A stretch of 60,420 nucleotides of DNA from Candidatus Bathyarchaeota archaeon. GTDB lineage: Archaea > Thermoproteota > Bathyarchaeia > TCS64. The notes under the pieces are model-generated. The model did not search any database, was not told where the DNA came from, and was given only the letters and a program-made list of their open reading frames with translations. Below, one piece after another: positions 1 through 60,420 of the stretch. The stretch spans positions 1-60,420 of the forward strand of contig JABIBQ010000071.1 of NCBI GenBank assembly GCA_018652685.1. The letters are read 5' to 3'. Every line of letters begins with the position of its first letter. The stretch's first letter is position 1. Both the position numbers and the translations under genes were made by a program.

Positions 1-503
1 CACCCGCCCAGTTCAAGCCAGTCTACGACAGGGCCAGGGAAATGGGTTTAAGGCTAGCAGCACACGCCGGCGAGGCACTCGGATGGGAGAGCGTCGTAGA
101 CGCCGTCGAGTATCTCGGGGTCGAGCGTATTGGCCACGGCTTTACGGCCCACCAGAACCCGGATGCGGTGGCCATGCTCAAGGAAAAAGGTGTGACGGTT
201 GAGACCTGCCCGGTTAGCAACGTCAGGACCGGGGTCTGCAAGGACATCAAGAATCACCCCGTCAGGAAATACTACGACCAGGGGGTCAGCATCAGCGTCA
301 ACAGCGACGATCCCACCATGTTCGGCACCGACATGAACAATGAGTACATGACCCTCCACGAGGTTCACGGATTCACCGTCCCCGAGCTTTTCGATATCAG
401 CCTCAACAGCGTCAGGACATCGTTCCTGCCCGAGGAGAAAAAGAGGGAGCAACTGACCGAGTTCCAGGACAGGTACGAAAAGATCAGCGGGTTACTTGAG
501 TAG
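1..503 (+). CDS. Adenosine deaminase family protein, C-terminal part (5' truncated by window)
   Basis: The open frame enters from the left edge (first full codon at base 3) and ends at TAG 501-503, so about the last 166 residues are visible. They show the hallmarks of the adenosine/AMP deaminase fold: HAGE (metal and catalytic Glu region), ERIGHG (metal His) and NSDDP (metal and catalytic Asp; SNDDP is usual in the family). Known role of the family: Zn-dependent hydrolytic deamination of adenosine or a related purine. The exact substrate (adenosine, adenine or a modified nucleoside) cannot be fixed without the N-terminal half. Its 3' end overlaps the convergent CYTH gene by 12 bp. Confidence 0.9.
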   Translation, partial: PAQFKPVYDRAREMGLRLAAHAGEALGWESVVDAVEYLGVERIGHGFTAHQNPDAVAMLKEKGVTVETCPVSNVRTGVCKDIKNHPVRKYYDQGVSISVNSDDPTMFGTDMNNEYMTLHEVHGFTVPELFDISLNSVRTSFLPEEKKREQLTEFQDRYEKISGLLE

Positions 504-959
504 CCTCAGATCAATCGTGTTGCCGGACCCAAGCTCCTTGTTCCTATACCTAGGGTCATAGGTCACATCAACCGCGGGTCCGATCCATTCAGGTAGCTCG
601 AACCGCTCCGCCTCTTCAACGGTCTGAAACTCGCACTCAAGCGTAATCAAGCCCTCGTGTTTCTCTGAGTAAACATCGATTTCCAGAACCAGGTCATTGT
701 AATCAAGCAGGTACCGGGTCTTTCTAACAACCTTTGACCCCACAAGGGGCCACAGCAAATTGAAAAGCTCCTCAGGGATGGCGTGCTCTGATTCCTCCCT
801 TGTCAGTGTCCCCTCGGATTTGATAGTGAGTTTGTGCTCTCCTCCTATTTTCCTCAGACGGACCTCCGGATCATACCAGAGGTAGCCCTGGGTTATCTCC
901 CGGCCCGGGGATACGCCCTCGGGAACACTCTGGATTACAAACTTTCTCTCGATTTCCAT
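492..959 (-). CDS. CYTH domain protein (triphosphate tunnel metalloenzyme-like)
   Basis: About 155 residues, the normal size for a stand-alone CYTH protein. It begins with the signature MEIERKF (ExExK-type motif at the very N-terminus) and continues with alternating charged strand motifs (RLRKIGGEHKLTIKSEG; RKTRYLLDYNDLVLEIDVY) that line the triphosphate tunnel in this fold. A TTG lies one codon upstream, but the ATG that gives MEIERKF is the natural start. Family members bind inorganic or organic triphosphates with metal ions (CyaB-type adenylate cyclase, thiamine triphosphatase, tripolyphosphatase), so the substrate is open. It is convergent with and overlaps the adenosine deaminase gene. 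Confidence 0.85.
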   Translation of the reverse strand: MEIERKFVIQSVPEGVSPGREITQGYLWYDPEVRLRKIGGEHKLTIKSEGTLTREESEHAIPEELFNLLWPLVGSKVVRKTRYLLDYNDLVLEIDVYSEKHEGLITLECEFQTVEEAERFELPEWIGPAVDVTYDPRYRNKELGSGNTIDLRLLK

Positions 960-982
960 CAATATTTAACTTCCATAGATGT

Positions 983-1879
983 CTAGCTGAACCGCTTCTC
1001 CTTCAAGCCACCCTCAGGGGTCTGGTACATGAGTGTCTCGGGCCAGTCAATGGGTGTGTAAACTGACAGAATGCGCTTTCCCCTGTACAGGTTCATCGCG
1101 GCATCCTCCCCCTCGTCCCTGAGAACCTCGGCGAGGTCCTTGGTGAGCAGCCTCTGGCCCGTTATTCCGCCCCCATCCTGCAACGCGAGGAAGACCCATG
1201 CGTCCCTGAAGTGGTGGACCATGGAGTCGTCGTCGGCGTACTGGTCCCTCACCGAGCCGGGCACCTTCTCGGCCTCCTTGAGGGTAAGCGCGGTTGGCTT
1301 CAGTCTTAGCCCGGGAGGTGAAGCCACGTTGAGGCTGTTTACCGCGATGTTATACTCCTTGAGCTCCAGGGCAAGGCACTGGGTCAACCCCTCCAATCCG
1401 TACTTGCTTGGGCAATATCCAAGCTGTGCGATGTTGGTCCGCTCGGCTGAGCGGCTCGTGATATTGATAATGTTCCCGCCGCCCCGCTCCTTCATCGAGT
1501 GGAGGAAGGCCAGGGTGAGGGCGAACGGTGCCCTGAGGTTGACGTTGATGATGTTGTCAAAGCTCTCCATGGTCATGTCCTCGATGGTCAGCCATGAGTT
1601 GGTTGCCGCGTTGTTCACAAGCACGTCAAGCCCCCCATATGACTCGATGACCCTGTCATGGACCAGGTTTATCCCATCGTCATTTGAGATGTCGGCTGGC
1701 ACCGTGAGCACCTCCCCTCCGACCTCTTTCATGGTCCTCTCGGCGTCCCTCAGCTCGTTGACGCTCCTGGCAACCGAGACAACCTTGGCTCCCTCAGATG
1801 CATAGGCGATTGCAATTGCCCTGCCGAAGCCACGGCCGGACCCTGTGACCAGCACGACTTTCCCTGATAAACGGTTCAT
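983..1879 (-). CDS. Short-chain dehydrogenase/reductase (SDR)
   Basis: 298 residues. The N-terminal Rossmann motif TGSGRGFG (residues 12-19), NNAA (89-92) and a Ser142-Tyr155-Lys159 catalytic set (GYCPSKYG) identify a classical SDR. It is about 50 residues longer than most SDRs, with a C-terminal extension rich in charged and aromatic residues (around YTPIDWPETLMYQ) that I do not recognise. Expected activity is NAD(P)(H)-dependent oxidation or reduction of a hydroxy/keto substrate; the substrate is not predictable. A TATA-like box 26 bp before the ATG suggests a leaderless single-gene transcript. Confidence 0.88.
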   Translation of the reverse strand: MNRLSGKVVLVTGSGRGFGRAIAIAYASEGAKVVSVARSVNELRDAERTMKEVGGEVLTVPADISNDDGINLVHDRVIESYGGLDVLVNNAATNSWLTIEDMTMESFDNIINVNLRAPFALTLAFLHSMKERGGGNIINITSRSAERTNIAQLGYCPSKYGLEGLTQCLALELKEYNIAVNSLNVASPPGLRLKPTALTLKEAEKVPGSVRDQYADDDSMVHHFRDAWVFLALQDGGGITGQRLLTKDLAEVLRDEGEDAAMNLYRGKRILSVYTPIDWPETLMYQTPEGGLKEKRFS

Positions 1880-1898
1880 GTCGAAATAACGCGTTTTT

Positions 1899-1910
1899 GG
1901 GTATAAAAGC
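1899..1910 (-). promoter_or_regulatory. TATA-like box of the SDR gene
   Basis: On the minus strand the sequence reads GCTTTTATACCC, centred about 26 bp upstream of the ATG at 1879. That spacing places the start codon at or next to the transcription start, so a leaderless mRNA is inferred. Based on sequence position only. Confidence 0.45.
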
Positions 1911-1938
1911 CATTGATGTAACTAGTCAAGAGAATATG

Positions 1939-2016
1939 TGGCGGGTCTGGTGGGATTCGAACCCACGGCCAATGGCTTAAGAGGCCACCGCTCTGGCCTT
2001 GCTGAGCTACAGACCC
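1939..2016 (-). tRNA. tRNA-Lys (anticodon CTT)
   Basis: Read on the minus strand, the acceptor strands GGGTCTG and CAGACCC pair perfectly. The anticodon arm is GTGGC-loop-GCCAT with seven-base loop CTCTTAA, giving CTT (Lys, AAG codons). The T-arm carries the invariant GTTCGAATC. The discriminator base is G and CCA is encoded (1939-1941). No intron is seen. It lies between the SDR gene and the divergent GcvH-like gene. Unlike tRNA-Gly and tRNA-Pro in this window, it lacks the shared trailer element. Confidence 0.97.
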
Positions 2017-2074
2017 ATACGCTCTACTCCATATTGCAAGCCCTGTTAAAAATGTTTCACCGGGTTGAGACAAC

Positions 2075-2084
2075 CATAAATATC
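2075..2084 (+). promoter_or_regulatory. TATA-like box of the GcvH-like gene
   Basis: CATAAATATC, centred about 33 bp before the ATG at 2113, implies a very short leader of a few bases. Position and AT-richness are the only evidence. Confidence 0.4.
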
Positions 2085-2112
2085 AAGTGTTGATACAGGA
2101 TACCTGATAATC

Positions 2113-2541
2113 ATGGTAAAGTTAGACGGATACGATTTCCCAGACGACATGTACTTCCACAAGGACCACATGTGGGCGAGGGTCGAGGGCGACAAAGTGA
2201 AGACGGGGTACAACTCATGGGCCGCAGAGGCCGCAGGAAAGCTGGTCTCCATCAAGACCAGGCCCGCAGGGAAGAAGGTGAAGGCAGGCAAAACGCTGGG
2301 AAGCGTAGAGTCAGGAAAATGGGTGGGAAGCCTCAAGGTACCCATCACCGGGACCATTGCGGAGATCAACCCCGCGTTGAAGGGCAGCCCAAGCATCATC
2401 AATGATTCTCCGTACGATACTGGATGGGTCGCGCTTATCGAGCCCAGTGACCTTAACGCGGATCTGGCCCAGCTCATGAAGGGTGACGACTCGGCCGCTC
2501 TGGAAGCCTGGCTAGCGGAAGAGAAAGCCAAGACGGAGTAA
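2113..2541 (+). CDS. gcvH: Glycine cleavage system H-like lipoyl carrier protein
   Basis: 142 residues, slightly longer than the usual 125-130. The N-terminal GYDFPDDMYFHKDHMWARVEG and the ESGKWVGSLKVPITG segment match the H-protein lipoyl hairpin, where the canonical form is ESVKAVSD...PVSG. Lys69 is the expected lipoylation site. The C-terminal helix (AALEAWLAEEKAKTE) extends past the usual end. No P-, T- or L-protein gene is nearby, so it may serve glycine cleavage from elsewhere in the genome, or be an H-like carrier with another role, such as lipoate assembly or sulfur metabolism. The divergence around the lipoyl Lys (GKW instead of VKA) argues for caution. Confidence 0.82.
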   Translation: MVKLDGYDFPDDMYFHKDHMWARVEGDKVKTGYNSWAAEAAGKLVSIKTRPAGKKVKAGKTLGSVESGKWVGSLKVPITGTIAEINPALKGSPSIINDSPYDTGWVALIEPSDLNADLAQLMKGDDSAALEAWLAEEKAKTE

Positions 2542-2579
2542 CGGGGACACGTTTTATTCCCCCAAGTTTTTCAATACAC

Positions 2580-3495
2580 ATGAAACGCCCAGATCTCAAT
2601 GAACAGGCCTGGAACGGCGTGAGGATGACACGCCCCCTCATTTTGCAGTCAACCGTTTCCAGCTGGTTCCTGGGAGTGCCCATCGCCTACGGGTCTGGGT
2701 AGGAGGTCGGTTGGTTATCTTTCGCCTACGGGTTGATGGTGATGCTGCTGATCTACTCGTCAATTCACCTTGTGAACGAGTACGCTGACTACGAGTTCGA
2801 CGCCCTAACCAGAATAACGGAGTACAGCTGAGGCAGCTGCGTCCTGCCATCAGGGCTTGTCCCGAGGTCTTTGGCGTTGACCACTGCCCTGGTTTCAGCG
2901 TTTTTAGGGCTACTCCTCCAGTGGGTGTTGATTGTGGAGGGTCTCCATTCACCCGAGGCATTCACCGTCGCGTTGGTGGGGGGTTATAGGAGGCTGGGTG
3001 TATTCACTGCCTCCAAGACTTGCATGGAGGGGCCTTGGTGAGGCTTGGAACGCCCTCCTGGAAGCGTGTCTTCTGCCCTACTATGGGTTCGTCCAGATGA
3101 GTGGCTCAGCGGTCCCTTGGGTTCTTGTCGCGGTCCTACCGTCACGTTCTCCGCCTTCAACAACCTCCTCGCCGTAACATGGCCAGACAGGGCGGCTGAT
3201 GCCGCTGTGGGAAAAATACCCTGACAACAAGGCTCAGACCTGAGATGCTGAAGACCATTCACGGTGTCTGTATTCTGCTCAGTCTGGGGAGCCTTGTGTT
3301 TGGCGGGCTCCCACTGATTGTTGTATGGTCAAGCATCATCGCGTACCCGTTGATGGCAGTTAGGTGGCTCAACTACATGAGACGGGAGATATCGGGGGTA
3401 CTGTCTGGGGATTGCATGTTCTCATCGTTGCCCAGATACTCGCATGGCTTTTTCTCGGCGTGATGGGCAGCGTATTAATTGACCAATCGGTTTGA
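2580..3495 (+). pseudogene. UbiA-family prenyltransferase pseudogene
   Basis: Stitching frames gives a recognisable UbiA protein. It starts MKRPDLNEQAWNG, has the prenyl-diphosphate site NEYADYEFDALTR, then YSLPPRLAWRGLGEAWN, then FNNLLAVTWPDRAADAAVGK (second Asp motif) and a hydrophobic C-terminus ending ILAWLFLGVMGSVLIDQSV. The frame is broken by in-frame TAG (2700-2702) and TGA (2829-2831) and by shifts near 2985, 3140, 3212-3216 (A5 run) and 3394-3398 (G5 run). Intact relatives attach isoprenoid chains to quinone, heme or lipid head groups in the membrane. With two stops plus four shifts, real decay is more likely than sequencing error alone. Confidence 0.85.
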
Positions 3496-3501
3496 TCAAG
3501 C

Positions 3502-3870
3502 GTGTTAAAGTCCCTGCTCTTCGTGTACAACGCCGACAGCGGTTTCCTGAACGCCATCAGAGACGGCATCGAGAAAGTCACTGACCCGGAGGGATATGGG
3601 TGTAGACTCTGCGTTCTGACTTACGGCTTGGCTACCATGAAAGGACGCCGGAGGCGGTTCCTCAAGGGTCTGCCGATCGAGTCAAAGTTCCTCCATAAGG
3701 ACGAGTTCATTAAGGTCCACGGCGACGGCACTCCACTGCCAGCCACATTCATCGAGGAGGACGGGGAGTTGGCGCTAATCATAAGCAGTTCTGAGTACAA
3801 CGAGCTAACAACCCTAAAGGTGTTGGAGGCGTTGCTCAGGACCCGGCTCATGGAGCAGGGTATAATCTAG
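3502..3870 (+). CDS. Small conserved protein of unknown function
   Basis: 122 residues from a GTG start only 7 bp after the end of the UbiA pseudogene. It opens with a hydrophobic beta strand then a polar turn (SLLFVYNADSGFLNAIRDG), has a CxxC pair in GYGCRLCVLTYG, a basic stretch (KGRRRRFLKG) and ends with a helix. I recall bacterial hypothetical proteins with the same FVYNADSG...C.LC.LTYG layout, but no function is known to me. A redox or metal role for the CxxC is possible but unproven. The compact intact frame next to a ruined gene indicates it is under selection. Confidence 0.6.
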   Translation: MLKSLLFVYNADSGFLNAIRDGIEKVTDPEGYGCRLCVLTYGLATMKGRRRRFLKGLPIESKFLHKDEFIKVHGDGTPLPATFIEEDGELALIISSSEYNELTTLKVLEALLRTRLMEQGII

Positions 3871-3916
3871 CGTATTACGGCGGATATTAGTAGAAAGGGG
3901 TGTTAGAAAAGGGGAA

Positions 3917-4264
3917 TTATTTCATGATCTTGATCTTGCTGGGCTCAACGCCCGACTCAACAAGTTCGACAAGGCTCATGTACTCGCCTTTTGCCGCCGC
4001 GATCTTCTTGATGGCTCCCTCGCTAAACGAGGCCGCCGCGATCTTCACCGGCTTTGTGAGGTTACCCGCCGCAAGCACCTTACCTGGGACGGCCACGTAC
4101 TGGCCCTCCTCGGTGTGTCTATCAATCCTGCTTAGGTTGATTGAGGCACGGTTCCTCTTGGACTTGTCTAAGTCCTTGGCAAGGGCCCTCCAGATGGCCT
4201 TGCCTGAAGCCTTGTTGGCTTTCTGCAATGTCGTGATCGTGTCAATAAGTGTCTGATTTTTCAT
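3917..4264 (-). CDS. rpl18e: Large ribosomal subunit protein L18e
   Basis: 115 residues with typical L18e features: RALAKDLDKSKRNRASINLSRI near the N-terminus and a central VAVPGKVLAAGNLTKPVKIAAASFSEGA segment. It is the last gene of the S13-S4-S11-Rpo3-L18e operon, starting 2 bp after the rpo3 stop. In many archaea this gene is followed by L13-S9-RpoN-RpoK. Here the operon ends, with T-rich stretches on the minus strand after the stop and a plus-strand gene beyond. Confidence 0.95.
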   Translation of the reverse strand: MKNQTLIDTITTLQKANKASGKAIWRALAKDLDKSKRNRASINLSRIDRHTEEGQYVAVPGKVLAAGNLTKPVKIAAASFSEGAIKKIAAAKGEYMSLVELVESGVEPSKIKIMK

Positions 4265-4266
4265 TG

Positions 4267-5268
4267 TTAATTGTCTCCTGTGGTCTCTACTTCCTCATCG
4301 GTGTCCTCAGAGTCATCGCTTTCCTCAGTTTCATCGCTTGCTGGCGTTGGCGTAGGCTCTACTTCTACATCGGTATCCTCGGAATCAGGCGTGTCCTCAG
4401 AGTCGTCGCTTGCTGGTATTGGCGTGGGCTGCACTTGCTTTGAGAATTCAAACTCGCTGATCTCGTTGTGCAGGTCATCCGCATCGATCTTGTCTCTCAG
4501 CTCGCTCAGTCGCTTCTTGAGGATCTTGACCGCCTCGGTCACTATCCTCTTTGGCGTGAGTGCCCCGTTGCTCTCGACAGTGAACAGGAACTCGTCGGGT
4601 ACAAGGTTCCCCATTATGGCGTCCCTTGTGACTAGCTCCCTGCATCTCTTGCATGACTCGAATTTTTGAATGTCGATTACCTTGACCACGTCGCCCACCA
4701 TCTCCGCGGCGTCGCCGCAGTCCATGATGCACTCTTCTGCCGCGGCAGTGTCCTCAACTGGAACCAGTGATACGTTCTGGTAAACGCACATGCTGACTGG
4801 GCTCCACTTCATGTGGGTCTTGCCCTGTCCCAGCTGTGCGTACGCCTCGAACCTGATTGCCTGTTTTGGCGCTAGCTTGGCCAGAGGTATGGTTGTACTC
4901 GCCGGAGCGGTTGATGGGTCGTCGGGTACGAGGTCGCCGCTGTAAACGGTCACTATTTCCTCGTCTGCCTCGACGTCCATTGTCAGGACGGCCCTGCAAT
5001 TAGGGCATCCAAGCTCGGCGTTGCAGTCACAGTCCTCCGGTAGAATGTATTTGTCAAGGTCTGTTGTTAGTGGCGTGAACCCTAGTCTATGGGCCAGGAC
5101 CTCGTCGGCTACTAGTGATGAGTTATCGAAGTAGAAGATATCCTCGATGGTCATGATGGGGACCTCTGCTACCATGGTCCTCCTCAGCGTATTAGCGAAG
5201 GCATTGTCTATGCCCGAGACGATGAACCTAATGGTGTCGTCCGTCAGGCTGATTACGGTTGTCTTCAA
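4267..5268 (-). CDS. rpo3: DNA-directed RNA polymerase subunit D (Rpo3) with acidic tail
   Basis: 333 residues, about 60-70 longer than usual. It has the alpha-like dimerisation motif NALRRTMVAEVP-type (FANTLRRTMVAEVPIMTIED) and the ferredoxin-like insert of archaeal subunit D with two four-Cys sets (C80, C82, C88, C91 and C180, C184, C206, C209), consistent with two Fe-S clusters. Residues 279-333 form a low-complexity Asp/Glu/Ser/Thr/Pro tail containing two imperfect copies of a PTPxPASD...SEDT unit. The start codon appears to be TTG (5266-5268), preceded by a G-rich stretch. It pairs with subunit L during RNA polymerase assembly. Operon position between S11 and L18e is the archaeal norm. 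Confidence 0.95.
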   Translation of the reverse strand: MKTTVISLTDDTIRFIVSGIDNAFANTLRRTMVAEVPIMTIEDIFYFDNSSLVADEVLAHRLGFTPLTTDLDKYILPEDCDCNAELGCPNCRAVLTMDVEADEEIVTVYSGDLVPDDPSTAPASTTIPLAKLAPKQAIRFEAYAQLGQGKTHMKWSPVSMCVYQNVSLVPVEDTAAAEECIMDCGDAAEMVGDVVKVIDIQKFESCKRCRELVTRDAIMGNLVPDEFLFTVESNGALTPKRIVTEAVKILKKRLSELRDKIDADDLHNEISEFEFSKQVQPTPIPASDDSEDTPDSEDTDVEVEPTPTPASDETEESDDSEDTDEEVETTGDN

Positions 5269-5286
5269 GGTTACCCCACCCTGCGC

Positions 5287-5685
5287 CTAAGGTCTCCTTC
5301 CTCTACGTCCACCCTTCTTGCGTGTGCCGTCGTGTGGAATGGGTGTTGTCTCCTCAATCCTACCGATCCTGAAACCGCTACGCGCCAGAATCCTGATTGC
5401 AGATTGTGCGCCTGGTCCAGGTGTCTTGCTTCCAGTACCGCCCGGAGCCCTGACCTTGATGTGAATCGCGTTCACACCCTTATCCCTGGCCACATTGGCG
5501 ATGTGCTGCGCCGCCTTCATGGCAGCGAAGGGGCTCGGCTTGAGCCTGTCAGCTTTGACGAACATGCCGCCGCTTGCGATGCCGAGAGTCTCGGCACCCG
5601 TAAGGTCTGTCATGTGTATAATCGTGTTGTTGAAGCTACTGAATATGTGGACGATTGCCCATCTTACACTTGCACTTTCACTCAA
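5287..5685 (-). CDS. rps11: Small ribosomal subunit protein S11
   Basis: 132 residues with the S11 signatures [38 protein letters not shown] and the terminal basic [13 protein letters not shown]. The start is TTG at 5683-5685, nested in the end of rps4 (8-bp overlap), which suggests translational coupling. It lies in the platform of the 30S subunit at the mRNA exit region. Confidence 0.97.
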
Positions 5686-6247
5686 GTTTTCTTGCCTCCG
5701 TCGATGGTTTTGCCTCTACGGCTTCTTCAACCTCAAGCTCCCTCCTCAGTGGGTGGGCAGGGTTGTGGTAGGGACTGCTAACTGCATAGTCCAGTGTCTC
5801 CTCGTCCGCGATTTTTATCTGGTAGCTCGGGGAGGTCACCTTTCGGCCGTTGATTGAGATGTGGCCGTGTGTGATGAGCTGGCGTGCCTGGAATAGACTT
5901 GATGCCAGTCCTCTCCTGAATATGTAAGTCTGGATTCTTCTCTCAAGTAGGTCCTCAACGCTCAGCGTCAAGACGTCCTCTAGCCGCCCGTTCTCCATTA
6001 CGAGTCCACGGTTGGCCAGTTTGTTGATAATCAGCTGCTGCCTGAGTGCTTTCTCCTCTGCATCTAGGCTTAGAAGTTCCCTCGCCCTGCCCCTCATGTG
6101 GGACAACTCGGTGTGGGCCTTCCATAGCTCTCGCTTGTTTCTTAGACCGTAGGCTCCGATGGTTCGAAGCTCCTCCAAGAGTGTGTCGCTGTTGTATGGA
6201 CGCTTTGGAGTCTTGTAGGTTTTCTGTTTCTTCTTGGGGTCACCCAT
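5678..6247 (-). CDS. rps4: Small ribosomal subunit protein S4
   Basis: 189 residues. The N-terminal [20 protein letters not shown] and a central S4 RNA-binding domain ([42 protein letters not shown], here abbreviated by its RRGLA...HGHI core) are diagnostic of archaeal S4. It starts 9 bp after the S13 stop and overlaps S11 by 8 bp. It is a primary binder of 16S rRNA. Confidence 0.97.
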
Positions 6248-6256
6248 TTTTTACAT

Positions 6257-6715
6257 CTACCTATTTTGTACTTGTTTTCTGCTGACTCCGACGCTCCTGC
6301 CCGTACGTCCAGTGGTTTTCGTCCTCTGTCCACGTACTTTCAGTCCACGTGTGTGGCGTTCGCCTTTCCAGCTTCTTGTCTCCTTCATCAGGTCGATATC
6401 GTCCCGATTCCTAAGGTCTAGGTCGGCTGCTATCATGTGTAAATCGTCTCCCGTCATGGGATCTTTACGCCTGTTTAGCATCCAGGTTGGTAAACCGATA
6501 CTCGCAGGATCATCAATAGCCGTTTCCAGCTTCTTGACGTCCGCGTCACCGATATTACCGAGTCTCTCAGTAGCATCCAGGTCCAACTGCTTAACGATTG
6601 CTCGAGCGAGTCTTACGCCTACACCTTTGACGTCGGTGAGGGCATAGGGCACCAATTTGGTTCCATCGATGTTGGTGCCGTGGAGCCTGACAATGTAATT
6701 GAATTCTCTTGACAT
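6257..6715 (-). CDS. rps13: Small ribosomal subunit protein S13
   Basis: The frame is open to 6760, but the conserved protein begins MSREFNYIVRLHGTNI, so the ATG at 6715 is chosen. It is preceded by CAGGAGATC, a good Shine-Dalgarno sequence 11 bases upstream. The 152-residue product has the helix-two-turn-helix typical of S13 (VKGVGVRLARAIVKQ) and the C-terminal basic RHTRGLKVRGQRTKTTGR. First gene of the five-gene ribosomal/RNA polymerase operon. Confidence 0.96.
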   Translation of the reverse strand: MSREFNYIVRLHGTNIDGTKLVPYALTDVKGVGVRLARAIVKQLDLDATERLGNIGDADVKKLETAIDDPASIGLPTWMLNRRKDPMTGDDLHMIAADLDLRNRDDIDLMKETRSWKGERHTRGLKVRGQRTKTTGRTGRSVGVSRKQVQNR

Positions 6716-6760
6716 TATATGAGATCTCCTGTCAGTGTAACTAGGGTGTAGGAGATACAT

Positions 6761-6770
6761 CTTATTAAAA
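6761..6770 (-). promoter_or_regulatory. TATA-like box of the S13-S4-S11-Rpo3-L18e operon
   Basis: TTTTAATAAG on the minus strand lies about 50 bp upstream of the S13 ATG. It leaves room for a leader of about 25 bases containing the Shine-Dalgarno sequence. Position-based inference. Confidence 0.4.
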
Positions 6771-6813
6771 CGTTATGTTAAACCCTCGTGGGACAATCAC
6801 GGGGATTTGCCTC

Positions 6814-6819
6814 AAAAAA
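6814..6819 (-). terminator. T-tract after the DUF4097-like gene
   Basis: An uninterrupted T6 on the minus strand, preceded by CCC, lies 4 bases past the stop codon at 6824. Similar T-tracts directly after stop codons recur in the window, fitting archaeal T-tract termination. Confidence 0.35.
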
Positions 6820-6823
6820 GGGA

Positions 6824-7891
6824 CTAGTTTAGCTCGATCGCACCGATTGTTGTGTCCACGTTGATGGTTATCTGGATATCCTTTGAGCTGAACCCGTCTG
6901 TTTCCCCGATAATGTTTCGGATTCGGTCCACACTATAGTCCATATTGGGCAGGTTCGTGTCGATGACCCCGATTGTGGTTTCCAAGTCGATGCTGTAGCC
7001 GATATCGGTGCCAGTTGGGAGCGTGAGCTCAACGATGCCGTTTGTAGTATCAAAGTCGTGCTCTCCCGTCTGGGCCGAGAGCTCGATGTTGATTACACCG
7101 TTTGTGGTACTAAAGTGAGTCTCGGATGACGTGACGGTACCAAAGATACCGCCGTTTGTGGTATCTACGTTGATGATCGGGCTCTCGATGTCGTTGAGGG
7201 TTATTACCCCGTTTGTCGTTTCAACGTCTATGCCCAAGAGCAGCAGGTCGGATACGACTATCTTGCCGTTGGTTGAGTCAAGAAGCAGCTCGGAATCCAC
7301 GCCCTCGGGTACCTTTACCGTCACGACGACTGTGTAGAGGGTCCATTTTGTGTTCGAGATGGGAAAGGTCAGCGATAGTTCTTGGGTACCGCCCACGGTG
7401 ACATCATCAAGGCGGTACTCAAAGTCATCGAGGTTCCTCTCCGCCTCCGAGTCGTTGTCGCCCTTGGCCCGGATCTCAAGTTCCAGAGTTACTGAGTCTC
7501 CACTCCACGGAGCGACCGTGATTCCGCCGTTGACGTTCTCGATGGCTAACACTAAGGAATCGGCATCTAGAGGAGCATCGAGGGAGACCGTTTCGGACGC
7601 CCGATAGATTGCTGAATCAATATCATCCCACTGGCCGGTGAAATCGTCTACTAGTCCGAATCCCTGTGTCAGGAAAACGGCGAGGATAAGACCACCGATG
7701 ACCCCTCCGAATATATCTGATAGAGGAGTTTTCCCTCCCTTGGATAACACTGCTCCGAGAATAATCCCGACGCCCATTAGGATCAAAAGATAGCTGATGA
7801 TATCGAAGCTAAAGTCCACGTACTGGAAGAGGTAATAACCCCCACCAAGTCCTAGGAGGAAGCCTCCGAACCCTATTCCTGAGTCTGACAT
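6824..7891 (-). CDS. Membrane-anchored protein with DUF4097-like beta-solenoid domain
   Basis: 355 residues. The first 90 contain three hydrophobic, glycine-rich membrane segments (FLLGLGGGYYLF; IISYLLILMGVGIILGAVL; IFGGVIGGLILAVFL). The rest is a repetitive beta-rich region with seven copies of a (D/E/S)(T/S)(T/N)(N/I)G-x-(I/V) unit, for example ETTNGVI, DTTNGGI, STTNGVI, DTTNGIV and DTTIGAI, roughly every 15-25 residues. This is the pattern of DUF4097 'putative adhesin' solenoids. It is probably held in the membrane with the solenoid outside or in the cytoplasm; topology is uncertain. Function of the family is not established. Confidence 0.75.
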   Translation of the reverse strand: MSDSGIGFGGFLLGLGGGYYLFQYVDFSFDIISYLLILMGVGIILGAVLSKGGKTPLSDIFGGVIGGLILAVFLTQGFGLVDDFTGQWDDIDSAIYRASETVSLDAPLDADSLVLAIENVNGGITVAPWSGDSVTLELEIRAKGDNDSEAERNLDDFEYRLDDVTVGGTQELSLTFPISNTKWTLYTVVVTVKVPEGVDSELLLDSTNGKIVVSDLLLLGIDVETTNGVITLNDIESPIINVDTTNGGIFGTVTSSETHFSTTNGVINIELSAQTGEHDFDTTNGIVELTLPTGTDIGYSIDLETTIGVIDTNLPNMDYSVDRIRNIIGETDGFSSKDIQITINVDTTIGAIELN

Positions 7892-8065
7892 TGTAAGAAC
7901 AGGATTCAGTCTGTAGTAAATATATGTTGTTCATAATTAAACCATAATTAAGTGAGGCCACGTGCTGTCGAAGGGAACTAGGACACCGTTAGGCTCTGTC
8001 CTCAAACTGAACTATGAAGGGTCAACAGTCATTATGGTGTGACTAAAAGGAAAGGAATAGGAGCC

Positions 8066-8311
8066 TTACTCGTTAACGAGCGGCTCTCCGTAGGTCAGAA
8101 GGGTTATGGTGCTCTTGACATTGTCGAGGCGTCGCACCTTGTTGAACACAACCTCCTTGATCTTGTCCATGGAGTCGGCCTCCATCTCAATGATAAGGTC
8201 GTAAATTCCGTAGAGACTGTGTATGTTGGTAATCTCCTCGACTCCATTCAAGGCGTCAATTATCGTGGATTCCATCCCGAGTTCGGTGTTTAGTAAAACG
8301 AATGCCTTCAT
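8066..8311 (-). CDS. Stand-alone Lrp/AsnC ligand-binding (RAM) domain protein
   Basis: 81 residues, covering only the alpha-beta ligand-sensing domain of Lrp/AsnC regulators: MKAFVLLNTELG, then IDALNGVEEITNIHSLYGIYDLIIEMEADS and a C-terminal strand STITLLTYGE. The DNA-binding helix-turn-helix is absent, which is the normal form of small archaeal stand-alone RAM proteins. These assemble as octameric or dodecameric rings and bind amino acids or related effectors. It may modulate full-length Lrp proteins elsewhere. Monocistronic between the membrane protein and an MFS gene. Confidence 0.88.
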   Translation of the reverse strand: MKAFVLLNTELGMESTIIDALNGVEEITNIHSLYGIYDLIIEMEADSMDKIKEVVFNKVRRLDNVKSTITLLTYGEPLVNE

Positions 8312-8354
8312 GTAAATCAGTATGAAGTTTGTATTGGAGAGATATATGGTTATT

Positions 8355-9605
8355 CTACAAACGGTCAGATTTTACGAAGTAAAAGCTAATTCCAGACATC
8401 GCTGCAAGGGCTGCGAACGCTATGAACGCGACCCGGTAACTTCCCGTTACGTCGAAAAGATATCCAGCTAGGACGGGTCCAACGACGTTCCCTATCATCC
8501 GGAAGGGTGACATGATACCTGACATCTGAGCAAAGTTTTTCCTACCGAATATATCTCCCCTAAACGCCATCATCAAGGGGATGCACCCGCCATAAGTCAA
8601 ACCATAGATTACGACGAAGGCATAGACGTGAATGATATTGCTCGCAAAGGCGAGTATCAGGACACCTATGCCTTGGGTTATCATTGTTGCCGCAAGAAGC
8701 GTGTTCTTTTTTATCCTGTCTCCGAGTAATCCGAAGAGTCCCCGTCCGGGTATACTAGCAAAAATCATCATCCCAAGTATTCCACCTGCGGTTTCGGCAC
8801 TTAGTCCGATGTTTACAAGGTGAGGGATCTGGTGAAGAACGATTGAACCTAAAAGGAATGTTCGAAGGGACTCGGCTAATAATAGGCGTCTGAACGTCAC
8901 TGATTTCAATGCGTCCCGGGTAGAAATTTCTGGCTCAGCAACAGCCGGGGATTCCCCGTCCTCCGCGTTGAGGTATTCACTAGAACGCTCACCATCAGGC
9001 AATAGCCCCATTTCTTCGGGGCTATTCCGGAAGAGATATGCCGCAGGTAACCCTACCACCCAGAAGGAGAGGCCACATAATATTGCGGTTGTTCTCCAAC
9101 CATAAAGGACCATGGATTTTGAGATTAAGGGAACAACTACCGCACCACCAATTCCTGCACCGAGGGCGTATAAACTCAGTGCCCTTGTACGCTTCTTGAT
9201 GAACCAGTTTGTGATCAGTGTGGAAAGCCCGTGTGTGAACCCCATATTGTAGCCGATGCTGAGAACCCCGGCGTAGACCAAATACAACATCAAAGGGCTG
9301 TCAACAAAAATCATAGCCATGTAACCAATACCGGTAAGAACGACGCCAATGGCGATTATCTTCCGCGGCCCGAACCGTTTGATGAGGTACCCTATAAGAG
9401 GCCCCTCGATGCCGCCCTCAAGTCTTGAGAAGCTGATAGCTCCCGCTACAACAGCGGCACTCCACCCAAACTCGGCCCGAATTGGCGTGTAAAAGACACT
9501 GAATCCGTAGAAATACAGGCCTGAATCTAGAAAATGGAGTATAATCGCGCCAAAGAGTACCCAATACCCGTAGTATACATTGCCAAGTTTTGTCTTTAGA
9601 CCCAA
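8355..9605 (-). CDS. MFS transporter (monocarboxylate/oxalate-formate type)
   Basis: 416 residues with about 12 hydrophobic segments and a long charged central loop (around residues 200-230, GLLPDGERSSEYLNAEDGE). The N-terminal YYGYWVLFGAIILHFLDSGLYFYGFSVF and the loop GYLIKRFGPRKIIAIG match the MFS family that carries monocarboxylates, oxalate or formate. Substrate and direction cannot be read from sequence. It is followed downstream by the Lrp-type RAM protein gene, 44 bp away, which may be co-transcribed. Confidence 0.85.
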   Translation of the reverse strand: MGLKTKLGNVYYGYWVLFGAIILHFLDSGLYFYGFSVFYTPIRAEFGWSAAVVAGAISFSRLEGGIEGPLIGYLIKRFGPRKIIAIGVVLTGIGYMAMIFVDSPLMLYLVYAGVLSIGYNMGFTHGLSTLITNWFIKKRTRALSLYALGAGIGGAVVVPLISKSMVLYGWRTTAILCGLSFWVVGLPAAYLFRNSPEEMGLLPDGERSSEYLNAEDGESPAVAEPEISTRDALKSVTFRRLLLAESLRTFLLGSIVLHQIPHLVNIGLSAETAGGILGMMIFASIPGRGLFGLLGDRIKKNTLLAATMITQGIGVLILAFASNIIHVYAFVVIYGLTYGGCIPLMMAFRGDIFGRKNFAQMSGIMSPFRMIGNVVGPVLAGYLFDVTGSYRVAFIAFAALAAMSGISFYFVKSDRL

Positions 9606-9860
9606 TTATTCACCGGCTGAAACTCTTAATGCGGTGATTATGTGGTTTAAAACGTTACGAGAGATAAGTGAGTAGTTCATCGAGTTTTATTATTTTTTCA
9701 AGCGGTTTTCGAGTTATCTATGCTTCAAGAGGGCTAGATGGTATATTCAAGTCAACAATCCCTGACCGTGTATCCCTATTGGCCTTGGTAGCTGCAATGA
9801 AGACGAAAACACGATGTAGTGTAACTTTAAAAAACTGGTTTTTTTAGATAGAGAGGGGAG

Positions 9861-10604
9861 TTAGAGGAGGTACCTGGGCTCGCCCTTGATGGACTCGACT
9901 AACTCAAGAGTCTCCATAACCTCTTCCTTGCTACCCTCGATCAGGATCCTGACACCGCCCTCGGCTCCAGCGATGCCGCCAGCTGAGTACAGGTAGGCGT
10001 CGACACCGGTCAGTAGTCCAAGAGCTTCGATCTCCGTGACGATTGTACCAATAATAGGCCACATACGTGGACCGTCGTAGTCTTCTTCAGATGCCAACAT
10101 GTGCAGCTCGTTGATGTCCTCGTATGTGAGTTTCTCAAGCCCGATTGGGATGACCAAGTTCACCTGTTTACCGATGATGTGCCCGATGGTGTTGCCGATG
10201 GTCGCACCATCCTTTCCGCCAATAAGGACTCCCGCGACATAGTCATCGTAGTTGAGCACGTTCGCGCCCTTTATGTAAATGTCTCCCTTGTTTAGGTGTG
10301 GCGCGATGGTGACGCGGTCGTACTCGTCGGCCACTTTTCCTTTGATGAAAACCTTGTCAGCGATCCTCTCTGGCTGCGCTTCGGGGTTCTTCTCGGGTTC
10401 CTTTGGCGTTGTGATCCCGCTGCGATATGCCCGCTTGTCGATCTTCTTTCCCCAGAGCTCTTCAAGGACATATGCGTTTGTTGTGCCAGTTGCCACAACC
10501 ACGGTCCTCTCCTCCATGGCCAGCATAACCTCAGGAAGGGCTGCCACGCCCTTCGCGATTAGCCTCTTTGACTCTGCTACGGTGAGTGAAAATTGTCTTT
10601 TCAT
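9861..10604 (-). CDS. Conserved protein of unknown function, 247 aa
   Basis: I do not recognise the family with confidence. The N-terminal third has an acidic/basic helix followed by RTVVVATGTTNAYVLEELWG, which resembles the phosphate- or CoA-binding glycine turn of ISOCOT-fold proteins (NagB, DeoR, CoA transferases). The middle holds repeated glycine-rich turns (AGVLIGGKDGATIGNTIGHIIG). The C-terminal part ends in an alpha-beta unit (GAEGGVRILIEGSKEEVMETLELVESIKGE). No signal peptide or membrane segment is seen. A TATA-like box lies 25 bp upstream. A ligand-binding or isomerase-like role is only a guess from the glycine turns. Confidence 0.55.
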   Translation of the reverse strand: MKRQFSLTVAESKRLIAKGVAALPEVMLAMEERTVVVATGTTNAYVLEELWGKKIDKRAYRSGITTPKEPEKNPEAQPERIADKVFIKGKVADEYDRVTIAPHLNKGDIYIKGANVLNYDDYVAGVLIGGKDGATIGNTIGHIIGKQVNLVIPIGLEKLTYEDINELHMLASEEDYDGPRMWPIIGTIVTEIEALGLLTGVDAYLYSAGGIAGAEGGVRILIEGSKEEVMETLELVESIKGEPRYLL

Positions 10605-10624
10605 GGCTTATGCATGCATATACG

Positions 10625-10636
10625 GGTTTTTAAATC
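10625..10636 (-). promoter_or_regulatory. TATA-like box of the 247-aa protein gene
   Basis: GATTTAAAAACC on the minus strand is centred about 26 bp before the ATG at 10604. The spacing implies a leaderless mRNA. Confidence 0.42.
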
Positions 10637-10681
10637 AATCATTGGAGAATGGATTAAAATATCTGGGTTTTAAATATTGAG

Positions 10682-11143
10682 CTAATTTCGATCGGATAGC
10701 CCACGGCCCACTATGAGCAGCCCTATACCGATGATGAGGAATGCCCACCAGTCACGGATGTTGAAAGCGATCCCCGCTCCTATGAGCATCATTATTCCCC
10801 CGCCGGCCAAGTACCCGAAGCCACCATCATGCCCGTCAGTCTGCTGGTACGCGGCGATCCCACGTAAAAGAAGGATGACACCGATACCTATCATGAAGAA
10901 GCCGCCGAAATCACCGCCACTGAGTAGTCCTTGGTTCTGTAACATCAGCAGAACACCGAGCCAGATAACGATACCTCCCCCGATTAGTGGGCCGTACTGG
11001 TCATCATCTGGGTCATTCCAGTTGAAATCAACTCGTTTGCTTACTTTACGGTACGTTACTTTATTCTTGAGGTTGGTCCTGCACTTGCTGCAGTAAACGT
11101 CATCCTCTTTGACATCGTTTCCACATGAGGGACAATATGACAT
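10682..11143 (-). CDS. Zinc-ribbon membrane protein
   Basis: 153 residues. An N-terminal zinc ribbon (YCPSCGNDVKEDDVYCSKC, Cys pairs 4/7 and 18/21) is followed by a basic linker and four hydrophobic segments arranged as glycine-rich hairpins (GPLIGGGIVIWLGVLLML; FFMIGIGVILLLRGI; YLAGGGIMMLIGAGIAF; WAFLIIGIGLLIVG). The membrane part resembles LiaF/DUF5668-type four-helix modules. The role is unknown; the ribbon would face the cytoplasm. It is likely monocistronic, with TATA-like TTCTTAAACC about 33 bp upstream. Confidence 0.75.
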   Translation of the reverse strand: MSYCPSCGNDVKEDDVYCSKCRTNLKNKVTYRKVSKRVDFNWNDPDDDQYGPLIGGGIVIWLGVLLMLQNQGLLSGGDFGGFFMIGIGVILLLRGIAAYQQTDGHDGGFGYLAGGGIMMLIGAGIAFNIRDWWAFLIIGIGLLIVGRGLSDRN

Positions 11144-11189
11144 CAGGGCACCTACAAAACAGAGAAGGGCAGGTTTAAGAAAAAGGTTC

Positions 11190-12356
11190 TCACTCGTCGG
11201 GTTTCACGAAAGACAGCAAAGCGGAGGAGCAAAGAGAGATTGACGCTAATGTGAACCAACCTACCTGATAGCTACTCGTGTAGTCACGGAGGTACCCCAA
11301 AAGAAGGGGCAAAGCGAACGCCCCAAAACTGGCGAACGTGTTGTTGATCCCGGATATACTTCCCGCTGAACTCGTACCGAAGAGTCGCGGGATGATGGTG
11401 AAGGAGGGGCTCCGTGAGAAGTTGAGGACCCAGCCTAGGAAAAAGAGCAGGACGTAAAGGAGCACCCCGACCGGCTGAAGGGCCAAAGTAAATATCAGCG
11501 CAGATAGCAGCAGGAACCCGCCTAAAAGAACACGCTGTTCACCTAGTCGGTCAGAAACCAGCCCACCGATTGGGTTCGCAAAGATACCCGCGATGTTCAG
11601 TAATGACATAGCGGTGCTTGTGGCGATGACGCTAAACCCATAGTCCTCGCGGAGAACCAGCGGCATCCACGCGATGAAGGTATAGTACGACCCCAGTCTG
11701 ATGAACTGCATGAAGCAGAGAATCCAGAACTCCCTACGATCAACGGGTAGCTCCCGAAGGTTCATTGACCGCCCCTCGGTGGACGTATCCTTCAGTAGAA
11801 GGTAGCAAAGAGCGGCCGAGGCAAGGCCCAGGACACCCGTTAACTTTAACCCGGTGTTCCATCCGATATCGGCACTCAGGAGCGGCACAAACCAAGAGGC
11901 GAGGATCATCCCCGAGCTCCCGCCGATGTTTAGAATCCCCAGGGCTGTGCCCCGTTCATCAGAGTTGAACCAGCTGGAAACTAGTTTGACACCGGGGACA
12001 AAAATACCAGCCCCAAGTAACCCGGCGAGGAACCGGAGTCCAATCGCTTTCATTACGGTGTCGCTGTAACCGAAAAGGAGAGTTGAAAGACTGACCCCCA
12101 GGACGCTGAGGCTCATGGTGAGCCTGCTGCCCTTCCTGTCGCTCATTATGCCCCAGGGGATCTGTCCTATCGTGTACCCGACGAAATAGGCAGACATCAA
12201 CGCACCAGTCCAAGTATACGTCAACGCCAAGTCGGATTTTATCGAGTCCAGCACGTTGGTGTACGCGGCGTTCATTATGCTCAGGGTGGCGAGACCGAGA
12301 AAACCACCAAACAGTATCCTTGGTTTCTTCAATACGCTTCTAAGACCCACGCCCAC
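11190..12356 (-). CDS. MFS transporter
   Basis: 388 residues, 12 predicted hydrophobic segments. The cytoplasmic loop motif GIMSDRKGSRLTMSL (family motif A, DRxGRR-like) after helix 2 and its repeat GLVSDRLGEQRVLLGG in the second half are classic. The N-terminus (MGVGLRSVLKKPRILFGG) starts at GTG. The substrate is unknown. It lies 46 bp upstream of the zinc-ribbon membrane gene and may share its transcript. It is not closely similar to the MFS proteins at 8355 or 20327 as judged by eye. Confidence 0.85.
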   Translation of the reverse strand: MGVGLRSVLKKPRILFGGFLGLATLSIMNAAYTNVLDSIKSDLALTYTWTGALMSAYFVGYTIGQIPWGIMSDRKGSRLTMSLSVLGVSLSTLLFGYSDTVMKAIGLRFLAGLLGAGIFVPGVKLVSSWFNSDERGTALGILNIGGSSGMILASWFVPLLSADIGWNTGLKLTGVLGLASAALCYLLLKDTSTEGRSMNLRELPVDRREFWILCFMQFIRLGSYYTFIAWMPLVLREDYGFSVIATSTAMSLLNIAGIFANPIGGLVSDRLGEQRVLLGGFLLLSALIFTLALQPVGVLLYVLLFFLGWVLNFSRSPSFTIIPRLFGTSSAGSISGINNTFASFGAFALPLLLGYLRDYTSSYQVGWFTLASISLCSSALLSFVKPDE

Positions 12357-12387
12357 ACCTCAAAGATAGGGTGCATGTAGTGATCTT

Positions 12388-12400
12388 GATATTTAAAAAT
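12388..12400 (-). promoter_or_regulatory. TATA-like region of the MFS gene at 11190-12356
   Basis: TTTTTAAATATC on the minus strand lies about 35-40 bp upstream of the GTG start. The surrounding 30 bp are almost pure A/T. The short region also separates this gene from the por operon end at 12434. Confidence 0.35.
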
Positions 12401-12433
12401 AATATAAAAATAGGAAAGATGTTTGGAGGAAGC

Positions 12434-13327
12434 TTACATCATAAGCTTGCCTTTAGCATCGTTATCGAGGAGGCTTTCCCAGCGGGAAGTCGTGAACCCC
12501 TGAATGTCGCCGATCTCGTCGTCAGTCATGTGGCGGAACCTTGCCTGTGGCTTTAGGTACTCGCTAACTGGCTTGAGCTCTTTGGGTTTGTAGTTCAGCT
12601 TGAACTTCTCGCCGTTCTCAATCTCCATCAGTGGCCATACACCTGACTGGACACCTGACCTTGCAATATCCATTGTGATCGCTGGGTCATATCTCCACCC
12701 GACTGGGCACGGAGCCTGTATGATGAGCATCCTGAAGCCTTCTAGATCCTTGGCATAGTTTACCTTGGCTATTAGGTCCTCTGGATAACCAACGCTTGCC
12801 GTTGCTACGTATGGTACGTAGTGGGCCGCGAAGATGAACGGTACGTTCTTCTTGTGAGTAGTTTTGCCCCTGCTCGCCTGACCGACCGGTGTGGTGCTGG
12901 TCCTGCTGTACTTTGGGGTTGAGCTGCTCCTCTGGTTACCCGTGTTCATGTATGCTTCGTTGTCCTTTGTGATGACGAAGACGTTCTCGTTCCTCTCTGC
13001 TGCGCCGGATAGACCCTGGAAGCCAATGTCGTAGGTACCGCCGTCTCCGAAGAAAGCGACGGCCTTGACGTCTGACCTGCCTAGTGCCTTGAGTCCGTGT
13101 GTAGTTCCAGTTAGGAGAGCGCCGCCGCCCTCGAAGACCGTTCCTGTCCTTGGAGTCTTGGTTACGCTGTCTGGACAGCATGGAATGCCGTGCCGGATAA
13201 CGTTTGGACCAAGAGCTTTAAAGGCGAGCCTCGCGGCGAGAGCTGCACCACAGCCCTGGCATGCGCTGCCTGGAGTGATGGTCATCTCGCTCATGGGGAT
13301 CTGTGCACGTGTTATTCTTTCAGCCAT
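12434..13327 (-). CDS. porB: 2-oxoacid:ferredoxin oxidoreductase, beta (TPP-binding) subunit
   Basis: 297 residues. It carries the thiamine diphosphate motif GDGGTYDIG...DNEAYMNTG and the Fe-S cysteines CQGCG, CCPDS and a distal CPVGWR, the pattern of pyruvate (POR) rather than 2-oxoglutarate enzymes. It decarboxylates a 2-oxoacid on TPP and passes electrons through its cluster to the delta subunit. Third gene of the gamma-delta, alpha, beta operon, 13 bp after alpha. Pyruvate is the likeliest substrate, but related 2-oxoacids are not excluded. Confidence 0.93.
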   Translation of the reverse strand: MAERITRAQIPMSEMTITPGSACQGCGAALAARLAFKALGPNVIRHGIPCCPDSVTKTPRTGTVFEGGGALLTGTTHGLKALGRSDVKAVAFFGDGGTYDIGFQGLSGAAERNENVFVITKDNEAYMNTGNQRSSSTPKYSRTSTTPVGQASRGKTTHKKNVPFIFAAHYVPYVATASVGYPEDLIAKVNYAKDLEGFRMLIIQAPCPVGWRYDPAITMDIARSGVQSGVWPLMEIENGEKFKLNYKPKELKPVSEYLKPQARFRHMTDDEIGDIQGFTTSRWESLLDNDAKGKLMM

Positions 13328-13340
13328 TTTTTTCTACCTC

Positions 13341-14501
13341 TTACACCCATGTTACCTTGTCTGATTTACCGCCCTTGGCGTAGTCAAGGATCTTGTCTCC
13401 GATCATCTCGAAGTCGTGAACCCTTACCTCTTTACCGCCAAGACCTGCGTGGAACTGCAGTATTTTAGGCTTATCTTCCATATCGTAGAAAGTGTCCCTC
13501 ACCTTGCTGAAGACGGGCCCGCCCTTGCCTGGACAGATTGACCTGTCGACAACTGCGACTCCTCCTAGCTTCTCCGCCCACTTCAAGAGATCCTTCTCTG
13601 GGAATGGGATGAAGCTCCTCAGCCGGATTAGTCCAACCTTTTTGCCCTCTTTCTGCATCTTATCGACTGCAGCCTTGCATGTGCCCGCGATGGTCCCCAT
13701 GGCTATGATGGCGCACTCTGCGTCCTCCATCTTGTACGCCTCGATCATCCCGTTGCCGTAGCGGCGACCGAATGTCTTGTAGAAGCTGTCCATGGTGTCC
13801 TTGAGAATGTCCTCGATTCCTAGGATTGCGTCGTGGTGGCTCTTCCATCGATCCTGTGGGTCTCCGCCGCCCCAACCCCTACTGAATGTTGACACGTCAA
13901 CCTCGTCGGGGAGGATGCTTGGCATTGCCTTGTTCGGTGGAAGCCACTCGTCGACCAGTGCCTGGTCTGGGATCTCTACTGGCTCTGCGGTATAGCTCAG
14001 AACGTATCCGTCGTAACCGACCGCCGCTGGGATCCTGACCCGGGGGTCTTCTGCAATCTTGTAGGCCATGATCAGGGAGTCTAGGATCTCCTGTGCGTCC
14101 TCTACGTATAGGTGGCTCCAGCCCGTCCACTGCTGTGACATAAGGTCACTGTGGTCTGGCTGCATGCCCTTGTAGCTCCTGTGGACGACTGCCATAACGA
14201 CTGGTAGCCTTCCTGTGCCCGTTCCCTGCATGGGGTGGTGCATGTATAGGAGGCCGGGGCCGCTTGTACATGTGAAGGTTCTTGCACCGACACGTGAAGC
14301 GCCCTGGACAACTACCTGGCTTGAGAGCTCTCCCTCTACGTTAACAAAGTCAAAGTCCCATTCCGCGTTTGCGTGCATCTCGCTGAGATATTGCGTAATT
14401 GTGGTCTGGGGTGTGATTGGGAATGCGCTGGCAACTTGGACGCGTGCAAGTCTGCATGCGACCGCTGCTGCCTTGTTTCCTACCATTACTTCATATGACA
14501 T
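13341..14501 (-). CDS. porA: 2-oxoacid:ferredoxin oxidoreductase, alpha subunit
   Basis: 386 residues from the ATG at 14499-14501. This ATG sits 1 bp past the gamma-delta stop and has GAGG about 7 bases upstream, so I prefer it to the in-frame ATG at 14513 that would overlap. The product shows the alpha-subunit pyrimidine domain (GNKAAAVACRLARVQVASAFPITPQT) and the VNVEGELSSQVVVQGASRVGARTFTCTSG region. It ends in the transketolase C-terminal-like domain. It forms the active-site interface with beta. Confidence 0.93.
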   Translation of the reverse strand: MSYEVMVGNKAAAVACRLARVQVASAFPITPQTTITQYLSEMHANAEWDFDFVNVEGELSSQVVVQGASRVGARTFTCTSGPGLLYMHHPMQGTGTGRLPVVMAVVHRSYKGMQPDHSDLMSQQWTGWSHLYVEDAQEILDSLIMAYKIAEDPRVRIPAAVGYDGYVLSYTAEPVEIPDQALVDEWLPPNKAMPSILPDEVDVSTFSRGWGGGDPQDRWKSHHDAILGIEDILKDTMDSFYKTFGRRYGNGMIEAYKMEDAECAIIAMGTIAGTCKAAVDKMQKEGKKVGLIRLRSFIPFPEKDLLKWAEKLGGVAVVDRSICPGKGGPVFSKVRDTFYDMEDKPKILQFHAGLGGKEVRVHDFEMIGDKILDYAKGGKSDKVTWV

Positions 14502-14502
14502 T

Positions 14503-15327
14503 TTAAGCCTCAACTCTCACCATTTCGATTGCGTCTACTGGACACTCGTTTGCACATACTCCGCAGCCCTTGCATGCGGCGTACCTGATGCTTGGCTTCT
14601 TTGTCTCCTCGTCCCAGTTAATGGATGTCTCTGGGCAGAAGATCCAGCAAGCCTTGCAGCTGATGCACTTTTCGATGTCAATCTCGGGGGTGAAGACCCT
14701 CCAGCTTGACACGTCTTTCAGTACACCGTAGCCACCTACGTGAATGTCGTGCTTCTCTTCAGGTGCGACCTTGACGGTTGCCTGAACAGGGCCCTTGACT
14801 TCCTCGTAGCTCCTCCTGACAGCGGCGATGTTCATCTCGCCGATCCTGCCTGGGAAGTTTTTAGCAATAGCCTTCTCAATGGACTCTACGGAAATCAGTC
14901 CAGTCACCTTGGCGAACGCGCCCAGGATGGCTGTGTTTGTGATTGGCCTTCCAAGAGTCTCTAGTGCAATAGTAGTAGCGTCAACAGTAGCGACTTTAAA
15001 GTCTCCACCTAGCTTGACATCCTCTGGCTCATCCTGCGTATTCAGAATAACCAGACCGCCAGGTAGGAGATTGTCTACAACGCTCTGCTGTTTAGCGATA
15101 AGGGGGTCGAGAACGATGCTTATGCCGGGGTTGTGAACGAGTTCACGCTCCCTTACACGGACATCGTCGATTCGGACGAAAGCAGTAAGTGGCGCTCCAC
15201 GGCGCTCAGTGCCGTACATTGGGATTGCCTGGGAATACTTACCTTCCTCATAAGCAGCTATGGCGATAATCCTTGAAGCCGTTACAGCTCCTTGGCCGCC
15301 CCTGCCGTGAAACCTTATTTCAATCAA
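14503..15327 (-). CDS. porG: 2-oxoacid:ferredoxin oxidoreductase, fused gamma-delta subunit
   Basis: 274 residues joining two normally separate subunits. Residues 1 to about 185 are the gamma domain ([17 protein letters not shown] at the N-terminus). Residues from about 205 form a two-cluster ferredoxin delta domain with [13 protein letters not shown] and [16 protein letters not shown]. Gamma binds CoA and delta transfers electrons to soluble ferredoxin. The start codon is TTG (15325-15327). First gene of the por operon; gamma-delta fusion is known in several archaea and bacteria. Confidence 0.93.
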
Positions 15328-15555
15328 AGTTTTCCCTCTATGTTAATCGTTAGTCTACCCTCGTAGGTCCTAAGAATAACGATTTCACTGAAAACCTCCC
15401 TCGCTGGCATTTAAGGTTGTCTTAATGGGTTTTATTGAATGTAAATAGTATATAGAGAGGGTTGGAAATACATTCAAGATACTCATATAATATTTGACAA
15501 ATGGGCGAACTCCCTTTTTCTGGAAAAGATGCCTTGATCAGGTGGAAAAAAGGGA
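15328..15555. other. Intergenic region between por operon and CoA transferase
   Basis: 228 bp without a supportable gene. It must hold the por promoter; A/T-rich candidates include CTATATACT (minus strand, about 15446-15454) and CTTAAATG (about 15408-15416). A T6 on the minus strand (15546-15551) directly follows the CoA-transferase stop and may terminate that gene. Confidence 0.4.
15546..15551 (-). terminator. T-tract after the CoA-transferase gene
   Basis: CCCTTTTTTCC on the minus strand begins 4 bases beyond the stop codon at 15556-15558. There is no hairpin, in line with archaeal T-tract termination. Confidence 0.35.
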
Positions 15556-16731
15556 TCAGGTCAGCCTCTGACTGAGGACGCCTTCCTTGTAGAGCTCCTT
15601 GATTTCCTCTTCAGAATAACCCAGATATTCCTTCAACAGCACCTCGTTATGCTCGCCAAGCAACGGGGCCGGACTATGGACCTTTCCGGGTGTCTCGCTG
15701 AATTTTATGGGGAAGTTCACCGCCTTATAGTCGCCCAGCAACGGGTGGTTCATGTCGATGACCATGTCTCTTGCGAGGAGGTGGGGGTCTGACGTGGCCT
15801 CGCTGGCGTAGTTGATCATTGAGCAGGGGAGACCGATGTTAGCGAAGTAATTCGATGCCTCCAACCGGGTCATGTCCTTGATGAGATCCAAGATCATCTC
15901 CTTGGTCACCTCATCAACGCCCAAGGCCATCTTCAGCTTCTCCATTCCTTTGGCCCTGAACCCCATGAGGAAAATGTGTCCGTCCTTGACCGGGTGGATA
16001 CCCCCGATGTTAATGATGTTCTTGCTGTACTCGTCACGTTCAGCCTTCCTTGTAGCCTCGTCCTTTCCACTGACGAAGTACGTGGTTGTGTTGACGTTGT
16101 ACGCGAACATGGTATCAAGTTGAGCCACGTCTATCTTCTGGCCGACCCCTGTCTTATCCCGATAACGAAGCGCGGCCAGGATTGCCATGGCAGCCATTGT
16201 CCCAGGCGCGAGGTCACCGAATGCCCCCGTTAATGTGTACGGAGGTCCTTCCGGGTCAACATTGTCGCCCTGCTGGCGGGTGAATCCTGAGATTGACTCC
16301 GCAATCATGGCGTAGCTGGGGCGTATATTGTACGGACCGGTCTCCCCGAACCCGCTTAAAGCGGCGTAAATGATGTCGGGCTTGATCTTCTTGAGGTCCT
16401 CGTACCCGATGCCTAATCGTTCCATGGTACCTGGGACGAAGTTTGTTACAACTATGTCACTTATCTCAACAAGCCCTTGGAAGATCTTCTTCCCTTTCTC
16501 GTCCTTCATGTTAATGGCAAGATCTTTCTTGTTGAGATTGAGGTGGTGGAACGTGGGGCTTGCCCCCCCGTACATTGGCCCCCTCTGGCTTAACCTTCCA
16601 AGGCTACCCCATGGTGGCTCTATCTTGATTACCTCTGCGCCCATCTCAGCAAGCATCAATGTGCACCATGGTCCGTACCATACGTGAGTCAAGTCTAGTA
16701 TCCTTACGTCGTCTAACAGTTGATCCATCAA
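15556..16731 (-). CDS. Class III CoA-transferase (CaiB/BaiF family)
   Basis: 391 residues, the family norm. The N-terminal VRILDLTHVWYGPWCTLMLAEMGAEVIKIEPPWG, VVTNFVPGTMERLGIGYEDLKKI and SGFGETGP are typical of formyl-CoA, carnitine or succinyl-CoA transferases. The catalytic Asp is expected in GAFGDLAPGTMAAM. These enzymes move CoA between carboxylic acids through an Asp-acyl anhydride and are dimers with an interlocked fold. The substrate pair is unknown. The gene stands alone, divergent from the MoxR gene. Confidence 0.9.
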   Translation of the reverse strand: MMDQLLDDVRILDLTHVWYGPWCTLMLAEMGAEVIKIEPPWGSLGRLSQRGPMYGGASPTFHHLNLNKKDLAINMKDEKGKKIFQGLVEISDIVVTNFVPGTMERLGIGYEDLKKIKPDIIYAALSGFGETGPYNIRPSYAMIAESISGFTRQQGDNVDPEGPPYTLTGAFGDLAPGTMAAMAILAALRYRDKTGVGQKIDVAQLDTMFAYNVNTTTYFVSGKDEATRKAERDEYSKNIINIGGIHPVKDGHIFLMGFRAKGMEKLKMALGVDEVTKEMILDLIKDMTRLEASNYFANIGLPCSMINYASEATSDPHLLARDMVIDMNHPLLGDYKAVNFPIKFSETPGKVHSPAPLLGEHNEVLLKEYLGYSEEEIKELYKEGVLSQRLT

Positions 16732-16907
16732 ATTCCTCAGTAGGTTTTACTGTAAGTGTAAATATATACAAGATTTTCCATAAGGCGATGGTTTCCCATC
16801 AAACCTCGGGATAACCCCGTCTTTATTGTCGTTGATAAACGCGATAATACAAGGTTTCATTGTACAAGCCTTAAATCGTACTGTGCAGTAAACCACTGGA
16901 ATTAGAA

Positions 16908-17807
16908 ATGTTGGCGGAAAAAGAACAGGGCTTCCGCAAGATGCTTGAGAAGAGCATTGTAGAGAATATCAAGATCGAGCACAAGGTCATCCTCAAGGGA
17001 CAGTACCAAAAGGCATACGATCTTCTCAAAGACAGCCTTGACACTGGAATCACACCATGCCTCGTCGGCCCACCTGGGGTTGGCAAGAGCCTCCTCGCCC
17101 GAAAAGTCGCAGAAGACACGGGCAGGAGCTTTCATGAGGTATTCTTCGACGAGAACGTTACACCTAGCAGGCTTATCGGAAGCTTCGACCCCGCCCTTGT
17201 CGTCCGTAACGGCAGGAACATCAGCAGCTTTGAACCGGGTCCGCTGATCCGGGCCATGGTAGAGGGCGGCCTATTCGTCGCACAGGAGTTGAATAGGGCA
17301 ACGGAGTTCGCCCAGAACAGCCTGATTGCCCCTCTTGAGGAGCGACACTACCACCTATTCCCCATCGGGATGGTGAAGGCCCACGAGAACTTTGCCTTCG
17401 TATCAACCCAGAACCCCATCGAGACAGCGGGTACTTACAGGCTCAGCAAGGTGCTAGTAGACCGTATGGGCAGCTGGATAAGGCTTGACTACCCGGACAA
17501 GGAGACTGAGATGGAGATCATCAAGGAGAACACTCCAGCTTTCTCACTGCCCGAGAGTGCCCTCAACAAGATATACGATATCGTCAACGAGACCAGAAAC
17601 ACAGCCAGCCTGGAGATACCGGCCTCGCCGCGTTCAGGTATCTTCCTCACCAAACTTGTGAACAAGTACATCGAACGATTCGAGGGTGAGGATGCCGCTA
17701 TCAAGTTCTTCGCCCCGGCCGTGCTCAGCAAGGAGATGCGTGTGCGCGACGAGGGTAAGACAATCAACATGGTAATTGAGGAGATAGTCGCTAAGAGGCT
17801 TGGGTAG
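16908..17807 (+). CDS. MoxR-type AAA+ ATPase
   Basis: 299 residues. Walker A is GPPGVGKS (residues 54-61) and the Walker B region is GGLFVAQELNRA, followed by a sensor-1 STQNPIE typical of MoxR proteins. A short N-terminal helix precedes the AAA core and the lid domain ends at VAKRLG. MoxR ATPases act as chaperones that insert metal cofactors or remodel complexes together with a VWA partner. The partner gene follows immediately: the TAG stop and the GTG start of the VWA gene share a base. No cofactor enzyme is adjacent to reveal the client. Confidence 0.92.
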   Translation: MLAEKEQGFRKMLEKSIVENIKIEHKVILKGQYQKAYDLLKDSLDTGITPCLVGPPGVGKSLLARKVAEDTGRSFHEVFFDENVTPSRLIGSFDPALVVRNGRNISSFEPGPLIRAMVEGGLFVAQELNRATEFAQNSLIAPLEERHYHLFPIGMVKAHENFAFVSTQNPIETAGTYRLSKVLVDRMGSWIRLDYPDKETEMEIIKENTPAFSLPESALNKIYDIVNETRNTASLEIPASPRSGIFLTKLVNKYIERFEGEDAAIKFFAPAVLSKEMRVRDEGKTINMVIEEIVAKRLG

Positions 17808-19186
17808 TGTCGGAAAACGTCTATATGACCTACCCCTTCCGATATGCTCACTGGTTTATCCCTGAATTTATTACCCGCATGCGCCGACATCGGGAGTGCG
17901 AGGACAAGCCTAGCCCGCGTCAGGGTATCAATATGGGCAAGTTACTTCTCCCGCCATTTATGAGGAAGGGCCATCTTACTTTTAATGACCTGGTCAACGT
18001 TGCAGTTATCACCAGCAGTGTTGAGAACCAGGGAATTGCAGAGAAAATGGCGGCCGAGATCCTCGTAAACGTGGACCCGGAAGAGCAATTACCAGATCCC
18101 AGCCTTGACGGGGAGGATTTCATGAGCCTCCTCCAGAAGGCGGTCGATGACCAGATCGAGGTCACACCTTACGCCAAGGGTCTTGAGAACGAGCTGGGAA
18201 TGGCAGCCAACGAATCTGCCCCAGACCAGTTCTCAAGTTTCGAGAATAAGCCGGATATCGGCGTCGGTCCTGGCGAGGACGAGCTAATCAAAACAGGTAT
18301 CAAGTACATCAAGGATATCCGCAAGAAGGAAGCCCGAGAGGTGCTCATGGAGCTCCTCAAAGAAAAACTCCTAAAACTCGGACGCGAGTTCGAGAGGAAG
18401 GAAGATTTCAACAAGAGCAGAAACCTGATCCCTTACCAGCCTGGAGAAGACACAGACCTCATCGACGAGGAGCGGAGCCTCGATAACATTCTGGACCTTG
18501 GCAGGGCCATCGATGATATCAGATGGGACGATTTCCTGATGAGGCAGCGCCAAAAGCAGAAGCGGCACATCGTGTTCATCCTAGACATCAGTAACACCAT
18601 GTTCTACGACCTTGAAGGAATCAACAGCATCAGCTACAGCATCATGAGTATGGTGCCGCTGCTCTGGGGCCTCAAGAGGGAAAAATATGGTCTTTGCTTC
18701 TACGAGTCAAACACACACGTGGTGAAGGATTTCTACGACGAGGTCAACGTGAACCCGATTCTGGAGGACCTTGTATCCATGATGTTCCTGACTACCACGG
18801 AGATGGAGAAGCGGTACAGCCACGGTCGAACATCCATGACGTGGGGCGGTACCCTCCCTGGGAAGAGTTTGGAATGGGGATATGATCAAATTACAGAGAT
18901 CAGCGAGAGAGGAGACAGGATGGTCTTCATTTTCAGCGATTTCGTGCTCACCCAGCCGGGGGAGGAGACTGAGCAGACCAGCGAGAATTACAGGATTCTA
19001 CAGAGGATGTCTGATTTGGGCGTCCGTGTTTGCGCCTGCGTCTCACCGCTTGCTCACAAGAGTATATTCAGGCCTTACACCCAGAGTAGCATCGCCGAGA
19101 TGAAGAAGCTGGGGATCACAATGATCGACACCTACAAGCCCAGCACGTTCCTTGAAGAAGTCCAGAAATTCATGGCAGACGCCTGA
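17807..19186 (+). CDS. VWA domain protein (CoxE-like), partner of MoxR ATPase
   Basis: 459 residues from a GTG that overlaps the MoxR stop by one base, so the two are translationally coupled. Residues about 1-240 are mostly helical and charged with no clear domain. From about 250 there is a VWA fold with a MIDAS-like DISNTM (DxSxT rather than DxSxS), a Thr in HGRTSMTWGG and a late Asp in FIFSDFVL. In MoxR-VWA systems the VWA protein binds the client or metal site. The unusual Thr/Asn in the first MIDAS motif is still compatible with metal binding. Confidence 0.88.
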   Translation: MSENVYMTYPFRYAHWFIPEFITRMRRHRECEDKPSPRQGINMGKLLLPPFMRKGHLTFNDLVNVAVITSSVENQGIAEKMAAEILVNVDPEEQLPDPSLDGEDFMSLLQKAVDDQIEVTPYAKGLENELGMAANESAPDQFSSFENKPDIGVGPGEDELIKTGIKYIKDIRKKEAREVLMELLKEKLLKLGREFERKEDFNKSRNLIPYQPGEDTDLIDEERSLDNILDLGRAIDDIRWDDFLMRQRQKQKRHIVFILDISNTMFYDLEGINSISYSIMSMVPLLWGLKREKYGLCFYESNTHVVKDFYDEVNVNPILEDLVSMMFLTTTEMEKRYSHGRTSMTWGGTLPGKSLEWGYDQITEISERGDRMVFIFSDFVLTQPGEETEQTSENYRILQRMSDLGVRVCACVSPLAHKSIFRPYTQSSIAEMKKLGITMIDTYKPSTFLEEVQKFMADA

Positions 19187-19605
19187 TTGTTAGGCTTCCT
19201 CAAACTTTTCTCTACCTCAAAACGTTTTCACTTGTTGAGAGTTTCTTAATTTTCAAGTCGTCCCATTTTTTTCTTGATATTCTCATTATATATTAATAAC
19301 CTATTTCATTAATTTTTTTAATAGAGAGAAGCTCTCATTTTATGAGGAAAAAGTAGAGATATTTTCATGAGTTGATGATAAATTGTTGTCAGGTTCTCGA
19401 TGAAATAAACCTGATTTATCATAAAAAGGGATAAAAAGGGGGATTCTAGTTCAAGTAACGATCAAAACACAGCCTTTTTTGGTGGAATGTTTCCTCCAAT
19501 AAGAGAGATTGGCCTCCTTTGATATCCACAGTATTCATTTGGGGATCTGATGAACTCGGTTACTCTCATTTTCTGAATGAGACCGTATTTTGAGGAACAA
19601 CTTCA
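19187..19605. other. AT-rich intergenic region with hairpin and no gene
   Basis: 419 bp, visibly more A/T-rich than the flanks. No frame carries a plausible protein. It contains the bulged inverted repeat at 19376-19421, then a direct repeat of a ten-base unit (ATAAAAAGGG, twice, 19421-19440). It separates the 3' ends of the MoxR-VWA pair and the minus-strand eRF1-like gene, so termination signals for both must lie here. A small RNA cannot be excluded. Confidence 0.5.
19376..19421. repeat. Long bulged inverted repeat (hairpin)
   Basis: Outer arms TGATAAAT (19376-19383) and ATTTATCA (19414-19421) and inner arms CAGGTT (19390-19395) and AACCTG (19408-19413) pair perfectly. A six-base bulge lies on the left side and a 12-base loop closes the stem. 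In total 14 base pairs form one cruciform or RNA hairpin in a gene-free stretch. It could be a terminator-associated structure or part of a small RNA. Confidence 0.6.
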
Positions 19606-20301
19606 CTAATTTGATATAATCTTCAAAAGACAGACGAGTCCCCCGAACTGGGCGACACGTCCGATATACGGTGAGTCTGGCGGTAATACACTCGTCTTGA
19701 TGCCCTTGTTCTCGGCTACCTGGAATAACCGCTGTATCCTTCGACGGTGCCGCTCCTGGAACTTTTGGGCGGTGATAATATACTCGACTGCGCCACTCCC
19801 ATAGACCGCGTTCTCGGCCTCATTCAGCGAGAACATCAAGGTCTCGATGCCGCCCCTTGAGGAAAGCCGTTTCTCAAGGACGCTCATGACCAACTTCATG
19901 TCCCCGTCCCCGGCCTCCCTGATCTTGTCACTGAACCCCGATGCGTTGACCAGTTCCATCACGGCGTCCTCGTCCTTCGCCGAGCCCTCAACATACTGGA
20001 ACGAGACCCTGTTCAGCTCGTAGCCCTTGAGCATCCAGCCCTGGTGCTTCTTGATGTGGCCCATGAAACCGTCATATTTCTTCTTGTCATCCGAGGCGAG
20101 TAGAACTGTCTTTATTCCCTGTTTGATGGACGGCCTGAGCTCATCAACCATGCTCTCAAAGAAATTGTACTCGTTGTCGTTCCACGTCTTTACGACCCCG
20201 GTTTTGACCGAGTTGCTGAAAACATTCCAGAAAATGGAGCGTTTGTTCTCAAGTCCCACCAGAACTGCAACGGGATAGCCCCTTCTTCTTTTCCTCGGCA
20301 C
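19606..20301 (-). CDS. eRF1/Pelota-like protein lacking the N-terminal domain
   Basis: 231 residues. The N-terminal half (PVAVLVGLENKRSIFWNVFSNSVK...IKTVLLASDDKKKYDGFMGHIKKH) looks like the eRF1/Pelota central domain. The C-terminal half (ENAVYGSGAVEYIITAQKF...AENKGIKTSVLPPDSPYIGRVAQFGGLVCLLKI) follows the eRF1 domain 3 pattern of 'GAVE.L' then 'GG.A.IL'. The decoding N-terminal domain is missing and there is no GGQ tripeptide, so it is not a standard release factor. Similar short homologues have been described as bacterial/archaeal eRF1-like families. It follows an MFS gene by 25 bp and is probably co-transcribed. Role in ribosome rescue is inference. Confidence 0.6.
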   Translation of the reverse strand: MPRKRRRGYPVAVLVGLENKRSIFWNVFSNSVKTGVVKTWNDNEYNFFESMVDELRPSIKQGIKTVLLASDDKKKYDGFMGHIKKHQGWMLKGYELNRVSFQYVEGSAKDEDAVMELVNASGFSDKIREAGDGDMKLVMSVLEKRLSSRGGIETLMFSLNEAENAVYGSGAVEYIITAQKFQERHRRRIQRLFQVAENKGIKTSVLPPDSPYIGRVAQFGGLVCLLKIISN

Positions 20302-20326
20302 AGGGAATCTGATGACTGTTTCAGGT

Positions 20327-21478
20327 TTAAGGCTTGGGCTCGCGGGTCATGAGGTATGCGAAAGGTATGATGAGAAACGCAACGCCCACGAGAATAGTGT
20401 AGAGCGTGAAAGCCGAGTAGCTGTCAGCTATGGCACCCCCTATCAATGGCCCGAAGCACATCCCGATACCGTAGATTGCCTCGTGGACCCCCATTGCTGT
20501 ACCCAACAACCTTTCCGGAGTTCGTTTGCTGATGAAATCCATTGCGACGGGAGTCATGATCCCTGAACCAATGCCGTAGAAGATTAGGGGCACACCGAAG
20601 GTCAAAGCGTTGTTACCGGTTCTCACGAGAAACATTGACGCGCCCATGAAAAGCGAGGCCGTTAACATTGATTTCCACGTCCCCCACGTGACAAGTCGCT
20701 GGATGTTGAGGAAAACTAGCCCCCTAGTTCCATTTGTGATTGTTAGGAGCAGGCCGATGATGGACGCAGACAGCCCCACCACCTTCATATGCCCTGGGAT
20801 TATTGCCATGTAGATGCCGAGGACGAGAGTGAAGGGTATCAACGTGATATAGGCGAGAGATAGCGGCAGTAGCTCGCTCAAGGTGGCTCTCTCATGGCTT
20901 GAGACGTTCAGTAACTCGATTCTACTCCTCATTCTGGTGAAGACCAGTACAATACTGACCGCGATGAGCCCCGCTTGACTGTAGAAGAAGAGATCGTACC
21001 CATAGGCACTGGAGACAAGCCCACCGACGTATGGCCCAACCGTGAACCCGCTGATCCAGGCGAGGTTGTACCTAGCGAGGGACTGTGTAAGCTCCTCTCT
21101 GGGCGATATTTGCGCTGTCAGTGTGCTCGCTGCGACCCAAAACGTCCCGGACGCCAAACCGAGGAGCCCCCGGAGGATCATTATCTGGGGGATAGTTGAG
21201 ACAAAGGCGAATAATGCCATGGTTACCATTCCCGTACCCGTAAAGACGAGATAGAGGGTCACCTTTTCAAATCGGTCCAACAGGTAACCGCTGACGAGGG
21301 TGAGGGCAGTGTAGATAACGTTGCCTACTGCCCCAATCAACCCAAGATCCGTGTAGCTTGCTCCAAGTGTCTCAGCATAGACGGGCAGGAGGAAAGTGGT
21401 CGTACCAAGCCCTGTTGACGTCAGGAATATCGTGACGTAGAGTACCCAGAGAATCGATCTACGCTCGGCGTCATCCAT
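20327..21478 (-). CDS. MFS transporter
   Basis: 383 residues with 12 hydrophobic segments. It starts MDDAERRSILWVLYVTIFL and has the inter-helix loop GYLLDRFEKVTLYLVF as motif A. There is a longer polar loop in the centre (MRSRIELLNVSSHERATLSELL). The overall layout resembles drug- or sugar-efflux MFS proteins; the substrate is unknown. It is the upstream member of a two-gene unit with the eRF1-like gene, an odd pairing. The TATA-like box is 28 bp upstream. Confidence 0.85.
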   Translation of the reverse strand: MDDAERRSILWVLYVTIFLTSTGLGTTTFLLPVYAETLGASYTDLGLIGAVGNVIYTALTLVSGYLLDRFEKVTLYLVFTGTGMVTMALFAFVSTIPQIMILRGLLGLASGTFWVAASTLTAQISPREELTQSLARYNLAWISGFTVGPYVGGLVSSAYGYDLFFYSQAGLIAVSIVLVFTRMRSRIELLNVSSHERATLSELLPLSLAYITLIPFTLVLGIYMAIIPGHMKVVGLSASIIGLLLTITNGTRGLVFLNIQRLVTWGTWKSMLTASLFMGASMFLVRTGNNALTFGVPLIFYGIGSGIMTPVAMDFISKRTPERLLGTAMGVHEAIYGIGMCFGPLIGGAIADSYSAFTLYTILVGVAFLIIPFAYLMTREPKP

Positions 21479-21500
21479 GACACATGGGTGCGCCTCGGCT

Positions 21501-21514
21501 GTTAAAAATATGTT
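21501..21514 (-). promoter_or_regulatory. TATA-like box of the MFS/eRF1-like unit
   Basis: CATATTTTTAACAG on the minus strand, centred about 29 bp before the ATG at 21478, directly abuts the stop codon of the upstream amidohydrolase gene (21515). Confidence 0.4.
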
Positions 21515-22420
21515 TTAGAGCCTGGCCATATCTTTGATGTTACCATAGAACATCTTGTAGATATCATCGTCGTTGATGACCCCGTCCGCCTTGAGCTCGT
21601 TGCAAGCCTGCACCTGGGCCTCAAGGACGTTGATTCTCCAGCCTCTCGGGAAGAACGTGCTGTCTGTGCCGAACAGTACCTTGTGGCTTCCACCGGTAGT
21701 AATCATCTTTCTGAATATCTGCTTCAGGTCGATGTCGTATGGCAGGTACTTCATCCAGCTGTTGCTGCCGCTGCTGTCGCCGAATACGTTGTCGGTCTGG
21801 TACTGCATCATCAGTAGCTCCCTGAACCATCCTGCCCCGAAGTGGGCGATGATGAAATTGAGGTCAGGGTAGTCCTTGCTGGGTACCTGAATATCGATGG
21901 GGTTGCCGTTACGCAGGTCGGCCTGACCTCCGATTGTAATACCGAAGTGGAGGAAGACCAGCATATCGTTCTCTTTACATGCGTCGTAGACCGGGTAGCA
22001 AGGCTCGTCATAGACTTTGAGCCCCGTCCAGCTGGATGGGTAAAGCTTGATCCCCTTGAACCCGTCCTTGGCGGCCTGTTTTACCTTGGCTGCCGCCTCA
22101 TCTTCCTTGGGGTTTATGTTGGCGTAACCGATAAACCGGTCCGGGAACCTTTTCATGGTCTCCTTGAACTCGTCGTACGCCTCGACCCCAACCATGACAC
22201 CCATGGACTCGATCCCGTACTTGTCCAGCTCGTCAACCCATTTCTGGGCGGTGTCCCAGGTCTCATCCGGGAGCTCAATACTTGTCATGTCAGTGCGTGT
22301 AGCGGTTCTAGACGTGAAGCTCGTAACGGTTCTGCCCCGCTTGAGCCAGTTCTGCATCGTGCTGGCTGTGAAGTAGTGGGCGTGAGCGTCGATAACTGGT
22401 ATTCCTGCCTTGCTGATCAA
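21515..22420 (-). CDS. Amidohydrolase family protein (amidohydrolase_2 / ACMSD-like)
   Basis: 301 residues in a TIM-barrel amidohydrolase pattern. It has VIDAHAHY near the N-terminus (metal His pair), FLHFGITIGGQ and NFIIAHFGAGWF (metal His), and a late LFGTDSTF (metal Asp). Members hydrolyse or decarboxylate aromatic and cyclic substrates. The frame begins at TTG (22418-22420) with a TATA-like CAAATATAATCC about 28 bp upstream. Substrate unknown; monocistronic and divergent from the HMGR-like gene. Confidence 0.87.
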   Translation of the reverse strand: MISKAGIPVIDAHAHYFTASTMQNWLKRGRTVTSFTSRTATRTDMTSIELPDETWDTAQKWVDELDKYGIESMGVMVGVEAYDEFKETMKRFPDRFIGYANINPKEDEAAAKVKQAAKDGFKGIKLYPSSWTGLKVYDEPCYPVYDACKENDMLVFLHFGITIGGQADLRNGNPIDIQVPSKDYPDLNFIIAHFGAGWFRELLMMQYQTDNVFGDSSGSNSWMKYLPYDIDLKQIFRKMITTGGSHKVLFGTDSTFFPRGWRINVLEAQVQACNELKADGVINDDDIYKMFYGNIKDMARL

Positions 22421-22578
22421 ATTGGTCTTCCTTGTATTGGATGGGCGGATTATATTTGATGCGTTTTAACGCCAGGGTTCCTCGGAAGGAGGATGAAAAC
22501 ATTAGAATGCAGAGGACCCTGAGGGCTTTACGAGCCATACGCCATCTTTTCAACCCTACAAAAATAACCCTTCTTTTG

Positions 22579-22590
22579 AAACATTTATCC
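22579..22590 (+). promoter_or_regulatory. TATA-like box of the HMGR-like gene
   Basis: AAACATTTATCC, centred about 25 bp before the ATG at 22610, indicates a leaderless transcript. A purine-rich BRE-like TTGAA precedes it. Confidence 0.42.
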
Positions 22591-22609
22591 CTGACCTCCC
22601 GCGTAATCC

Positions 22610-23680
22610 ATGCGAAGCCACTTGAGCGATGAGCGAACCAAACTCCTGAAACAGCTCTCAGACGAGGAGCTTGACTTATTCACACTCACCGGTGGCATAG
22701 ACATGGAAACCGCGGATCAGATGCGCGAGAACGTCATCGGCATCACCAAGATGCCACTCGGGGTCGCTGAGAACTTTATTATCAACGGAAATCCTGCATT
22801 GATACCAATAGCCACAGAGGAGAGGAGTGTAATCATGCAGGCCAGTATCGGCGCGGGGCTGATTCCCGAGGGGTTTACAGCCTATACCTCGGGAAACATC
22901 ATGCTCGGGCAGATACAGGTGCTTGAAGTCCCGGACATGGACGCCGCCGAGGAGGCCGTCCTCGCTGAGAAGGCGGCACTCCTCGTTGACGCCAACACGC
23001 TCTCAAGGTCAAGGAAAGCCGTCGACCTCCAAATCAAGAGGTTGGACACAGCCGTCGGCGAGATGCTCATAGTCGAGATATTCACGGACGTAAGGGACTC
23101 CATGGGGGCCAACTTGATTGACTCCATGTGTGAGCTGTTAGCCCCAACAATCGCGAGGATTACCGGTGGACGAACCCTCCTCCGGATACTATCAAACTTG
23201 GCAACACGAAGAGTGGTTACGGTAGCCGCCCGCGTTCCAGCAGAAAACCTTGGGTCTGATGTGATTGATGACATCATAGCTGCGGACGCCTTCGCATGGG
23301 CTGACCCATACCGGGCGGCCACGAGCAACAAGGGCATCATGAACGGCGTCATAGGCGTTCTCCTAGCAACCAGCAATGACACCAGGGCCGTAGAGGCGGG
23401 AGCTCACAGCTATGCATCAATCACCGGGACGTATAGGCCGCTCACCAAGTGGAGAAAGGCCGATAACGGCGACCTCATGGGCACCCTAGCGATGCCCATG
23501 GGCGTCGCGACAGTAGGCGGTGTAATCCAGTCACATGAACTCGCAAAAGTGGTTCTAAGACTGATGAACGTGGAGACCGCGAGGGAATTGGCAATTATCG
23601 CTGGTAGCGTGGGCCTTGCTTGCAACCTGGGGGCTCTCTACAGTATGGTCACTGAGGGCATCAAAAGCATCCAAGACTAG
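22610..23680 (+). CDS. Class II HMG-CoA reductase homologue lacking the C-terminal flap domain
   Basis: 356 residues, against about 420-435 for class II enzymes. It matches class II from ATEERSVIMQASIGA (catalytic Glu region, E70/E71) through DVRDSMGANLIDSMCE and SNKGIMNGV (Lys241) to SNDTRAVEAGAHSYAS (Asp257). The Lys-Asp spacing of 16 equals the known one. It then stops in GLACNLGALYSMVTEGIKSIQD. The class II C-terminal segment that follows, with the catalytic His in an LHARNIA-like motif, is missing, and the DNA after the stop does not encode it in any frame I checked. It may be inactive, regulatory, or need a separate partner. HMGR normally makes mevalonate for archaeal lipids. Confidence 0.85.
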   Translation: MRSHLSDERTKLLKQLSDEELDLFTLTGGIDMETADQMRENVIGITKMPLGVAENFIINGNPALIPIATEERSVIMQASIGAGLIPEGFTAYTSGNIMLGQIQVLEVPDMDAAEEAVLAEKAALLVDANTLSRSRKAVDLQIKRLDTAVGEMLIVEIFTDVRDSMGANLIDSMCELLAPTIARITGGRTLLRILSNLATRRVVTVAARVPAENLGSDVIDDIIAADAFAWADPYRAATSNKGIMNGVIGVLLATSNDTRAVEAGAHSYASITGTYRPLTKWRKADNGDLMGTLAMPMGVATVGGVIQSHELAKVVLRLMNVETARELAIIAGSVGLACNLGALYSMVTEGIKSIQD

Positions 23681-23720
23681 AGAACAAGACAATCAACTTT
23701 CTCCGATGGTATCCATTGGG

Positions 23721-23730
23721 TATATTTACC
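23721..23730 (+). promoter_or_regulatory. TATA-like box of the DUF362 gene
   Basis: TATATTTACC lies 38-47 bp before the ATG at 23768 (or about 34 bp before the alternative TTG at 23759). It is bracketed by a six-base inverted repeat, CTCCGA (23701-23706) and TCGGAG (23731-23736), which might be an operator. Confidence 0.4.
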
Positions 23731-23767
23731 TCGGAGACCGTGATGATTCTGAAAGAAGTTGACATCA

Positions 23768-24916
23768 ATGAAACTCTCAATCGAACCAAGGAAGGCGTCA
23801 GCCGAGGACGTAGCTGAGATTTATGCAATCACGGGCACCAACGGCGCCGACAACGGTATTGACAGGCTCATCGACCTCATGGCTAACAACGGTCAGGCGT
23901 TTTACCGGTCAACAAAGGAGATGATCGCTCAGGGACCTGGTGGTTTTATTGGTACCAATGACGTGGTCCTCATCAAGGTCAACAGCCAGTGGGGAGAGCG
24001 AGGCGGGACCAACAACGACCTCGTGTCCAGCATCATCCGGGTCATCCTCGACCACCCGGAAGGCTGGACGGGGGAGATAATTGTGGCGGACAACGGGCAA
24101 GCTCAGTACGGTGGCGCTGGAAAAGGCGGGAGCCTCGACTGGCCCATGAACAACGCGCTCCAGAAGACGCTGTCGGCCCAGAAGGTCGTTGACATGTACG
24201 CCACCAAGAACAAAGTTTCGACCTGCCTATGGGACGAGTTCACCAGTAACCTGGTCCAGGAGTTTGCAGAGGGCGATAACGAGGATGGGTACGTGGTCAA
24301 CACAAACGTCATCCCGTCAACGGGCACGATTGTCTCGTACCCGAAGTTCACGACTCCCTACGGCACCCAGGTCAGCTTCAAGTATGGGATCTACACGCCC
24401 GAGATCGATGACTACGACGTTGACAAGCTCAAGGTAATTAACGTCCCTGTCCTCAAGAGCCACATGATCTACGGAGTCACGGCCGCCATCAAGCACTACA
24501 TGGGGGTCCCGAGCGACAAGCTCACAGCGGGACTCGGGTACAGGGCGCATCGAACCGTTGGCGACGGTGGTATGGGGACGGTGATGGCCCAGACGAGGGT
24601 TCCTGTGCTCAACATCATAGACGCCATCCACATCAACGCCATTCCCAAGGATGGCCCAAAGACGCCGTATGACCACGCCACCGAGGTAAACATCATAGCT
24701 GCGTCAACTGACCCGGTTGCCATTGATTATTGGGCATCAAAGAACATCCTTTGCGTCGCATGCGCCGAGAATGGCGACGAGCTATCAACGCTGGATCCGG
24801 ATAACACAACCGAGAAGGACTTCGGTTACTGGCTGAGGGCGTCTATGGAAGAGCTCAACGCCGCGGGCTGGGGCTTCACCCTTGATCCATCAAGGATCAC
24901 GGTTCACGTGGACTAG
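23768..24916 (+). CDS. DUF362 family protein
   Basis: About 382 residues. The characteristic DUF362 pieces are TNDVVLIKVNSQWGERGGTN near residue 75 and the central KVINVPVLKSHMIYGVTAAIKHYMG, followed by a GDGGMGT loop. There is no attached ferredoxin domain, unlike many DUF362 proteins. The function of the family is unknown; Fe-S or nucleotide chemistry has been suggested. An in-frame TTG three codons earlier is an alternative start, but the ATG has GAAAGAAG just upstream. Confidence 0.85.
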   Translation: MKLSIEPRKASAEDVAEIYAITGTNGADNGIDRLIDLMANNGQAFYRSTKEMIAQGPGGFIGTNDVVLIKVNSQWGERGGTNNDLVSSIIRVILDHPEGWTGEIIVADNGQAQYGGAGKGGSLDWPMNNALQKTLSAQKVVDMYATKNKVSTCLWDEFTSNLVQEFAEGDNEDGYVVNTNVIPSTGTIVSYPKFTTPYGTQVSFKYGIYTPEIDDYDVDKLKVINVPVLKSHMIYGVTAAIKHYMGVPSDKLTAGLGYRAHRTVGDGGMGTVMAQTRVPVLNIIDAIHINAIPKDGPKTPYDHATEVNIIAASTDPVAIDYWASKNILCVACAENGDELSTLDPDNTTEKDFGYWLRASMEELNAAGWGFTLDPSRITVHVD

Positions 24917-24964
24917 CCCGAAAACACTCATATCCAAGGGCTAGAATCACAACATGTCTCAACT

Positions 24965-25585
24965 TTGTTTATCTCACTTGTAATCCTAACCTCGTTGGCT
25001 ATCTTCTGGGGCGTGAGCCTCCAGAACGTTTTACGAAACTGGGGTACAAATGCGGGGAGCACGTCAGGGGAGAACCCAATTAGCCCTTCCTTCACCATCG
25101 CATTAATTGGTACCCTATTTCTGTTCGCCGAGTCCCTCGTATTCGCGTACCTCGGCATAACTCGATGCAATTCAAGTGCTATCGGCATACTTTTCACACC
25201 ACCACTCGCCGTCCAAATATTTGGAACCATATTTTACGCTCTCGGGGCACTCCTCCACGCTTGGAGCGTCAGGGTGCGGGGCAGATACGCCGTCTCCTGG
25301 GCGATGTCAGAGGATCACAGGATAATAACTGATGCCCCGTACAGCGTCGTGCGCCACCCCTCGTACCTCGGCTACCTGTTGATGATCGTTGGAATGACAC
25401 TGATATGGGGTAACACGGTCACCCTGGGTCCATGGATCGCGATCCCCGGCTACTATTTTGTCTCAATTTATGAAGAGGCCATGCTGATTGAACAGTTCGG
25501 CGAAGAATACCGGCGATACATGAACGATGTCGGTGCTTTTATTCCAAGACTCGCATGGCCTCGGGAAGTTCAAGGAGAGAAGTGA
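24965..25585 (+). CDS. Membrane methyltransferase of the ICMT/PEMT-like family
   Basis: 206 residues with four to five membrane segments. The C-terminal signature DHRIITDAPYSVVRHPSYLGYLL plus the later EEAMLIEQFGEEYRRYM is diagnostic for the isoprenylcysteine/phospholipid N-methyltransferase-like superfamily, which binds SAM inside the membrane. The start is probably TTG at 24965, since the nearby ATG at 24954 is out of frame and quickly hits a stop. The substrate is unknown. Its 3' end overlaps the convergent HAD gene by 47 bp. Confidence 0.83.
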   Translation: MFISLVILTSLAIFWGVSLQNVLRNWGTNAGSTSGENPISPSFTIALIGTLFLFAESLVFAYLGITRCNSSAIGILFTPPLAVQIFGTIFYALGALLHAWSVRVRGRYAVSWAMSEDHRIITDAPYSVVRHPSYLGYLLMIVGMTLIWGNTVTLGPWIAIPGYYFVSIYEEAMLIEQFGEEYRRYMNDVGAFIPRLAWPREVQGEK

Positions 25586-26258
25586 TGACGCCGTCGGGCT
25601 CGTAGCCCTCGATGCGAGGCTGCTCCCTGGTCTTGATCCAGATAACCTTCATGCCAGCGTCAATGGCCCCCACGATGTCCCCCTTCATGCTGTCACCGAT
25701 GTGAACCGTTTCCTCCGGCGCGATTCCCAGGTCATCAGTTGCGGCATGGTACAGCTTCACGTTGGGTTTAACCCACTTCACCTCGTCGCTGAATGAAAGT
25801 GCCTCGAAATATCCGAGGATGCCATATTCCTCCATTACCTGCCTAACGAGCCTGCCCGGGCTAACACCCGTGACGCTCACAAGACCGACCTTGTAACTTT
25901 TAGTATATTCAAGTGCCTCAAAGACGCCCTCTTTGAGCTTGGGCGGGTCACACATGAACGAGTCCTCGTAAATTGGTACCATTTTTTCAAGAACTCTCTC
26001 GTCCTCGACCCCCAGGAGCCTCAAGACCTCGCCCACTATCTCGATGGTCTCAACGTGTCTGTGATCCTCGGCCCTAATCACTCTCCCGCTATACCTGAAC
26101 CCGCCGATGTAGGCGTCCTCGACAACACAGTCATCAAAGCTGTACTCGTGCTCAACCAGCGTCTTCTTCAAAGCGGGTAACCTGAACTCGCCGTAGTTGC
26201 GGTTATAGACAAGCGTGTTCCAGAGGTCATAGGTAACTGCCTTGATTCGCATATCCAT
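25539..26258 (-). CDS. HAD-superfamily hydrolase
   Basis: About 239 residues from MDMRIKAVTYDLWNTL; a longer frame up to 26285 exists but adds a non-conserved leader. Motif I is YDLWNTLV (nucleophile Asp, with Trp in place of the usual second Asp position), motif II/III features lie in VGLVSVTG and KPNVKLYH, and motif IV is HIGDSMKGDIVGAIDAG. The cap is helical. HAD proteins of this type are phosphatases or haloacid dehalogenase-like; the substrate is unknown. It overlaps the 3' end of the convergent methyltransferase gene by 47 bp. Confidence 0.85.
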   Translation of the reverse strand: MDMRIKAVTYDLWNTLVYNRNYGEFRLPALKKTLVEHEYSFDDCVVEDAYIGGFRYSGRVIRAEDHRHVETIEIVGEVLRLLGVEDERVLEKMVPIYEDSFMCDPPKLKEGVFEALEYTKSYKVGLVSVTGVSPGRLVRQVMEEYGILGYFEALSFSDEVKWVKPNVKLYHAATDDLGIAPEETVHIGDSMKGDIVGAIDAGMKVIWIKTREQPRIEGYEPDGVITSLLELPEAMRVLE

Positions 26259-26403
26259 ACCCTGAGCCGCCAAGATATAACTCAATAGCTAGACCCTACC
26301 GGAGCGCCGGTTTGGAATGATAACGTTCTACTACGAACCCAACGAAACATTTTCACCTTGCCCAAAAACGTTTTTCGCGTATACCCAGTGACTGGAACAA
26401 AGG

Positions 26404-26425
26404 AAGCCGTTTTAGGGCTTGTTTT
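26404..26425 (-). repeat. tRNA-trailer repeat, copy 1 (after tRNA-Gly)
   Basis: This 22-bp stretch, read on the minus strand, is identical to 37217-37238 downstream of tRNA-Pro. It contains a hairpin AAGCC-CTAAAAC-GGCTT. It starts 7 bases after the encoded CCA. The adjacent bases between CCA and the repeat (TTTC then an A/T-rich run) are also alike in both copies. Confidence 0.8.
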
Positions 26426-26432
26426 TATGAAA

Positions 26433-26506
26433 TGGTGCGTCCGCCGGGACTCGAACCCGGGTCATTAGCTTGGAAGGCTAATATTCTACCACTATACCAC
26501 GAACGC
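26433..26506 (-). tRNA. tRNA-Gly (anticodon TCC)
   Basis: On the minus strand acceptor strands GCGTTCG and CGGACGC pair (one G-T). The anticodon arm is TTAGC-CTTCCAA-GCTAA, giving TCC (Gly, GGA and GGG codons). The T-arm has GGTTCGAGTCCC. CCA is encoded (26433-26435). It is directly followed by the trailer element at 26404-26425 that also follows tRNA-Pro. Confidence 0.97.
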
Positions 26507-26543
26507 AGCGAAACAAACAGAATGTGGAACAGGATAAAAGGGT

Positions 26544-27017
26544 TTACTCCACGGGAACCATTATCTCGGTTTTCCAAGTCTCCGGGTTGTCCTCGTCGAT
26601 GAACGAACCGTAGCTGAGGTTAAACTCGTCAGGCTGGTACGTGGCCTCAAGGCTGCACAACGCGGAGCTTAGCTTCAAGCCATTCTTCTCAATGTACTCG
26701 TTCAGCTTATCGTAGTAGAATTCAATGGGGTTATGTGTACCGCTGAAAACGATGAAGGCGACTCGGAGCTCGGGCATCTGCTTCGTTTCAAGACCGTTGA
26801 CCGCCGAATCAATTGGGATCATGATCTCCTTCCTGCAGTCCGGTGTATCCTTGGGGTCGTAGTAGAGAACCATGGTGGGGTCATGTGGTGTTGCACCCGC
26901 CTTGTAGACCTCGCCGCTGAACCGTGCGCCCTCGATAACGTCGTCCGCACCCGCTGGCAGGACTTTGAAGGCAACCAGTTCCTTAACCGTGGTCTTTACG
27001 CCTATTTTATCGATCAT
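26544..27017 (-). CDS. GyrI-like small-molecule-binding domain protein
   Basis: About 157 residues from MIDKIGVKTTVKELVAFKVLPAG; another ATG five codons upstream is possible. The layout of two repeated beta-alpha-beta units with EIMIPIDSAV and a terminal TEIMVPVE matches the GyrI-like/AraC effector-binding fold. It has no DNA-binding domain. Stand-alone GyrI-like proteins bind or hydrolyse small molecules and can confer drug tolerance. It lies between tRNA-Gly and the TYW1 gene, both on the same strand. Confidence 0.75.
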   Translation of the reverse strand: MIDKIGVKTTVKELVAFKVLPAGADDVIEGARFSGEVYKAGATPHDPTMVLYYDPKDTPDCRKEIMIPIDSAVNGLETKQMPELRVAFIVFSGTHNPIEFYYDKLNEYIEKNGLKLSSALCSLEATYQPDEFNLSYGSFIDEDNPETWKTEIMVPVE

Positions 27018-27051
27018 GTTGAACCCATACACGAGCCGCTGTTAATAATGC

Positions 27052-28014
27052 TTAGTATAGATTGATAGCCTTGTCAAGACGGCTCAGGAGTACGATGTTG
27101 CTGGGCTCGTGCTCGTCGATAACTTTGTAGCTGGACGCCTCCGCTATCTCCGCCGCGAACTCTTGGATCTCGTGGAACCACGCCATCTCTTTGTAGCTAA
27201 ACCTCGCCCTAGCCCCGCCTACACTCATCGCCCCCTTGGGTTCCATATACGTCGCGTTGCTCAGCTCCGCTAACCTGCTGTAACCCTCGGCGTTGTGCAT
27301 GTTCAGTTTCGGTACAAGGGTGTGCCTCAGGACTGTGGGGCAGCTGAAGCTGTTCAGCAGCTCAAGGGTCTCCATCACTTTATCCCACGCGTTGGGGATC
27401 ATCGGCCGACATGTCCTCTCATACGTTTCCCTGTCCGGGGCGCAGAGACTGATATACAGCTGGGTCGGCTCTGAGCTCAACTCAGAGAGAACCTCGGGCG
27501 TTGTACCGTTTGTAACGATGAATACTGATTTGAAGGCCCTTGATTTGTAGGCGTCCACCATTTCCCCGATCCGAGGGTATAGTGTCGGCTCCCCTTCCAA
27601 ACTGATTGCGGCGTGGATCGGGTCGCACGCCTCCTTCCACATCTCCCTTTCAACGTTCGGGTTACCACCGAAGCCGGACATCTGCTTTCTGTGCTCGTCG
27701 ATGCATCCGTCGATAATATTCTCAGGGTCCTCCGGGAATTCTATTGGCTGGGTCTGTTTCCAACCTACCCCGAGAGTCTCGGGTGTCGCCCTCCAGCAGA
27801 AGAGACAGCTCTGGGTGCAGTGCCCCACACTGGGGGTCATCTGCAAGCACCGGTGGGTGGGTATCCCGTAGAACCTGTTCTTGTAGCAATTCTCCTTCCC
27901 CTTAGTGTTCAGGCTCCTGCTTTGCCAGTGACAGGTCTTCACCGCGCTGTGGCTGCCCACAAGCCCGTACTTCTGCTTGGTGTATAGGGCACGCAGTTCA
28001 TCAGGGAAGCTCAT
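27052..28014 (-). CDS. taw1: 4-demethylwyosine synthase TYW1 (radical SAM)
   Basis: 320 residues from the ATG at 28012-28014 (MSFPDELRALYTKQKYG); the frame is open further upstream, but that part looks non-coding and would overlap the divergent gene. The radical SAM cluster is CTQSCLFCW (C-x3-C-x2-C). Also present are TPSVGHC, ISLEGEPTLYPRIGEM and LYISLCAPD, all typical of TYW1. The enzyme condenses pyruvate with m1G37 of tRNA-Phe to make the tricyclic wyosine core. The archaeal form lacks the eukaryotic flavodoxin domain, as here. Confidence 0.92.
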   Translation of the reverse strand: MSFPDELRALYTKQKYGLVGSHSAVKTCHWQSRSLNTKGKENCYKNRFYGIPTHRCLQMTPSVGHCTQSCLFCWRATPETLGVGWKQTQPIEFPEDPENIIDGCIDEHRKQMSGFGGNPNVEREMWKEACDPIHAAISLEGEPTLYPRIGEMVDAYKSRAFKSVFIVTNGTTPEVLSELSSEPTQLYISLCAPDRETYERTCRPMIPNAWDKVMETLELLNSFSCPTVLRHTLVPKLNMHNAEGYSRLAELSNATYMEPKGAMSVGGARARFSYKEMAWFHEIQEFAAEIAEASSYKVIDEHEPSNIVLLSRLDKAINLY

Positions 28015-28062
28015 GATGAGAAAATGATGTAAAGGTAAGATATCAATGAGACTGTGAACACA

Positions 28063-28401
28063 ATGACCTTCTGGGACGCGTTGGACGAGATCGTCGAAAA
28101 GCACAGGATCGTAATCGACAGGCCAGAAGGGTCTCCACATCCTAGATTCCCCGATTCGATATACCCCCTGGATTACGGTTACCTCGACGGAACGAGCGGA
28201 GGAGACGGCTCGGGAATTGATGTCTGGCGAGGGAGCAATAACCAAAAAACGGTTGTGGGGACAATAATCACAATCGACTTGCTAAAATCCGATACAGAGG
28301 TTAAAATCCTGGTCGGCTGCACCGACGAGGAGGTGGAGATCGTGCTGCGGTACCTCAACTCGTACACCCAGAGCGGGATACTAGTAAAAAGAGAGGATTA
28401 G
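28063..28401 (+). CDS. Inorganic pyrophosphatase-like protein, short form
   Basis: 112 residues from the ATG at 28063 (a GTG at 28054 is an alternative). RFPDSIYPLDYGYLDGTSGGDGSGIDVWRG matches the core of soluble inorganic pyrophosphatases (YP.DYGY.pgT...DGDPLDV). It is much shorter than true PPases (about 170 residues), and the metal-binding Asp cluster is thin (DGSGIDV has only part of DGDPLDV). It may be a PPase-fold binding protein rather than an active enzyme. Divergent from taw1; convergent with the peptidase gene, overlapping by 4 bp. Confidence 0.7.
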   Translation: MTFWDALDEIVEKHRIVIDRPEGSPHPRFPDSIYPLDYGYLDGTSGGDGSGIDVWRGSNNQKTVVGTIITIDLLKSDTEVKILVGCTDEEVEIVLRYLNSYTQSGILVKRED

Positions 28402-29924
28402 TACCCGTAGATGGCCTGGAACTTTTGCTCCAGGTAGTTTATGAACGGCTTCACCACCAGTTTCGAGCCTGCGACGTGCTCCACCAAGTCTTCCGGGTCG
28501 TAGAGGTTTCCGTATTTGTACACGTTCTCCCTGAGCCACTCCTTGGTTTCCTTGAAGCTGCCGTTGGCGATGTGGTGCTTCCACTCTGGAAGGTCTTTCT
28601 CCAGCTTTGTCAGCCAGACACCGTCGTAGATGTTGCCCAACGCGTAACTAGGGAAGTACCCGAACAACCCTGCTGCCCAGTGGGTGTCCTGCATAACGCC
28701 CTCGCTGTCATCATTGATCTCGACGCCCAGGTACTCCTCGTATTTCTGGTTCCAGACCTGCGGGAGCTCCGAAACCTCAAGGCCCCCGTTGAACAGGTCT
28801 CTCTCGATCTCGAAGCGGATGATTATATGCATACCGTAGGTCACCTCGTCGGCCTCGATCCTGATTTTACTCGGGGTAACATAGTTGGTTGCCTTGAGCA
28901 TCTGTTCCTCGGATATGTCCTTGAACGTGTCACCGGTCAACTCCCTGAGCCGAGGCATGTAGTAGCCCCAGAACTCTGGGCTCCTGCCCACCATGTTCTC
29001 GATGAACCTGCTCATGGACTCGTGGACGCCATAGCTGGTGCTCATACCTGTGGAGGTGTACATCCACTCCATGGGTAGCCCCTGCTCGTACAGGGCATGT
29101 CCGCCCTCGTGGAGGATGGAATAGATGCTGCTGATGAAACGGTTCTCGTGGTAGTTTGTCGTTATCCTGACGTCGGTGTAATATCCAGTTGTGAATGGGT
29201 GCTCGGTGGTATCGATCCTGCCGCCTGCCATCTCGGATTTGATGTCATAGAGCATGAACTTGGCCATGTCCTCGCCAATCTTGACCTGAACATCCTCGGG
29301 AACGGACCTCTCAAGGAAATCAACGTTTGGCTGTTCCTGGTCCATTACCTTCTTCATGCCGTGGATGAGCCCCTTTTTCATCTCGTCGAAGATGCGGGTG
29401 ATGTTCGCCGCGGTCATCTTCGGCTCAAAACTGTCGATCATGGCATCATAGGGCTCCTTGGCACCCTTGATATCCATCAGCAGGGTTGCCTCTTTCTCCT
29501 TTAGCTCCTTGATCTTCGTCAGCTCAGGCATGAACCGCTTCCAATCCTTGGCCGCCTTGGCTTTTTTCCAGACGTTGACACCAATCGTCTGCTGCTTGGC
29601 TATCTCGACAACAAGGGCCTCGGGAAGCATGGTTGCCTCATCATAGGCTTTCCTGGCGAGGTACACGTTCCTCTTCTGGACGTTATCAAGGCTACCGTAG
29701 TCCTTGTGCTTCTGAAGGGACTCGATTAAACTGCCTGATTTTGGGCTAGTAAGCATCTGATGCGCTACCTTCTGGATCCAGGCCAACTGCTCGCTCTTCA
29801 AGCCGACGCCCCTAGGCGGCATCTTGGTCTCCATGTCCCACTGGAGGATAGCCCCCGCACTTCCAACCACCGCGAGTTCCTTAGTCATATCGAGGAGTTT
29901 TCCATATTCCTTTGTAATCGTCAT
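28398..29924 (-). CDS. Metallocarboxypeptidase, M32 (Taq) family
   Basis: 508 residues from MTITKEYGKLLDMTKELAVV; ten further codons upstream are open but not conserved. The zinc motif is HEGGHALYEQG (HExxH), with QWDMETKMPPRGV near the N-terminus and a late active-site region around DVRITTNYHENRF. M32 enzymes are dimeric zinc carboxypeptidases that remove most C-terminal residues except Pro. Length is normal for the family (about 500). Confidence 0.93.
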   Translation of the reverse strand: MTITKEYGKLLDMTKELAVVGSAGAILQWDMETKMPPRGVGLKSEQLAWIQKVAHQMLTSPKSGSLIESLQKHKDYGSLDNVQKRNVYLARKAYDEATMLPEALVVEIAKQQTIGVNVWKKAKAAKDWKRFMPELTKIKELKEKEATLLMDIKGAKEPYDAMIDSFEPKMTAANITRIFDEMKKGLIHGMKKVMDQEQPNVDFLERSVPEDVQVKIGEDMAKFMLYDIKSEMAGGRIDTTEHPFTTGYYTDVRITTNYHENRFISSIYSILHEGGHALYEQGLPMEWMYTSTGMSTSYGVHESMSRFIENMVGRSPEFWGYYMPRLRELTGDTFKDISEEQMLKATNYVTPSKIRIEADEVTYGMHIIIRFEIERDLFNGGLEVSELPQVWNQKYEEYLGVEINDDSEGVMQDTHWAAGLFGYFPSYALGNIYDGVWLTKLEKDLPEWKHHIANGSFKETKEWLRENVYKYGNLYDPEDLVEHVAGSKLVVKPFINYLEQKFQAIYGY

Positions 29925-30017
29925 AATAAACAGTAAAACTGAGTCGAATATCATGCATTAATGTTTCTAAAAACATTCACGTTATAATCATTGGACCCAT
30001 TGAATTCGTGAGGGACC

Positions 30018-30464
30018 GTGAGGCATAGATATCTCTACACAAGCGTCTTGTTTGTCCTGCTTGGCGCGCTCGTCTTCTACTCTAACTATGATATTGAGAC
30101 AATCCAAGTTACCCCTGATCTCGATGAGAGGACGCTTCTCAACTACTCTACCCCCGAGCAAGACCCACTCCCGCATCGCATCCTAGTGAAGGTGAACACC
30201 ACAGGGCTTATCCAGATAACATATACCACGAACGGGGAAGCCCAGACGATATTCACCGACGACGGCTCGGGAAAATTCAACATATACCCAACGGAGACCA
30301 TTTTTATTGAGTTCAAGAACCCCACTAGCGTAACGGGGACCGTGAAGACAACTTTCTACCGTGATTCCTGGAACTACACCGCGTATGTTCTGGTCGCCGT
30401 AGGGACTCTATCCTGTGTTTTATGGCTAAGAAAAACGGATGAGTCCTGCGGCAAAGAGATTTAA
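30018..30464 (+). CDS. Small two-helix membrane protein, function unknown
   Basis: 148 residues from a GTG. One N-terminal hydrophobic segment (YLYTSVLFVLLGALVFYSN) and one C-terminal (AYVLVAVGTLSCVLWL) flank a polar beta-rich domain of about 90 residues with Asn-X-Ser/Thr sites (NYST, NTTG, NYTA). A topology with the middle domain outside the cell is likely. I do not recognise it. It ends 29 bp before the SDR gene and may be co-transcribed. Confidence 0.6.
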   Translation: MRHRYLYTSVLFVLLGALVFYSNYDIETIQVTPDLDERTLLNYSTPEQDPLPHRILVKVNTTGLIQITYTTNGEAQTIFTDDGSGKFNIYPTETIFIEFKNPTSVTGTVKTTFYRDSWNYTAYVLVAVGTLSCVLWLRKTDESCGKEI

Positions 30465-30493
30465 CCGCAATAAACAAACTATTCTCGATTGGT

Positions 30494-31255
30494 ATGGGAA
30501 GACTTGATGGAAAAGTCGTCATCATTACCGGTGGCGGGAGGGGAATCGGGTATACCACCGCCCATCTCTTCAGCGACGAGGGAGCAAAGCTCGTCATCAA
30601 CGATATTGACGAGGCGAGGGGACGAAAGGCAGCCGACGAGATAAACGAGAAGGGCGGAAAAGCAATTTTCGTATCGGGAGACGTCTCCTCCTGGCGCCTT
30701 TGGGAGAGGATAGTGGCAGAGACGATGAAGGCGTACGGCAGGATTGATGTCCTTTTCAACAACGCCGGTATAAGCATCCACAAGAGCCTGGAAACCACGG
30801 AAGAGGAGTGGGATCGGGTTATTGACGTGAACCTGAAATCCGTTTTTCTTGGATCAAAGGCCGTTGTGCCCATAATGAAGAAGCAGGGACGGGGCAACAT
30901 AGTCAACAATGCGTCAGAGATTGGGATTGTGGGTGCGAAGAACCTGCTCGCCTACGGCGCGGCCAAGGGCGGAGTAGTCCAGATGACAAAAGGGCTCGCT
31001 CTGGACCTCGCATCAACTGGGATCCGGGTTAACGCTATCTGCCCCGGCATCACAGCCACGCCGCTTGCGCTCAAGGGCATAGCTGATCACCCCAACCCGG
31101 AGGAGCGGCGAAACTACCTTGAAGAGGGCGTTCCATTGCGCAGGATGGCAAAGCCCATTGAGCAGGCGAGAGCCGTTCTGTTCCTCGCAAGCGATGACAG
31201 CAGCTTCATGACCGGGACGAGCCTCATCGTTGACGGCGGCTGGACAGCCAAGTAG
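30494..31255 (+). CDS. Short-chain dehydrogenase/reductase (FabG-like)
   Basis: 253 residues, standard SDR size. TGGGRGIG lies at residues 12-19, NNAG at 89-92, and the catalytic Ser141-Tyr154-Lys158 in YGAAKGG. The C-terminal GTSLIVDGGWTAK is typical of FabG-like SDRs. It likely acts on a 3-oxo- or 3-hydroxyacyl or related alcohol substrate. The stop abuts the convergent cupin gene with no spacer. Confidence 0.9.
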   Translation: MGRLDGKVVIITGGGRGIGYTTAHLFSDEGAKLVINDIDEARGRKAADEINEKGGKAIFVSGDVSSWRLWERIVAETMKAYGRIDVLFNNAGISIHKSLETTEEEWDRVIDVNLKSVFLGSKAVVPIMKKQGRGNIVNNASEIGIVGAKNLLAYGAAKGGVVQMTKGLALDLASTGIRVNAICPGITATPLALKGIADHPNPEERRNYLEEGVPLRRMAKPIEQARAVLFLASDDSSFMTGTSLIVDGGWTAK

Positions 31256-31600
31256 CTAGAACATTGGAGGCGTGAACACATCATAGATGAGGAGCTCCTC
31301 CTCAACGTCGTATGTTCTGTGTCTCACCCCCTTTGGGACTACTACGAACACACCGGTCTCTAGGGCAAAATCGCCCCTATCTTCAATCCACATAGTCGCC
31401 TTGCCTTTGAGGACGTAGATGATGTCTGCCTCTTTTTCGTGGACATGCTCCTCTATCTTGGAACCCACTTTACACCTGACAACAAAGCAGGTGATCTCCC
31501 CGCCGTCCTCCTTCTCAGAATATAGGGGTCTCATCACTACGTTTTCCAGAAATGGATGTGCTGTTTCTTCCGTTGAGTCAAGTTTGCGGACGATGCTCAT
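31256..31600 (-). CDS. Cupin domain protein
   Basis: 114 residues. The two cupin motifs are visible: KIEEHVHEKEADIIYVLKG (metal His/Glu set) and a later VVPKGVRHRTYDVEEELL. Single-domain cupins bind a divalent metal and serve as dioxygenases, isomerases or sensors; the substrate is unknown. Its end touches the SDR stop, and it is followed upstream by the minus-strand TrpRS pair. Confidence 0.83.
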   Translation of the reverse strand: MSIVRKLDSTEETAHPFLENVVMRPLYSEKEDGGEITCFVVRCKVGSKIEEHVHEKEADIIYVLKGKATMWIEDRGDFALETGVFVVVPKGVRHRTYDVEEELLIYDVFTPPMF

Positions 31601-31631
31601 GGATAGAATATGGCGCAGGTATGGAAATGTC

Positions 31632-32723
31632 TTATTCTAGCATCGTCTCCACGCTCTTTCCGATGAGCTTCTTGCGCCTCCTGTGTGCCTTGAGGAACCG
31701 GTTAACATCCTCCGCCAACTCTATCTTGCATTCCAGACATGATCTGCGGTTCGACGTACACGCATCTCGGATCCACTCCACCTCCTCGTCCGACTCGGTG
31801 AGCAGGAAGTAATGGAACTGGAAGAGTGGGCAGTTCGCTCTATCCTCAGGAACATTGGCGTATTCTATCTTCTTCTCCACTAGTTCCGGCACATCGGTCA
31901 TGTAGATAGCCGTCTCGGGCTGGCTTGATGACATTTTGGCGGTCCCAGTGAGCCCCGGAAGCATCCTACCATGTATCTGGGCAGGTTTCGGGTATCCAAG
32001 CTTCCTGGCTATATCCCTTGTCAGTCTCCAATACGGGTCCTGGTCTATGCCCGCTGGAATCAGGCAGGGAACCGGTTCACCGGCCCTTTCCGATTCAAGG
32101 AAGCACGGTGCTGCCTGCATCGACGGGAAGAACATCATCCCGAGGTTTGATTGGTCGTTGAATCCGAAGACAGCCCGCATAGTAGACCCGGTGATCTTCT
32201 TGGCCACCTTGAGGGCGATGGGGAACAGCTTTGAGGCGTGCCTCATATTCACGATGAATTCAGTGTTGTCTGGGTCAAAACCGAGCGCCATTAGGTCCAA
32301 CGCGTTCTCATGGACCCAGTGGCTGGTAATAGTTTCATCCAAATCCTCCTTTAGGAGCATTTTCTCGTCATCCGTGAACTGGAACAGCAGTTTGCTTCCG
32401 TACGTGTCCTGGAGATGCTTCGTGAATATCCATGGGATGAGATGCCCAAGGTGAACGGGACCCGAGGGGCCCCTGCCGGTGTACAACGAGAACTTGCCGC
32501 CTCTGTCATGGTGGTCCAGAATTTTGTCCAGGTCACGATGCGAGTAGAAAACTCCCCTACGAAGCATGAAATGAAATCGACCTGAATGATCCCGCATACG
32601 ATCCAGGTCACCGTGGTTGAGTGGTTTTGTGCCGAACTTCTCGACGAGGTTATCGTAATCTATCTTCCCTGAGACTTCCCATGGGGTGAGGACTGCTTTA
32701 TTGGCCACAATAACTCGATACAC
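31632..32723 (-). CDS. Second, divergent tryptophanyl-tRNA synthetase-like protein
   Basis: 363 residues from GTG 32721-32723; another GTG (32708) fits the GAGGTG Shine-Dalgarno at 32721-32726 better. It has the class I signatures GPVHLGHL and KMSSS and matches the neighbouring TrpRS through the catalytic domain (CLIPAGIDQDPYWRLTRDIA). After the KMSSS loop it differs: the AFTGGRPTVEEQRDLGG segment of the first copy is absent and the Cys-rich tail (CTSNRRSCLEC) is diverged. It starts 1 bp after the first copy. It may be a functional paralogue, a resistant isoform, or adapted to another substrate. Confidence 0.85.
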   Translation of the reverse strand: MYRVIVANKAVLTPWEVSGKIDYDNLVEKFGTKPLNHGDLDRMRDHSGRFHFMLRRGVFYSHRDLDKILDHHDRGGKFSLYTGRGPSGPVHLGHLIPWIFTKHLQDTYGSKLLFQFTDDEKMLLKEDLDETITSHWVHENALDLMALGFDPDNTEFIVNMRHASKLFPIALKVAKKITGSTMRAVFGFNDQSNLGMMFFPSMQAAPCFLESERAGEPVPCLIPAGIDQDPYWRLTRDIARKLGYPKPAQIHGRMLPGLTGTAKMSSSQPETAIYMTDVPELVEKKIEYANVPEDRANCPLFQFHYFLLTESDEEVEWIRDACTSNRRSCLECKIELAEDVNRFLKAHRRRKKLIGKSVETMLE

Positions 32724-32724
32724 C

Positions 32725-33861
32725 TCACTCCACGGGCTTGATGAGGTACTCGTCGAGTACCTCTCTCGCCGCCTCCCTTTTCTCCTGGAAGTCAGTTAAG
32801 AACGATTCCACCCTCTTTGCCAGCTCCTTCTTACAATGACCGCAGAGAATCTCGCCGTTCTTGCAGGACGTCTCCCTCTCCACAAGCGCCTTGTCGTCGT
32901 CCTCGAATAGGAAGTAGAAGTAGGCGTAGACGTTACATATCTCGGGCCTGCCGCCCAGATCCCTCTGCTCCTCGACGGTGGGCCGTCCACCCGTAAAAGC
33001 CCTCATGACCTTCTTTCCCGCCTTCTTCGGCGGATCCGTGGTGAAAATGGCCGTTTCTGGCTGGCTTGCACTCATTTTTCCACCCTCGGCTAAGCCTGGG
33101 AGGAACTTGGCGTGTATCTGGGCTGGCTTGTAATACCCGAGTTTCTGGGCAATGTCCCTTGTTACCCTCCAGTATGGGTCCTGATCTATGGCTGCCGGAA
33201 TCAGACACGGGATGTTCCTGCCCTCCCTGTCGGATTCAAGGAAGCAAGTCATCGCCTGCATGGCCGGGTACCAGATTTTCCCGATGTTGTCGCTGTCCGT
33301 AAGTCCGAACACTGCCTTTGCCGTGCTGAAGGTGACTTTCTTGGCTACCCTGAGCGCGATCTTGTATAGGTGCTCGATGTCCTCGGTATCGCTGAATATA
33401 TGGGTCTTTCCCGGTGCCATTCCACAGGCAATTACATCCAAGGCGTTCTCGTAGGCATAACTCACGGCTTCATCCAGTGACAGGTCTGCCCTGTGGAGGA
33501 ACTTTTCATCGTCAGTCATCTGGAAGTACATATCGGCACCGAAAGCCTTCTGGAGGTACGCGCAGAAGAACCATGGAACCAGGTGACCTAGGTGTACGTT
33601 TCCCGAGGGCCCTCTACCAGTATAAAGCCCGACCTTGTTTCCCTTCTCATACTCCTTAATCCACCACTCTGTGTCCCTGTGGCTCAGGTAAACGCCTCTC
33701 CTCAACTGGAGGTGCTTGTACCCGGCGTGCTCTGCAATCTTGTCCTCAATCTCAGGCGTCATCCTCGATACTCCAAACTGCTCGATGAGCTTGTCGTAGT
33801 CGATATCACCTTTTACCTCCCAGGGAGTCACTACCATTTCCTGCTTCGGTTCATCTGTCAT
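32725..33861 (-). CDS. trpS: Tryptophanyl-tRNA synthetase (archaeal/eukaryotic type)
   Basis: 378 residues. HIGH-like motif GNVHLGHL and KMSAS are intact, with the archaeal/eukaryotic N-terminal TPWEVKGDIDYDKLIEQFG and CLIPAAIDQDPYWRVTRDIAQ. The post-KMSAS helix KKVMRAFTGGRPTVEEQRDLGG and a Cys-containing C-terminal segment (CKNGEILCGHC) are as in archaeal TrpRS. It charges tRNA-Trp. It is the upstream gene of a tandem pair with the divergent copy. Confidence 0.95.
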   Translation of the reverse strand: MTDEPKQEMVVTPWEVKGDIDYDKLIEQFGVSRMTPEIEDKIAEHAGYKHLQLRRGVYLSHRDTEWWIKEYEKGNKVGLYTGRGPSGNVHLGHLVPWFFCAYLQKAFGADMYFQMTDDEKFLHRADLSLDEAVSYAYENALDVIACGMAPGKTHIFSDTEDIEHLYKIALRVAKKVTFSTAKAVFGLTDSDNIGKIWYPAMQAMTCFLESDREGRNIPCLIPAAIDQDPYWRVTRDIAQKLGYYKPAQIHAKFLPGLAEGGKMSASQPETAIFTTDPPKKAGKKVMRAFTGGRPTVEEQRDLGGRPEICNVYAYFYFLFEDDDKALVERETSCKNGEILCGHCKKELAKRVESFLTDFQEKREAAREVLDEYLIKPVE

Positions 33862-34047
33862 TGTTGTTCGCCTCTTGTATGGACCGCACTATAAGGGTTT
33901 ACAGTGCTGGCGTACGAGCTAGGGGGTTTACGAAAATCAGTTTCCTCGCTTAGGAGGAACCCGTCCAGTCCAAGTGATACACACTCATCCCTATCTCCAC
34001 TTTACAAAGTATTAGTATATTTAATAAGGTATCTGAAGCCGCCCTGA

Positions 34048-34611
34048 TTACGATGATGGGAGTTTTCTCGTCATGATCAAGACATCCATGTACTCGTCGT
34101 TCTGGAGGACGCCTTCGGGTATCCTGCCAGTTACTTTGTAACCCATTTTCTCGTAGACATGGACCGCCCGCTCATTCTTTTCGAAGACCTCAAGTTGCAT
34201 GGTCTTGAGCCTCATATGGATGGCATGTTTCTCAGCCTCCTTCATGAGGTCAACCCCGATACCAATATCCCGGTACCCCTTCTTGACCGAGATCCCGAGG
34301 CTTCCAACGTGGCTCATCTTTCCAAAATGAGGACGAACCTCAACAATTCCAACCAATCGCCCATCGACCTCGGCGGCGATCATAATCATCTTGCCCTTCT
34401 CAAGTTTTTTCAAGTTATCCGCGAGCCAGTCAATCTCATGTTCCCTGGTCTTTTTGGTGTTCATAAGGATCATAGCATCCTCCTCGACGAGGCTGTTGAT
34501 GAACTCAAGGGCATCATCTATATCCTCCCACTTGGGAGTTCTGAGAATAACCTCCCTGCCATCCTTGGCAGTGAATACGTATAGGACAGTGCCAGGGCTG
34601 AGTTGGATCAT
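34048..34611 (-). CDS. GNAT family N-acetyltransferase
   Basis: 187 residues with the GNAT core: VGIVEVRPHFGKMSHVGSLGISVKKGYRDIGIGVDLMKEAEKHA contains the acetyl-CoA binding V.kgyRg.GiG pattern, followed by LEVFEKNERAVHVYEKMGYKV. It resembles RimI-like or amine acetyltransferases; the substrate is unknown. The TATA-like TTTTATATCC about 25 bp upstream overlaps the terminator T-tract of the thioredoxin gene. Confidence 0.88.
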   Translation of the reverse strand: MIQLSPGTVLYVFTAKDGREVILRTPKWEDIDDALEFINSLVEEDAMILMNTKKTREHEIDWLADNLKKLEKGKMIMIAAEVDGRLVGIVEVRPHFGKMSHVGSLGISVKKGYRDIGIGVDLMKEAEKHAIHMRLKTMQLEVFEKNERAVHVYEKMGYKVTGRIPEGVLQNDEYMDVLIMTRKLPSS

Positions 34612-34636
34612 GTTTCAGGAATAGGGTGGTGGATAT

Positions 34637-34642
34637 AAAAAA
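34637..34642 (-). terminator. T-tract after the thioredoxin gene (overlaps GNAT promoter)
   Basis: A T6 on the minus strand begins 3 bases past the TAG. The same bases read TTTTATATCC as a TATA-like box 25 bp before the GNAT start at 34611, so one stretch may serve both as terminator and promoter. Confidence 0.35.
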
Positions 34643-34644
34643 GT

Positions 34645-35107
34645 CTAGGATTCTAGGATCTCAAGGATCACCCTTTCCAGAAGCTTGCCCTCTGGAGGGT
34701 TCTCGATGATCTCTCCCTCGACCGCTCCCTTCTTGTTCAAAATGAACATGTGGGGGATCTTGACAACCTTGAACTCGTTCACCTGTACCGGGCTTGGTGG
34801 GCATGCCCATAGGTTGTTTGGGTTCTTGGCATCTCTCATCAGGTGACCGAAGACACGGGTCTTCAACCCGGTTTTCTCCTGTATCTGAGCAAGGATGGGG
34901 GATGTTCCTGAAGCAGTCAGGGCACCACTCCGCGCTGAATGCGATGATGGTGTACTTGTCTGCGTGGCACTTGATCTTCGTGACTGCCTCCCATTCGAGT
35001 CTGTAGGACTCGTACTGTTCCATGTATTTTGGGGCCTTCTCCTTGTTTGCCTCGATATACTCCATTACGTCCTCTGAGCACTCGATGAGGTTCTCTAAAT
35101 CGTACAT
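34645..35107 (-). pseudogene. Thioredoxin-family protein with a frameshift at a C5 run
   Basis: The first frame runs from the ATG at 35107 through FSAEWCPDCF (active-site WCPDC) and then turns to nonsense-like text. The second frame resumes as PILAQIQEKTGLKTRVFGHLMRD...IPHMFILNKKGAVEGEIIENPP and ends at TAG 34645-34647. The switch is at the five-base C run (minus strand) at 34897-34901. Removing one C restores a thioredoxin of about 153 residues including the cis-Pro (KIPHMF). Options are decay, a homopolymer error in the assembly, or a +1 shift at CCC-C. Known role: disulfide reduction. Confidence 0.75.
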
Positions 35108-35142
35108 ACGGGGAGGGAGGTGAACGGTTGGATATAAACCGG

Positions 35143-35859
35143 TTACTTGCCGCCAGTCCTGAGCGTATCTGCGAATACCTTTGGTAATCCTGTGTCGATT
35201 GTTCGTTCAGTAATCAGATTGATTGGGTACTTAACCCTCCTGAACTCAACAGACAGTGCATCATCGGTGTCTATGATCGCGTAGCACGCCCGCGGGTCAC
35301 CGTCCTTGGGTTTACCAACGCTTCCATCATTGATGATATGAATTCCAGCGACCTGTCTATGATACGGCTTGTGAGTATGTCCACATAACAAGACATCAAT
35401 GTCCAGTGGCTCAAGAATCCGCATCAAGATACTCTCGGGCCTGTCCTCGTAGAGGTACTCGTTGATCTTCCTTGGGCTCCCGTGGATTAGGAGGAATCTG
35501 AGGCCGTCTACAGTGAACTCTATCTTGCTATGTAGATTTCTAAGGAACTCCTTGTTATCAGCGGTGACGTGTTCTGATGTCCAATCAATACTCGTCTGGC
35601 CATTTCTCTTTTCCTCGTTCGTTACATAGGCGCACCCGCAATCAGCCTTATCGAACCCGACGCCATCGTCGTAGTTGCCCATGACGGTTGGAAACTCAAA
35701 ATACCGTATTGTATCAATTACCTGATTTGGTGTTGGCCCGTAGCCCACAAGGTCTCCCAAGCAGTATGTTTTGTCGACACTCTGGGTCGCGATATCATCG
35801 ATGACATTCAATAAGGCAGGCTGGTTGGCGTGTATATCCGATAAAAAAGCCAGCCTCAT
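35143..35859 (-). CDS. Metallophosphoesterase (YfcE/MJ0936-like)
   Basis: 238 residues from MRLAFLSDIHANQPALL (an upstream TTG/ATG-type extension of five codons is less likely). The calcineurin-like motifs are SDIHAN, GDLVGYGPTP, MGNYDDG (GNxD variant of GNHE), HGSPR and GHTHKPYHR. Such enzymes hydrolyse phosphodiesters or phosphomonoesters with two metals. It lies 35 bp upstream of the thioredoxin gene on the same strand. Confidence 0.9.
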   Translation of the reverse strand: MRLAFLSDIHANQPALLNVIDDIATQSVDKTYCLGDLVGYGPTPNQVIDTIRYFEFPTVMGNYDDGVGFDKADCGCAYVTNEEKRNGQTSIDWTSEHVTADNKEFLRNLHSKIEFTVDGLRFLLIHGSPRKINEYLYEDRPESILMRILEPLDIDVLLCGHTHKPYHRQVAGIHIINDGSVGKPKDGDPRACYAIIDTDDALSVEFRRVKYPINLITERTIDTGLPKVFADTLRTGGK

Positions 35860-36022
35860 ATCTAATTCAGGCACTCGCTGAGATAAATGGGTTCTCGACG
35901 TATCTTACCAACGGAACTTGATACAATATAATCAATATACGCATATATTTTCTATATAGTTTTCACGTTTAGGCAATATTTATCCATTAATTATATCTAT
36001 CCCGTGCCTGATTTAGATTGTT

Positions 36023-36028
36023 AAGGAG
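36023..36028 (+). promoter_or_regulatory. Strong ribosome binding site of the PhoU-like gene
   Basis: AAGGAG lies 6 bases before the ATG at 36035. It stands out because many genes here have no leader. The TATA-like GGCAATATTTATCC (about 35972-35985) lies 50 bp upstream, giving room for a leader. Confidence 0.6.
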
Positions 36029-36034
36029 ATATCA

Positions 36035-37084
36035 ATGCCATCAACATCCGGCGAGGAACTGAGAAAGGTACAGGTTACGGGCGGGTCAACGTTCATCATC
36101 TCACTCCCAAAGCCCTGGGTTGGGCAGATGGGGCTCCAGCGTGGAAGCGTGGTCAAGATCACACAGAGGGATGATATGACCCTTATCCTAACCCCGCAGG
36201 GAGCCGACTCGCAAGACAATCAACGAAAAGCTATAATCACTCCCGCTGCCGATGACACGCCAGGGAGTATAGTGCGGAGGGTCGTTTCCGCTTATCTCAT
36301 GGGGTATAACCTCTTGCAGCTCCGGTCAAATCAGCAGAGGCTCGGTAGCGGAGTAAAGTTCCAGGTCAAGGATTTTACCAGGAAGAAACTGGTAGGGACC
36401 GAGATATTATCAGATCTGCCCCACGATCTTACACTCCAGGTACTGCTGAGCTACGCCGAGCTGTCCGTGAAGGACGCGCTTCGCAGGATGGGCGTCATCG
36501 CGGCGGCCATGCACAGGGACGCCCTCGTGGCTCTCGGCATGGACGAGACACACTTGGCCAGGGAGGTTGTGGCCATGGACGACGAGGTGGATAGGTTCAA
36601 CCTTTACATCGTCAGACTCCTCAAGGTCGCGGTAACGGACGGACATGTACTGAAGGAAAGTGGCCTGAACTCTCCACGGGACTGTCTTGGCTACAGGCTC
36701 ATAACAAAATCCGTGGAGAGGATGGCGGACCACGCCGTGAATATTGCCCAGAATCGTCTAGCATTGACACTTACAACCGTGAATGATGAGATACTGAACG
36801 AGTTGACCCGGCTCAGCGAGTTCGCGCTGGAGGTATTCGAGAACGCAATGGAGTCCGTGTTTGACGAGGATTACAGCGAGGCCGATGAGGTGCTTGAACT
36901 GGAGCTCAAAACCCGTGAGATGGAGGCTGAGGTACTGCACAAGATACTGAAGCAGGCGAACCCCGACGAGATACCTGCCCTCAGGCTCATCATCGAGAGC
37001 ATCTCAAGGACCGCCGAGTACGGCGCGGACATCGCGGAGACGGTGCTCAACATGACGGTCAGGGACGCTGTCATCGAGGCGTGA
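36035..37084 (+). CDS. phoU: PhoU-like phosphate regulator with AbrB-type N-terminal domain
   Basis: 349 residues. An N-terminal SpoVT/AbrB DNA-binding-like beta domain (VQVTGGSTFIISLPKPWVGQMGLQRGSVVKITQRDD, residues 10-50) is followed by two PhoU helical bundles with acidic metal-binding helices (MDDEVDRFNLYIVRLLKVA; SEADEVLELELKTREMEAEV). This is the common archaeal PhoU architecture, linked to control of phosphate uptake. No pst genes are adjacent. The strong Shine-Dalgarno and AT-rich 150-bp upstream region suggest regulated expression. Confidence 0.9.
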   Translation: MPSTSGEELRKVQVTGGSTFIISLPKPWVGQMGLQRGSVVKITQRDDMTLILTPQGADSQDNQRKAIITPAADDTPGSIVRRVVSAYLMGYNLLQLRSNQQRLGSGVKFQVKDFTRKKLVGTEILSDLPHDLTLQVLLSYAELSVKDALRRMGVIAAAMHRDALVALGMDETHLAREVVAMDDEVDRFNLYIVRLLKVAVTDGHVLKESGLNSPRDCLGYRLITKSVERMADHAVNIAQNRLALTLTTVNDEILNELTRLSEFALEVFENAMESVFDEDYSEADEVLELELKTREMEAEVLHKILKQANPDEIPALRLIIESISRTAEYGADIAETVLNMTVRDAVIEA

Positions 37085-37133
37085 GCCTCTTTCCGAATCT
37101 TTTTTAGTCAAGTACGCCACGCTTGAATGCGGC

Positions 37134-37210
37134 GGGACCGTGGTCAAGCTTGGTACGATTCGCGGTTCGGGATCGCGAGATCCCCGGTTCGAATCCGGGC
37201 GGTCCCACCA
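37134..37210 (+). tRNA. tRNA-Pro (anticodon CGG)
   Basis: Acceptor GGGACCG pairs with CGGTCCC; T-arm GGTTCGAATCC; the anticodon arm CGCGG-TTCGGGA-TCGCG gives CGG (Pro, CCG codons) with G37. Discriminator A, and CCA encoded at 37208-37210. No intron. A T-run (about 37100-37106) may act as promoter TATA region. Followed by the trailer element shared with tRNA-Gly. Confidence 0.96.
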
Positions 37211-37216
37211 TTTCTT

Positions 37217-37238
37217 AAAACAAGCCCTAAAACGGCTT
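37217..37238 (+). repeat. tRNA-trailer repeat, copy 2 (after tRNA-Pro)
   Basis: A 22-bp stretch identical to the trailer of tRNA-Gly (26404-26425, minus strand). The hairpin is AAGCC (37222-37226), loop CTAAAAC, GGCTT (37234-37238). It starts six bases after CCA. Confidence 0.8.
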
Positions 37239-37308
37239 ATTTAGCTCCCGCCACTGGTATTAAGCGAAAAATTTTTTCGATATATGCGGTAACCGCATAT
37301 AAGAAAAA

Positions 37309-37686
37309 CTAGGAAACGGAGAGTTTCTTACTGCTCTCCCAGAGTCCGTGGATGTTGCAGTGGCTAACGGCGTTGATGGTGCCCGACGCGCTGGCCGTGA
37401 AGTGGAAGTCAGCGTTGCTGCCCGTTACGATTGGGCCCTCTCCGTGGCTGTTGAACGTGGTTCTTCCCAGATCGTAAGTAAACTTGCTGTCGTCTGGGGT
37501 GTAGTAGACTTGGATCCACCTGATGTGATGTTCTACTGTGTTGGGGTGGGCTATCTCCTTTCCAACCCTTACGTTGAGTTTTATCCACTCCCCTTCCTTG
37601 ACTGAGTCAGGGCCTGTGATGGCCGGTACGTGTTTCTCGCTCTTCCAGTCTGCAGACTGGACCTTGTCACCTATTTTTGATCCCAT
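37309..37686 (-). CDS. sor: Superoxide reductase (class II, neelaredoxin type)
   Basis: 125 residues with all ligands of the Fe(His)4Cys centre: EKHVP (His19), HPNTVEHHI (His47, His53) and CNIHG (Cys110, His113). No N-terminal desulforedoxin iron domain is present, so it is a one-iron SOR. It reduces superoxide to hydrogen peroxide with electrons from rubredoxin, which fits an anaerobic or microaerophilic host. Monocistronic. Confidence 0.95.
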   Translation of the reverse strand: MGSKIGDKVQSADWKSEKHVPAITGPDSVKEGEWIKLNVRVGKEIAHPNTVEHHIRWIQVYYTPDDSKFTYDLGRTTFNSHGEGPIVTGSNADFHFTASASGTINAVSHCNIHGLWESSKKLSVS

Positions 37687-38039
37687 ATTAAATCAGATAT
37701 TATTTTGAATGACGGTTAAAAAAGGGTGCCTAATCCCCCCGATGACACGTTGGCAAACGTTAAGAATGCCCTGTTGCGGACCCCTCGGTACGAAAAAACC
37801 GTGTTGGGAAACATCAGCGATGAAGGACTCGACGCGATCCTGGACCGCGCAAGAAGGAACAAGAGGTATCAGAGAGTCCGTGAAGGATTCAAAGTATAGG
37901 GGCGGTATTCATTCAGATGCTATTGCCTGTGTTGAGAATTAAATGGGGAAGGAAGCCCTTTCGGGCTCAATGGCGTCCCTATTGGGCGACTATCATCAAG
38001 AAGCTGAATTTGGTAATAACGTGGTGGATGTGTGTTTCC
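37687..38039. other. Gene-poor stretch between sor and the phosphoesterase
   Basis: 353 bp. The only coding signal is the 57-codon frame at 37726-37899, described separately. The rest, 37900-38039, contains no gene I can support, only the 3' flank of the minus-strand phosphoesterase gene. Confidence 0.4.
37726..37899 (+). CDS. Possible short protein or gene remnant (57 aa)
   Basis: From GTG 37726 the frame encodes 57 residues with a charged helical C-terminus (ILDRARRNKRYQRVREGF). That text has natural amino-acid composition, unlike the overlapping frames. An ATG at 37709 in another frame gives MTVKKGCLIPP, which would fuse smoothly to this frame if the C6 run at 37735-37740 had one more or two fewer bases. 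So it may be a frameshifted gene of about 63 residues or the tail of a decayed larger gene, perhaps radical-SAM-like by its ending. No function assigned. Confidence 0.35.
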   Translation: MPNPPDDTLANVKNALLRTPRYEKTVLGNISDEGLDAILDRARRNKRYQRVREGFKV

Positions 38040-38891
38040 TCACACTCTTCCCTCAAGGCGGTCCCTGAGGAAGCCGATACTCCCCATGAACGTGCCGTCA
38101 AGCATGTACGCGTCAAAGGTGTCCATGTCCACCAGTTTTTTCCTGAACAACGGTCCAAGCAGGCTCTCTGGGGCCTCTGAGTTTACGGGCAACCCTCCCA
38201 GGATGTCGTTAAACGTGGGCATCACGATGATCTCCGGGCTCCCGCACTCGAACCCGTACTCCTCCTCAAAGATGCTGAGGGGCTCCTCTTCCTCCTTGAG
38301 CCTAACGTTGTCCTGGTTCAGGAATGCTGCCGCGAGCCTCTCAATATCCGGCTTGCCCCTGACCCATGCGGGCCTCGTGATCTTCACACCGAGGGGTGTG
38401 TCAAGCATCACCGTGGGGTGGTTATGCGCCATGATGATGGCGTCCGCCGTCATGACCGCCGGGTTGGGCCATGCGTGGCCATGGAAGGCGGCTACCTTGA
38501 AGTCATCCCCGAACATTACTCCCTTGGATGTGTGGAGGTGCACCTCATCGGGGAGGTATTTCTGGATGTTTGCGTCGTGGTTCCCACGGGTTATGTCAAT
38601 GAACGGCACTGCCTCAAAGAGGGCGTTGAAGAAAAGTGGTATCTCCCTCCTTTCCGAGAAGCTTGTGGCTGGAACCCCGTGTTTCACGTCCCCCAGTAGC
38701 ACCAACCTGTCTGGCCTGTGCTCATCAAGGAGGACAATCAACTCGTCCAATATCCTGTTCCACTGGTACGGGATGCTGATTCCCTGCTTTGAGAGCTCGT
38801 ACTCCATACCGAGGTGCAGGTCCGCCACCAACATCACCTTTTCACCTGACTCAACCATCAACGCGGGGCTGGGAGTCAGGAGTTTTATCAT
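38040..38891 (-). CDS. Calcineurin-like phosphoesterase (DEAD/DEAH helicase-associated type)
   Basis: 283 residues from the ATG at 38889-38891, with AGGTGA about 7 bases upstream (a GTG two codons earlier is possible). Motifs: ADLHLGME, LLGDVKHG, TRGNHDAN, AFHGHAWP and MAHNHPTV, the family typified by archaeal MJ0037-like phosphoesterases. The C-terminal part carries PTFNDILGGLPVN typical of that group. Substrate unknown; the family is often linked with DNA repair helicases. Divergent from the SWIM protein gene. Confidence 0.87.
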   Translation of the reverse strand: MIKLLTPSPALMVESGEKVMLVADLHLGMEYELSKQGISIPYQWNRILDELIVLLDEHRPDRLVLLGDVKHGVPATSFSERREIPLFFNALFEAVPFIDITRGNHDANIQKYLPDEVHLHTSKGVMFGDDFKVAAFHGHAWPNPAVMTADAIIMAHNHPTVMLDTPLGVKITRPAWVRGKPDIERLAAAFLNQDNVRLKEEEEPLSIFEEEYGFECGSPEIIVMPTFNDILGGLPVNSEAPESLLGPLFRKKLVDMDTFDAYMLDGTFMGSIGFLRDRLEGRV

Positions 38892-38940
38892 CAGCACTCA
38901 CCTTGAGCCACGGAATATAAGATTCACCCAATGGATGAGG

Positions 38941-38948
38941 CTATAAAC
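38941..38948 (+). promoter_or_regulatory. TATA-like box of the SWIM protein gene
   Basis: CTATAAAC, centred 26 bp before the ATG at 38971, implies a leaderless mRNA. Confidence 0.45.
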
Positions 38949-38970
38949 GGCGCGGGGACGAGTATTCATT

Positions 38971-39387
38971 ATGGCGTCGCTGCGCGAACACCTCGTACTG
39001 GAGCAGGTCCTCAGAGACCTGGGCACCCAAAAGGAGATATCGAGGCAGAACTGGCAGAGGCTCAGGGACGTTTTCGGGAACCGGTTCACCAACGCTTGGC
39101 GCCTCGTGACAGAGAACAGGGTCAAGAAGTACGTCTTCAGGCCCAGCGGAAGGGCGCTGTGGATCGCCATCGGCAACAACGCCGAGTACATGATTTACAG
39201 CAAGGCGGGCTACTGCAGCTGCAGCGACTTCTATTTCAGGGTCCTTGACGAGGAGAAAGCATACTGCTACCACCTACTGGCCCAGAAGCTGGCCGAGGCG
39301 CTTGACTTCTTCGACCTCATCAAGGAGGATGACGAGTCGTACGACCAACTCACGGCCATCTGGAAAAAGTACAGCGTGATGGACTAG
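38971..39387 (+). CDS. SWIM zinc-finger protein (SWS1/Shu2-like)
   Basis: 138 residues. The SWIM pattern CxCx(n)CxH is seen as YCSCSDFYFRVLDEEKAYCYH, preceded by strands (VKKYVFRPSGRALWIAIGNNAEYMIYSK) and followed by a helix (LLAQKLAEALDFF). Stand-alone archaeal SWIM proteins of this size are related to SWS1, which works with Rad51 paralogues in recombination. The location 200 bp from the RPA gene supports a DNA-repair context but does not prove it. Confidence 0.82.
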   Translation: MASLREHLVLEQVLRDLGTQKEISRQNWQRLRDVFGNRFTNAWRLVTENRVKKYVFRPSGRALWIAIGNNAEYMIYSKAGYCSCSDFYFRVLDEEKAYCYHLLAQKLAEALDFFDLIKEDDESYDQLTAIWKKYSVMD

Positions 39388-39394
39388 AGCTAAA

Positions 39395-39404
39395 CCTAAA
39401 TAAC
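39395..39404 (+). promoter_or_regulatory. TATA-like box of the 38-aa protein gene
   Basis: CCTAAATAAC lies about 27 bp before the ATG at 39427, the leaderless spacing seen at other genes of this window. Confidence 0.4.
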
Positions 39405-39426
39405 GTACCCGCGTCATAGCTACAGT

Positions 39427-39543
39427 ATGTCCATTCCAGTGCTGTTTGAATTCGCGAACTCGGCGATTCTGCTGCTGTCAGCGACGGCCCTTATTCTTGC
39501 GTTTGTACACATGTACGCCTCAGCTGCCGCGGAAAAACAGTGA
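39427..39543 (+). CDS. Small single-helix membrane protein (38 aa)
   Basis: The frame begins MSIPVLFEFANSAI and has one membrane helix (ILLLSATALILAFVHMYA) and a short charged tail (AAAEKQ). Codon use is GC-rich like the neighbours and it has its own TATA-like box at the usual spacing. It is too short for homology by eye; it could be a small subunit or regulator of a membrane complex. It sits between the SWIM and RPA genes. Confidence 0.5.
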   Translation: MSIPVLFEFANSAILLLSATALILAFVHMYASAAAEKQ

Positions 39544-39554
39544 CCCAATCACAA

Positions 39555-39564
39555 CTTATTTACC
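39555..39564 (+). promoter_or_regulatory. TATA-like box of the RPA gene
   Basis: CTTATTTACC is centred about 34 bp before the ATG at 39594, giving a leader of under 10 bases. Confidence 0.4.
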
Positions 39565-39593
39565 TCCTCTAATACGAAACTATTCTGAAGTTT

Positions 39594-41102
39594 ATGCCAA
39601 CACAGGATATAATCAAGAAAATATTGGCGTTGAAGCCCAACCTGACCGAGGAAGCCGTCAGGGAGCTAATCGAGAAGGAGAGGGCCAAGGCTGCAGGTTT
39701 ACTCACGGAGGAGGCGGCAGCACACCTTGTTTCCAGCAACTTGGGCATAAACGGCGCAGGCGAGCGCATAGAGGCAAAACTCAAGATACGCGATCTGACA
39801 CCCGGACTCAGCGATGTCAGCCTTACAGGCCGGGTTATACAGGTTTTCCCCAGCAGAACCTTCGAGAGGGACGGCAAGAAGCAGGGTAAAGTCCTCAGGA
39901 TGATCCTCGGGGACAAGACCGGTTCCGCGGTCCTGGTATTCTGGGACGAGAAGGCCGATCATGTGGAGGCGTCGAAGCTTGATCCCGGTAAGATAGTGCG
40001 GCTACTCCACGGGTACAGCAGGGAGCGCAGGGGCAACATCGAGGTCAACGTGGGAAACCGCGGCCAGCTATTCATGGAGCCAATGGACGCTGTTGAAGAA
40101 GACTTTCCGTCCCTTGACTCTTTCTTCCTGACGCCTGCTGATGTACACGCGGAGGGACCCACACACCTGGAGGGCGTTGTCATGGACAGCTTCCCAGTCA
40201 ACACGTTCAACAGGAAGGACGGGTCCGAGGGAAGGGTTAGCAGGCTGGTGCTTGAAGAGGGTGGGGCCAGGATCAACCTGGTCCTCTGGGATGATCGTAC
40301 CGAGGAGTATGGGAGCATTGAGCGAGGGACTCGTATCAGGGTTATCAGCGGCAACGTTCGGACAGGGAACACGGGAAGCCCCGAGGTTCATGTGGGATGG
40401 GACACGGCAATCAACATAGTCAAGAAAAACGACAAACCAGTGGACGCGGTACCGTTCTGGACAAAGATCGGGAATCTCAGCGAGAGCATGGGCAGCGTCA
40501 ACGTCGCGGGCATCGCTACACAGGTGAGCGAGGAGCGTCAGTTCGTCAGGCGAGATGGGACAGAGGGAAAGGTGAGGTCCGTGCTGCTTGAGGATGATAC
40601 GGGCACAGTTAGGCTCAGTATGTGGGACGATGATGCCGACAAGGCTGAGGAGATGGATGAGGGAACCACAATCGTGGTTGAGAACGGTTACACGAGGGCA
40701 GGGTATGGAGGCATCGACCTCAACGTGGGCCGGAACGGCAGACTTCACATCAACCCCGAGGACTTTGAGATGGATATCCCCGAACTTGAGCGGAAGACGA
40801 CCGACATCATTGATCTGGTGGAGGGTCGTCAGAACATCAGTATCCGGGGGCAGCTTCTCGATGACCCTGTCCAAAGGGACATCGACACGTCAAGAGGCCC
40901 TGCAACTGTTACCAACTTTAGGATCGACGATGGTACTGGCGAGGCAAGGGTCAGTCTGTGGAGGGATTTGGCCGAGGCGGCCATGGATCTGACGGCGGGA
41001 GCCGAGGTCAGGCTTGAGTACATGAACATCAGGGAGCCCTTTGACGGACTTATTCAGGCCAGTTCCGGTAACTTTACCAAAATGATAGTAGAGAAGGAAT
41101 AA
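39594..41102 (+). CDS. rpa: Replication protein A (single-stranded DNA-binding, four OB folds)
   Basis: 502 residues. After a helical N-terminus (about 1-60), four OB-fold repeats can be traced by their first strands: IRDLTPGLSDVSLTGRVIQVFPSR (about 63), THLEGVVMDSFPVNTFNRKDG (about 186), SVNVAGIATQVSEERQFVRRDG (about 300) and ISIRGQLLDDPVQRDIDTSRG (about 415). Each is followed by an LWDD/VFWDE-type strand. No zinc finger is present at the C-terminus, unlike some euryarchaeal RPAs. It binds ssDNA in replication, repair and recombination. Monocistronic, convergent with the aminotransferase gene. Confidence 0.92.
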   Translation: MPTQDIIKKILALKPNLTEEAVRELIEKERAKAAGLLTEEAAAHLVSSNLGINGAGERIEAKLKIRDLTPGLSDVSLTGRVIQVFPSRTFERDGKKQGKVLRMILGDKTGSAVLVFWDEKADHVEASKLDPGKIVRLLHGYSRERRGNIEVNVGNRGQLFMEPMDAVEEDFPSLDSFFLTPADVHAEGPTHLEGVVMDSFPVNTFNRKDGSEGRVSRLVLEEGGARINLVLWDDRTEEYGSIERGTRIRVISGNVRTGNTGSPEVHVGWDTAINIVKKNDKPVDAVPFWTKIGNLSESMGSVNVAGIATQVSEERQFVRRDGTEGKVRSVLLEDDTGTVRLSMWDDDADKAEEMDEGTTIVVENGYTRAGYGGIDLNVGRNGRLHINPEDFEMDIPELERKTTDIIDLVEGRQNISIRGQLLDDPVQRDIDTSRGPATVTNFRIDDGTGEARVSLWRDLAEAAMDLTAGAEVRLEYMNIREPFDGLIQASSGNFTKMIVEKE

Positions 41103-41138
41103 AACCCTAATCTATCTTAATTTAATAATATATTTATT

Positions 41139-41143
41139 AAAAA
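41139..41143 (-). terminator. T-tract after the class III aminotransferase gene
   Basis: ACCCCTTTTTAAT on the minus strand starts about 10 bases after the stop at 41157. The 54-bp space also contains T/A-rich stretches on the plus strand that can end the convergent RPA transcript. Confidence 0.35.
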
Positions 41144-41156
41144 GGGGTATTGGAGC

Positions 41157-42488
41157 CTAAGCGGCCTCGATTTTACTTAACGCCTTCTCGAAGATCTCAA
41201 GACTAGGGTCAATCAAGTCCCGCGTGATGGTCAGCGGTGGCATCCACCTGATGACGTTTACACCGCAGTTCACGATGGCCAGTCCCTTCCTGAAGCAGTC
41301 CATCATGATCTCCTCGGTTTCATTTGGAGCGACCTCTTTGGAGTCCTTGTCCTTGATTATCTCAACTCCAACCATTAGCCCCTTACCTCGAACATCGCCT
41401 ATCATTGGGTGTGTCTCCATCATCTCCTCAAGGCGCTTCTTGATGTAGCCACCCTCGACCTCTGCGTTCTTCAGCAGGTCCTCTGTCTTTATGATGTCCA
41501 GTACTGCCATGGCTGCTGCACAGCTGACGGGGTTGCCACCGAATGTTGACGCGTGGCTACCTGGCGTCCAGTTCTGTATCTCTGCCTTGCTGGTCATGTA
41601 TCCAAGAGGCATACCCGCTGCGATGCCCTTTGCACCTACGACGATATCTGGTTTGACATCCCAGTGCTCAACTGCGAACCATTTACCTGTCCTGCCAACG
41701 CCTGATTGTACCTCATCCACCGCGAACAAGATTCCATGCTCGTCTAGCAATTTCTTCAGCTTGGGGAAGTATGCTTTGGGTGGAACAACGTAACCGCCTT
41801 CTCCCTGGATTGGTTCAACCATTAACATGGAGACCTCTTCTGGTGCCACGTACTTGTGGAACAGGTAGTCATCGATGTAGTCCACGCATGCCATGTCACA
41901 GCTCTTTTCCTCTAGGTTGAATGGACACCTGTAACAGTATGGGTATGGAACGTGATGAACGCCTGGAATGAGAGGTGCAAACTTGCGCCTCTGGTATGGC
42001 TTGGACGCCGTGAGGCTTACCGCACCCAAGGTTCTCCCATGGAAGCTGCCTATGTAGGCGATGTATCCCTGCCTGCCTGTGTGCCATCTTGCAACCTTCA
42101 TAGCCGCCTCGATTGCCTCTGCTCCAGAGTTGCCGTAGAACGTCTTTGTTGGGCCTTCAATTGGCACAATTTTGTCTAGCTCTTCTCCTAGTTGGACATA
42201 ATCCTCATAGAAGAAATCAGTATAACTGTAGTGAATGAACTTGTCAATCTGATCCTTCATGGCTCTCTTGACTATTGGGTGTCCATGCCCGACGCTGCAG
42301 ACCGCCAGCCCGGCGTTCATGTCAATGTACTCGTTGCCGTCAACGTCCGTGACGATATTTCCCTCTGCGCTCTCAACCACCAGTGGGTAAGCCCTGCCAA
42401 AGCTGGGGGAAATGACCGCCGCATCCCTATCTACAATCGCCATGGCCTTGGGACCCGGCGGAGTGACCTTGATCTTTGGATATGTCAT
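41157..42488 (-). CDS. Class III PLP-dependent aminotransferase
   Basis: 443 residues of fold-type I. The PLP Lys is in VVGAKGIAAGMPLG, with EPIQGEGGYVVPP and VDEVQSGVGRTGKWFA upstream. It carries a four-Cys insert CYRCPFNLEEKSCDMAC (C-x2-C-x8-C-x3-C), also seen in the aminotransferase at 59191. The closest known archaeal relatives act as ornithine/4-aminobutyrate aminotransferases or broad-specificity amino acid racemases. The substrate cannot be fixed. Monocistronic. Confidence 0.88.
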   Translation of the reverse strand: MTYPKIKVTPPGPKAMAIVDRDAAVISPSFGRAYPLVVESAEGNIVTDVDGNEYIDMNAGLAVCSVGHGHPIVKRAMKDQIDKFIHYSYTDFFYEDYVQLGEELDKIVPIEGPTKTFYGNSGAEAIEAAMKVARWHTGRQGYIAYIGSFHGRTLGAVSLTASKPYQRRKFAPLIPGVHHVPYPYCYRCPFNLEEKSCDMACVDYIDDYLFHKYVAPEEVSMLMVEPIQGEGGYVVPPKAYFPKLKKLLDEHGILFAVDEVQSGVGRTGKWFAVEHWDVKPDIVVGAKGIAAGMPLGYMTSKAEIQNWTPGSHASTFGGNPVSCAAAMAVLDIIKTEDLLKNAEVEGGYIKKRLEEMMETHPMIGDVRGKGLMVGVEIIKDKDSKEVAPNETEEIMMDCFRKGLAIVNCGVNVIRWMPPLTITRDLIDPSLEIFEKALSKIEAA

Positions 42489-42529
42489 CGTTGTCGAGCA
42501 AGGGTATCTCTAATGGTTTAAAAAACTGC

Positions 42530-42814
42530 TTAGCTGGAAGCAATTACTATCTCTATTGTAGATACCTTCGCCTCGTTTCCGTCATCACGTATCAGAAGAT
42601 CAGTGCCTATTTTGGACTTTCGTACAACAAGGTCCCGGAGGAAGACCCTGCGCAGTAACTGAACAGTGTCCACTGCCTTGTTTATGTGCTTTCCCCGTGC
42701 TCTTATCCTGACGGTATCGTTCCCGTCGTTGAACAGGGTCATGCATGCGACTACGTAGTTCATGATGGGTTTCACACCCATAATTACTAAATCGCGTTTT
42801 GGTTTTTCGATCAT
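42530..42814 (-). CDS. alba: DNA/RNA-binding protein Alba
   Basis: 94 residues with the Alba pattern LVIMGVKPIMNYVVACMTLF, then VRIRARGKHINKAVDTVQLLRRVF, covering the dimer interface and the RNA/DNA-binding loop. The acetylatable N-terminal Lys region (EKPKRD) is present. Abundant chromatin and RNA-binding protein of archaea. Lies between the aminotransferase and Sec61-beta genes on the same strand. Confidence 0.93.
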   Translation of the reverse strand: MIEKPKRDLVIMGVKPIMNYVVACMTLFNDGNDTVRIRARGKHINKAVDTVQLLRRVFLRDLVVRKSKIGTDLLIRDDGNEAKVSTIEIVIASS

Positions 42815-42861
42815 CGAGCATCCTTTTTCCTTGAATCAGTAAACTTACCCTATTAGGGCGT

Positions 42862-43038
42862 TTACACGATTGGGAAGAAAATCCTCGCCGCTATAACTGC
42901 TGCAATGAGCACGACAGCTGCCCCTAACGCGAACTCCGGCGGAATCTTTACGCCATTGGTCTCGTCCTGGAAGAACCTCATCAGGCCAGCGCTGCTCTGC
43001 GGCATGCCCGTGTTTTGCTGTTTTTTCTTTTTGCTCAT
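42862..43038 (-). CDS. secG: Preprotein translocase subunit Sec61-beta
   Basis: 58 residues from ATG 43036-43038 to TAA 42862-42864. It has the basic N-terminus MSKKKKQQNTGMPQSSAGL, a conserved FFQDETNGVKIPPEFALG and a single C-terminal membrane helix (AAVVLIAAVIAARIFF). This is the exact layout of archaeal Sec61-beta: soluble N-terminus in the cytoplasm and a tail anchor. It associates with SecY/SecE in the membrane. It is upstream of Alba, 48 bp away. Confidence 0.9.
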   Translation of the reverse strand: MSKKKKQQNTGMPQSSAGLMRFFQDETNGVKIPPEFALGAAVVLIAAVIAARIFFPIV

Positions 43039-43086
43039 TGTTGTTCGACTGAGCTATCTCCTGAGTATAATAATAACCTTTCCGAG

Positions 43087-46000
43087 CTAGTCCTTGGCCT
43101 TCGGTTTCATGAATGCCATGAGGTTGAACTGGTTCTGGGTCTCCTCCTCTGACTCCTCGTAGAACAGTGAATCAATCTCCTCTTCCACAAGCCTGATCCT
43201 GTCCACGTAATAATCACCTAGATCATACTTGTAGATAATATCCCTGGCTGCCTTGAGGTACTTTGTGATGCCTCCCTTGTACACCGTCTGGAGTATTGTC
43301 CCTCCGCAGCGGTCGCAGACCCCTTTCAGCGGTGGTCTCCTGTACTTTTTGTTGCACTTGCTGCACCTGAACTTTTGCCTGGTGAATGCCCTGAGGTTGC
43401 CCACGATGTCCTTCATGAAGTGGCTGTTGAGTATTTTCAGGCCAACCGTCTTGCCCTCCACGGCCCTGAGCTTCTTTGTGAGGTCTAGCTGGCTCTCCAG
43501 CTTGTCAAGCATTGACTGTAGAGTGTTGTAGGCTCCCAGCTGACTTCCCAGGTTGATGTTGGAGCACTCGTGGGTGTAGTACTGACCCGTGTACTGTGCA
43601 GCGGTGCCCAAACGGCCCCCAAGCGTGTCCACGAGCGGGCCGTACTCGTTCGGTCCTGCGTTCCTCATGCTCATAGTGTAGAACTCAGGAGGGTACCGGG
43701 CGATGACATCAACGTTGTGGCTCTCCTTGTCCACCTCGCTGGGGTTCAGGTTTGGTATAACGAACAGCGGTGCGTCCATGAGCCCTCCGCTGGCCTCTGG
43801 GAGGTACGCCTTGCTAAAGTTGAGAAGCGGGTCAAGGGCCATCATTATGGCGTCTTCGTCCCCGTCGCAATTCCTTCTCTTGGCAGCATGCCAGTACGGG
43901 TGGGCGTAGCAATTTCGCACCGTCGTCCAGCCTATGATCCTGCCCACGATGGCTGCGCTTGTGTGGGGCGCCATACCAAATACAATTTCTCCCACGACCT
44001 GGTCTCTGGAGGCTATGTTGTACTCGGAGTCCATTTTGTAAAAGTCACGCAGCTCATCGTCGAGGAACTTCGATACCTTGACAAGGTAGTCGCCGCAGTC
44101 CTCGGGGAGCACGATATCCTGTACTAACAGCTCAAGCATCTGGTCTCCCCTCGTCAGGGGCAAGCCGTACATGTCAACTGTGTACCCCAGCTCCACGAGC
44201 CTCTCGACCGGGGTCCCTACCTCGTCTGGCGTGAAGTGTGTGAGTGGGATATCTGTGAGATCGAACCTGAGGGTGCCATCCTTGAAGACGCTGAGGTCGT
44301 ACCGGGCCCTCAGTATACCCTTCCCGAGGTGTTCAGGCATCTTTTTGTCGCTCATTAGGCGTTTCACGCACTTAATCTTGTCCGGGATGCTGCCTCCGAT
44401 GTATTTTCTAGCAGCCTCCAGCTGTACACGGAGATCGATCTCAGTCCACCCGTATGGAACTATTTTTGATTTGCATCTCGGGCATCTTTCCCCGTTCTGG
44501 GGCGTGTTACACCTTGGACACCGTTTTTCCATTACCGTGTATGATCCGCAGTTATCGCAGACGGGGCCCATGGCAGGGAAGCCACACTCCGGGCAGCTGA
44601 TCTTCGCCATCTCGACACGCACCTTGTCCCCTCTCTTGGTCCTCGATATGTTCCGCTGAGGCCCTCCCCCATTCCCCACGGGGAAGATGCAGTGGAGGTA
44701 CGGGGTCATCTTGCGTTCCTTTGCCTTTTCAGGTCGTCCCATCCTTGCTCCTACATACACATAGAATTTTTGTCTGACCGACATACCTGCCCACTCGTTT
44801 ACCTGCTGTAGGCTTTCCTCCGCCTCTGCCTCCACGTAGCGGTGGTCCAGTGCAAGGCATTTCTCAAGGATGATGTCCGGCTCATCAAACCTGATAGCTC
44901 CGTTCGACACCGAATGTGGAATCAGGAGTACTTCAAGGGTCTCCTTTTCCTCCTGTGAGACCTTAATCCCTCCTGATCGGCTCTCCCACTGCTCAGCCAG
45001 GGTGTTCCTGAGCGTCAGCAGGGCCTCGCGTTTCACAATGGGCCAGTCGTAGGTGTACCTAGGGTGAAGAGGGATGTCTGTTTTTGATAATAAAAGAGCC
45101 TCCTGGGGCGTTGGCGGCTTCACCAAGTCGCTTAGGAGATAATTAATGCGCTCCATGGTGAGGCCGGTTATCTCCTCAATCACCTTCTCGCCTACTGAGG
45201 TTATCTCATCCTCGACATCGTACCTCCACTGATCCTCGTCATAGCCTGCGGGTAACAGAAGCTGGTTGAATTGGATGAAGTCACCCGCGTTGAATAGAAT
45301 GTCCCCGTTGAACAGTATGCGCTCGATCTGGTCGTAGACGTCGTACGCGTGGGCCTCGTCAACCACCTGGATTACCGAGCCGTCCTTCAACCTTACTATG
45401 GGTGGCTCAATTGAGTCTACTGGGCAAACTGCCGCGGATTTACCGGGCAATTCGACCCTGAGCTGGAGCCCCGTGTTCATGAATCCGTTCAGGGCGATCC
45501 ATGTTGCAGGGTGCATGCCGCAGGCAGCTAGACCAGTGGTCCTTGACCTGCCGTACCTGAGCCTGAACCCTCCCTTTGCGTTGGGGAACCCGAAAACTGG
45601 CCTCCCCACGATGACCTCGTCCATGTACTGAGGTGTTTTCTTTTTTCCGACGCCATTGTCGTCCTTCTTCTTTCCCATCTGGTGGAGCCAGTCCCAACCC
45701 TCGATGCCTATCTTCTCGCATATGCCCACCAACTTTCTTGCCCTGCCGACGACGCCGTCGACGACGACGATGAGAGCCCCACCCCTGAGCCTGTTAGTCT
45801 CTATTCCAGGCACGTCTCGGTAGTTTGACACCTCATACTGGTCTGTACTCACTCCCGTGGGCTCGACCGGCAATGCCTTCAGCGCCACCTCAAGATCGTC
45901 ATCCGTCACGTGGTACTGAAAACGCCTGACGCTCCGGGTGTAGATCTCCACTTCCTCTATGAAACGGTTCACCACGTCCTCCGAGCCCTGCCACTTGTCG

Positions 46001-46494
46001 AGGTTCAATGCCTTGCGGACCACGTCGCCGATTACAAGGGTTAGAGCCTGGGCCGTACCACCCGCTGGTCTGATAGGTCCCGCGAAGTACATTGAAAGGA
46101 ACTCGGTTCCATCCGGGTTTCTCTTGATCTTGATCTCGGGTATGCCCTGTATCGGTGCGATGGTGACCCCTTCAGTGATGATAGCAAGAGCCGTCCGTAT
46201 CGCTTGGTCCGCTGCCTGGGCCTTATCCATGGTCCCGAAGCGCCCCAGGGCTATCTCCCTGGCCACCTTGAAACCCATCTCCCTCCGGTCCATGCCCTCC
46301 AGCTCCCTCATACGCTGGGTTATGCCCGGTGGCCCGATGAGTTTCTCAATCCTCTCCGCGATATCCGTGGTGATCTTGCTGTCAACCTCAAGAACCGTGT
46401 CCAACCCCATCTTCCTTGCTTCAGTAGCTATCCCGTAGAGGTGGTTGAGCCTGTTTTCAAGGTCTGTGAAGTACTTCTTGTAATGGGGCGGCAT
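43087..46494 (-). CDS. polC: DNA polymerase D large subunit DP2
   Basis: About 1,135 residues from MPPHYKKYFTDLENRLNHLYGIA; a TTG at 46509 is the outer alternative start. Features: PAGGTAQALTLVIGDVVRKA, the catalytic double-psi beta-barrel region with NCDGDEDAIMMALDPLLNFS and FPNAKGGFRLRYGRSR, a central zinc module (CPECGFPAMGPVCDNCG; CPRCNTPQNGERCPRCKS) and a C-terminal zinc finger (FRCSKCNKKY; CDRCGG). No intein interrupts the conserved blocks, although the gene is a frequent intein site. It is the replicative polymerase of many archaea with DP1 (52652-54115). Confidence 0.97.
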   Translation of the reverse strand: MPPHYKKYFTDLENRLNHLYGIATEARKMGLDTVLEVDSKITTDIAERIEKLIGPPGITQRMRELEGMDRREMGFKVAREIALGRFGTMDKAQAADQAIRTALAIITEGVTIAPIQGIPEIKIKRNPDGTEFLSMYFAGPIRPAGGTAQALTLVIGDVVRKALNLDKWQGSEDVVNRFIEEVEIYTRSVRRFQYHVTDDDLEVALKALPVEPTGVSTDQYEVSNYRDVPGIETNRLRGGALIVVVDGVVGRARKLVGICEKIGIEGWDWLHQMGKKKDDNGVGKKKTPQYMDEVIVGRPVFGFPNAKGGFRLRYGRSRTTGLAACGMHPATWIALNGFMNTGLQLRVELPGKSAAVCPVDSIEPPIVRLKDGSVIQVVDEAHAYDVYDQIERILFNGDILFNAGDFIQFNQLLLPAGYDEDQWRYDVEDEITSVGEKVIEEITGLTMERINYLLSDLVKPPTPQEALLLSKTDIPLHPRYTYDWPIVKREALLTLRNTLAEQWESRSGGIKVSQEEKETLEVLLIPHSVSNGAIRFDEPDIILEKCLALDHRYVEAEAEESLQQVNEWAGMSVRQKFYVYVGARMGRPEKAKERKMTPYLHCIFPVGNGGGPQRNISRTKRGDKVRVEMAKISCPECGFPAMGPVCDNCGSYTVMEKRCPRCNTPQNGERCPRCKSKIVPYGWTEIDLRVQLEAARKYIGGSIPDKIKCVKRLMSDKKMPEHLGKGILRARYDLSVFKDGTLRFDLTDIPLTHFTPDEVGTPVERLVELGYTVDMYGLPLTRGDQMLELLVQDIVLPEDCGDYLVKVSKFLDDELRDFYKMDSEYNIASRDQVVGEIVFGMAPHTSAAIVGRIIGWTTVRNCYAHPYWHAAKRRNCDGDEDAIMMALDPLLNFSKAYLPEASGGLMDAPLFVIPNLNPSEVDKESHNVDVIARYPPEFYTMSMRNAGPNEYGPLVDTLGGRLGTAAQYTGQYYTHECSNINLGSQLGAYNTLQSMLDKLESQLDLTKKLRAVEGKTVGLKILNSHFMKDIVGNLRAFTRQKFRCSKCNKKYRRPPLKGVCDRCGGTILQTVYKGGITKYLKAARDIIYKYDLGDYYVDRIRLVEEEIDSLFYEESEEETQNQFNLMAFMKPKAKD

Positions 46495-46594
46495 CTCTAC
46501 GTCTATCAATTGGGCTCACTCGGAGTATTCTAGATACTAAGTGCTTACAAATGGAGTCTAGTTGCTATAAACAATTGCCGTGGGCAGAAATAGG

Positions 46595-47341
46595 CTAATT
46601 TGAGATAGCCTTCACTATTTCGCTGATGCGTTCCTTGACCTCTGACTCCTCCTCAACGAGGGTTCCCGTCACGATTGCGCTGGCTCCTGCCGTCTTGGCC
46701 GCATGGGCCGCCTCGGGAGTCCGTATGCCTCCGCCCACGATGATCGGGATATCAAGATACTTGCATACAGCCCCAACCATGGTTGGTGGAATGGGCTCAA
46801 TGGCTCCTGACCCCGCCTCAAGGTAGACGAATCTCATACCGAGCGTCTCTGCTGCTAAGCTATACCCGACCGCTAGTTGAGGGTGCCTGAAACTGATAGG
46901 TCTGGCATATCCCACGTATCCTGCAACGCATCCATCACCTGCTATGATGTAACCCATTGGGATTGCCTCTAGCATGTATTTTTTCACTATCGGTGCGGAG
47001 AGCATCTGGGCGTCAATCAGGTAGTATGGGTTCTGGGAGTTGAGAAGCGACATGAACCAGATGGCATCAGCGTACTTGCTCACACCCATGGGTCCATTTG
47101 GGAACAGGATAACCGGTACGGTGACGTGCTCCTTGATTCTTTTTATAGCGTCATCAAGATCTGAAGAGGATGCAAGTGTGGACCCGCCGATCATTATTGC
47201 AGTAGTACCTCCTTTTTCAGCCTCGGCGGCTATCAAAGCACAGTCGTAGCCCGACGATTTGTCCGGGTCAACGAGTGTAAAATGGATTGTTCCTTTCTTT
47301 TGGATCTGGTCGAGAAGGTACTGCTCAACCTTTCGTGTCAT
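46595..47341 (-). CDS. Geranylgeranylglyceryl phosphate synthase
   Basis: 248 residues of TIM-barrel GGGPS. HFTLVDPDKSSGYDCALIAAEAEKGGTTAIMIGGS is the substrate-binding N-terminal half, and IPIIVGGGIRTPEAAHAAKTAGASAIVTGTLVEE the phosphate-binding C-terminal half. It makes the first ether bond of archaeal lipids from sn-glycerol-1-phosphate and geranylgeranyl diphosphate. It overlaps the start of the Elf1-like gene stop by 4 bp, so both are translated from one message. Confidence 0.95.
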   Translation of the reverse strand: MTRKVEQYLLDQIQKKGTIHFTLVDPDKSSGYDCALIAAEAEKGGTTAIMIGGSTLASSSDLDDAIKRIKEHVTVPVILFPNGPMGVSKYADAIWFMSLLNSQNPYYLIDAQMLSAPIVKKYMLEAIPMGYIIAGDGCVAGYVGYARPISFRHPQLAVGYSLAAETLGMRFVYLEAGSGAIEPIPPTMVGAVCKYLDIPIIVGGGIRTPEAAHAAKTAGASAIVTGTLVEEESEVKERISEIVKAISN

Positions 47342-47586
47342 TGAATGGCCGGCTCCTCGACGCCATAATACTTGTCGACGAAGATACAGTAAGCATCAAC
47401 CGGCTGGACGTGCTCAGGTATTGGGAATTGATTTTTAAGGCTACAAGACGCGCAGATTATCCTGCCAATGCCCTCGTCCAGTTTGAGTACGATAGAAATA
47501 GTATTCTTACCGCAGTTGGGGCAGAGATACTGTGATGGAAGCCTTCTCTTGATAATATTTGGTGCTTTCTGCCTTTTTCGACCCAT
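47338..47586 (-). CDS. Elf1-like zinc-ribbon protein (transcription elongation factor homologue)
   Basis: 82 residues. The zinc ribbon YLCPNCGKNTISIVLKLDEGIGRIICASC has two CxxC pairs at the classical Elf1 spacing, preceded by a basic N-terminus (MGRKRQKAPNIIKRRLPSQ) and followed by a conserved VQPVDAYCIFVDKYYG. Archaeal Elf1 binds RNA polymerase during elongation. It is co-transcribed with GGGP synthase, overlapping by 4 bp. Confidence 0.88.
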   Translation of the reverse strand: MGRKRQKAPNIIKRRLPSQYLCPNCGKNTISIVLKLDEGIGRIICASCSLKNQFPIPEHVQPVDAYCIFVDKYYGVEEPAIQ

Positions 47587-47614
47587 ATTTAGCCCTCTGA
47601 CGTTATCTGAGTGT

Positions 47615-48409
47615 TTAACTCAGTCTTAAGACTAGTGGATTTGCTCGTTTATGTTGGTTTGCTTTTACCTTGTTCAGTATTCTTGAGACCTCAGATGAAC
47701 TAATTGATAGGTCCCCAGAGATTTCGTTGATGGTGAGTCCTTTCTCATAAGCGTACAGTATGAGGTCTATGTTGTCGTAGCTCATTCCTAACTCAGCTTC
47801 ATCAGTGTGGCCTTCGTAAAATCCTGGGGACGGAGTCTTTTTGATAATATTCTCAGGAATTTCTAGATATTTGGATAACTGTTTTATGTTGTACTTCCAG
47901 AGACTACCCAGCGGCATAAAATCAACGCCGCCGTCACCGTATTTTGTGAAAAAACCAGTGAGCAACTCGGTTTTGTTTGAGGTTCCTATAACAAGCTTTC
48001 CCTCGAGGTTTGCATGATAGTAAGCGATTAGCATCCTGAGCCTGGATCGGATGTTCCCTCCTGTGATGTAGTCTGTGACATCATATCCTGGGAGGATATC
48101 ACGCATCACATGTAATACGGATGTGATTTTTATCGTGTTACATGTGAGATTTAGCTGTTTACAGTGTAACATCACATCGGTGATATCACGTTTAGGCGTT
48201 ACATCACATTCGGGGATGGTGATGGCGGTCACTTTTTCAGGCCCGAGGGCTTGAACAGCGAGATGTAGAGTGACGGCGGAGTCAATTCCACCGCTCACAT
48301 TTACAGTAACCCCATTTAAACCAGTCTTTTCGACGGTTTTAAGTATGAATTTATGTATTTTTGGTGTGATTTCATCGCAGTTTATCGCTAAATCTTCTAG
48401 GCTGACCAT
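47615..48409 (-). CDS. nadE: NH3-dependent NAD+ synthetase
   Basis: 264 residues from the ATG at 48407-48409 (a longer frame to 48442 adds a non-conserved leader). VNVSGGIDSAVTLHLAV is the PP-loop ATP site; KLVIGTSNKTELLTGFFTKYGDGGVDFMPLGSLWK and KTPSPGFYEGHTDEAELG are the NadE signatures. No glutaminase domain, so it uses ammonia. It adenylates and amidates nicotinic acid adenine dinucleotide. The DNA is more A/T-rich than typical here, with a dense set of GTGAT/ATCAC motifs at 48060-48420. Confidence 0.95.
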   Translation of the reverse strand: MVSLEDLAINCDEITPKIHKFILKTVEKTGLNGVTVNVSGGIDSAVTLHLAVQALGPEKVTAITIPECDVTPKRDITDVMLHCKQLNLTCNTIKITSVLHVMRDILPGYDVTDYITGGNIRSRLRMLIAYYHANLEGKLVIGTSNKTELLTGFFTKYGDGGVDFMPLGSLWKYNIKQLSKYLEIPENIIKKTPSPGFYEGHTDEAELGMSYDNIDLILYAYEKGLTINEISGDLSISSSEVSRILNKVKANQHKRANPLVLRLS

Positions 48410-50070
48410 GATATCACAGTTGAAATGTTGAGAGTTAAGCATTTCCTCGATCTCTCTTACACTTTTATGTTAATATATTAACACCAACGCACAAACTATT
48501 GATATATTTAAGACTGATTTACAATTCATCGTTATTCTTAACTCTTGAGAGTAACCTTATATGCCTGGTATACAACTTTGTCAACGCTGGCTATGCTTGT
48601 TGGCAACGAGTTAAGAGGGGGAATGACTGAAATTGGGTGTTGAACAATACCAAAATATCATTGAAAAAACTTTTCAAGACCCTTTAACTGATTTATTATT
48701 GAAAAACAGCCAATTAACCCGAACACAGTTTGAAACACTTATTATTGATCTTCTTACGGACATAATGTCAGAAAATAAGGTTTCTTTTGACCAAAAAACT
48801 CTTTTTAGACAAAAAAGGGTGAGTAGAGGCTCCTTCAGTCGTTCATTAGCCCAAGCTCGTAAAAATGTTGTATCGAGTATTTTTACAGTGGTGTTGTTGA
48901 GTTATATGGGAGTGTTTAGTGAAAGACCGTTTGAAGAATATCAAGTTTTAGCTGAAAAACTAAAAGAATACGCTACATTGATTGAATCAGGAGAGTATAC
49001 TATAGATCCACAAAACCTTGTTAGATTAGAAGATGAATTGGTGTCTGGGATCAATGAATTGGCTTCACCCACAAGTATCAAAATGGTGTGATATCACATC
49101 ATATCACGTGATGTAGCGAGTTCACGAGCTGGCCTAGCGCTACTCCTCCATCCCCTGGAGGTACTTCTGTATTTCTGAGCACTGTAAAACCTTCATTTTC
49201 TAGTCTTTTACTGATGGTAGATGTAATATAGTTATTAACAAACACGCCTCCCGACAGTGCAACTTTAGTTATGCCTGTTGAATCTTGGAGCATTTTCACT
49301 ATGTCTGTAAGGCCATAAGCTAAATATTTTTGACTGTAAGCTGCTATATCTTCCTTTTTATGCTTATTTCTATTAATTAGTAGATTATACAAAACATTAG
49401 ACGTATTAAGTACATATTTATCGTCTATTAGTTGAATATCAGGTTCATATTTGATTGAATCCGGGTTACCCTTAGTGGCTATATCCTCCAACAACATTGC
49501 TGGCTCCCCTTCGTACGTCCTGTTGAGGGATGTACCGATGAGCGCGGAAACAGAGTCTAAAAATCTTCCTGCACTGGATGTCATAAGAACTCCCTCTCTT
49601 CGAGCGTGATTTAGTATGATGTCACGTTCTTGTGAGCCGTAAGGTAATGCCAAGTCTATGTGATTTAGTGTGATGTCACGAACTTCATCATCAGACACCC
49701 TTTTTGAGAGTGATGAAATCAACATCCTGTATGGGTAATATGCACACAAATCACCTCCCGGCATTGGGATATATTCCAACTGACCGACCCGTTTATAGTC
49801 TAAATATGTCGATTTTAGTACTTCTCCGCCCCAAATTTGCCCATCATCACCGTATCCGGCACCATCTAATGAGATTCCTAGAACTTCTTCGTCCTTGATA
49901 CCGTTTTCCGCCATTACTGATGTGATGTGGGCATGATGGTGCTGTGATTTTACAAGTGGAACTTCCATTTCCTGTGACATCACTTCGGCTATTTGTGATG
50001 TCATATAGCTTGGGTGGAGGTCACAGGCCATCACATCAGGATTACATGTGATATTCAAAAGATCACGCAT
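48061..50070. repeat. Dense dispersed GTGAT/ATCAC palindromic motifs (nadE-hypF block)
   Basis: Copies crowd into three patches: 48061-48225 (nine GTGAT or ATCAC), 49085-49113 and 49600-50070. Several are perfect palindromes, such as TGTGATATCACA (49088-49099) and ATCACGTGAT (49104-49113), or near-palindromes GTGATGTCAC (about 49618 and 49669). They run across three genes on both strands and are mostly inside codons. Such density is not seen elsewhere in the window. Confidence 0.6.
48633..49091 (+). CDS. Archaeal conserved protein of unknown function, 152 aa
   Basis: The start is TTG at 48633 with AGAGGGGGA 12 bases upstream; the ATG at 48623 is out of frame. The product is helical: LLKNSQLTRTQFETLIIDLLTD, a basic VSRGSFSRSLAQARKNVVSSIFTVVLLSYMGVF and a charged C-terminus. 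I recall similar 'SRGAFNRTL.QAR.N...SI.T..LLGYLG' proteins in Thaumarchaeota and related archaea, without a known role. The gene is markedly A/T-rich, and its stop codon lies inside the palindrome TGTGATATCACA (49088-49099), just 7 bp from the convergent hypF stop. Confidence 0.7.
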   Translation: MGVEQYQNIIEKTFQDPLTDLLLKNSQLTRTQFETLIIDLLTDIMSENKVSFDQKTLFRQKRVSRGSFSRSLAQARKNVVSSIFTVVLLSYMGVFSERPFEEYQVLAEKLKEYATLIESGEYTIDPQNLVRLEDELVSGINELASPTSIKMV

Positions 50071-51414
50071 GCTTTGAACTGCTTTTCTCTCTGACTCAAC
50101 GCCTTCAAGGCTCGTTATATCTCCCAAGTACTGCGTCATGAATGCCTTGCCGTTTATTCCAATTGCAGCAGCGTTCCTCAGTTCCGCTCCCAGTGCGATT
50201 CCACTTCCTTTTCTTATTGGGATATCGATTGGATCTGGCACGTATCCTCGCGATCTACGTGTGAACGCCGTTTTTCCATGTATAATTCGAAGGACCGAAT
50301 CATCTGACCTGTTGATAATATCCCGATTGTGAAGTAGGAAGTAATCTGCCAAACCTCCAAGTTCATCGAAAGCCGCTTCATTAGTTATTACCATAGGCAA
50401 TCCCCGCCTATTTCCGCTGGTCATGACCAATGCAGGTTCATTCAATCGCTTGAAAAGCATCGTTTGGATGCCTGTGTATGGCAACATCACGCCAACAGTG
50501 TTTAACCCAGGCGCCACCAAGTCCGAGATCACCCCATACCTCTTCCTCAGTATTACAACCGGTCTTTTCCAGTCACGAAGGTGCCTTTCCTCTAGTTTGT
50601 CAACTAATGCAAAAGACCTGATCGAGGTCAAATCGGGAGACATTAACGCGTATGGCTGATTTTTACGATCCTTCCTGCGTCTGAACTCCTCCAGAACATC
50701 GTCCTGGGTAGCTAGAGAAACAAGGTGTATGCCACCTATACCCTTGACTGCTACTATGTTACCTTCCATGAGAAGCTTTGCGGTTTCCGTGAACAGCTCC
50801 CTTGAATCGATAATTTCGCCTGACGCATTGTGGAGACTCATTTTGGGACCGCATATATGGCAAGTGATACCCTGGGCGTCGAACCGCCTGTCTAAGGGAT
50901 CATAGTAGTCCTTTTCGCAGTGCTTGCACATTGGGAAGTTGTGCATATGAGTCCTTTCTCTGTCATATGGGAGGGCTTTGACTGAGGTGAACCTCGGCCC
51001 ACACCAGGCACAGGCAGTGAACGGATACTCAAACCATCTTCCATTTGGGTCATCCATATCCCTGAGGCATTCCGGACAGATCCCGATGTCAGGTGGATAG
51101 ATGCCTGATGCAACTTTATCCGAGATCTTGCTCTTGTGGATTATAAAACGGTCAAACCTTCCCATGAATGGACTGAATGAGTGAAATAAGTCCTCAATAT
51201 CGGATACTTCCGGTGCATTTTCTCTCACATCCTTCAAGAACCTAGAGACCGCGTCCTCAGTACCCTCGACTATGATCTCGACGCCTGCGTCACCCAGATT
51301 GATAACATATCCCAGAAGACCGTTCCTGGCTGCCATCCTGTAGATGAAAGGCCTGAAACCGACGCCCTGTACCCTACCCGTAATATTGATCCTTGCCTCG
51401 ATCTTTCTGCTCAA
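49099..51414 (-). CDS. hypF: Carbamoyltransferase HypF ([NiFe] hydrogenase maturation)
   Basis: 771 residues, full length. Acylphosphatase domain (ITGRVQGVGFRPFIYRMA), two zinc fingers (CPECLRDMDD...CAWC and CKHCEKDY...CHIC), YrdC-like domain (VAVKGIGGIHLVS) and the HypF C-terminal domain with QHHHAHITSVMAENG and ISLDGAGYGDDGQIWGGEV are all present. It makes carbamoyl-AMP for the CN ligands of NiFe hydrogenases. No hydrogenase or other hyp gene is in the window. The start is TTG (51412-51414). The 3' half (49100-50070) is A/T-richer and motif-rich, while the 5' half resembles host DNA. Confidence 0.96.
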   Translation of the reverse strand: MSRKIEARINITGRVQGVGFRPFIYRMAARNGLLGYVINLGDAGVEIIVEGTEDAVSRFLKDVRENAPEVSDIEDLFHSFSPFMGRFDRFIIHKSKISDKVASGIYPPDIGICPECLRDMDDPNGRWFEYPFTACAWCGPRFTSVKALPYDRERTHMHNFPMCKHCEKDYYDPLDRRFDAQGITCHICGPKMSLHNASGEIIDSRELFTETAKLLMEGNIVAVKGIGGIHLVSLATQDDVLEEFRRRKDRKNQPYALMSPDLTSIRSFALVDKLEERHLRDWKRPVVILRKRYGVISDLVAPGLNTVGVMLPYTGIQTMLFKRLNEPALVMTSGNRRGLPMVITNEAAFDELGGLADYFLLHNRDIINRSDDSVLRIIHGKTAFTRRSRGYVPDPIDIPIRKGSGIALGAELRNAAAIGINGKAFMTQYLGDITSLEGVESERKAVQSMRDLLNITCNPDVMACDLHPSYMTSQIAEVMSQEMEVPLVKSQHHHAHITSVMAENGIKDEEVLGISLDGAGYGDDGQIWGGEVLKSTYLDYKRVGQLEYIPMPGGDLCAYYPYRMLISSLSKRVSDDEVRDITLNHIDLALPYGSQERDIILNHARREGVLMTSSAGRFLDSVSALIGTSLNRTYEGEPAMLLEDIATKGNPDSIKYEPDIQLIDDKYVLNTSNVLYNLLINRNKHKKEDIAAYSQKYLAYGLTDIVKMLQDSTGITKVALSGGVFVNNYITSTISKRLENEGFTVLRNTEVPPGDGGVALGQLVNSLHHVI

Positions 51415-51472
51415 GGGGTATCAAGTTCTAGTTGAACTGTGTAATTTAAACACTAAGTCTGGGAATTATCAT

Positions 51473-51488
51473 GTAAACAAGTAAACAA
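51473..51488. promoter_or_regulatory. Two tandem GTAAACAA octamers upstream of hypF and the HTH membrane gene
   Basis: Two perfect adjacent copies of GTAAACAA form part of the 127-bp divergent promoter region. The same octamer (as GTTTAC-type on the other strand) makes up the five-unit array at 55125-55164. This suggests a shared operator. A TATA-like TTTAAATTAC for hypF lies at 51441-51450. Confidence 0.5.
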
Positions 51489-51541
51489 TCCAAACAATAC
51501 GTGATTGTTTTCCTGATAACAAGTTAGAGAGGGTTCTCTGG

Positions 51542-52267
51542 ATGGTTCCCATTTTCGATACTGTAATTAACCTGTCTCCACCTGTCATATCAGGTAGCCC
51601 AATGGAAATGCTGTTCACCACTCTGTCCCTTTTCGTAGTTATGATTGTCGGCAGTTATATAGTGTACCAGCGAGTCGTTATGGCCCAAGCAGAGTACGAG
51701 GACAGCAAGGACTCTGTTCGGAACATCAGCTCAGGGTTCACTAGACAGGTCAAAAGGATGGAATCTGAGCTTGACAGAATTGAGCGTGAAGCACTACAGG
51801 CAAAATATATGGCCGGAGAGGCAATGAACTCGGGGCGCGGGACGGGAGACGCCACACTGAAGGGACTTGAGAAGGTTATGGAGCTCTCCGACCGAGTTGA
51901 CGGCATAGAAACAAGTATAGAGGCCATGCGTATGGATTTGCAAAAGATAGCCGCCCAACCGAGACTTGTCCAACAGACTCCCGTTACGGCCCCGATACCG
52001 GTAGAGGGAAATAATATCCTCCAGCAGATCACCGGGACCGAGATGGACGTCCTCAAAATGATAGTTGACCTTGGAGAAGGAACGGTGCCCGAGATTAAGG
52101 ACGTCATCAGCAAGACCCGTGAGCACACCGCTAGACTGCTTAAGAAGCTCTATGAAAAGGGCTTCATTGATAGGAACACTAGCAGCATGCCATACAGGTA
52201 CAGCATCCGCAAGGAGATCAGAGAACTTATCCTTGAGCAAAACGAGGATCTCTCACTAGGTCTCTAA
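51542..52267 (+). CDS. Membrane-anchored coiled-coil protein with C-terminal winged helix
   Basis: 241 residues. An N-terminal membrane helix (LFTTLSLFVVMIVGSYIVYQ) is followed by a long charged coiled coil (about residues 50-135), a Pro-rich linker, and a C-terminal winged helix (GTEMDVLKMIVDLGEGTVPEIKDVISKTREHTARLLKKLYEKGFIDRN). This layout, with the DNA-binding domain in the cytoplasm, suggests a membrane-tethered transcription regulator. It is likely co-transcribed with the cupin gene 32 bp downstream. Confidence 0.75.
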   Translation: MVPIFDTVINLSPPVISGSPMEMLFTTLSLFVVMIVGSYIVYQRVVMAQAEYEDSKDSVRNISSGFTRQVKRMESELDRIEREALQAKYMAGEAMNSGRGTGDATLKGLEKVMELSDRVDGIETSIEAMRMDLQKIAAQPRLVQQTPVTAPIPVEGNNILQQITGTEMDVLKMIVDLGEGTVPEIKDVISKTREHTARLLKKLYEKGFIDRNTSSMPYRYSIRKEIRELILEQNEDLSLGL

Positions 52268-52299
52268 CTTCAAATAGTATAGTACCCCTAAACTGTTCT

Positions 52300-52644
52300 A
52301 TGGTTCAACCAACTAGTTGGGATGAAGCACCACGCTTTGAGCCCATTGAAGGAGTAGACATCCGAATAATCGGGAACGGTATGCACGCCACACAATGTTA
52401 CATTGTAATCAATCCCGGGTCAGTCGTTGACTGGCACCAACACCCCCACGAACAGATGGGCACACTAATCTCAGGAGCAGGAACCCTATCCACAAGAGAC
52501 AAGGAAGTCAAGGCGATAGTCGGGGCAGCTTGGTTCCTCTCACCACACGAGGAGCACAAGTTCGAGACAACGGGTGATGAGCCCGCTATCATCATCGAGA
52601 CCTTTGCACCTGCACGTGTAGATTACGTAATACAGGCGAAGTAA
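52300..52644 (+). CDS. Cupin domain protein
   Basis: 114 residues with both cupin motifs: VVDWHQHPHEQMGTLISG (metal-binding HxH...E) and FLSPHEEHKFETTG (second His). Such cupins bind small ligands or metals; the role is unknown. It lies 7 bp before DP1 and may be in the same transcript, although the functional link is unclear. Confidence 0.83.
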   Translation: MVQPTSWDEAPRFEPIEGVDIRIIGNGMHATQCYIVINPGSVVDWHQHPHEQMGTLISGAGTLSTRDKEVKAIVGAAWFLSPHEEHKFETTGDEPAIIIETFAPARVDYVIQAK

Positions 52645-52651
52645 ACACCAA

Positions 52652-54115
52652 ATGCTGTCTGAGGAACTATTTCCAGTAGTGCAGAAGGCGATGGCGGCGG
52701 GCTATCAGCTAACCCCTGACGCCTTCACTCTCCTGAACGAAATGCCCGTTGAGGAGGCAATCCAGTTGATGGAAGAAGCTATCAGGAGAGCCTATAGACA
52801 GTCCAATATTTTCATAATCGACGCCGAATTCCTCGCAAAGAAACCTGAGGTAAACAAACCGATGAAGCCGATCCTGGCTAAAAAGTCAGTGAACGTGCTT
52901 GATCTAATCTTACCTCCGATGACCAAATCAATAGGAAACTCAAACGGGTACATCGACTACTTCAACAGCAGGTTCAAGCAGCTTGAGTCGATCATCAAGC
53001 AGCGCCCGGACCTCAGAGATGCAATCCCGTTAGCCCAGGCATTGAAACTTCCACTGAAGACCAAATTCAAAACTATTGGAATAGTCACGGAGAAGAGCGC
53101 GAGGAACAACCGCCTGTTCTTGGATCTTGAGGACATTGATACCACGACCCAAGTAATGGTCAGCGGCGAGGACAATCTCAAGAAGGGGTTAGAGATTCTC
53201 TTGGACCAGGTGATTTGCATTGAGGGCACCCGTTTCAGGGAGAAAATGATGGTGGCCAACGAGCTCTACTGGCCTGATATACCGATGCACAATATCCACA
53301 GGAGCAATGACCCGGTGTCAGTTGTCTTTGTCGGTGACGTGCACATCGGTAGCACTCACTTCAGGGACGACCTTTTCGAGAAATTCCTCAGATGGCTCAA
53401 CCAAGATCTCGGCCCGCAGCCCAGTAAAGACTTGGCTTCCACCGTGAAGTACGTCGTGATTGCAGGGGATCTTGTTGATGGGATTGGAATATATCCGAAC
53501 CAGCTTGACGAGCTCACTATACCCACCCAGAAGGCTCAATACGAGGAGGCCGCGAAGCTCATCGCCAGGTTCCCGGACCACATAGAAACGATCATCATAC
53601 CAGGCAACCACGACGCCGTGAGGAGAAGTCTCCCCCAGCCAGTCATCCCAGAGAGTTATGCACCATCGCTTTACGCTAACCCAAATGTGATCATGGCACC
53701 CAATCCAGTTTATATTGATTTAAACACCGTCCGTGTTTTAGTCGCACACGGTAGTTCGCTTACTGACATCCTAGGCTCCACTCCTGGTCAAGATTTCGCG
53801 AACCCGGTGAATGCAATTGAGCTGCTCCTCAAATGCAGGCACATAGCGCCTTCATACGGGGGAGCAACGCCAATTGCCCCCGAACAAGTTGACCGGCTTG
53901 TAATGAAGCACATCCCCGACGTGGTGTTGATGGGCCACATCCACATATACGAGTCAAAGAAATACAAGGGAGTGACCTTGATTTCAGCAGGCAGCTTCCA
54001 AGATCAAACGCCATATCAGAAGAGGATGAAATTAGTTCCCACCCCCGGGGTCCTATCTGTGTTTAACCTCAAGACCCACGACCAGTTCCCGCTGGACCTT
54101 GAAAGACTGAACTAG
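52652..54115 (+). CDS. polB: DNA polymerase D small subunit DP1 (3'-5' exonuclease)
   Basis: 487 residues. The N-terminal helical DP2-binding part is followed by an OB fold (FKTIGIVTEKSARNN...TTQVMVSGED) and a calcineurin-like phosphoesterase domain with FVGDVHIGS, AGDLVDG, PGNHDAV and VLMGHIHIYE. The His and Asp set of the proofreading nuclease is intact. It works with DP2 in the window. The preceding cupin gene ends 7 bp upstream. It is followed by the DUF99 pseudogene remnant. Confidence 0.95.
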   Translation: MLSEELFPVVQKAMAAGYQLTPDAFTLLNEMPVEEAIQLMEEAIRRAYRQSNIFIIDAEFLAKKPEVNKPMKPILAKKSVNVLDLILPPMTKSIGNSNGYIDYFNSRFKQLESIIKQRPDLRDAIPLAQALKLPLKTKFKTIGIVTEKSARNNRLFLDLEDIDTTTQVMVSGEDNLKKGLEILLDQVICIEGTRFREKMMVANELYWPDIPMHNIHRSNDPVSVVFVGDVHIGSTHFRDDLFEKFLRWLNQDLGPQPSKDLASTVKYVVIAGDLVDGIGIYPNQLDELTIPTQKAQYEEAAKLIARFPDHIETIIIPGNHDAVRRSLPQPVIPESYAPSLYANPNVIMAPNPVYIDLNTVRVLVAHGSSLTDILGSTPGQDFANPVNAIELLLKCRHIAPSYGGATPIAPEQVDRLVMKHIPDVVLMGHIHIYESKKYKGVTLISAGSFQDQTPYQKRMKLVPTPGVLSVFNLKTHDQFPLDLERLN

Positions 54116-54667
54116 TATCTTTTGCTGTAATATCCGCGAGTCTCTAAGCCTCTGGTATCCTGTCTTGGATAGCCTATTCCTCCAGGACGTTCTCAGCGAA
54201 CTCGACTAATCCACCTACTATCTCAAAGTAGCTTGATCGGTACTTCCTGATTTTAAGCTCGTTTATCCAATCTTATGCTTCGTACCCCCTCCACCTCTCC
54301 CTCTAAGCAGGGAAATGGTTTCTGGGCGCCTTCATGGTGGTATCCATGTCAGAGTACTTGGACATGTAGCCGATTATGGGCTTCCCGATCTCTCTGTAAA
54401 CATATTTCACGTCCACCACGATGAACCCGGCAAAAGCGGCACCGCCAAGGATGACGCCTTCCATCTCCCAGTCCTTGAGAATTGATTACAATGTTTATAC
54501 CAGCGTCATGGCATTCTACGATGATTGGGGCGAGCCTGAAGTCAAACAAATCTGATACATGTAAACGTGTACACCAAAGGCTTGTCTGTAGAGTAAGATC
54601 CCCTTCCTCTCGCTGGAATGGTTCGAAGCTTCTGTCTTGAACCCCTACTGCTACCCTAGAAACGATC
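54116..54667 (-). pseudogene. DUF99 family protein pseudogene
   Basis: The minus strand shows pieces of a DUF99 protein: VGVQDRSFEPFQREEGDL near the start, APIIVECHDAGINIV, then in another frame DWEMEGVILGGAAFAGFIVVDVKYVY, then IRKYRSSYFEIVGGLVEFAE and a tail PEA...RLADITAKD. Four stop codons interrupt the last part (TAG after HFPA, TAA after YEA, TAG after LEE, TAG after PEA) and at least one frameshift occurs near 54480. No promoter or start is obvious. DUF99 proteins are archaeal nuclease-fold (endonuclease V-related) proteins. It runs up to the DP1 stop. Confidence 0.8.
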
Positions 54668-55108
54668 TCAATACTTGTCGAGTTTTCCTTGTATTTTGCA
54701 CTTTATTAGGAATTGTGCATACGCTGCCCTTGGAACCTTAACTTTACCTGCCTTAACAGTTATTCTGGAGATTTGCTGTAAAGCGTTTTTATCAACGTCT
54801 TTCTCAAAAGTTAGGTTTCCATTACTCTCTATGGCGAAAGGACCCATTTCTATGGCTATTTCCTTTATATCCTCCTTGGATAGGCTTATTTCACCGTCAT
54901 CGTCGATGGCAAGAATGAATTCAGCGGAATTAGCTAGTACACCGCCATGTAAAACTGCGACAGATTCAGATCCATCATTGTTGATGTATTGATCAAGTGC
55001 CTTGTTAACTAAGTCAGCCACGTTTTTGCCATCTTTTTTGGCCATAGAGTAAACTTCAGTGTAAAGCTCGGTGTCTAATCCCCTTATGGCTACTGTTTTT
55101 CGTGGCAT
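54668..55108 (-). CDS. Ribbon-helix-helix transcription regulator
   Basis: 146 residues. The N-terminal 45 residues (TVAIRGLDTELYTEVYSMAKKDGKNVADLVNKALDQYI) form a CopG/MetJ-like ribbon-helix-helix: one strand with alternating residues and two helices. The remaining 100 residues are acidic beta-rich and unlike known domains, possibly a sensor. The gene sits under an array of five tandem octamers that overlaps its own TATA region, so autoregulation is likely. It is divergent from the winged-helix gene at 55223. Confidence 0.8.
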   Translation of the reverse strand: MPRKTVAIRGLDTELYTEVYSMAKKDGKNVADLVNKALDQYINNDGSESVAVLHGGVLANSAEFILAIDDDGEISLSKEDIKEIAIEMGPFAIESNGNLTFEKDVDKNALQQISRITVKAGKVKVPRAAYAQFLIKCKIQGKLDKY

Positions 55109-55124
55109 GTTAACTGTATCACCA

Positions 55125-55164
55125 GTTTATTTGTTTACAAGTTTACTTGTTATCAAGTATACTT
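55125..55164. promoter_or_regulatory. Operator: five tandem 8-bp repeats
   Basis: The 40 bp split exactly into GTTTATTT, GTTTACAA, GTTTACTT, GTTATCAA and GTATACTT, with consensus GTTTAC followed by TT or AA. Regular 8-bp phasing is known for ribbon-helix-helix (MetJ-like) operators. The array lies 17-56 bp upstream of the regulator gene and touches TATA-like sequences of both divergent genes (AAATAAAC on the minus strand; ACTTATAA at 55161-55168 on the plus strand). Confidence 0.7.
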
Positions 55165-55192
55165 ATAAGCATATCGGGGCTGTAAACATCTT

Positions 55193-55206
55193 GCCCCGAA
55201 AGGGGC
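55193..55206 (+). other. GAAA-tetraloop hairpin in the leader of the winged-helix gene
   Basis: GCCCC (55193-55197), loop GAAA, GGGGC (55202-55206) form a stable stem. If transcription starts 25 bp after the TATA-like box at 55161-55170, the hairpin is at the very 5' end of the mRNA, with the GGAG ribosome site immediately after (55209-55212). A second arm CGGGGC (55175-55180) could pair with GCCCCG instead if the transcript begins earlier. Confidence 0.45.
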
Positions 55207-55222
55207 CCCGGAGTTAGATTAA

Positions 55223-55885
55223 GTGTCAAGCACGGTAGCCCTAGATAAAACAATAAACAAGAATAAAAATCGCTCGGTAGCCAAATCGGGTGTAAGGAAT
55301 GCTAACTTCGGCAAATATGTAGATGTATTCCGGCAATTATTACTTCTCAACGAGAAAAACGACCTTGCAACCACTCTGAAGAACATTCAGGAGCTCATGA
55401 GTTTTAGCGAAAAGATCTTCACTAGCGGCGCGGTCAGCGAAACCTTCCTCTACTTCTGTCTCCACGGTGCATCTACCGCGTGGGTGCTACAGTGTGAGCT
55501 GAACATGCCAGAGGCAACGGTTTACCGGGCCCTCAAGAGGTTACGTGCCATGAACGTCCTGGTCCCCGCTTTAAAGGTGAGCAAGGTCAAGCGCAGCAAG
55601 GGCGGTCCGAGGCCAACGGTATGGGCCATTGATACGGCTTCACCGGACGAGGTGAGTAGTGCATTGAAGCTTCACTACAAGATGTTGAGTCCAAAGTTCA
55701 GGGTAGCAGAGGAGGTCGCTCAGACTATCCTAGACGAGTTCCAGAAGGCAGGAAAGCCACTGGAGATCAACTACCGTGACATAATGGGTCAAGTAAAGAG
55801 CCTGAAGATCCCATTCAAGGGACCAGACATAGCAGAGCTGGCAGCCCAGTACCTCCACGAACGTGGAATCAAGGTCTGGCGATAA
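55223..55885 (+). CDS. Winged-helix DNA-binding protein
   Basis: 220 residues from GTG with GGAG 11 bases upstream. A basic N-terminus (NKNKNRSVAKSGVRN) precedes a winged-helix region around residues 90-125 (STAWVLQCELNMPEATVYRALKRLRAMNVLVPAL). A helix-rich C-terminus follows (PKFRVAEEVAQTILDEFQKAG). It looks like a transcription regulator or plasmid/virus replication-control protein. It shares the octamer-array intergenic region with the divergent ribbon-helix-helix gene. Confidence 0.7.
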   Translation: MSSTVALDKTINKNKNRSVAKSGVRNANFGKYVDVFRQLLLLNEKNDLATTLKNIQELMSFSEKIFTSGAVSETFLYFCLHGASTAWVLQCELNMPEATVYRALKRLRAMNVLVPALKVSKVKRSKGGPRPTVWAIDTASPDEVSSALKLHYKMLSPKFRVAEEVAQTILDEFQKAGKPLEINYRDIMGQVKSLKIPFKGPDIAELAAQYLHERGIKVWR

Positions 55886-55903
55886 CACTCCCCCAAGAGC
55901 CCT

Positions 55904-55920
55904 CCTCCCACTTCGGGAGG
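55904..55920 (+). terminator. First hairpin after the winged-helix gene
   Basis: CCTCCC (55904-55909), loop ACTTC, GGGAGG (55915-55920) lie 19 bp past the stop at 55885. No T-run follows, so it may stabilise the 3' end rather than terminate transcription. Confidence 0.4.
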
Positions 55921-55947
55921 GGGGATATTCTCAAAAGATAATTGAAC

Positions 55948-55974
55948 CCGATACGGCGTTGTCGTATCGGTTTT
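55948..55974 (+). terminator. Hairpin plus T-run terminator
   Basis: CCGATACG (55948-55955), a seven-base loop and CGTATCGG (55963-55970) form a perfect eight-base-pair stem followed by TTTTAT. This looks like an intrinsic terminator for the winged-helix gene. It also argues that the ATG at 55942 is not the start of the next gene. Confidence 0.6.
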
Positions 55975-56010
55975 ATACCCAAGAGACAATTCAGCACCAG
56001 TGAGTCTTCA

Positions 56011-56772
56011 TTGAGCAAGAGAATCCAGCCCCATATTATGTGCGGTATCGATGATGTAGCGAAGTACGTTTTGATGCCAGGAGACCCCACTAGGGTCCAG
56101 CGGATAGCGAAACAGTTCGATTCAGCGGAGAAGAAAGCAGAGTACCGAGGATTCATAACTTATACAGGTGAAACCAAGGGAATCTCGATCACCTCAACAT
56201 CATCTGGTATTGGCTGTCCGACAACTGCAATCGCGATGGAGGAGCTCATGAACCTTGGAGCAGACACATTCATTCGAGTAGGAACGACAGGTGCCCTTGT
56301 CCCACACTTAGATAGCGGAGATATCGTGGTCGCAACGGCTGCTGTACGTTGGGAAGGAACCAGCAAAACCTACATCGCCACCGAGTACCCCGCAGTGGCC
56401 AGCTATCAAGTAGTTAATGCCCTTCTGCAGGCTGCCGACGAGTTGGGAATCAAGGTACACCCAGGCATCATAATCAGCAGCGACGCCTACTACGGAGGAA
56501 ATAACGAGGTATTACGCATGTTCGGCGAGGCAAACGTCCTCAGTATCGAGATGGAAGCCAGTCTCATGTTCACCCTCGCAGGGATAAGAGGTGTAAGGGC
56601 AGGCGCTATCTGTACCGTAGATGGGAATCTCTTCAAGGGAACAGGTAAGAGAGAGATGAAGCTAGGTGAGAAAACCGGGGAACTCGCTGACAAAGTCCAG
56701 CAGAGTATTGAAGATGAGATAAAGATAGCCGTTAGGGCCGTTCAGATTCTGGACGCGCGCGCTATAACGTAA
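56011..56772 (+). CDS. Uridine/purine nucleoside phosphorylase family protein
   Basis: 253 residues from TTG 56011 (SKRIQPHIMCGIDDVAKYVLMPGDP is the conserved N-terminus; the frame opens earlier at ATG 55942, but that would cross the terminator hairpin). GDPTRVQRIAKQF is the phosphate loop, IRVGTTGALVPHLDSGDIV the central motif and VLSIEMEASLMFTLAGIRG the ribose-binding Glu region. It phosphorolyses nucleosides to base and ribose-1-phosphate in salvage. Base specificity is unclear. Confidence 0.9.
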   Translation: MSKRIQPHIMCGIDDVAKYVLMPGDPTRVQRIAKQFDSAEKKAEYRGFITYTGETKGISITSTSSGIGCPTTAIAMEELMNLGADTFIRVGTTGALVPHLDSGDIVVATAAVRWEGTSKTYIATEYPAVASYQVVNALLQAADELGIKVHPGIIISSDAYYGGNNEVLRMFGEANVLSIEMEASLMFTLAGIRGVRAGAICTVDGNLFKGTGKREMKLGEKTGELADKVQQSIEDEIKIAVRAVQILDARAIT

Positions 56773-56835
56773 TTTCCTTGGACTATTCAATGTAGACTTA
56801 GAATAATTTTCATGCGAAAATATGGGTTTTTGATC

Positions 56836-57813
56836 CTATGGTAGGCTGAAATACCAGGTGTCCCTTCTGGTCTCCCTCTTGACCTCACCCATTTTCTCCA
56901 AATAAAATAGATGAGCGAAGGTCTCAGTGGCTGCCATCCTCTTTGTCCAAAATGTCATTACTGGCCATGGCCTGCTGTCCCAGTGAACCTTGCTACCCAC
57001 GTCGTAGACTGTTTGGGGGCCGTCCTCAAGGGTCTCCTTCATCTCGTCCAGCCTGTTCCTGTGGTGAGTCATGAGTTGCTGGGTCCTGGGCTTGAGGTCG
57101 TTGAATGTCCACTCGTGGCCGGGTAGGATGGTGTCCACGTCTACGTCCTGTATCTTTTCAAGGCTTGACAGGTACTCTCCAAGTGGGTCGTGGTCTCTGT
57201 AGCTGTGGAGGGCAACGTGGCTTGTGATCTTTGGTAGCACGTGGTCGCCGCTGAATAGGATTCTGTTCTTCTGGTTGAGTAGGCAGATGTGCTCGTAACT
57301 GTGGCCGGGTGTCCATATCACCTCAAGGTCAAGGTCACCCAGGGTGAACTTCTCACCGTCAGCGAGATACCTGTCGATCTGCATGGGTTTTACGTCGCTC
57401 TTGAAGACGTACTTGTTCTTGGTGATGTTGTGCTTGTACTGTTGTCCGCCGAAGAGGTCCAGTTCCTTGAGTGTGTTCTCGTAGAGGTTGTCCCACTCGT
57501 TGACCATCATCTCCTGCCTCTCCTTGGCAGCTGAGCCTGCCCATATCTCAATCCCGTCTTCTTGGAGTATTTGGGCGAGCCCGATGTGGTCATTGTGAAG
57601 GTGGGTTATGATTATGCGCTCGATGTCCTTTGGCTTGAGTCCATATGGCTCCAGCTGGTCGCTGAGCCCGGTGTACGCCTCTTCGGAGGGCACGCCTGTG
57701 TCTATGAGTGTCCTGGACTCTTTGAGCAGGTAGCTGAATGTCTTGCCCAGCGGGTTCCTTGACATGGGTACCTTGAGCTGGACGATGGTGTCGGTGATAT
57801 TCTCCGGCTTCAC
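56836..57813 (-). CDS. MBL-fold metallo-hydrolase
   Basis: 325 residues. Metal motif ITHLHNDHIGLAQ (HxHxDH), TPGHSYEHICLL, ILFSGDHVLPKI and TILPGHEWTFNDL are the successive ligands of metallo-beta-lactamase-fold enzymes. A C-terminal helical region (about 260-325) includes DVGSKVHWDSRPWPVMTFW. Similar proteins are glyoxalase II-like or RNase Z-like hydrolases; the substrate is open. Divergent from the aminotransferase gene. Confidence 0.88.
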   Translation of the reverse strand: MKPENITDTIVQLKVPMSRNPLGKTFSYLLKESRTLIDTGVPSEEAYTGLSDQLEPYGLKPKDIERIIITHLHNDHIGLAQILQEDGIEIWAGSAAKERQEMMVNEWDNLYENTLKELDLFGGQQYKHNITKNKYVFKSDVKPMQIDRYLADGEKFTLGDLDLEVIWTPGHSYEHICLLNQKNRILFSGDHVLPKITSHVALHSYRDHDPLGEYLSSLEKIQDVDVDTILPGHEWTFNDLKPRTQQLMTHHRNRLDEMKETLEDGPQTVYDVGSKVHWDSRPWPVMTFWTKRMAATETFAHLFYLEKMGEVKRETRRDTWYFSLP

Positions 57814-57904
57814 GGGGCGTAGAATGTATTACTACGGTTTAAACTACACTGAACACCGCCTCACCTTTATACAAAAAACGTGGAGTATTTCACGGGTATC
57901 ATCG

Positions 57905-59203
57905 ATGACAGGCTATGAGGAACGCACATCAAACTCCAGGAGGCTCTACAAGAGAGCGAACCGGGTACTACCCGCGGGTGTGAGCTACGGAATCAGGGCG
58001 TTACCGCCATACCCGTTCTACCTGAAGAAGGCAAAGGGTGTCACCGTAACCGACGTTGACGGCAACGAGTACACTGATTACTGGGTTGGGCACGGCGCGT
58101 TGATCCTGGGGCATGCACCAGATGTCGTCATCGATGCCGTTATGAAACAGCTCCCCTACGGGACACATTACGGGTTCAGCCACGAGCATGAGATAGAGCT
58201 GGCTGAGAGGATAGTCAAACACGTCCCATCTGCCGATATGGTGAGGTACACCAGCAGCGGAACCGAAGCAAACATGTATGGGACTAGGCTGGCGCGAGCC
58301 TACACTGGCAGGGACAAGATGCTGAAGATCGAGGGAGGTTGGCACGGGGGTTACGACAGCCTCCATGCGTACGTCGGCCAGCCGTATGGGAGATCAGAGT
58401 CAGCGGGGCTCAACAGCAAGGTGATCGAGGACACATACGCGGTGCCATACAATGACCTGGAAGCAGCCGAGAAGATGGCCAAGGATCATGAATTAGCCTG
58501 TATCGTCCTTGAGCCGGTGATGGGTGCTGCTGGTTTCCTCACTCCTGAGCCTGGTTATCTTGAGGGTCTCAGGGAAATATGTGACGATACTGACACACTT
58601 CTCATATTCGATGAGGTAATCACGGGCTTTCGGCTTGGTACAGGTGGTGCCCAGGGTTACTACGGCGTTAAGCCCGATCTGACCTTCATGGGTAAAGTGA
58701 TAGGCGGGGGATTCCCCGTCGGAGCCTTCTGCGGCCCCGTCGAGATCATGGAAATGATCGACCACAACAAGTATCCAGACCCCGAGAAGAGGAGTGCCCA
58801 CGGTGGAACCTTCACTGGGAATCCAATCAGCATGGTTGCTGGATCCGCAACTATCGATGCCCTTGAGACTGGCCGCATTCACAGGCACATCGATTCCCTA
58901 GGCGAAAAGATGAGGGAAGGACTCCAAGAGATTTTCGAAAGGCACGATATACCAGTCTCTGTAACAGGCGTAGGCTCAACGTTTGGAATCCATTTCCAGA
59001 AAGACAAGCCTTTGAACGCAGGTGATACGGCAAGGAACGATATCCCGGCTACAAGGGCGTACTTTCGACACATGCTTGAGTCGGGTATCATCTATCTGAG
59101 TCCCACGGTTAGTCACAGCTGGATCAGCAGCCCACACACCGAGAAGGATATCGAGGATTACTTGGCAGCTACCGAGGACTACATCAGGGCTTATAATCCC
59201 TGA
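57905..59203 (+). CDS. Class III aminotransferase, glutamate-1-semialdehyde aminomutase-like
   Basis: 432 residues from ATG 57905 (MTGYEERTSNSRRLYKRANRVLPAG); the longer frame from 57743 overlaps the divergent gene and is not conserved. VSYGIRALPPYPFYLKKAKGVTVTDVDGNEYTDYWVGHG and RYTSSGTEANMYGTRLAR are HemL-like, with PLP Lys in LTFMGKVIGGGFPVG. HemL in tetrapyrrole synthesis would sit with hemA or hemB; none is nearby, so a related aminotransferase on another substrate is possible. The 3' end overlaps the next gene by 13 bp. Confidence 0.85.
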   Translation: MTGYEERTSNSRRLYKRANRVLPAGVSYGIRALPPYPFYLKKAKGVTVTDVDGNEYTDYWVGHGALILGHAPDVVIDAVMKQLPYGTHYGFSHEHEIELAERIVKHVPSADMVRYTSSGTEANMYGTRLARAYTGRDKMLKIEGGWHGGYDSLHAYVGQPYGRSESAGLNSKVIEDTYAVPYNDLEAAEKMAKDHELACIVLEPVMGAAGFLTPEPGYLEGLREICDDTDTLLIFDEVITGFRLGTGGAQGYYGVKPDLTFMGKVIGGGFPVGAFCGPVEIMEMIDHNKYPDPEKRSAHGGTFTGNPISMVAGSATIDALETGRIHRHIDSLGEKMREGLQEIFERHDIPVSVTGVGSTFGIHFQKDKPLNAGDTARNDIPATRAYFRHMLESGIIYLSPTVSHSWISSPHTEKDIEDYLAATEDYIRAYNP

Positions 59204-60420
59204 GCGACTCTCATTGATTCTTCAAGGATTTCTAGTGATTTATCGACCTGCTCTTCATTGATGATTAGCGGCGGGGCTATCCTCAATGCCTTGCCTCCGT
59301 AGCTACCCATGTTGAGCACGAACAGCCCCCTTTTGAACGCCTCACCGCATATCCTACTAGCCATCTCCGGATCCGGTGTCTTCTTCTCCCGGTTTTTCAC
59401 TATCTCGACGCCCAGGAGAAGCCCCAGTCCGCGTACATCTCCGATACACTGGTACGTCTCCATGAGATCGATTAACCGTTTCATTATATATTCGCCCATT
59501 TTCTCGGCGTTCTCGCACAACTTTTCGTCTCTTATCACGTCCATTGTTGCATGAGTGGCGGCTACCCCTAGGGGTGTCCCGCTGAAGCTCTGGGCGTGGA
59601 TTGGGATCGGCTCCGAGTCCGTTGACTCCAGTATGTCCTTCGAGAGAATCGCCGCGCTCAATGGGACTCCGCTTGCCATTGATTTGCCGAGAAGCACAAT
59701 ATCTCCCTGAACACCCCAGTGCTCCATTGCCGTCCATTTACCTGTCCTACCAAAGGCAGTTTGAACCTCGTCAACAACAAGAAGGATGCCGTGGTCATCG
59801 CATATCCTTCTCAGTCCCTGATGCCAACCGTCAGGTGGAATATGCCAACCCGCGTCGCCCTGTATAGGTTCCACGAAAACCGCGGCCACCTCGTCTGGGG
59901 CAACGTATGTGTTGAACATCACGTCATTGATGTAGTCAAGGCACGCTAAGTCGCAAGTCTCTACGTCATGTTTGAACGGGCATCTGTAGCAGGAGGCGTA
60001 TGGGGCGTGGAAAATTCCCGGCAGAATTGGGCTGTAATGTCTCGTCATTGCAGGATCGTAGCCGCTGAGGCTGATTGCCCCCATGCTTGAGCCGTGGTAG
60101 CTCCCTGTAAAGCTGATTATGTTTGGTCTTCTGGTGATTCTCCTCGCTGCCTTGATCGCGAACTCGTTAACCATACTCCCCGCCTGGCTCCAGTAAACTT
60201 GGCACGGGTTCAGTCCGGTCATCTCGCCGAGCCTGTCAGCAAGCGAGTACATCTCGACTGTTTGCCAGTGAAAGCCTCTTGATAGCTGTTTCTGGATCGC
60301 CTCTATGACCCTCGGGTGACTGTGGCCTGTATTTGTGATACACCTGCCTGAAATCAGGTCGATGAACACATTCCCGTCAGGGTCCTCGATGTATATACCC
60401 TCGGCTCGCTCGACTAGGGG
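59191..60420 (-). CDS. Class III PLP-dependent aminotransferase (5' truncated by window)
   Basis: At least 410 residues; the frame stays open to the right edge (PLVERAEGIYIEDPDGNVFIDL precedes a GTG at 60369 that would otherwise look like a start). PLP Lys is in VLLGKSMASGVPLSAA, and EPIQGDAGWHIPP and VVDEVQTAFGRTGKW are present. It shares the insert CYRCPFKHDVETCDLAC (C-x2-C-x8-C-x3-C) with the gene at 41157, of which it is a paralogue. Substrate unknown; convergent with the GSA-like gene. Confidence 0.88.
   Translation of the reverse strand, partial: PLVERAEGIYIEDPDGNVFIDLISGRCITNTGHSHPRVIEAIQKQLSRGFHWQTVEMYSLADRLGEMTGLNPCQVYWSQAGSMVNEFAIKAARRITRRPNIISFTGSYHGSSMGAISLSGYDPAMTRHYSPILPGIFHAPYASCYRCPFKHDVETCDLACLDYINDVMFNTYVAPDEVAAVFVEPIQGDAGWHIPPDGWHQGLRRICDDHGILLVVDEVQTAFGRTGKWTAMEHWGVQGDIVLLGKSMASGVPLSAAILSKDILESTDSEPIPIHAQSFSGTPLGVAATHATMDVIRDEKLCENAEKMGEYIMKRLIDLMETYQCIGDVRGLGLLLGVEIVKNREKKTPDPEMASRICGEAFKRGLFVLNMGSYGGKALRIAPPLIINEEQVDKSLEILEESMRVAQGL

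Follow-up and report, generated by a model that had tools for sequence, protein, structure and literature searches.

The window (the whole 60,420-nucleotide stretch of Candidatus Bathyarchaeota DNA analysed) carries a gene for a ribbon-helix-helix (RHH) regulator that is transcribed divergently from a gene for a winged-helix protein with a weak TrmB match. Five tandem octamers, GTTTATTT GTTTACAA GTTTACTT GTTATCAA GTATACTT, lie between the two, exactly where the first-pass annotation had placed them. When the units were rewritten as palindromic boxes of the form WGTNNACW (W-GT-NN-AC-W), the span shifted by one position and the boxes read AGTTTATT TGTTTACA AGTTTACT TGTTATCA AGTATACT on the plus strand. 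A conserved box position is mismatched in two of the five octamers (GTTTAT, GTTATC). The series continues in phase through a degenerate sixth unit to a perfect seventh box overlapping the RHH start codon; most members of the genus, as well as the sister genus g2, also have an in-phase box there. Tandem Repeats Finder reports the array as having a period of 16. The features of the locus are collected in Table 1.

Table 1. Features of the RHH locus and of the second site, in window coordinates.
Feature	Position	Strand	Basis
hypF, flanking the second operator	49099..51414	-	gene annotation by profile
Candidate second operator, three boxes in phase: AATTATCA (degenerate) TGTAAACA AGTAAACA	51464..51487	neutral	pattern search
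TM-wHTH regulator gene, flanking the second operator	51542..52267	+	profile; membrane helix from sequence only
Decayed endonuclease dU gene (DUF99, PF01949), directly downstream of the RHH gene	54119..54667	-	comparison with relatives
RHH regulator, 146 aa	54668..55108	-	sequence, profile searches, alignment, AlphaFold2 model
Perfect seventh in-phase box TGTTAACT, overlapping the RHH start codon	55108..55115	-	box scoring and alignment
Degenerate sixth in-phase unit GTATCACC	55116..55123	-	box scoring and orthologue alignment
Predicted tandem operator, five in-phase 8-bp palindromic boxes	55124..55163	-	array inspection, box scoring
Five octamers as first read	55125-55164		read from sequence
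Palindromic TATA-like box CTTATAAG (inferred assignment)	55162..55169	neutral	position and conservation
BRE-like element CGATATG (consensus CGATAAG)	55170..55176	-	25-orthologue alignment
Solitary box TGTAAACA, on the winged-helix side of the TATA-like box	55181..55188	neutral	sequence and alignment
Divergent winged-helix gene, weak TrmB match	55223..55885	+	profile match, neighbourhood comparison

The best five-box score in the window was 37, whereas the highest reached by any of thirty 60-kb Markov shuffles was 32. The whole 2.38-Mb genome was then searched for box patterns, with the reversed pattern as a control. The exact two-box pattern occurred at two sites only, namely this array and the promoter between hypF and the TM-wHTH gene (51472-51487), 3.6 kb apart; the control gave 0. 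This was the genome-wide survey for phased octamers that the first-pass annotation had proposed. A three-box pattern with up to three mismatches recovered this array, the site at 51464-51487 and one weak site, again with a control of 0. One-mismatch pairs elsewhere in the genome did not exceed the reversed-pattern control, giving no sign of a wider regulon. The array is beyond chance, since its five-box score lies above all of the shuffles and the pattern is rare in the whole genome with a reversed-pattern control of 0.

Alignment of the promoters of 25 order-level orthologues revealed a compact footprint. The TATA-like box was invariant in all 25, and every promoter had the same order: BRE-like element, TATA-like box, four octamers in strict 8-bp phase, start codon. 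The boxes at 55132-55163 are the counterparts of these four common octamers, in which the GT and AC were almost invariant. The BRE-like columns were conserved as C 24/25, G 24/25, A 25/25, T 22/25 and A 25/25, and the element orients transcription towards the RHH gene. The footprint was fixed in orthologues down to 48% protein identity, while the flanks were unconserved and most columns upstream of the BRE-like element held less than 0.5 bit. The array overlaps the TATA-like box by 2 bp and then runs downstream, between that box and the RHH start codon and over the predicted transcription start. It had been thought to cover TATA-like sites of both genes; instead, there is a single palindromic TATA-like box, situated at the edge of the array. 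The solitary box on the winged-helix side is conserved in the genus and stands 1 bp out of phase with the array.

The RHH protein comprises an N-terminal strand (TVAIRG), helices at residues 13-26 and 30-43, a disordered linker (45-61) and a C-terminal beta-beta-alpha repeat domain. Members of the RHH superfamily are dimers that read DNA through a two-stranded sheet. In the AlphaFold2 monomer both helices follow an N-terminal segment that was not modelled as a strand, with block mean pLDDT values of 71-81; the linker is floppy, and the C-terminal domain reaches a pLDDT of about 85-90. VapB was the sole RHH-type protein among the 50 Foldseek matches listed (probability 0.57). No profile family reached its curated cut-off for this protein: RHH_1 scored 17.3 bits against the 20.5 required, and Omega_Repress matched weakly in 7 of the 25 order-level members, with a best E of 0.001. 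A medium-confidence model and weak profile matches together point to an RHH protein. The C-terminal domain, which is previously undescribed, matched nothing in Pfam or NCBIfam, and no fold in the PDB at E <= 0.001. The gene is single copy in the order-level hosts, with the exception of one genome that has a distant second copy. Relatives of the window protein were absent from phage records, as were relatives of a phylum-level homologue from plasmid records. The Sulfolobales protein aCcr1 was considered as a possible relative.

Comparison of neighbourhoods was used to ask which gene the array accompanies. Within the order, the winged-helix gene adjoins the RHH gene, and the pair is divergent in every retrieved locus spanning both; beyond the order this adjacency is not conserved. 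A scan of ten proteins revealed that the genes flanking the RHH gene vary between genomes across the phylum. Three class-level orthologues (G236, G173 and G172; 34-41% identity) keep the TATA-like box and four octamers, although their loci lack all neighbours tested, among them the winged-helix and PolD small subunit genes. The first-pass annotation had named failure of the array to persist in close relatives as grounds against its reading; the array is kept beside the RHH gene in all 25 order-level and all three class-level orthologues. Its retention at orthologues with unrelated neighbours indicates that the array belongs to the RHH gene and not to the gene pair.

On the other side of the RHH gene, between it and the PolD small subunit gene, lies a decayed gene for endonuclease dU, disrupted by several in-frame stops and one or more frame changes. 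Endonuclease dU is an enzyme reported to cleave DNA at deoxyuridine (PMC11585767). In nearly all relatives an intact copy lies directly downstream on the RHH strand; it is apparently missing or decayed in G014, and its link to the RHH gene was not found beyond the order. The autoregulated unit in this order would be the RHH gene together with endonuclease dU. In the window genome the RHH gene and the array are intact though the endonuclease gene has decayed, which argues against the endonuclease as the sole reason for keeping the array. A possible RNA element, in the leader or in the gap downstream, was also considered and rejected, as there was no Rfam match and the gap is the decayed protein gene.

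The candidate second operator, in the interval that separates hypF from the TM-wHTH gene, follows a TTTAAA element at a distance of about 25 bp. Its two-box core was exact in five genomes (G000, the window's own genome, G001, G002, G006 and G007); G004 and G005 had degenerate forms, and genomes outside the genus had none. The TM-wHTH regulator has an apparent N-terminal membrane helix, a coiled coil and a MarR/TrmB-type winged helix; across the order its gene is conserved in a position upstream of that for the PolD small subunit. Beside the second operator, at 51483-51512, is an inverted repeat (AAACAATC...GATTGTTT) with related forms in other members of the genus, which may be a site for another regulator. 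The weak three-box site (L036, G000:C60:10994-11017) lies at the start of a gene for an HTH_24-type (winged-helix) regulator. It was not accepted as a further target because this gene is poorly conserved in the genus.

A homologue of the RHH protein was matched in 67 of the 398 genomes of the phylum. Here too, tandem boxes preceded the start codon and followed a TATA-like box; their phase was mostly 9 bp (GTAATAC/GTATTAC), and the array was unclear in 11 of 45 phylum-level homologues (about a quarter). Among the 73 homologues scored, the best phase was 8 bp in 30, 9 bp in 32 and unclear in 11. The 8-bp phase was present in 28/28 members examined from the order and from families f23 and f8; families f15 and f16, which are close to these, had 9-bp arrays, and the two remaining 8-bp calls were isolated and doubtful. 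Mapping of phase onto the protein tree required 3 changes, as compared with 20.9 for shuffled labels. Exact 9-bp pairs were found in 9 of 12 whole genomes, and in eight of these nine the sole site was the RHH gene's own promoter. The MetJ-like 8-bp phasing proposed by the first-pass annotation therefore describes this clade, where contiguous 8-bp palindromes do have MetJ-like geometry, but not the wider family, which is mostly 9 bp.

The 9-bp form would be the older, as judged from its spread over the phylum and not from a rooted tree. One order-level genome, G020, carries a distant RHH paralogue (L097, G020:C18:6756-7151) preceded by a 9-bp-phase array, indicating that both phases can coexist in one genome. 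Operators with longer GTATAC-type palindromes and mixed 8/9-bp spacing were found at L094 (G071) and L092 (G072), and are possible intermediates between the two phases. The idea that a single residue fixes the phase (A7 for 8 bp) was dropped, because S7 was found with both 8-bp and 9-bp arrays.

The operator stays with one gene while the neighbours change, and it scarcely occurs at other places in the genome. This argues that, very probably, the RHH gene at 54668 is autoregulated through the array. Dimers of its product would occupy the WGTNNACW boxes, one dimer per 8-bp palindrome, and adjacent dimers would pack side by side along the DNA in a cooperative manner. Once filled, the array would cover the DNA between a point just past the TATA-like box and the start codon, the expected transcription start included. 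Entry of the pre-initiation complex or of RNA polymerase would then be blocked, resulting in repression rather than activation. As RHH protein accumulated, transcription of its gene, and in most relatives also of endonuclease dU, would drop, a negative feedback. Any signal would presumably be read by the C-terminal domain.

The first-pass annotation had gone further, proposing that the adjacent RHH protein binds the array and controls both genes. Its first half stands, in that this protein is by far the likeliest binder; the second half fared less well, as the array is tied to the RHH gene alone and is kept where the locus has no winged-helix gene. Nevertheless, control of the winged-helix gene through the common TATA-like box is possible, and we give slightly less than an even chance to a reading in which RHH binding represses or switches both genes from there. 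That box is palindromic and, by eye, no second TATA-like box precedes the winged-helix start. The divergent arrangement of the pair in all retrieved order-level loci and the extra genus-level box on the winged-helix side are also consistent with it, whereas the conserved BRE-like element faces the RHH gene only and the array persists without the winged-helix gene. Such dual control may simply add to autoregulation, with which it is compatible. It is very unlikely that the winged-helix protein (55223) is itself the binder: its gene is adjacent to the array and conserved in the order, but orthologous RHH genes with no winged-helix gene nearby retain the array, and contiguous 8/9-bp palindromes are an RHH-type layout.

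Autoregulation was also weighed against two further readings. By comparison with the plasmid RHH protein omega, whose repeats form a centromere, the array might serve mainly as a chromosomal anchoring or partition site (parS-like). The weak Omega_Repress matches lean this way, as does the need of the omega system for four or more contiguous repeats (PMC9499535). We nonetheless regard partition as very unlikely, for no ParA-type gene was identified among the neighbours at the window locus, there is usually one site per genome, and the boxes keep a fixed place with respect to the start codon and the TATA-like box. Short AT-rich repeats form easily, and a functionless tandem repeat arising by chance or slippage was considered for that reason. 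The array exceeds both the shuffled and the reversed-pattern controls, and its phase and position are kept in all 28 clade members examined; this conservation refutes such an origin, to which we attach practically no probability.

Several known RHH systems resemble parts of this one. MetJ of Escherichia coli acts at promoters in which 8-bp palindromes (AGACGTCT) stand contiguously, two to five in a row (PMC12925634). The likeness to MetJ, a family with S-adenosylmethionine as co-repressor, is one of layout and not of membership: the box sequence differs, the Pfam families listed for the 25 members (E up to 1) did not include MetJ, the operator here lies almost only at the regulator's own gene, and relatives have 9-bp units. 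Omega (ParB-pSM) of pSM19035 likewise uses contiguous short repeats and is weakly similar in the DNA-binding strand and helices, but it has 7-bp units, functions in plasmid partition and has no such C-terminal domain; the present system is chromosomal, with a phase of 8 or 9 bp, and its profile matches are too weak to place it in the Omega repressor family (PF07764). Among archaeal viral RHH proteins, autorepression and oligomerization along DNA have been described, and SvtR represses its own gene, with proposed spreading along DNA into the TATA/BRE region (PMC5569661). The RHH fold of SvtR and AvtR is predicted for the present regulator too; these viral proteins differ in having degenerate, longer inverted sites and no phased octamer array. 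In the archaeon Halobacterium salinarum, the RHH protein CdrL also has an additional C-terminal domain and binds essentially a single site in the genome (PMC7439475). That domain is a double zinc ribbon, whereas no conserved cysteine pairs were found in our RHH orthologue alignment; CdrL is restricted to Halobacteria and its site precedes cdrS-ftsZ2, while homologues of the present protein occur in the window's own, non-haloarchaeal phylum. By analogy, the system appears to work like MetJ and omega, and is a member of neither. The novelty lies in a C-terminal domain not described before, in a dedicated operator present throughout the phylum and in a unit length that is 9 or 8 bp according to clade.

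On balance, we favour the view that these are phylum-wide archaeal RHH autorepressors with an undescribed C-terminal domain and an operator devoted almost only to their own gene, and that in this clade every box changed from 9 to 8 bp in concert with the protein, giving one orthologous family with two DNA packing registers. Tandem-box operators of RHH proteins have so far been known only as single cases. The present regulator can be traced, as one set of orthologues, over a phylum with its operator constantly in place and a unit of 9 or 8 bp, providing a natural series for testing how dimers bound cooperatively side by side cope with a shift in helical register. For the archaea concerned, it is a widespread regulator whose sole clear target, in most of the genomes tested, is predicted to be itself.
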